In this document: positions 1 to 21,161 of the stretch, piece by piece | Numbering within the stretch: the first letter of the stretch is position 1 | Layout of the letters: every line of letters starts with the position of its first letter | IMG/VR virus record: IMGVR_UViG_3300009495_000099 | Coordinates: 1-21,161 of that record | Source of the DNA: a virus | Reading direction: 5' to 3' (one strand) | Length of the DNA: 21,161 nucleotides | Program-made: the position numbers and the translations under genes | Notes under the pieces: generated by a model | Databases searched by the model: none | Seen by the model: the letters and a program-made list of their open reading frames with translations, nothing else | Told to the model about the DNA's origin: nothing

Positions 1-2
1 AG

Positions 3-602
3 CAAGAAGGTTCTCTCAACAGTTTCACAGGTGAGGGAGCACAAGTCTCAAGCAACAACAATACTACCGACACATCTAGTACAACCCAGAACACATACAA
101 CGGTGCAGGATCAGCAAGCGAGATACCTGTAGGTAGCGCCATAAGTCCTAGTTACATGAGTAACGGTATGGACACCTGTTTAAAAGGCACAGGGGGTTCA
201 TTACAGACGGTAGGGGTTGGATTTAGCAGTGGCGGGTATAACATTGACCCTGAGTGTAACAGGCGCAGAGACGCAAAGGTTCTTTCCGATCTAGGTATGA
301 AGGTAGCCGCGATAGCAAGAATGTGTCAGTCAGAAGATGTATGGCTAAGTATGTTTACATCTGGAACACCCTGTCCTATCCAACAGCAAGGCAGACTAGT
401 TGTAGGTAAACGAGCGTTTCTTGTTATGAAGATGAATCCAGAATTACACATCCCATCTTATGGTCGTGTTGGAAGAAACTATACCGACAACCAAAAATGG
501 TTTAACTCAATACTTGGAATAGGTGTCGAAACCGATGAAGAACAACCTGACAATAGCGAGTCTATTAGCGATAAGTTCCGTAGTTCACTCAAATCAACTT
601 GA
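3..602 (+). CDS. Partial hypothetical phage protein with conserved Cys/Met-rich core
   Basis: The frame is open from the left edge (first full codon at 3), so the true start lies outside the window; an internal ATG at 156 should not be taken as the start. About 199 residues are visible. The first 50 are Ser/Thr/Asn-rich and low complexity. The folded part follows, with MDTCLKG, DPECNRRRDAKVLSDLGMK, an AAIARMCQ segment and SGTPCPI. This spacing of four cysteines and the 'LGMK.AA...CQ' pattern resembles small uncharacterised proteins I associate with marine phages; that is memory, not a search. The end has RVGRNYTDNQKWFNSILGIG and a polar tail. Its 3' end overlaps the next gene by 80 bases. Function unknown; the position before lysis and tail genes fits a minor virion or envelope-directed protein. 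Confidence 0.7.
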   Translation, partial: QEGSLNSFTGEGAQVSSNNNTTDTSSTTQNTYNGAGSASEIPVGSAISPSYMSNGMDTCLKGTGGSLQTVGVGFSSGGYNIDPECNRRRDAKVLSDLGMKVAAIARMCQSEDVWLSMFTSGTPCPIQQQGRLVVGKRAFLVMKMNPELHIPSYGRVGRNYTDNQKWFNSILGIGVETDEEQPDNSESISDKFRSSLKST

Positions 603-1377
603 TGACTTAATTGATGCATCATCTGCGATTGTAGATCAGATCGACAGAGGTATTATGTTGGTAGGAGCCGCAACAGAGTATTCACACCACGGTGATGCGT
701 TAAGCGATGGCACATTGTCTACTTCCGCGCACATATCTACTGCACAGCTTGAAGCCTACAACAGCGCACTTATGGGGATGCAACAATATATGCCCTATGG
801 CTCAGTAGCCGATGTATTGGAAAACGCGGCGGTTGAACAGTTAGAACTTATGGACAACGCTATAGAAACTTTCACTGAAGTTACGGTGGACATGATTACT
901 GTAGTTCAAGTTGCTGAGATTAGTGAGCAAGCGGTCACTCCAGATGATAAAGCTGAAGTGCAGATGTTTGTTTCTGACAATTCTGAGACACTTCAGATTT
1001 CACAAGAAGATGTTGAAACATACAATCAAAGTGTCGATGATATTGAAACTCACGCCAACACCGCATCTGCTTACATCGCTGTAGCCGCAAACGCTGAAGC
1101 TGTAGAGTTCTTACAAACAGGCGCTGAAAACAATAATGCAGATGCCGCTGAAGCCACCCTGTCTTATGACGCTAATATGCAGTGGGTTCGTATGGGGTGG
1201 GCTAACACTAGTAATGGGACTGCTGTAATGCTAAATGGCGGCAACTTTGGGATGTCAAATTTATATGCCTCAGAGCCTGACATATTAGTAGCAGGTACTG
1301 AATCAGAGTTTTATCAGACAAGCCCTGTAGCTTTAGGTTATGAGTGCTTTATGAATCAAACGGACTGTGAAATATGA
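523..1377 (+). CDS. Secreted or periplasmic phage protein of unknown function (signal peptide)
   Basis: The gene encodes 284 residues from GTG 523; ATG 535 is an equally reasonable start, and both lie behind a GGA/AGG-like site. The N-terminus from Met5 (MKNNLTIASLLAISSVVHS) has a basic tip, a hydrophobic core and a small residue before Asn-Gln, which reads as a Sec signal peptide. The mature part is acidic and Ala/Glu-rich with predicted helices (roughly residues 25-200). A Gly/Asn-rich C-terminal part follows, with WVRMGWANTS and two cysteines near the end (YECFMNQTDCEI) that could form a disulfide in the periplasm. It overlaps the previous gene by 80 bases and shares ATGA with the next, so it is translated in one operon with them. 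I do not recognise the family. An exported protein in a phage late operon could act on the envelope during lysis or adsorption; that is inference. Confidence 0.7.
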   Translation: MSKPMKNNLTIASLLAISSVVHSNQLDDLIDASSAIVDQIDRGIMLVGAATEYSHHGDALSDGTLSTSAHISTAQLEAYNSALMGMQQYMPYGSVADVLENAAVEQLELMDNAIETFTEVTVDMITVVQVAEISEQAVTPDDKAEVQMFVSDNSETLQISQEDVETYNQSVDDIETHANTASAYIAVAANAEAVEFLQTGAENNNADAAEATLSYDANMQWVRMGWANTSNGTAVMLNGGNFGMSNLYASEPDILVAGTESEFYQTSPVALGYECFMNQTDCEI

Positions 1378-1850
1378 GTTTAGAAGATACTGAACTGAAA
1401 ATTGGTAACACTTCATTTAAGGGTGTGTATATCGCAATTCTGTTTAGCCTAGCTACTACGCTAGGTGGAGGAGTCTGGACTGCATCCAGTTTATACTCAA
1501 GATTGGAAGCCGTTGAGTCCATATCTGTTCCCGATATTGTTCCGTTAGAAGAAAAGGTGTTGCTGATTGAGCAAGAACTAAAAGCCAACGATGTCTCACA
1601 GTTACAAGGCAAACTAGCTACGTTAGGCACTAATCTTGTCACTATATCGACACAGCAAGACAAGCTGTTACTTATAAACGACAGTGTTTCTGAATTGAAA
1701 CAAAATGTCATTGAAATGCAGACAACAGTCCAGAAAGCAGAGATGGTGACTAAAGAGGTAGAAGGATTCCAGAAACAGGTAGACGCTGTAAAGCGTGACG
1801 TTCAAGACCTGTGGGATGGCATGGACTACCTTAGTAATCCGCTAAATTAG
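1374..1850 (+). CDS. Membrane-anchored coiled-coil protein
   Basis: This 158-residue protein starts at the ATG of an ATGA overlap with the preceding stop. Residues about 17-40 (VYIAILFSLATTLGGGVWT and following) form one transmembrane helix. Residues about 41-145 are a long heptad-like coiled coil rich in Glu, Lys, Leu, Val and Gln. The end, DVQDLWDGMDYLSNPLN, is reminiscent of small proteins near the lysis genes of other marine podoviruses. The topology (short cytoplasmic N-terminus, one helix, long extracytoplasmic helix) is like an i-spanin (Rz type), and no other spanin is visible in the window. There is no Rz1-like lipoprotein, however, so a spanin role is only a possibility. Confidence 0.7.
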   Translation: MSLEDTELKIGNTSFKGVYIAILFSLATTLGGGVWTASSLYSRLEAVESISVPDIVPLEEKVLLIEQELKANDVSQLQGKLATLGTNLVTISTQQDKLLLINDSVSELKQNVIEMQTTVQKAEMVTKEVEGFQKQVDAVKRDVQDLWDGMDYLSNPLN

Positions 1851-1857
1851 AGGATTT

Positions 1858-1886
1858 TTGGAGATATATTCAACTTGAGGTAGAAT
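1858..1886 (+). promoter_or_regulatory. Possible sigma70-type promoter ahead of the nuclease gene
   Basis: TTGGAG at 1858-1863 and TAGAAT at 1881-1886 are separated by exactly 17 bases in the 49-base gap between two otherwise tightly packed genes. The -35 matches the consensus at 3 of 6 positions and the -10 at 5 of 6. Transcription would start close to the GTG at 1900, leaving almost no leader. It is weak evidence, but such a gap is rare in this operon. Confidence 0.3.
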
Positions 1887-1899
1887 ATGCCCTAAAGGG

Positions 1900-2316
1900 G
1901 TGTATATTATTGACTCTACACGGATAGGTCAGTCAGGTGAATATCTAGCTTCCGCAGTGCTACAACGCCACTTCATGGCGATAGCTTACCCCAACATTCC
2001 AACAGCATACGACCTCACAGTTCAAACCAAGTCTGGCGACTTTCTTAAATGCCAAGTTAAAACATCAGACACATTAGAAACTGTGAACGGTAGTAACTAC
2101 TGGCGTTTCCATACCAGTAGGCAAAAGGGTCATTACACAACAAGCGATGTCGATTTCTTTGCTTTTGTGGTTTTACCACAACGCCTTTGTTTCTTTGAGT
2201 TGGCTGAAGATATATGCGGAAAACTTAATCACAGAATACCTGAGTCAAAAGCGACACTAGAAAACGAAAAAGACAACATAAATAACGTGTTAGGGCGATG
2301 GATAGTAGATGAGTAA
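1900..2316 (+). CDS. PD-(D/E)XK-fold nuclease-like protein
   Basis: The gene encodes 138 residues. The N-terminal part carries the layout of the PD-(D/E)XK superfamily: Glu14 in GQSGEYLASAVLQ, Asp38 in AYDLTVQT, and Gln52-Val-Lys54 in LKCQVKTSD. This is the pattern of resolvase-like and group-I-intron-endonuclease-like (PDDEXK_5-type) members, where Gln can replace the second acid. The C-terminal half has aromatic strands (WRFHT, DVDFFAFVVL) as in that family. The start is awkward. GTG 1900 lies directly behind AAAGGGG, too close for normal ribosome binding, while ATT codons at 1906 and 1909 are better spaced. A well-spaced ATG at 1886 opens only a two-codon frame. The stop overlaps the endolysin start by 8 bases. 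It could be a moron, a homing-type nuclease or a host-DNA nuclease; the target is unknown. Confidence 0.7.
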   Translation: MYIIDSTRIGQSGEYLASAVLQRHFMAIAYPNIPTAYDLTVQTKSGDFLKCQVKTSDTLETVNGSNYWRFHTSRQKGHYTTSDVDFFAFVVLPQRLCFFELAEDICGKLNHRIPESKATLENEKDNINNVLGRWIVDE

Positions 2317-2668
2317 ATTCACATATAAATATTTCAAAGTAAGCGATTTTGACTGTCAGGAAACAGGTGAGAATCGCATGGAAGAAGAGTTTATTAAGAG
2401 ACTGGATTTACTGCGTGGAGCCTGTGGTTTTCCTTTTATTGTAACCAGTGGATACCGCGACCCCTCACACAGCGTGGAGCGAAACAAGAAAAATGGCGGT
2501 GGGATGCACACAAAAGGTGTAGCCGCTGACATCCGTATTTCAAACGGAAAACAACGATACGACATTATCAAAAACGCGATGGCAATGGGGTTTACAGGTA
2601 TTGGCATCGCTAAAACCTTTGTTCATGTAGACACCAGAGAAGACACGCCAGTGGTATGGACTTACTAA
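2309..2668 (+). CDS. Peptidoglycan endopeptidase (peptidase M15 family endolysin)
   Basis: The 119-residue protein is a complete single-domain M15-type zinc peptidase. SGYR lies at residues 47-50, the first zinc ligands fall in MHTKGVAADI (His67 and Asp74), and the third in FVHVD (His106, with Asp108). The C-terminus ends in WTY, as many phage members do. These enzymes cut peptide cross-links of the cell wall (D-Ala-D-Ala carboxypeptidase or endopeptidase type), and in a phage this is the endolysin that ends infection. No signal peptide or SAR helix is visible, so it should need a holin; two holin candidates follow directly. The ATG overlaps the preceding stop by 8 bases, and its stop overlaps the next gene by 13, indicating translational coupling through the lysis cassette. 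Confidence 0.9.
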   Translation: MSKFTYKYFKVSDFDCQETGENRMEEEFIKRLDLLRGACGFPFIVTSGYRDPSHSVERNKKNGGGMHTKGVAADIRISNGKQRYDIIKNAMAMGFTGIGIAKTFVHVDTREDTPVVWTY

Positions 2669-2847
2669 CGGATAAAACGAAAATGACCGAAGAAGCAAAA
2701 CAAACTGTTGATGTTTTGGCGGCAAGCACTGGGTTCTTCTCACTGGTTGCGTGGCTACCGCCCGTGGCATCTCTTCTTACAATTGTGTGGCTCGGCATTA
2801 GGATTTACGAGAGTGACACAGTGCAAGGGTTGCTAAATAAAAAATGA
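2656..2847 (+). CDS. Small phage holin (T7-like class candidate)
   Basis: The protein has 63 residues. A charged N-terminus (MDLLTDKTKMTEEAKQ) is followed by a hydrophobic stretch from about 22 to 50 (STGFFSLVAWLPPVASLLTIVWLGI), then RIYESDTVQGLLNKK. One helix is certain, and the Pro-Pro may break it into two short ones. Size, polarity and position immediately behind the endolysin fit short phage holins such as T7 gp17.5, and the 'LP..SLLTI.W..IR.YE' pattern is one I know from phage holin annotations. A second in-frame ATG (2683, Met10) gives a form lacking two acidic residues and two lysines. Dual starts of this kind regulate timing in several holins, but here the role is only a possibility. 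No strong ribosome-binding site precedes 2656. Confidence 0.75.
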   Translation: MDLLTDKTKMTEEAKQTVDVLAASTGFFSLVAWLPPVASLLTIVWLGIRIYESDTVQGLLNKK

Positions 2848-3224
2848 ATATTTTAGGTGGCATGATAGGCGCAGTGGCTGATCTCGGTAAAAGTTATTTA
2901 GGTAACAAAGCCGCAGAGAAACAGGCTAAACATAAAGCCAAAATCACCATGATTGAGAACGATGCCGACTGGGAATCTAAGATGGCTGAGGCTTCTAATT
3001 CGTCATTTAAGGATGAATTTTTCGTAATTGTTTTAAGTTTTCCATTGTTTTTTATCGGCTATGCAGTAGGCGTAGATGACCCCGCAATAATAGACAGGGT
3101 AAAAGAAGGTTTCAACGCACTTAGCCAATTGCCTGAGTGGTATCAATACTTATTATTTATTGCTGTCAGTTCTAGCTTTGGTATCAAAGGTGCTGACAAA
3201 ATTATGAACTTGAGGAAGAAATAA
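2844..3224 (+). CDS. GTA_holin_3TM-like membrane protein (second holin candidate)
   Basis: The gene encodes 126 residues from an ATGA-type overlap with the preceding stop. The N-terminal 60 residues are amphipathic and highly charged (AAEKQAKHKAKITMIENDADWESKMAEAS). A turn SSFKDEFF follows, then hydrophobic segments at about 60-76 (FVIVLSFPLFFIGYAVG) and 98-114 (EWYQYLLFIAVSSSFGI). The W..KM..AS..S.KDEF pattern, the P in the first segment and the LPEWYQY motif match the 'holin of 3TMs' family found in gene transfer agents and marine phages. It probably forms or regulates the inner-membrane lesion together with the smaller holin. Two candidate holins side by side could be a holin and antiholin pair. 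Confidence 0.75.
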   Translation: MNILGGMIGAVADLGKSYLGNKAAEKQAKHKAKITMIENDADWESKMAEASNSSFKDEFFVIVLSFPLFFIGYAVGVDDPAIIDRVKEGFNALSQLPEWYQYLLFIAVSSSFGIKGADKIMNLRKK

Positions 3225-3225
3225 G

Positions 3226-3954
3226 ATGGGATTAGAAACAGCTACTTACATTAGTGATTTTAATGTCAATAACCCTACGCAAAACGACCCCGTAGGTGAA
3301 GGCGATAATCATATCAAAATGATTAAATCTGCTTTAAAAACTACTTTTTCAGGCATAACGGGTGAGGTTACTGGAACACACACCGCTATAAACAGTGCGG
3401 TTGCGGCGGCTAACGCGGCAACAAACGCAAACACCGCAAGCACAATAGTTAAAAGAGACGCATCAGGTAACTTTACCGCAGGCACAATCACAGCGGCTCT
3501 GACGGGTGACGTAACGGGCGCTGTGACTGGTGACGTAACTGGCAATGTAACGGGTGACTTAACAGGCGCTGTAACTGGCGATGTAACTGGCGATGTAACT
3601 GGTAACGTAACGGGTAATGTAACGGGTAATGTTAGCGGTTCCTCTGGTAGTTGCACGGGAAATGCGGCATCTGCAACTACTGCGGCGGCTTGTTCAGGAA
3701 ATGCGGCATCCGCAACTACTGCGGCGGCTTGTTCTGGTAATGCGGCAACCGCGACCACTGCGGCGGCTTGTACAGGAAATGCGGCATCTGCATCTACTGC
3801 GGCGGCTTGTACAGGAAATGCGGCAACCGCAACTACTGCGGCGGCTTGTTCTGGCAATGCGGCATCTGCAACCACTGCGGGTGATGTGGACGGGTTTAGC
3901 ATTTCAACATCCTCCTCTGGCAATAACGCTAACACTATTTATTTTAGGACTTGA
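3226..3954 (+). CDS. Tail fibre/appendage-like protein with two tandem-repeat regions
   Basis: This 242-residue protein starts two bases after the preceding stop, behind GAGGAAG. Residues 1-45 (ETATYISDFNVNNPTQNDP, then GEGDNHIKMIKSALKTTF) match the N-terminal module that many phage tail fibres and appendages use to attach to the particle. Residues 93-136 are eleven four-residue TG(D/N/A)(V/L) units, and residues 143-220 are six 13-residue units beginning with Cys. It ends DGFSISTSSSGNNANTIYFRT, apparently without a receptor-binding head or chaperone domain. TGNVTGNV arrays are familiar from marine phage tail fibres, where they probably form a trimeric shaft. The protein is short for a fibre, so it may be an adaptor or a shaft whose tip is supplied by the next gene. 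No trace of a frameshift was noticed. Confidence 0.75.
   Translation: MGLETATYISDFNVNNPTQNDPVGEGDNHIKMIKSALKTTFSGITGEVTGTHTAINSAVAAANAATNANTASTIVKRDASGNFTAGTITAALTGDVTGAVTGDVTGNVTGDLTGAVTGDVTGDVTGNVTGNVTGNVSGSSGSCTGNAASATTAAACSGNAASATTAAACSGNAATATTAAACTGNAASASTAAACTGNAATATTAAACSGNAASATTAGDVDGFSISTSSSGNNANTIYFRT
3502..3633 (+). repeat. Coding tandem repeat, 12-base unit x 11
   Basis: Eleven consecutive 12-base units encode TG(D/N/A)(V/L), residues 93-136 of the tail protein. Copies differ mostly at wobble positions and at the third residue. The uniform length and in-frame period suggest growth by slippage under selection for a repeating shaft. Confidence 0.9.
3652..3885 (+). repeat. Coding tandem repeat, 39-base unit x 6
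   Basis: Six consecutive 39-base units encode (Cys)(Ser/Thr)GNAA(Ser/Thr)A(Ser/Thr)TAAA, residues 143-220. The Cys falls at residues 143, 156, 169, 182, 195 and 208, exactly 13 apart. The last unit diverges at its end (TTAGD). Near-identity at the DNA level implies recent expansion or ongoing gene conversion. Confidence 0.9.
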
Positions 3955-3956
3955 AA

Positions 3957-4508
3957 ATGCCTATTTTTAAAGGCGCTACAGAAATTAAAGACATTAAAAT
4001 CGGTACTACCGAAATTAATGAGGTGTATGTTGGTGCAAATAAGGTGTGGGAAAGAGCGTTATCGTTTGTCATAACCAATGATTACTCCGATGTCACAACT
4101 AATCATAGTTATAACAGTTGGACCAGACAAATTCTTGCGGGGTACACTACTTTAACAACCCTATACACTACTTTATCTGAAAGTGATATATCGCCAGAGC
4201 CGCCAAATTTTGACGCATCGACATACACGGGTTCTACTCCGTGGTTGTACCAGTTTAACTATTATAAGTTTGAGTCAAGCGGTACAGGCACTACTCCCGT
4301 AGACCAAGTTCAGCTTTGGATTAACCACGATCAGTATGAATCCGTATCAAACGATGGGTGGACTTCAGTAACCGTTGGTAGTACCACTCTTAATAGGGCT
4401 GATGCTACTTATTCAGATAACCCACAGCTGACAGTTTGGACTTGGACAAGTGTAGGAAACCCCTTTGGGACTACTGTTGGCGGTTCGGTGGATGTGAAGT
4501 TCACATGA
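3957..4508 (+). CDS. Phage tail-associated structural protein (appendage partner)
   Basis: The ATG at 3957 is chosen over the TTG at 3951 because an AGGAC site lies 6 bases upstream. The product has 183 residues. The N-terminus has the small repeated motif TEIKDIKIGTTEINEVYVGANKVWE, built from 'I..I..G...I..VYVG...VW' strands, which is a familiar start of phage structural proteins. The remainder is Thr/Ser/Asn/Tyr/Trp-rich and looks all-beta (SYNSWTRQ, DQVQLWINHDQYESV, LTVWTWTSVG), with no cysteine in contrast to its neighbour. This composition suits a virion surface or receptor-binding module. It directly follows the repeat-bearing fibre-like gene and overlaps the next gene by ATGA, so the pair may act together as shaft and tip. 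Function is inferred from context only. Confidence 0.65.
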   Translation: MPIFKGATEIKDIKIGTTEINEVYVGANKVWERALSFVITNDYSDVTTNHSYNSWTRQILAGYTTLTTLYTTLSESDISPEPPNFDASTYTGSTPWLYQFNYYKFESSGTGTTPVDQVQLWINHDQYESVSNDGWTSVTVGSTTLNRADATYSDNPQLTVWTWTSVGNPFGTTVGGSVDVKFT

Positions 4509-6103
4509 CTTACATACCTCTTAGGCAAATAGGTTCTGGCGGGATCGTAAGCGATCAGAATCCTTACGATTTAGAATTAACGCAGTTTCCTGACGGCAAC
4601 AATGTGGCGTTCCACGATGGATATTTAGGAACGACTTTAGGTTACACGCTTGAGACAGATCAAACTGTAGTTGGTGATGACAACGGAACACCGACCTACA
4701 CAAGTAAACAACTGACGGGCATTAAAGGGTGGATGGCTGACGGTGATAGTACGTTAATAGTTGGTTCTTTAAATAAACTTTACCGTTGGGATGGTAGCAC
4801 TTTCGATGATGTAACCCGAACGGCGAGCGACTATACAAACAGCCCCAAATGGCAGGTGGAGCAAATGGGTCTTGGTATGTTAGCTAATAATGGCGCAAAC
4901 GTACCTCAGTATATGGAGCCTGATTATACTAATTTTGTAGATTTACCTAGTTTCCCATCTGCTATCACAACTCAGTGCATAAAACCTTATAGGTCTTTCT
5001 TAGTCATGCTTGGGTATGAGGAGGGCGGTAATTCGTACCCTTACACTGTCAGATGGTCAGACGCATACGACCCCCGTGGATACCCTGCCAGTTACAGCAT
5101 CACGGACACGACAACATTAGGTGGTGAAAATGTCCTTTCAGGTAATAACGGGCAGTTAGTAGATCAATTAACTTTGAACAACGCACAGATTATTTACGCC
5201 GAGCGAGGCGTGTTTGCGATGGATTATGTTGGCGCTCCATTCGTGTTTACATTTAGGGATGTGTTTAACGATGACGGCATAATAAACCGTGGCGCGGTAG
5301 CTTCATTCTTCAATCAACATTTGGTTGTGGGTAATAATGATATCTATGTACACGATGGCAACCAAAAACGAAGTATAGTTGACAGGAAGGTTAGAAGAAC
5401 ATTTTTTAACGCAGTCGCTGATACAAGAAGTATATATTGTCAAACGGTAACGGACAGATCAGAAGTTTGGATTTGCTATGCCGACAGTGATGCACCAGAC
5501 AGAACTTCAGCTAACCGAGCATTAGTATATAACTGGACGCAAGATTCTTTCACCTTCATAGATTTACCTAGCATTCGTCAGCTAACCGTATCTGAGGTTA
5601 TAGACCCAAGCGGTGGGTGGGATGACGCATATACAGAAGATATTAGATGGGATGAAAGTAGCCTATATTGGTCTAATGCTTCTCGGACAACAGAAGCAGA
5701 TAGCCTACAGGTTTTTGGTGTAGACACTGAGAACTCTAAGATATATCTAATGAATAACTCCCACGGGGCAGATGGATCAACAATAAACTCGTATGTAGAA
5801 TCTACCAAAATAGATTTAGATGTTGTTTTAGGTAAGGCAACAAACAACATTAAACAGATCAAAGGTATTATGCCGCAGATTAGGGGCGCAGGCGTAGTTA
5901 ATGTGTCTCTAGGTGTCTCAGATGCACCACAGGATCCTGTAACATGGCAGTCCACGGTGGGTTATAATATTGATACAGATCATAAGATTGATTTTAGATC
6001 GTGCGGCAGATACTTTGCCATTCGCGTTCAATCTAACAGCAATACAGACCACTGGCAGTTAACTGGTCTGGATATAGATGTAGAAGAGGTTGCAAGCCGA
6101 TGA
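4505..6103 (+). CDS. Phage structural protein, P22 gp10-like stabilisation/tail candidate
   Basis: The ATG at 4505 in an ATGA overlap is preferred to an upstream in-frame codon at 4436 that would run deep into the previous gene. The product has 532 residues. It begins IPLRQIGSGGIVSDQNPYDL, then ELTQFPDGNNVAFHDGYLGTTLGY. The pattern 'GGI..D..PYDL....W/F.DGNNV.F.DG' recurs at the N-terminus of podovirus proteins annotated as packaged-DNA stabilisation or tail-hub proteins. The rest has many short beta repeats (SLNKLYRWDGSTFDDVTR, GNNDIYVHDGNQKRSIVDRK, NRALVYNWTQDSFTFIDLPS) that look like beta-propeller blades, as known for P22 gp10. P22 gp10 is 472 residues, so length is comparable. It would close the portal and link it to the tail. 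Confidence in a virion role is high, in the exact family moderate. Confidence 0.7.
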   Translation: MTYIPLRQIGSGGIVSDQNPYDLELTQFPDGNNVAFHDGYLGTTLGYTLETDQTVVGDDNGTPTYTSKQLTGIKGWMADGDSTLIVGSLNKLYRWDGSTFDDVTRTASDYTNSPKWQVEQMGLGMLANNGANVPQYMEPDYTNFVDLPSFPSAITTQCIKPYRSFLVMLGYEEGGNSYPYTVRWSDAYDPRGYPASYSITDTTTLGGENVLSGNNGQLVDQLTLNNAQIIYAERGVFAMDYVGAPFVFTFRDVFNDDGIINRGAVASFFNQHLVVGNNDIYVHDGNQKRSIVDRKVRRTFFNAVADTRSIYCQTVTDRSEVWICYADSDAPDRTSANRALVYNWTQDSFTFIDLPSIRQLTVSEVIDPSGGWDDAYTEDIRWDESSLYWSNASRTTEADSLQVFGVDTENSKIYLMNNSHGADGSTINSYVESTKIDLDVVLGKATNNIKQIKGIMPQIRGAGVVNVSLGVSDAPQDPVTWQSTVGYNIDTDHKIDFRSCGRYFAIRVQSNSNTDHWQLTGLDIDVEEVASR

Positions 6104-6357
6104 GCTTTCAGCCTACATCAACTCAAGCAACATCAGTTGCGGACTTGCGGTCATGGATCAGCAACGAACTCGTAAGAGTTTCAAATGCTTTTCTCACTTC
6201 ATCGCAAACAACCACACTCCCCTTATTAACAGTCGCTCCTGCAAAGCCTCAAATCGGTCAAATTGTATTTGCGGATGGCGGCAATTGGAATCCCCAACTC
6301 CCTAATGGTCGTGGTCTTTACTACTACGACACAGGCGGTTGGGTTCACATAGCATAG
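6100..6357 (+). CDS. Small phage structural protein of unknown function
   Basis: This 85-residue protein starts at an ATGA overlap with the preceding gene. The N-terminal half is helical (SVADLRSWISNELVRVSNAF). The second half is aromatic and probably beta (GQIVFADGGNWNPQ, GRGLYYYDTGGWVHIA). The 'G..VFADG..W.P....G.GLY....G.W' pattern resembles short phage proteins in which a C-terminal strand module binds another virion component. It has no membrane segment and no catalytic motif. The gene sits between the gp10-like protein and the ejection-protein run, so a small connector or plug role is plausible but unproven. Confidence 0.65.
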   Translation: MSFQPTSTQATSVADLRSWISNELVRVSNAFLTSSQTTTLPLLTVAPAKPQIGQIVFADGGNWNPQLPNGRGLYYYDTGGWVHIA

Positions 6358-6366
6358 GTATATAAA

Positions 6367-7608
6367 ATGTTTAGTTTTGGCGGTTCATCATCAAAATCAA
6401 AATCAGAAAGTGAATCAAAGACATTTGTTGATCCGAATCAGCAACCGTATCTGGATGACATCAATCAGAAAGCGCAAAGCCTCAACGCTCAAGGTATGCC
6501 TGTTGAAGGTGTTGCGGGTATTAACCCAACGCTTCAAAACTCACTGGATACCCAAAACCAAGCGGGTCAGATGCAAACCTCTGCGGGTACGGGTCTTATG
6601 AATGTCGGTTCTGCTCAAATGAGTGGCACAACTAACGCGCTGAATTATGCCAACAACGCAATGGGAGAAAACACATCGGGTCAAGCACTACAGACAGGTG
6701 CTAACTTTGGCAACCAGATGGCAGATAACACAAACCAGATTCAAGGATCGCAAGGCATTGGCGTGAATCACAGTATGGCAGGCAACATGGCGAGCAATGC
6801 ATCGCAGGCTAATACTGTTCAGAATCGAGGATTCAATCAATCTAACATTAATAACTATATTAATAACGATGTTATGTCTGGTCAGATAGATGCTATGAGT
6901 CGAGACGTAACTCGTAACCTTCGAGAAAACGAACTGACAGGTAATGCCGCCGCCGCTATCGGTGGAGGCAATATGGGGTCTTCGCGTAAGCAGATGTTAG
7001 ATTTCGGCTCATCGCAACGTGCGGCTGATCGTATTGCTGATGCGTCTTCTAACATAAGAAGCAACGCATATAACAATGCTATGAACATAGAATCTAACCG
7101 CGCATCGCAAAACGCTAACATAGCTTCTGGTAACAATCAGTTTAACGCAGGCGCACAGAACACGTTGATGGGGCAAGGTTACAGTATTGATTCTAACCAG
7201 TTGCAAGGTAATCTAAACAGAGATCAGCAAGCTAATATGTCAAACCAAAACGCTGTGAACAGTGCTAATCAATTCGGCACAAATATTGGCGCAAATCAAT
7301 TCAACCAATCAGTGCAAAATCAACAATTTGGTGCAAACATGGCTCAAAACATTGGTCAGGGCGGCGTTAATAACATGGTATCTGGTCAAAACATGATGAA
7401 TACTGGTGTTAATCAGTCACAGGGGGCGGGACAGTATCAACGTGATTACGATCAACAGCTTCTTAATCAAGATTATCGTGAAGACATGGCTCCGTATCAG
7501 TCTCTTGAGTTCTACGATCAGATGGTTGGCGATCCAACTAAACTCAGTGAAGCCAGTTCATCAAGCAGTGGCAAAAGCAAATCTCTTAGTTTCGGATTCG
7601 GTTCATAG
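6367..7608 (+). CDS. Asn/Gln/Ala-rich internal or ejection-type virion protein
   Basis: The protein has 413 residues. Its body is helical and extremely rich in Asn, Gln, Ala, Ser and Gly, built from loosely repeating ANQFN/NIGANQFNQS segments. A central part has ARG-bearing helices DAMSRDVTRNLRENELTGNAAA and a GNMGSSRKQ turn (Gly-Ser-Ser-Arg about 204-207), a motif I associate with podovirus internal or DNA-ejection proteins. Both ends are Ser/Lys low-complexity tags and mirror each other: FGGSSSKSKSESESK at the start, SSSSSGKSKSLSFGFGS at the end. There are no cysteines and no membrane helix. It is preceded by CATAGGTATATAAAATG, where the TAG stop of the previous gene lies inside the AGGT ribosome site. 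Position and composition suggest a protein that leaves the capsid with DNA to extend the short tail. Confidence 0.65.
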   Translation: MFSFGGSSSKSKSESESKTFVDPNQQPYLDDINQKAQSLNAQGMPVEGVAGINPTLQNSLDTQNQAGQMQTSAGTGLMNVGSAQMSGTTNALNYANNAMGENTSGQALQTGANFGNQMADNTNQIQGSQGIGVNHSMAGNMASNASQANTVQNRGFNQSNINNYINNDVMSGQIDAMSRDVTRNLRENELTGNAAAAIGGGNMGSSRKQMLDFGSSQRAADRIADASSNIRSNAYNNAMNIESNRASQNANIASGNNQFNAGAQNTLMGQGYSIDSNQLQGNLNRDQQANMSNQNAVNSANQFGTNIGANQFNQSVQNQQFGANMAQNIGQGGVNNMVSGQNMMNTGVNQSQGAGQYQRDYDQQLLNQDYREDMAPYQSLEFYDQMVGDPTKLSEASSSSSGKSKSLSFGFGS

Positions 7609-7618
7609 GTACATATAA

Positions 7619-9007
7619 ATGAGAAATTATTTAACAAGTAAAGGGTTACTTCAGGACGGTAGCGAACAGCAAGCGTTACTTCAAGAGGGTGCAGGGGCGC
7701 TTAACACTCAAGTTGAGTCTATGCTACCCTTTGTCCCTCAAAACCCACGAGAACTAGTCAAGATGCAAAGGTCTATGGTTCCCACTGGTGAGACACAGCT
7801 TGTTGGAGATCAGCAAGTCCCAACTTTTGTCACTCCAGAAAACGCCATATATAAGAAAAACAAGGATATGTTTGAAGGCTTAGAGCAAAAAGCCACTTCT
7901 GACTTTGAGCGTAAAGTGAATAACCCTTTCTTTAAAGTGGGTGACTTTATAACGGATGTCGCTAGAAACACTATCGGTGCTATCCCCAACTTCTTTACTG
8001 ATGGAGAGGCGTTCAAAGCTGACCCTAGTAAAAAAACAGTTGAAGGATATAAGGGTAGGTTGCAACAGCTAAGTGATTTGCAGACCGCTAACATACAGTA
8101 TTTTACTGAGGGAAGAGGTAAACGAGCCGAGGCGTTAGCTACAGCGATTACAGGTGTAAATGATATTACACCAAGCCACTACACCGCTGAGTCTTTACAG
8201 GTGTTCCAACAAACTGGAAATTTTGATGACTTACAGAGATATAACGCTTTTGAGAGAATAACTGACGAAACTACAGGCGCTGTATACGACAAAAACAAAT
8301 CGACTGGGGAGTTAATAGTCGTGAAGTCGCCAGAACAAGCGGCGGTAGAGAGACACGTTAGAACATTAGACGATAGTTATAACGAACAAGCGGCGTTATT
8401 TGCGGCGAATCAAGTTAAACAAGTGTCACGTTTACAAACGGCTAGATTTGAAACTAAGAACATACAAAAACAAATTCAGAACGCTAGAAACATTATTAAT
8501 AGATATCCACAAGCCACAGGGTGGGGAAGTTTGATGAGTATGGTTCCTGACACCGAGGCGGCTCAGTTAGAAGGTTTACTTAAAACTTTACAGGCTAATG
8601 TTGCGTTTAAGGCTCTTCAAGAAATGCGAGCAAACAGCCCGACAGGTGGCGCGTTGGGTAACGTGTCTAATATTGAAATCGAACTTCTATACCAAAGCCT
8701 ATCGCCAATATTGCAAAAAGGTGGGGTTCCTGAATTACTTAGCACACTTGATACTATCGAGAATGACGCAACGCAAACTCTCAAAGTTTTCGAGGAGGGC
8801 TACGCACAAAACCTAAGAACCTACGGTGGTCGTGAAGGCTTCACAATGGGTCAAAAAAGCGCCAATGTAGAATCAAAAGAAACACAGAACTCGCAGTTAA
8901 ATCCGCAAGGTTTAGAAAGCAACGGCTATGTGTTACAGCAAGACGCTGACGGTAATCAAGCGTATGTGCATCCTACTACTAACGATATTGTAGAGGTTCC
9001 GAAATAA
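7619..9007 (+). CDS. Internal/ejection-type virion protein (DNA transfer protein candidate)
   Basis: This 462-residue protein is almost wholly helical. An N-terminal Gln/Gly-rich lead is followed by helices with many Gln and Asn. Residues about 301-361 hold ATGWGSLMSMVP, then QLEGLLKTLQANVAFKALQ, EMRANSPTGGALGNVSNIE and LLYQSLSPI. This 'LK.N..F..LQ.MR..SPTGGALG.VS..E...L...L..L' block is highly conserved in phage proteins annotated as ejection or DNA-transfer proteins. The C-terminus ends in a small strand module (ESNGYVLQQDADGNQAYVHP) of the kind often found at the end of such proteins. Its ATG follows CATAGGTACATATAA, almost the same leader as the gene before it. The final base of its stop codon is the A of the next ATG. 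Confidence 0.75.
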   Translation: MRNYLTSKGLLQDGSEQQALLQEGAGALNTQVESMLPFVPQNPRELVKMQRSMVPTGETQLVGDQQVPTFVTPENAIYKKNKDMFEGLEQKATSDFERKVNNPFFKVGDFITDVARNTIGAIPNFFTDGEAFKADPSKKTVEGYKGRLQQLSDLQTANIQYFTEGRGKRAEALATAITGVNDITPSHYTAESLQVFQQTGNFDDLQRYNAFERITDETTGAVYDKNKSTGELIVVKSPEQAAVERHVRTLDDSYNEQAALFAANQVKQVSRLQTARFETKNIQKQIQNARNIINRYPQATGWGSLMSMVPDTEAAQLEGLLKTLQANVAFKALQEMRANSPTGGALGNVSNIEIELLYQSLSPILQKGGVPELLSTLDTIENDATQTLKVFEEGYAQNLRTYGGREGFTMGQKSANVESKETQNSQLNPQGLESNGYVLQQDADGNQAYVHPTTNDIVEVPK

Positions 9008-10470
9008 TGGCTTTTAATCCTCAAACAGCTACACCTGTAAGACGGTTTGACCCCTCAACCGCAAAGCCTATTAACCAAGTAACTACAACGGCTGAACAGC
9101 CTGTGGATTACGATGTAACTAAGTCCATTAAAAACTTGCCAAAATCCACTATGGAAGTTGGTGGGGCTTTAGCCCACGCAGTTATGAATCCTATCGACAC
9201 CGCTGTGGCTGTAGGTCAGCTATTAGGTAGCGGTGTTACGAACACCGCACAGCTAGGCGTTGACGCTTTGGGCATAGACTATGATTTTCCATATCAAGAA
9301 AAAGGTGAGCAGTTTGGAGGAATGCTTGCTGATAGATACGGAAGTGTAGACCGCGCCCAACAAACGCTTATGGATGACCCTGCGGGGGCGCTTTTAGACT
9401 TAGTGTCTGTCGTAGCCCCTGTTGCAGGGGGTGCTAAGAGTGCGGCTACCAGTGTAGCTAAAAACGCCACACAAGGTGGAAAGATGGCGGCTGTAGCTAC
9501 CGCCGTTGCTAACGGCGCTGAGAAGACAGCGAGAATTGCAAACCTTGCTGACCCCGCTAGTTTGTTACTTAAAGCGCCTATGGTTTTAGGTGAGAGAATA
9601 CTCGGTCAGCCAATATCACAAAGAATATATCAAAGTGCGATGAAACCTTCGCAAAAACTAGACATAAAAGATAAAAGACGGATTCTGCAAACAGGTTTGG
9701 AAAACGCCGCACTTCCCACATCGGCAAGCGTGGATAGAATACAAGGTAAAGCTAGAGATATTTTTAATCAAGTAGAAAATCTTGAAAACAATACGGCTTC
9801 GGGTGTCCTAGTGCCGCCAAACGAGGTTTTAAGAGATATAGACAAGGTGTATGCTAAGTATCCATACGGGCAAACTGAAGCGATAAAGCATCGGAAGCAA
9901 ATTGAAAGCATTGTTGACGGTCAGCTTGAATCTAACGCTATGCGTGGCGGTAAGCAGATGACTATCCCTGAGATAGGAGCATTAAAAAGACAAAACTATA
10001 AAAACATAAACCAAAACAGAAAAAATAACGCAACGTCTCTACCGCACAAAGATGCATTAATGAACATTTCTAATGCGGCAAAAGAAATAATTGAAGAGGC
10101 AGTTCCTGAAGTTAAGCCCTTAAACGCAGAATATGGTCGTCTAGCTGAACTACTTGAAGTACAAGCCGCCGCCGCAGGAAGAACAGGCAACCACGACATT
10201 ATTCCGTTTGGTGCGACCATGAAATCAGCGGCTTTAGGTTCTATGACAGACGTAGGTAGTTTGGCGACTACAGTGGCACCCTTCCTAGATTTAGGTAGAC
10301 CTAAAGCTATGCTTGCTATAGCGGGAGATAGAGTGGGCAAAACTATTAATTCGTCAAAGGCTCCTGCGGGTAAAGCCGCGCTAGGCGGTAGATATGAAGA
10401 AGCAGTTTTAGCAGACGAGCAAGAAAGAGAGGCTGAAAAAACGCGTAGACAACTATCGAGGAAAGACTAA
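9007..10470 (+). CDS. Large internal virion/ejection protein with hydrophobic N-terminal half
   Basis: The product has 487 residues. The N-terminus carries two copies of a short motif, FNPQTATPVRR and FDPSTAKPI. Residues 45-145 are helical with moderately hydrophobic stretches (AHAVMNPIDTAVAVGQLLG; DDPAGALLDLVSVVAPVAGG) that could enter the membrane when the protein is ejected. The middle (residues 200-390) is a charged helical domain, ending VPEVKPLNAEYGRLAELLEV. The 'P.....LN.EYG.L..L' helix pair recurs in large phage ejection proteins. No lysozyme or transglycosylase catalytic site was seen, unlike T7 gp16. The C-terminus is strongly basic and acidic (EREAEKTRRQLSRKD). Coupled by one-base overlap to the preceding gene, it most likely forms part of the trans-envelope conduit. 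The exact family is not recognised. Confidence 0.65.
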   Translation: MAFNPQTATPVRRFDPSTAKPINQVTTTAEQPVDYDVTKSIKNLPKSTMEVGGALAHAVMNPIDTAVAVGQLLGSGVTNTAQLGVDALGIDYDFPYQEKGEQFGGMLADRYGSVDRAQQTLMDDPAGALLDLVSVVAPVAGGAKSAATSVAKNATQGGKMAAVATAVANGAEKTARIANLADPASLLLKAPMVLGERILGQPISQRIYQSAMKPSQKLDIKDKRRILQTGLENAALPTSASVDRIQGKARDIFNQVENLENNTASGVLVPPNEVLRDIDKVYAKYPYGQTEAIKHRKQIESIVDGQLESNAMRGGKQMTIPEIGALKRQNYKNINQNRKNNATSLPHKDALMNISNAAKEIIEEAVPEVKPLNAEYGRLAELLEVQAAAAGRTGNHDIIPFGATMKSAALGSMTDVGSLATTVAPFLDLGRPKAMLAIAGDRVGKTINSSKAPAGKAALGGRYEEAVLADEQEREAEKTRRQLSRKD

Positions 10471-10471
10471 T

Positions 10472-10879
10472 ATGATGGAATTTTTTGCTAAAATGGCTAT
10501 GGACAAGGCGGCTGATGAGGTTCTTGGAACTGTAACTAGAGAAGATAGAAATCGTGAGGCTATGTTCAACAGGACTAACCAATATTCGGCTAACGCGCCA
10601 TTGCCTCAAATCCAAAACTCTGCTGATTTAATGGCAGGAACGAACAGTATGGCAGGCGTTAATAATGACGCGGCGGCAAACCTCACAAGCACAATGCCTG
10701 CTCTCCAGTTGGGCGGTGCGCTTTCAACACCTCAAATGTCAAGCGGTTCTGGCGTGTTATCAGACCCCAGCGAAGTAGAAACCGAAGAGCAGAGAAAACT
10801 TCGTGAAAGCTATGAAAATGTACCACCTGTAGCGGGTACTGCCTCACCACAAGGGTCGCCTTTGTTACGGTACTCGTAA
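10472..10879 (+). CDS. Small Pro/Ser/Asn-rich phage protein of unknown function
   Basis: This 135-residue protein starts one base after the preceding stop. A second ATG follows immediately at 10475 and could also serve. Residues 1-30 form an amphipathic helix (MEFFAKMAMDKAADEVLG). Most of the rest looks disordered: Asn, Ala, Ser, Pro and Gly with repeated 'M.GTNSMAGVNND' and 'STPQMSSGSGVLSDPSEVE' pieces, then EEQRKLRESYENVPPV. No catalytic or membrane motif is present. The last base of its stop is the A of the next ATG. Its position between a large ejection protein and the ART-domain protein suggests co-packaging, perhaps as a scaffold or adaptor. I do not recognise a family. Confidence 0.6.
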   Translation: MMEFFAKMAMDKAADEVLGTVTREDRNREAMFNRTNQYSANAPLPQIQNSADLMAGTNSMAGVNNDAAANLTSTMPALQLGGALSTPQMSSGSGVLSDPSEVETEEQRKLRESYENVPPVAGTASPQGSPLLRYS

Positions 10880-13044
10880 TGGGAATGCTTAATGTCGTAA
10901 AACAAAGTATAGAAAAGGGTCGTGAAAAGATAAAAGCCTACCACGCTTCACCGCATGACTTTGATAGGTTTTCTTCTGAACACATTGGTCAGGGTGAGGG
11001 CGCACAGGTTTATGGTCGCGGGTTATATTTTGGAGGCGCAGAAGAAACGGCTAAATTTTACAAAAAAAGCACTAACTTCATAGACAAGAAAAGACAGTTC
11101 CAAAGAGAATTACCTGATGATGCTTCCATAGATGAAGTATTGGAGATGAATGCAGAGGGTGCTTTTTCTCCTGAAATGACAGAACTTATAAATGCTTTAG
11201 AAGCAGATGATTTTTTAGGCTACGACTACCCCTCACAAGCAATAAGTGCAACATTCAGTAAAAACATTAGCGACTACGACCCTTCCCCACGCCTGTTAAA
11301 AGCCCGTGACAACGGGACAATGTACGAGGTAGATATTGATGCTTCGCCAGATGAGTTGCTCGATTGGGATGCACCTGTAAAACATCAAAGTGAGCATGTT
11401 AAGAAATCCTTAAATGAAAGCGGTTTGCTTGAGAAAATGCGGAACTTTGGGGCATTTAACGAGGGCGATATTGACAGCGGGTTAATGACTGGCAGACATA
11501 TTTTACCTAGTGGGCGCAATCCAGATACAAGCGATTTAAAAGAAGCAGGAATAAAAGGGATTCAGTATGACGATGGTATGAGTCGAGGCACAAAAGCAGG
11601 CAATACTAAAAACTACGTTATATTTGATGACAAACTAATCTCAATCGCTAAGAAATACGGCGTTACCCTGCCTGTAGCATCTGCCATTCTTGCAGGCACT
11701 ATGACACCAGAAGAGGCTCAAGCAGGCGCTCTAACCTCTGGATTGCGGAGAGTTATTGATGAAAGATATTCAAACCCTGTTGGGTCGTCAAACCCCCGAA
11801 AAGGCGTATTGGGTAAATCTGAAGAAGCCCCTGTTGGTATTGAAGAGCGTTCGCTTGATAGGGGTAACGATTTAAAGTTAGAAGAATTACAGGGACACCC
11901 TTACATACTGACGCAGTCGGATAGGTCTGCGGCAGGCGGTGTTGTACGTTCGGTACATGATAAAGAAATTGATGGTGTAAACCTTAGAGGTGGCAGGGAT
12001 TTTATGTTTGATCCTGAGTCGCAAGGACAGGTTTGGGCATCTTTTCCACAGGTCGTAAAAGGCATACATAAAAGAGCGTCCGATCTAAGTGCGGAGCATG
12101 GCAAACCAACATTACTGTTACCATATGCGATGGCTCCAACGGGGATTGATTTCTCTAATATGCCCGTAGATGTGATGATAAATTATGCGCGTCAGGGAAT
12201 GAGTAAATCAAATATAAAAAAATTAGACACGCAGATTCGTAAAATTATCCCTGAGTGGGGAGGCGTGGCTAACCCATCTTCTAACGAAATTTTAAGAAAC
12301 GTGACAGGCGACAAAAGGAAAGGAGTCGCCGATATCGTTGATAAAAATTTCAGAGATGTGCGAGGTGGAATGTCTATGGGTGAGGCTAGGGCGGCAACAT
12401 CGGCAAGCGACCAATACCTTATACCAGATGGTAGTTTAAAAAATGTTGGACTAATAGATTCAAACAAAAGCGTTTTAGCTGACTCAGGTCATCCTACATA
12501 TCTTGGTGGTTTGCAGGGTGAGGGGGTGGGTACTTTAACGGATTCTATAAACGCAAGAGCCTTTATGGAAGCAAATGGCAGAGTCTTAGCTAACAACCCA
12601 TCAGATATAAGATCACTTAGTATGAACCCCTCTTTTGGGCAAGGTGTTATTGATGATCGCCTTTTGGATTTTATAGATAAGCATAAAAAGACATTAGCTG
12701 TAGTAGGTGGGACTACAGCGGCAACCGCAAAAGCTGAAAGTGCTGATCGTAAAAACATGACACGCAGAGAGCGAAGAGCCAACCCGCCCAGTGAGGTTTT
12801 GCGGAACTACACTGCAGGGCAAGCAGGAAAAGCTGTTGGTGAGATGGGGCTAGGTGTCGTGCAAGGTTTAGGCGAAGGCTTAGACTTTTTTAACTCTGCA
12901 AATATACAGCGCAGTGTTATGGGTCTGCCACAACTAACACCCGCACAAGACGCGCTCTCACCTATAACCGACATCCGATTGCTAGAAGATGGCGAAGGCA
13001 GAGACAACGCCCGAACCATTGGTTCTTTGTTTAGCCCAATTTAA
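10879..13044 (+). CDS. Polyvalent virion protein with N-terminal ADP-ribosyltransferase (ART-PolyVal) domain
   Basis: The product has 721 residues. Residues 20-64 (AYHASPHDFDRFSSEHIGQG, then EGAQVYGRGLYFG, ETAKFYK) match the start of the ART-PolyVal family. The Tyr-His (21-22), Gly-Glu-Gly-Ala-Gln (39-43), Gly-Leu-Tyr-Phe (48-51) and Tyr61 are those expected of an H-Y-type NAD-binding fold. The domain continues through MYEVDIDASPDELLDWDAP (148-166) and ends with GIKGIQYDDGMSR and NTKNYVIFDDKLISI (225-256). A helical part with GVTLPVASAILAGTMTPEEA follows. A second conserved-looking module spans about 333-540 (LQGHPYILTQSDRSAAGG, LRGGRDFMFDPESQGQVWAS), whose role I cannot name. The C-terminus has a hydrophobic segment at 603-619 and NMTRRERRANP. 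As the last gene of the ejection-type run it may enter the cell with the DNA and modify host proteins, like T4 Alt; that is inference. Confidence 0.8.
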   Translation: MGMLNVVKQSIEKGREKIKAYHASPHDFDRFSSEHIGQGEGAQVYGRGLYFGGAEETAKFYKKSTNFIDKKRQFQRELPDDASIDEVLEMNAEGAFSPEMTELINALEADDFLGYDYPSQAISATFSKNISDYDPSPRLLKARDNGTMYEVDIDASPDELLDWDAPVKHQSEHVKKSLNESGLLEKMRNFGAFNEGDIDSGLMTGRHILPSGRNPDTSDLKEAGIKGIQYDDGMSRGTKAGNTKNYVIFDDKLISIAKKYGVTLPVASAILAGTMTPEEAQAGALTSGLRRVIDERYSNPVGSSNPRKGVLGKSEEAPVGIEERSLDRGNDLKLEELQGHPYILTQSDRSAAGGVVRSVHDKEIDGVNLRGGRDFMFDPESQGQVWASFPQVVKGIHKRASDLSAEHGKPTLLLPYAMAPTGIDFSNMPVDVMINYARQGMSKSNIKKLDTQIRKIIPEWGGVANPSSNEILRNVTGDKRKGVADIVDKNFRDVRGGMSMGEARAATSASDQYLIPDGSLKNVGLIDSNKSVLADSGHPTYLGGLQGEGVGTLTDSINARAFMEANGRVLANNPSDIRSLSMNPSFGQGVIDDRLLDFIDKHKKTLAVVGGTTAATAKAESADRKNMTRRERRANPPSEVLRNYTAGQAGKAVGEMGLGVVQGLGEGLDFFNSANIQRSVMGLPQLTPAQDALSPITDIRLLEDGEGRDNARTIGSLFSPI

Positions 13045-13046
13045 TT

Positions 13047-13078
13047 AGTTGCATTTACAACTCAAAGTTGACTATAAT
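13047..13078 (+). promoter_or_regulatory. Promoter with nested inverted repeats (small-gene cassette)
   Basis: A perfect TATAAT lies at 13073-13078, with TTGCAT 18 bases upstream (13049-13054). An overlapping alternative pairs TTGACT (13068-13073) with AATAAT (13091-13096) at 17 bases. Three alternating inverted arms overlie it: AGTTG 13047-13051, CAACT 13058-13062 and AGTTG 13066-13070, a likely operator. This is the first clear gap after the long virion operon. Confidence 0.5.
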
Positions 13079-13107
13079 GAGCAATCACAAAATAATAAGG
13101 TTGTTCC

Positions 13108-13347
13108 ATGTTGAAGTTTCCCGAAATTGAGTATGTAGATGAATGGATGACAGGGGAGTCGGCTATGGAACTCTGCCGTTTCTTTAAAGAAGAAGCTGAG
13201 TTTGATGGCGAAGACCCTGAAGTTTGGGAAATCCTACAAGAAGAAATACAGGATTCCATCGACATGGGTGGCTCACCTCTTGTCTCAATACCCTTTATTG
13301 AAAACAGGTTAGATGAGTATAACTATGCTCGTAAAAACAACCATTAG
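13108..13347 (+). CDS. Small acidic phage protein of unknown function
   Basis: The 79-residue protein starts at ATG 13108, behind a TAAGG site about 8 bases upstream and 30 bases after a perfect TATAAT box. It is strongly acidic and helical (EIEYVDEWMTGESAMELCRF; EEAEFDGEDPEVWEILQEEI; FIENRLDEYNYARKNNH), with one Cys and no membrane segment. Small acidic proteins from phage accessory loci are often inhibitors that mimic DNA or bind host proteins, but nothing here proves that. It has its own promoter and is separate from the virion operon, so it may be expressed early or from the integrated phage. No family recognised. Confidence 0.6.
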   Translation: MLKFPEIEYVDEWMTGESAMELCRFFKEEAEFDGEDPEVWEILQEEIQDSIDMGGSPLVSIPFIENRLDEYNYARKNNH

Positions 13348-13371
13348 TTGTACGAGCAACTTGGAGTAAAT

Positions 13372-13473
13372 ATGAGAAAAATAATAAATTTAGCAAATGA
13401 TTATTTTTTAAGTGCTTTTGTGTTGGGGCTTTGGTTAGTTCTTTTAAGCATACCGCACTGGGTGGGTGTATGA
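13372..13473 (+). CDS. 33-residue single-helix membrane protein
   Basis: This short gene lies between two others and reads MRKIINLANDYFLSAFVLGL followed by WLVLLSIPHWVGV. A good GGAG site (13362-13365) precedes the ATG by 6 bases, and the TGA overlaps the next ATG as ATGA, both strong signs that it is translated. A basic N-terminus and one hydrophobic helix (residues about 12-28) predict an inner-membrane protein with a cytoplasmic N-terminus. Short one-helix phage proteins include superinfection-exclusion factors, pinholins and small toxins. With its neighbour it could form a two-gene unit. The function cannot be read from sequence. Confidence 0.6.
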   Translation: MRKIINLANDYFLSAFVLGLWLVLLSIPHWVGV

Positions 13474-13709
13474 ACGTCAAAGAACTTCACAGCAAGTGTG
13501 TCGTGTGGGAGTTTAATGATTTAGCTGAAGAACTTTTAGATGTATTAGATTCAGTAATCTATTACAACGCCCCTGTTAATGATGCCCAAGACGCTGTAGA
13601 GCATTTAAGTTATGAACTTGAAGAACTAATTGAGCAAGCCAAACATACTCCGACAGCGGCTGAGTTGGCTTGTAAGTTTGGCGGTTTTGAATGTCAAGAC
13701 TGTGAATGA
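13470..13709 (+). CDS. Small acidic helical phage protein with C-terminal cysteines
   Basis: The ATG at 13470, overlapping the stop of the 33-residue gene, is chosen rather than an upstream in-frame codon at 13431, because the shorter start gives the usual coupled ATGA junction. The product has 79 residues and is acidic: MNVKELHSKCVVWEFNDLAE, LLDVLDSVIYYNAPVNDAQD, AVEHLSYELEELIEQAKHTP. It ends with LACKFGGFECQDCE, whose three cysteines (CX7CX2C) plus His residues could bind a metal. It is mostly helical with no membrane segment. It is the last gene before the non-coding attP-like region, a usual place for phage accessory genes. No family recognised; an anti-defence or host-takeover role is only a guess. 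Confidence 0.6.
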   Translation: MNVKELHSKCVVWEFNDLAEELLDVLDSVIYYNAPVNDAQDAVEHLSYELEELIEQAKHTPTAAELACKFGGFECQDCE

Positions 13710-13834
13710 TTACCTCAAAGACCAAAGGTATTCCTCTACCTTGTGATTCGGAGTTGCCCACCGAAGGTTGAAACGGGCTGTCTAAAGTCGATCCCTCGCA
13801 CTGTTACCATTTTTGCACCATTGCCTTATAAGTT

Positions 13835-13970
13835 ATTGATTTATAACGAGTCAGTTCCCATGGCATATGGGAGCGATAAAAAATTTCCTGTTTATTTTCA
13901 ATAACTTAGCCTAATCCTATCTAATTTTATATAATCTTTTATAATCATATAAATCATTGATTTATAACGA
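13835..13970 (+). repeat. 15-base direct repeat ATTGATTTATAACGA, two copies
   Basis: Perfect copies lie at 13835-13849 and 13956-13970, 121 bases apart. The first sits within an inverted pair GTTAT...ATAAC. The copies resemble protein-binding sites rather than coding sequence. Confidence 0.65.
13856..13872. repeat. Inverted repeat TCCCAT-N5-ATGGGA
   Basis: A perfect 6-base inverted pair (13856-13861 and 13867-13872) surrounds GGCAT. No run of T follows, so it is more likely a binding or crossover site than a terminator. It lies within the putative attP. Confidence 0.45.
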
Positions 13971-13988
13971 TTTATAATCTTTTATAAT
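13931..13988 (+). repeat. 15-base direct repeat ATAATCTTTTATAAT, two copies
   Basis: Perfect copies lie at 13931-13945 and 13974-13988, 43 bases apart and interleaved with the ATTGATTTATAACGA repeat. Several extra TTTATAA words lie between them. The run would bend easily and could bind integrase, IHF or a regulator. Confidence 0.65.
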
Positions 13989-14083
13989 TTTAACTCATTT
14001 TAGCACTGTACCATTTTTGTTACCATTTTTTACACTGGAACCCTTTAGCTGTATGGTCTATAGTTATATTATTCAACTATTGG

Positions 14084-14112
14084 TTGACAGTTACTGTACC
14101 AAGTTGTACATT
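14084..14112 (+). promoter_or_regulatory. Integrase promoter with overlapping operator-like inverted repeat
   Basis: A perfect TTGACA (14084-14089) lies 17 bases before TACATT (14107-14112, 4 of 6 matches). The inverted repeat TGTAC-N6-GTACA (14095-14110) covers the spacer and the front of the -10, so a protein bound there would block transcription. Confidence 0.6.
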
Positions 14113-14148
14113 ATACGCAGTTAAAGTGTTAAAAATGAGGAGGATTGT

Positions 14149-15222
14149 ATGGGTGTTATCACTAAAAGGGAAACTAAAAAAGGTGTAAGTTACAGGGCAG
14201 TTATTCGCAAGAAAGGCGAGAACACTATAACTAAGACTTTTCTTAAACGCGCACACGCATTAACTTGGATTGCAAAAACAGAAGCCGACTTAGAGTTAGG
14301 CGCGTACCGCGAAGATAAAAACACGCTAGGTGTTCTTATTCAAAGGTACATTACAGAGATACATAAGATCAAACCTTTTGGTCGCAGTAAGATGTGCACA
14401 CTATTGCAGTTGAGTAGCCAGATGGGTCACTACGAGTTGCGAGATTTAACTGCGGATGTTTATCACAAATACGCAGTAGGTCGAGGCGTTCATCCAAGCA
14501 CTGTTAAAATGGATATGTCATACATAGGCGTTGTGTTAAATACAGCGGAAAACCTATGGCGTTTGAAGCCTAAGCTTGACGAGTACAAGAAGGCTGTGGC
14601 TAACCTTAGCAGACTCGGTGTTATATCGTCATCGGATGAGCGTGAGAGGCGAGTAAGTGATGATGAGGTAGAAAGTATATTAAAACACGCTAACTGCACC
14701 ATACCGCTTGCAGACATCGTGAAGTTTGCGCTGTACACCTCTATGCGTGTGGGTGAGATAGCAAGTTTGCGTTGGTCAGATATAAAAGATGACGGCAAAT
14801 CTATAATTATAAGGGAGCGTAAGCATCCTAGAAAAAAGAAAGATCAACAGGTTCCGTTGTTGCCGCAAGCTAGAGAGATAATTCAACGTCAAGAAGTATC
14901 AGAGTCAAGTGCGTTAATTCCTGTCGGTTCTAATTACAATAAAGACTATGCTCGCGCCCGCGACCTTATATTCCCTGTTAATAGTAAGTCAGTTACACAC
15001 GCATTCAGACGAGCGCGCATCCGCGCGGACATTGAGGATTTAAGGTTTCACGATTTGAGGCATGAGGCTATATCGCGCCTGTTTGAGTTGGGCTTAGACT
15101 CGATGGTTGTTGCGGTGTTTAGTGGTCACAGGGATATTAATATGCTCAGACGATACACTCACGTTAACGCTAACAAAGTTTTACAAATGCTTGAGTGCAA
15201 CCCTATTGAATTAGAGGCATAA
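14149..15222 (+). CDS. int: Phage integrase (tyrosine recombinase)
   Basis: The 357-residue protein is of normal length for a phage integrase. The N-terminal arm-binding domain spans about residues 1-60 (KRETKKGVSYRAVIRKKGEN, then FLKRAHALTWIAKTEADLE). A SAM-like core-binding helical domain covers about 60-150. The catalytic domain has Arg200 (SMRVGEIASLRW), Lys225 in the RKHPRKK loop, His301 and Arg304 in RFHDLRHEA, His327 in FSGHRD and the nucleophile Tyr336 in RRYTHV. All six catalytic positions are present, so the enzyme should be active in joining phage and bacterial DNA. A very strong GAGGAGGA site precedes the ATG, with a sigma70-type promoter upstream. It is encoded opposite to the replication genes and converges with them on a shared terminator. 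Confidence 0.95.
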   Translation: MGVITKRETKKGVSYRAVIRKKGENTITKTFLKRAHALTWIAKTEADLELGAYREDKNTLGVLIQRYITEIHKIKPFGRSKMCTLLQLSSQMGHYELRDLTADVYHKYAVGRGVHPSTVKMDMSYIGVVLNTAENLWRLKPKLDEYKKAVANLSRLGVISSSDERERRVSDDEVESILKHANCTIPLADIVKFALYTSMRVGEIASLRWSDIKDDGKSIIIRERKHPRKKKDQQVPLLPQAREIIQRQEVSESSALIPVGSNYNKDYARARDLIFPVNSKSVTHAFRRARIRADIEDLRFHDLRHEAISRLFELGLDSMVVAVFSGHRDINMLRRYTHVNANKVLQMLECNPIELEA

Positions 15223-15250
15223 AAAAAGGGCTGAATTAACAGCCCCTTTC
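15221..15250 (-). terminator. Intrinsic terminator between convergent int and leftward operon
   Basis: Read on the minus strand, an imperfect GC-rich stem (AAAGGGGCTG / CAGCCCTTT with one bulged base, loop TTAATT) is followed by seven T. This ends the leftward replication operon after DUF3310. On the plus strand the same hairpin lies right after the integrase stop but is followed only by CATTTCC, so it stops rightward transcription less well. Confidence 0.85.
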
Positions 15251-15261
15251 ATTTCCTATTG

Positions 15262-15522
15262 TTATGCTTTTTCATCTTCTATTAGCGCCCTTAGATAAAA
15301 CAATGCTTTTTCTAAATCTTCTATTTGCTTCGCATGATTCCCTGCGTTTTTGTGTCTCCATCTGTGAAGGTACTTTTTTATACTTCCCTCTAAGTAATAT
15401 GAGAAGCCATCTCCAAGACTGTCCTCTAAGTATCTAATACATTCTATGCTTCCTTGCATATAATGCTTGGGGTGGTTAACATAGTCTTCTTTTTGTTCTA
15501 TGCCGTTCTGCATATCTAACAT
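15262..15522 (-). CDS. DUF3310 family phage protein
   Basis: The 86-residue protein carries the DUF3310 signature: VNHPKHYMQGSIECIRYLED (VNHPKHY near residues 15-21, IECI), then FSYYLEGSIKKYLHRWRHKN (the 'GN..KYL.R...K' helix) and DLEKALFYLRALI at the end. The family is widespread in tailed phages. As I recall, T7 gp1.7, a nucleotide kinase, is related, which would suggest a role in nucleotide metabolism; that link is from memory and not shown here. A GGAG site lies 10 bases before the ATG at 15522, and a second in-frame ATG follows at codon 4. It is the last gene of the leftward operon, directly before the terminator. Confidence 0.85.
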   Translation of the reverse strand: MLDMQNGIEQKEDYVNHPKHYMQGSIECIRYLEDSLGDGFSYYLEGSIKKYLHRWRHKNAGNHAKQIEDLEKALFYLRALIEDEKA

Positions 15523-15537
15523 ACTGTTGTATCTCCA

Positions 15538-15741
15538 CTATTTAGTTGATATTTGTTCCAAGCCAATATCGCGTTGGTTTTGAAAAAATGCCTCCACGAC
15601 TAGCTTGTCTGCAACTCTTAACTTACCTAGTTTATAGGTAGGTATCGGGAAGTTATCCCTGTGTATGGCGTTGAGTACGCTTTGATGACTCATCCCCATA
15701 AGGTGTGAAAGTTCTTCAACACCTAAGTACGGTTTATTCAT
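15538..15741 (-). CDS. Small HTH DNA-binding protein (excisionase/AlpA-like candidate)
   Basis: The 67-residue protein is a single winged-helix or MerR-type HTH: YLGVEELSHLMGMSHQSVLNAIHR forms the helix-turn-helix (residues 5-28), and DNFPIPTYKLGKLRVADKLV is the wing typical of the HTH_17 and AlpA/Xis groups. The C-terminal helix ends in VEAFFQNQRDIG. Such proteins act as excisionases or as regulators of integrase. It lies 16 bases upstream of DUF3310 and 24 bases downstream of the XRE regulator, all leftward, and within 600 bases of the integrase. A GGGAG ribosome site precedes the ATG. It is the best candidate here for the recombination directionality factor; a plain repressor is the alternative. 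Confidence 0.7.
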   Translation of the reverse strand: MNKPYLGVEELSHLMGMSHQSVLNAIHRDNFPIPTYKLGKLRVADKLVVEAFFQNQRDIGLEQISTK

Positions 15742-15765
15742 TGCTACTCCCTACGTTGTTGGGTA

Positions 15766-16371
15766 TTAAAAAAACGACTCTAGTCTAATCTTATTCAAGA
15801 ATGCCTTTTTGTCGTCCTGATTAAAATCCATTTCGCCTGTTGGAAATCCATTTGGTAAATCAAAAAAATCATAACTAATGTCGCTAAGATCATTTCTGGC
15901 GGCAATAACACTTCTAACCTTTTCTGGTCTGTTGGTTATTGCTACTGTTGCCTTTGCGGCTTTGCGGACATCAACAGGTAATACTTTTGCATATATAACC
16001 TCACCCTGTTTTATCAAAATCAAATCCGCATCCAGAGAATTATCATCGTTAAGCGCAAACGTATGCCCGTTTGACAATGCACACCCACAAAAAGCATAGG
16101 TCGCCGCATCCGCAGTCTGTGCAACTTCTTTCAAAGATGCTTTCTCTGAATAATCTGTACCAAGTGCAAGCCAGTTGTGGTCAACACCTAATAACCTAGC
16201 CAGATGTTTCATAGCCTGTGGTCTTGGTATAGTTGCACCTTGAAACCACTTACGCACAGCCTCTGAACTGACCTTCATTTTCTTAGCTATAATTGTCTGT
16301 CGCCCTGCACCAAATCGAGGGATGTCCTCGTTGGCATCACAGGCCTTCATCAATCTATCTTTAAACTCCAT
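15766..16371 (-). CDS. XRE-type phage regulator with unusual C-terminal domain (repressor candidate)
   Basis: The product has 201 residues. The N-terminal 70 form an XRE/cI-type helix-turn-helix: GRQTIIAKKMKVSSEAVRKW holds both helices, followed by FQGATIPRPQAMKHLARLLG and HNWLALG, the usual ending of this domain in phage repressors. The C-terminal half (75-201) has strands such as ADLILIKQGEVIYAKVL and a KVRSVIAARNDLSDIS piece. I do not see the Ser/Lys dyad or Ala-Gly cleavage site of S24/LexA-type repressors, so RecA-driven self-cleavage is doubtful. A very strong AGGAGGA site lies 6-7 bases before the ATG. The upstream gap holds several palindromes. The gene runs in the same direction as, and downstream of, the replication genes, not divergent from them as in lambda. 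Confidence 0.8.
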   Translation of the reverse strand: MEFKDRLMKACDANEDIPRFGAGRQTIIAKKMKVSSEAVRKWFQGATIPRPQAMKHLARLLGVDHNWLALGTDYSEKASLKEVAQTADAATYAFCGCALSNGHTFALNDDNSLDADLILIKQGEVIYAKVLPVDVRKAAKATVAITNRPEKVRSVIAARNDLSDISYDFFDLPNGFPTGEMDFNQDDKKAFLNKIRLESFF

Positions 16372-16388
16372 AGTATTCCTCCTGCAAG

Positions 16389-16520
16389 TAGCATCCGTTG
16401 CTAATTACTAATATATATATAAATTTATTTGCAAACCACTATTCAAATTTGAATATACGTTAGTTGCGATATAAATTACGCTATATAAAAATAAAAGTCA
16501 ACTTTTAATTGATATATCAA
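16389..16520 (-). promoter_or_regulatory. Regulator control region with three palindromes and a possible promoter
   Basis: The 145-base gap upstream of the XRE gene is very AT-rich. It contains TAGCA-N5-TGCTA (16389-16403), the perfect 14-base palindrome ATTCAAATTTGAAT (16441-16454), and the perfect 12-base palindrome TTGATATATCAA (16509-16520) at the helicase stop. A minus-strand TTGACT at 16502-16497 may be a -35; its best -10 at 17 bases, TAATTT, is poor. TTTGCA about 70 bases later, with TATTAG at 16 bases, is an alternative. TAAAAG-TTGA-CTTTTA (16507-16492) followed by T-rich sequence could act as a weak terminator for the helicase. Confidence 0.5.
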
Positions 16521-17851
16521 CTTTGTACTACTTTTAGAAGTTTTGTTTGTGTGTCGTCTTTCTCTGTTAATGACTTCATTACGTTCTCATCGGCACTGTC
16601 TTTTGCCACGATATGTACTATACGCACAGGCTTTGTCTGCCCCTGCCTGTGAAGCCTAGCGTTAAACTGTTGGTATAGTTCCAGACTCCACGGGAGTCCA
16701 TACCATACGATAATGTTACCGCCCCTTTGTAGATTCAACCCGTGACCCGCAGATGCAGGATGGGTCAGTAATACAGGTATATCACCGCTATTCCAACGAT
16801 CAATAGTTTTAGGATCGTTAGATAAAACCTCTGAGGTTTTGAGGGCTTTCTGTATGACTGCTAAATCACTTTTAAAGTTATAGGCTACCAGTACAGGCTC
16901 TTGGGCTTGCTCTATGATTTGCACCAGTTCGTTTAATTTCTCTTGGTGCAACTCAACAAAATCTTTATCCTCGGTGTAGGCGTTACCATTGCATATCTGC
17001 AACAGCTTGCCCACCTGTACAGCCGCATTGACAGCTAATATCTCTCCCTTATCGTATGACAGGAGGAAGTCTCGCTTCATCTCCTCATAGGCTTTACGGG
17101 CATTGGCAGGCAGTTCCACTTCAATTGTTAAATCAATTCGCTCTGGTAGTTCCAAGTAGTCCTCTGCGCTCATTCTTAGAACGACATCTTTTACTTTCTT
17201 GTACAGTGCATCCGTTCTTTCTGGTCGGACTAGCCATTGATTCCATTGTGGGTTGCCTACTGTCATACAGTATTTCTCTAAAAACTTACCACGGGTGTTT
17301 TCTAGTCGCTCGCCCTTATCCAATAAATACATCTGCGACCATAAATCTATGAGAGAGTTAGGTGCGGGTGTCCCTGTTAACTGCACCATGCGTTTAATCT
17401 TACCCAGTACCTTTCTAAACGACTTCCAACGCTTGCTTGAGTGTGATTTAAAGCTACTGCTCTCATCTATTATCACGCAGTCGTAATGCCACTTCTGACC
17501 TAATAACTCTACAAGCCACGGAATCATCTCCCTGTTAATGATGTGCAGTTGTGTGTCTTCATACACTGCGGTTTTGCGCTTTGCGGGGGTGAGTCCTGCC
17601 AATATGGTGTATTGCAGATTGATATGCTCCCAGTTGCGTATCTCCTCAGCCCATGTGTGTTTAGCCACTCGTAGCGGGGCAACTATAAGTGTGCGTTTAA
17701 TCTTTTTGTCTTTGATTAAATCGCTTAAAGCTGTGAGGGTGGATATGGTTTTACCCAGACCCATATCAATCCACAATGCGGCTTTCTTGTTGGCTTTAAC
17801 AAACTTAACCGCCTTATGTTGATACTCATGCATCTTGCTTCTATCTAGCAC
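16517..17851 (-). CDS. SNF2-like DNA helicase/ATPase
   Basis: The product has 444 residues from GTG 17851, which has a GAAGGGAAG site upstream; ATG 17833 (residue 7) is the alternative. The superfamily 2 motifs are complete: Walker A DMGLGKT (29-35), I-a LIVAPLRVAKHTW, Walker B IIDES (127-131, DES instead of DEAH), motif III QLTGTPAP (157-164), motif V ASAGHGLNLQ (366-375) and motif VI ARLHRQGQTKPV (398-409). This is the short phage branch of SNF2 proteins, without extra chromatin-related domains, usually next to VRR-NUC and family A polymerase in replication modules. It probably remodels or unwinds DNA during phage replication. Its start overlaps the VRR-NUC stop region by 7 bases. The gene ends at the palindrome before the XRE gene. 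Confidence 0.9.
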   Translation of the reverse strand: MLDRSKMHEYQHKAVKFVKANKKAALWIDMGLGKTISTLTALSDLIKDKKIKRTLIVAPLRVAKHTWAEEIRNWEHINLQYTILAGLTPAKRKTAVYEDTQLHIINREMIPWLVELLGQKWHYDCVIIDESSSFKSHSSKRWKSFRKVLGKIKRMVQLTGTPAPNSLIDLWSQMYLLDKGERLENTRGKFLEKYCMTVGNPQWNQWLVRPERTDALYKKVKDVVLRMSAEDYLELPERIDLTIEVELPANARKAYEEMKRDFLLSYDKGEILAVNAAVQVGKLLQICNGNAYTEDKDFVELHQEKLNELVQIIEQAQEPVLVAYNFKSDLAVIQKALKTSEVLSNDPKTIDRWNSGDIPVLLTHPASAGHGLNLQRGGNIIVWYGLPWSLELYQQFNARLHRQGQTKPVRIVHIVAKDSADENVMKSLTEKDDTQTKLLKVVQS

Positions 17852-18108
17852 AGTAGTTTCTTCCCTTCTTCGATGTCGTCAATGATGTGTACTGTCCAAC
17901 CCACTGCGGCTAACCGCCTGTGTATCGCCTCTTGGTAGGGCGTTGGCTTTTTCTTAGGGGCTTTGAACTCAACGATGATTAGTTCACCATCTCTAAAATA
18001 CATTCGGTCAGGTACGCCTCGCTGTGAAGGCGATACCCACTTGTAAGAAAGCCACCCCTGCGCTTTTGCGTAGTCGCTGACTTTCTTTTCAACGTATGAC
18101 TCTCTTAT
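17845..18108 (-). CDS. VRR-NUC family nuclease, non-canonical start (ATA) or frameshift product
   Basis: An open frame of 87 codons lies between polymerase and helicase. It begins IRESYVEKKVSDYAKAQGWL and continues with KWVSPSQRGVPDRMYFRDGE, IIVEFKAPKKKPTPYQ and AVGWTVHIIDD. The Pro-Asp of GVPDR, Glu-Phe-Lys of VEFKA and the downstream Gln are the active site of the VRR-NUC branch of PD-(D/E)XK nucleases, and the length matches small phage members. There is no ATG, GTG or TTG ahead of the conserved part; an upstream TGA bounds the frame. ATA at 18108-18106 overlaps the polymerase TAA as ATAA, with GAGAGG 8 bases before it. The frame is -1 to the polymerase, and the AAAA run just before the stop would allow slippage. 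One G-to-A change would turn a normal ATGA overlap into this ATAA. Confidence 0.8.
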   Translation of the reverse strand: MRESYVEKKVSDYAKAQGWLSYKWVSPSQRGVPDRMYFRDGELIIVEFKAPKKKPTPYQEAIHRRLAAVGWTVHIIDDIEEGKKLLC

Positions 18109-20003
18109 TTTCGATACCTCTCAGACTCGTAACCTTCTGCTTCGACAGGGATGCCCTCTGCCCACACGGGGAGTTGGCACATAATCTCTTCAAAGTCTTT
18201 GAGGCTACCGACACCTTTCGGCACATCAGCCACAATTTCATCGTGTACATGGAGAACGACTGGGTATTTAGACTGCTCTAGCCGCAGTACCGCCTCAGCT
18301 AATAAGTCTCTAGCGACTGCCTGTGTGATAGATTGAACCAGTGAGCCGCCATAGGCTTTGATCTCACCCCATCTATGTATGTGGTTGTTCATACCGCTGT
18401 ATACTAAGTCCATGCCTCTATCGCCCTGAACTAGTTTGGCTTCTGGGAATGATAGGATTCTGCCACTAGGTAGCTTGAATAGTAGGTCGCCTTTGACCCA
18501 CTTAAATTCACCCTTTGCGGCTTTGTACACTTTCCCTTTGTAGCTAACAGCGTTTCGGGCGGCTCGCTCTGTCGATACCCACAGTTTTACAATAGGGTCA
18601 TTGGCTTCACGCCAATCATTGCGAATCTTTAGCGCCTGTTGCTCATCAACATCTGCGCCATACACCTCAGCCATCTTCTGGAATGCTCTAATCCCGCCTT
18701 GATACCCAAGTGCTAGTGTTGCTACCTTGCCCACAAAGCGTTGGTCTTTGTCCACTTCTCCGTAAGGTATTCTGTACATCGTTGCGGCTGTAAATTTATA
18801 AATGTCTTTGCCGTTCGCAAACACTTTAAGTACAGAGTCATGGTCAGCTATCCACGCTAAGGCACGAGCCTCGATGCTTGAGTAGTCAGCACACATCAAT
18901 CTATGCTCTTCTGAGGCTATGAGCATTCCTCGCAGACAGCTAGACATCGCCTCCATAGGTTCTATATCTATCTTCTCTGGGTCTTTGGCTTTCATCTGCT
19001 CGATAACAGAATCGACATCATCAATAGATGGGCGTGGTAGGTTTTGAGGTTGGAAGTGACGACCAGACCATCTCCCTGTAGCCGCCCCGTGGTACATTAA
19101 AATGCCATGCGCTCTGCCATCCTTACCGAGTACGGCTTTCATTGCGTCATACTTTTTGGTACTCGACTTAGATAGTGCCTGCCTTATTTCAAGAAATTTC
19201 TTGACGTTATCAGGGCAGTTATCATCAGATATCGCCGCTTCTACTGCCTGTTTGTCGTAACCTGTCATGCTGTAAGCCTGTGAGGTTATCCACGCTAACG
19301 ACTTAGCACGACTTGCGGTGTTATCTAAAACACCCCCTGTTATCTCATACACTTCCTTGTTTAAGGTTTTGCTGTGCTTGTCTATGATCTCAAGCGCGTT
19401 GTATATGCTGTCCCTATCTAAACGCACACCGCGCCAGTTGATAAGCTGATCGGTTTCCCAAACGTCATTCTCTAAACCTCTGAGGTCACGCAACATTTTG
19501 CGTATCTCTCGCTCTGCAACAACGTCCTGTAGACAGTAGTCGTAGAGTTCTTGATAAAGTTGTGGGTCACGAACACGCTCGCCACGATAAGGCTTACAGC
19601 AACGCTGTATAAGTATCTTGCCTCGTTTGCTTTTAGCGGCATCACCTTCAAGACCTAGCGCCTCGCCACACTTTCCAAGTGCGCGGGGGTACGCTTGTGC
19701 GGCGGCTAGTGCGGCAGTGTCTCGCCACTGATTAATAGGTACAGGCTTCCACTTGAGTACAAGATTCCAAATACCCATCTCGAAAAAACTATTCCATGCC
19801 CACACTGTCGCACCGCCTGCTTCTATTAATGTGAAAAGGCGGTGGGGTAGTGGGTCGTTTGGTGTCCACAATTCTGGTGGTTCATCATCCACAGACCATG
19901 CAAGGCATAGCACTTCGGTTGTGGGGTGGTCAGCGTATGCGTATGCGCCTGATTTGCGTATATCGCATTCACTATATGTTTCAAAATCAATTGATATATT
20001 CAT
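18105..20003 (-). CDS. Family A DNA polymerase with 3'-5' exonuclease domain
   Basis: The ATG at 20003 is chosen over TTG 20024: it has a GAAGAGA site and an ATGA overlap with the preceding gene. The product has 632 residues, short because it lacks the 5'-3' exonuclease of E. coli Pol I. The exonuclease domain opens with ISIDFETYSE (Asp6, Glu8), has WNSFFEMGIWN as the probable second motif and YCLQDVVAEREI (Asp160 region) as the third. The polymerase domain has TGRWS (309-313), motif A CADYSSIEARALAW (Asp373), motif B QRFVGKVATLALGYQGG (Arg422, Lys426, Tyr434) and motif C VLHVHDE (587-589). All catalytic residues are present. This is the main phage replicase of the leftward operon. Its stop codon TAA lies in CGAAAATAAG, shared with the VRR-NUC frame. 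Confidence 0.95.
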   Translation of the reverse strand: MNISIDFETYSECDIRKSGAYAYADHPTTEVLCLAWSVDDEPPELWTPNDPLPHRLFTLIEAGGATVWAWNSFFEMGIWNLVLKWKPVPINQWRDTAALAAAQAYPRALGKCGEALGLEGDAAKSKRGKILIQRCCKPYRGERVRDPQLYQELYDYCLQDVVAEREIRKMLRDLRGLENDVWETDQLINWRGVRLDRDSIYNALEIIDKHSKTLNKEVYEITGGVLDNTASRAKSLAWITSQAYSMTGYDKQAVEAAISDDNCPDNVKKFLEIRQALSKSSTKKYDAMKAVLGKDGRAHGILMYHGAATGRWSGRHFQPQNLPRPSIDDVDSVIEQMKAKDPEKIDIEPMEAMSSCLRGMLIASEEHRLMCADYSSIEARALAWIADHDSVLKVFANGKDIYKFTAATMYRIPYGEVDKDQRFVGKVATLALGYQGGIRAFQKMAEVYGADVDEQQALKIRNDWREANDPIVKLWVSTERAARNAVSYKGKVYKAAKGEFKWVKGDLLFKLPSGRILSFPEAKLVQGDRGMDLVYSGMNNHIHRWGEIKAYGGSLVQSITQAVARDLLAEAVLRLEQSKYPVVLHVHDEIVADVPKGVGSLKDFEEIMCQLPVWAEGIPVEAEGYESERYRK

Positions 20004-20284
20004 ACTAATGATCTCTTCAGCCAATCCGTGCTGAGTTTATTTTTGCCATCAGCAATGTTTGATCTACTTTTTGCTCTTCTTTCTCTTGTTCTTGGCAGTA
20101 AATCTTTATCAGTTATGTGGACTTCATCAAAATAGGTTGCTCTTCTTTTTTTCATACCCATGCGGTTTTGCAGTGTTTTGTATGGGATGTCAGCTAGTTC
20201 TGCTATCTCTTTGACTATGACTACTTGCCCACTCAATTCTTCAAAGCGTTCACCTACATACTTGTAACTGAGTGTTGCTTTCAT
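20000..20284 (-). CDS. Small basic protein with HTH-like segment, unknown function
   Basis: The 94-residue protein starts at ATG 20284, behind AAGGATAAAAA, immediately after an intrinsic terminator. Residues about 20-45 (VVIVKEIAELADIPYKTLQN, then RMGMKKRR) look like a helix-turn-helix of the 'IAE.A.IPYKTL.NRM' type, and the rest is basic (DLLPRTRERRAKSRSN and WLKRSLV). The stop overlaps the polymerase ATG as ATGA, so it is coupled to polymerase translation. It may bind DNA, perhaps as a replication initiator accessory or regulator of the operon; no family is recognised with confidence. Confidence 0.65.
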   Translation of the reverse strand: MKATLSYKYVGERFEELSGQVVIVKEIAELADIPYKTLQNRMGMKKRRATYFDEVHITDKDLLPRTRERRAKSRSNIADGKNKLSTDWLKRSLV

Positions 20285-20292
20285 TTTTTATC

Positions 20293-20320
20293 CTTAAAAA
20301 AAAGGGGCGCATACCGCCCC
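20293..20320 (-). terminator. Intrinsic terminator inside the replication operon
   Basis: Read on the minus strand, GGGGCG-GTATG-CGCCCC (20320-20304) is followed by a run of eight T, just after the DUF2815 stop and 20 bases before the ATG of the next gene. It is a textbook intrinsic terminator. It should reduce or gate transcription into the HTH-like, polymerase and helicase genes. Confidence 0.9.
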
Positions 20321-20327
20321 ATTCTTG

Positions 20328-20876
20328 TTAGCTTAAAAAGTCATCGTCATTAGCGTCTGCGGCTTGCTCTTTGCTGATGTCAGCAAACACAGACTCAACC
20401 TTTACACCGCCTCCTCCGAAGCTGTCACCATCTTTCACAAACTGGATAGCTTGTAGGTTGCAGTTAACGCGCTTACCAAACTGATTGTTTTGCACCCAAA
20501 GGCTCACTGCGCCATTTACATAAGCGCCTGCGTAGGGTTTTTCATCTTCTTCAACTAACTGCGTTCTATCACGATCAATAATTACTGGGCGCTGTCTGGA
20601 ACTACAGCTAATAAACACTGCGTTTTCATAGCCGTCATACGCCTTGTCTTCGCCATCGCCTAGACAGGTTTTTAAACCTTTAGGAATGTCGCCATTAAAG
20701 GCAACAGTCGCTACTTGCTTAATAGCTTTTTTGAACTCCGCTATTTGATCTTTATCAGCGTCTTTGTCTAATAGAAAATTTGCGCTGTATTTTGCTGTTT
20801 GACCTTCCATGTAGGCTTTTGGTGTCCATATCTGCGGAAAAGATAACCGCACGTTTTTTAAAGTAATTACACTCAT
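20328..20876 (-). CDS. ssDNA-binding protein, DUF2815 / Enc34-type
   Basis: The product has 182 residues. The opening VITLKNVRLSFPQIWTPKAY, then GQTAKYSANFLLDKDAD and FKKAIKQVATVAF, is characteristic of DUF2815, the family that includes the single-stranded-DNA-binding protein of Enterobacter phage Enc34. Strands and turns such as GYENAVFISCSSRQRPVIID, KPYAGAYVNGAVSLWVQNN and GKRVNCNLQAIQFVKDGDSF form the OB-like core. The C-terminus ends DANDDDFLS, an acidic tail like those by which SSBs recruit replication proteins. A GAGAAG site lies before the ATG, and the previous stop is 9 bases upstream. The gene is followed directly by a strong terminator, so it is likely expressed at higher level than the genes beyond, as expected for a stoichiometric SSB. 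Confidence 0.9.
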   Translation of the reverse strand: MSVITLKNVRLSFPQIWTPKAYMEGQTAKYSANFLLDKDADKDQIAEFKKAIKQVATVAFNGDIPKGLKTCLGDGEDKAYDGYENAVFISCSSRQRPVIIDRDRTQLVEEDEKPYAGAYVNGAVSLWVQNNQFGKRVNCNLQAIQFVKDGDSFGGGGVKVESVFADISKEQAADANDDDFLS

Positions 20877-20885
20877 TAAGACTTC

Positions 20886-21161
20886 TCACTCTATAGTTGA
20901 AAAATAATCGACAGCCTCTGGCTTGACCGCAGGGCGAGGATCGCTCTCTGGTGCAAGTGTTGGTTTGCCGTTGGGTTTGTGCCAAAGGTCAGTAACTTCT
21001 TTGGCTTTCGCTTTGCCGAGCAGTTTTTCTGCTTGGGTAGGGGAAACTAGTTTGGTGATGTATGCTTCGTCACCGAGCATTTCTAGTAGGCTTTCTTCAG
21101 CTACCTTGCCATCGACCCACTTGCGTTGGCTTCGACCATTCACAAGTTTGTAGTTAGGTAG
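20886..21161 (-). CDS. DUF2800 family protein, C-terminal part (partial)
   Basis: The frame is open to the right edge, so the N-terminus lies outside the window; the internal GTG at 21143 is not the start. The 91 visible residues begin LPNYKLVNGRSQRKWVDGKV, which matches the conserved 'P..KLV.GRS.RKW.D' near the end of DUF2800 proteins. AYITKLVSPTQAEKLLGKAK and DLWHKPNGKPTLAPESDPRP follow, as in that family's tail. DUF2800 proteins are phage RecB-like PD-(D/E)XK exonuclease candidates encoded beside DUF2815, polymerase A, VRR-NUC and SNF2 genes; the catalytic part would be in the missing region. The stop lies 9 bases before the SSB start, so both belong to one operon. Confidence 0.85.
   Translation of the reverse strand, partial: LPNYKLVNGRSQRKWVDGKVAEESLLEMLGDEAYITKLVSPTQAEKLLGKAKAKEVTDLWHKPNGKPTLAPESDPRPAVKPEAVDYFSTIE

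Follow-up and report, generated by a model that had tools for sequence, protein, structure and literature searches.

A VRR-NUC nuclease gene with a conserved, predicted AUA start at the overlap with a phage DNA polymerase gene

Organization of the polymerase-nuclease locus

The window analysed here is a 21,161-nucleotide stretch of viral DNA (positions 1 to 21,161 of IMG/VR record IMGVR_UViG_3300009495_000099). A polymerase, a nuclease and a helicase gene follow one another in this order on its minus strand, with the following features:

18105..20024, minus strand: family A DNA polymerase gene, the upstream partner (open reading frame; PF00476, E 2.6e-24; PHROG 17, E 4.6e-116)
18121..18123, minus strand: in-frame TGA, the upstream bound of the nuclease frame (translation)
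18117..18122, minus strand: Shine-Dalgarno-like (SD) GAGAGG within the polymerase codons for Glu-Arg, 8 nt before the ATA (sequence, AGG codon identity, duplex energies)
18105..18108, minus strand: ATAA overlap, made of ATA (18108-18106) and the polymerase stop TAA (18107-18105), shared with eight other contigs
17845..18108, minus strand: predicted VRR-NUC nuclease of 87 residues, putative ATA start, TAG stop (translation, PHROG 93, PDB 4qbo profile, Foldseek)
16517..17851, minus strand: SNF2-type helicase with a GTG start overlapping the 3' end of the nuclease gene (PF00176, E 9.2e-25; PHROG 62, E 7.3e-156)

The polymerase ends in ...ESERYRK, followed directly by the TAA. Minus-strand translation of 18123-17845 reads stop, EVSKIRESYVEKK...KLLC, stop. 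An earlier note on this DNA had described a nuclease frame bounded upstream by TGA and devoid of ATG, GTG and TTG before its catalytic residues, and the translation confirms this description. None of these codons precedes the catalytic residues in 18108-17845, and the only codons between the in-frame TGA and the conserved Arg-Glu are GAG GTA TCG AAA ATA. The gene is missing from the list of open reading frames, which holds frames of at least 60 aa with ATG, GTG or TTG starts.

Other positions for the start were considered and rejected. The first in-frame ATG is codon 36, past the conserved GxPD aspartate, and a protein begun there would lack both the catalytic Asp and helix 1. A start further upstream is blocked by stop codons, 15 nt before the ATA in the window and 6 nt before it in contig L025. 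The frame of L025 reads TAA AAA ATA; with an in-frame stop a single codon ahead of it, ATA is the sole near-cognate start available in that contig.

Two other genes of the window were also observed. The plus-strand gene at 10879-13044 encodes a 721-residue protein with a weak match to PHROG 873 (endolysin) over residues 138-262; its N-terminus (AYHASPHDFDRF...GRGLYFG) presumably resembles ADP-ribosyltransferase-like polyvalent proteins. The plus-strand gene at 3226-3954 encodes a highly repetitive protein with VTGDVTGNVTG... and GNAASATTAAACS repeats. A long open antisense frame (3309-3935) lies within the latter gene and is probably a by-product of the repeats.

Identity and predicted fold of the nuclease

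In a 14-sequence alignment of the nuclease, residues G31, P33, D34, E47, K49 and Q59 are invariant and make up the catalytic motif GxPD ... ExK ... Q. The protein matches the PHROG 93 endonuclease family (E 1.5e-23) and, by profile, the solved nuclease PDB 4qbo (E 1.1e-16). A Foldseek search with the AlphaFold2 model returned 4qbo (E 3.6e-7) and 4qbn (E 3.1e-5) as nearest structures with a probability of 1.00, which corresponds to the VRR-NUC fold. A search with Pfam PF08774 (VRR_NUC) left the window protein unmatched and gave weak matches in 8 of the 14 aligned relatives (best E 4e-4). We attribute this miss to the sensitivity of the model, because the PHROG 93 and PDB profile matches are strong; a PF08774 match is a detection aid and no defining trait of VRR-NUC proteins. 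Catalytic residues, 4qbo profile and Foldseek hits agree with the VRR-NUC identity first proposed in the earlier note, and the window protein is, on sequence and model, a VRR-NUC nuclease with predicted nuclease activity.

The AlphaFold2 model has a pLDDT of 94 and is confident from residue 1 throughout, with the first helix at residues 3-16. This predicted fold suggests that nothing is missing upstream and that the protein would be complete from the ATA codon. Both the enzyme and the geometry of the overlap are ordinary, and the start codon alone stands out.

The junction in related phages

A total of 2.9 million viral contigs were scanned for relatives of the junction. ATAA was found at the polymerase-nuclease junction of eight other IMG/VR contigs, ranging from near-identical to about 75% nuclease DNA identity. 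This recurrence and the window sequence both support the earlier proposal of an ATA start at an ATAA overlap behind GAGAGG. A sequencing error at 18106 is effectively excluded, because the same ATAA stands in these eight contigs, which have distinct IMG/VR identifiers and some of which share only that lowest level of identity.

Whether the junction reads ATGA elsewhere, as the earlier note had asked, was checked across the relatives. In close relatives this position is taken by ATGA or GTGA, which indicates that separate initiation of the nuclease is the family norm there; a few have TAATG. In other relatives additional sequence lies between the two genes and the nuclease begins with ATG or TTG, and in many the nuclease lies hundreds of bases off as a gene of its own. 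L028, L033, L046 and L060, for example, have hundreds of bases between polymerase and nuclease and a TTG nuclease start. A separate lineage of five contigs has a GTAA junction, that is, GTA in the start position. In these contigs (L147:1501-1761, also L148-L151) the nuclease would begin either with this GTA or with a GTG at least 57 nt upstream, within the polymerase gene. A broader search by pattern, combining ATAA or GTAA with this nuclease N-terminus, gave no additional polymerase-nuclease pairs. The genome scan for a host gave no ATAA prophage; the nearest match, L190 (73%), comes from a proteobacterial metagenome bin and has an ATGA junction.

Selection and history of the ATA codon

Between divergent members, nuclease dN is 0.02-0.14, while dS runs from about 0.5 up to saturation; this indicates strong purifying selection maintaining the protein. 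A tree was built, without the start codon, from 55 distinct polymerase-plus-nuclease sequences. It requires at least two changes involving ATA and one involving GTA, and places the ATA rows L031, L032 and L034 as sister to an ATGA clade (support 96/91). A single ATA origin is disfavoured: constraining all ATA rows together was marginally rejected (p-AU 0.032), for a group that was named after the junctions had been seen. The history possibly consists of one gain and one reversion, or of two gains. Judged from these sequences, the putative ATA start is old, common to several lineages and recurring.

Conservation of the Shine-Dalgarno-like sequence

The Arg codon AGG within the SD, which encodes a six-fold degenerate residue, does not vary among the six divergent ATA lineages, and neither does the Lys codon AAA that provides the A of ATA. 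Among all conserved columns of these lineages, the codon is identical in 3 of 25 for Arg and 1 of 17 for Lys. Mean SD pairing energies are -7.0 (ATAA), -4.5 (GTGA) and -2.7 kcal/mol (ATGA), values that would depend on the anti-SD of the host. The duplex energy is -7.2 to -7.9 in seven of the eight ATAA rows, the remaining row being weak (-4.0). The order ATAA > GTGA > ATGA apparently runs in the direction expected if a stronger SD compensates for a weaker start. The compensation test left at most three independent contrasts once kinship was counted and did not reach significance (median p 0.5 to 1); with so few contrasts, compensation was dropped as a statistical claim.

Proposed translation of the nuclease

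Overlapping stop and start codons and an SD within the upstream gene are both present, as in termination-reinitiation. The canonical start codon (ATG, GTG or TTG) of coupled pairs is absent, and this lineage has ATA instead. The conserved frame, the overlap and the counterparts with ATGA or GTGA in relatives are directly observed. The best explanation is that this is most probably a real, expressed VRR-NUC nuclease translated from AUA through coupled termination-reinitiation. Ribosomes would finish the polymerase at UAA, stay at the site through pairing of GAGAGG with 16S rRNA, and move back one base onto the overlapping AUA. A fraction of them would then restart with fMet-tRNA, more rarely than at ordinary AUGA or GUGA overlaps. 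Nuclease output would be expected to be low relative to the polymerase.

A version of this scheme in which both routes operate, AUA initiation providing most of the nuclease and rare slippage a trace of fusion protein without function, appears unlikely. The sequence leaves slippage on A-AAA possible, but a feature selected for slippage was looked for and not found.

We consider it still harder to credit that slippage supplies most or all of the nuclease, with tRNA-Lys moving by -1 on A-AAA, bypassing UAA and yielding a minor fusion (...YRK-IRESYVEKK...). In every ATAA member an A does precede the AAA codon, which follows CGA, AGA or AAA, and in the GTAA lineage the two codons are CGA AAG; a slip on a single codon is therefore sterically feasible. 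However, A-AAA also occurs in the ATGA relatives L036, L044, L048 and L082, which marks the motif as background. The X XXY YYZ heptamer is absent from the window, where T CGA AAA would permit only a single-codon A-AAA slip. An SD that stimulates -1 frameshifting usually lies roughly 10 nt from the slip site, whereas the distance here is 5 nt. The first bases of the downstream stem lie some 22 nt inside the nuclease frame, outside the 5-9 nt spacing of a stimulator, and is not conserved. Among the 173 loci holding both genes none has an in-frame fusion, and every relative examined encodes the nuclease as a protein of its own. The occurrence of A-AAA in ATGA relatives and the lack of fusions leave the polymerase-nuclease fusion put forward in the earlier note without specific support.

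A strong RNA hairpin was observed in the 5' portion of the nuclease coding sequence (18087-18045, minus strand; AAGAAAGUC...GGCUUUCUU). It is also strong in L024, L025, L032 and L034, with z of about -3 to -4 against synonymous shuffles in several members. RNAalifold found no consensus structure for the region, L031 lacks the hairpin and some ATG or GTG relatives possess it; a conserved stimulatory hairpin was rejected on these grounds. The hairpin is probably incidental.

Least credible of all is a gene in the course of being lost after a recent G-to-A change, silent in the polymerase stop but crippling for the nuclease: ATA is indeed one base from the ATG of relatives and the change is synonymous for the stop, but ATA is common to lineages with saturated dS, the nuclease remains under purifying selection, its catalytic residues are all intact, and a one-base reversion to ATG was always open. 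The G-to-A relation to ATGA and GTGA suggested earlier agrees with the junctions of relatives; its recency does not hold, given the saturated dS and a tree that calls for two or more changes.

Coupled restart at AUA may also have a regulatory side, and the weak start could act as a throttle. It is conceivable, though we hold this only tentatively, that phages repeatedly evolve near-dead AUA or GUA starts at the polymerase-nuclease overlap and so hold nuclease levels low compared with the polymerase. If true, the bases common to stop and start would encode a translational dosage control that gene callers do not see. Gene finders restricted to ATG, GTG and TTG overlook a conserved replication nuclease of this group of environmental phages. 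The natural series of ATG, GTG, ATA and GTA at one junction of related phages offers a gauge of how start codon and SD affect the output of a coupled gene.

Comparison with known systems

In fold and catalytic motif the predicted protein resembles the phage VRR-NUC nucleases of PDB 4qbo and 4qbn, and the order polymerase-nuclease-helicase is also found in Pseudoalteromonas phage AL. A literature search, with most subscription journals outside its scope, found reports of AUA starts to be sparse and returned no such phage arrangement; earlier reports are possible.

Natural AUA starts with a strong, extended SD are described for infC and ccpN of S. aureus, where AUA reporters with a strong SD gave about 10-30% of AUG output (PMC13009471, in excerpt). 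The phage nuclease shares with them a conserved AUA start, an upstream SD and an expected lower output. Unlike these bacterial genes, for which the excerpt of PMC13009471 describes no stop-codon overlap, the nuclease start overlaps the polymerase stop.

ATGA and TGATG overlaps are the ones named for termination-reinitiation coupling in the abstract of PMC6728339. As in the ATGA and GTGA coupling covered there, the present junction has a 4-nt overlap, an SD within the upstream gene and two replication genes in one operon. It differs in its shared bases, here ATAA, with AUA as the predicted start and UAA as the stop. The conserved and recurrent putative AUA start at this phage stop/start overlap is thus a new twist on known coupled translation.
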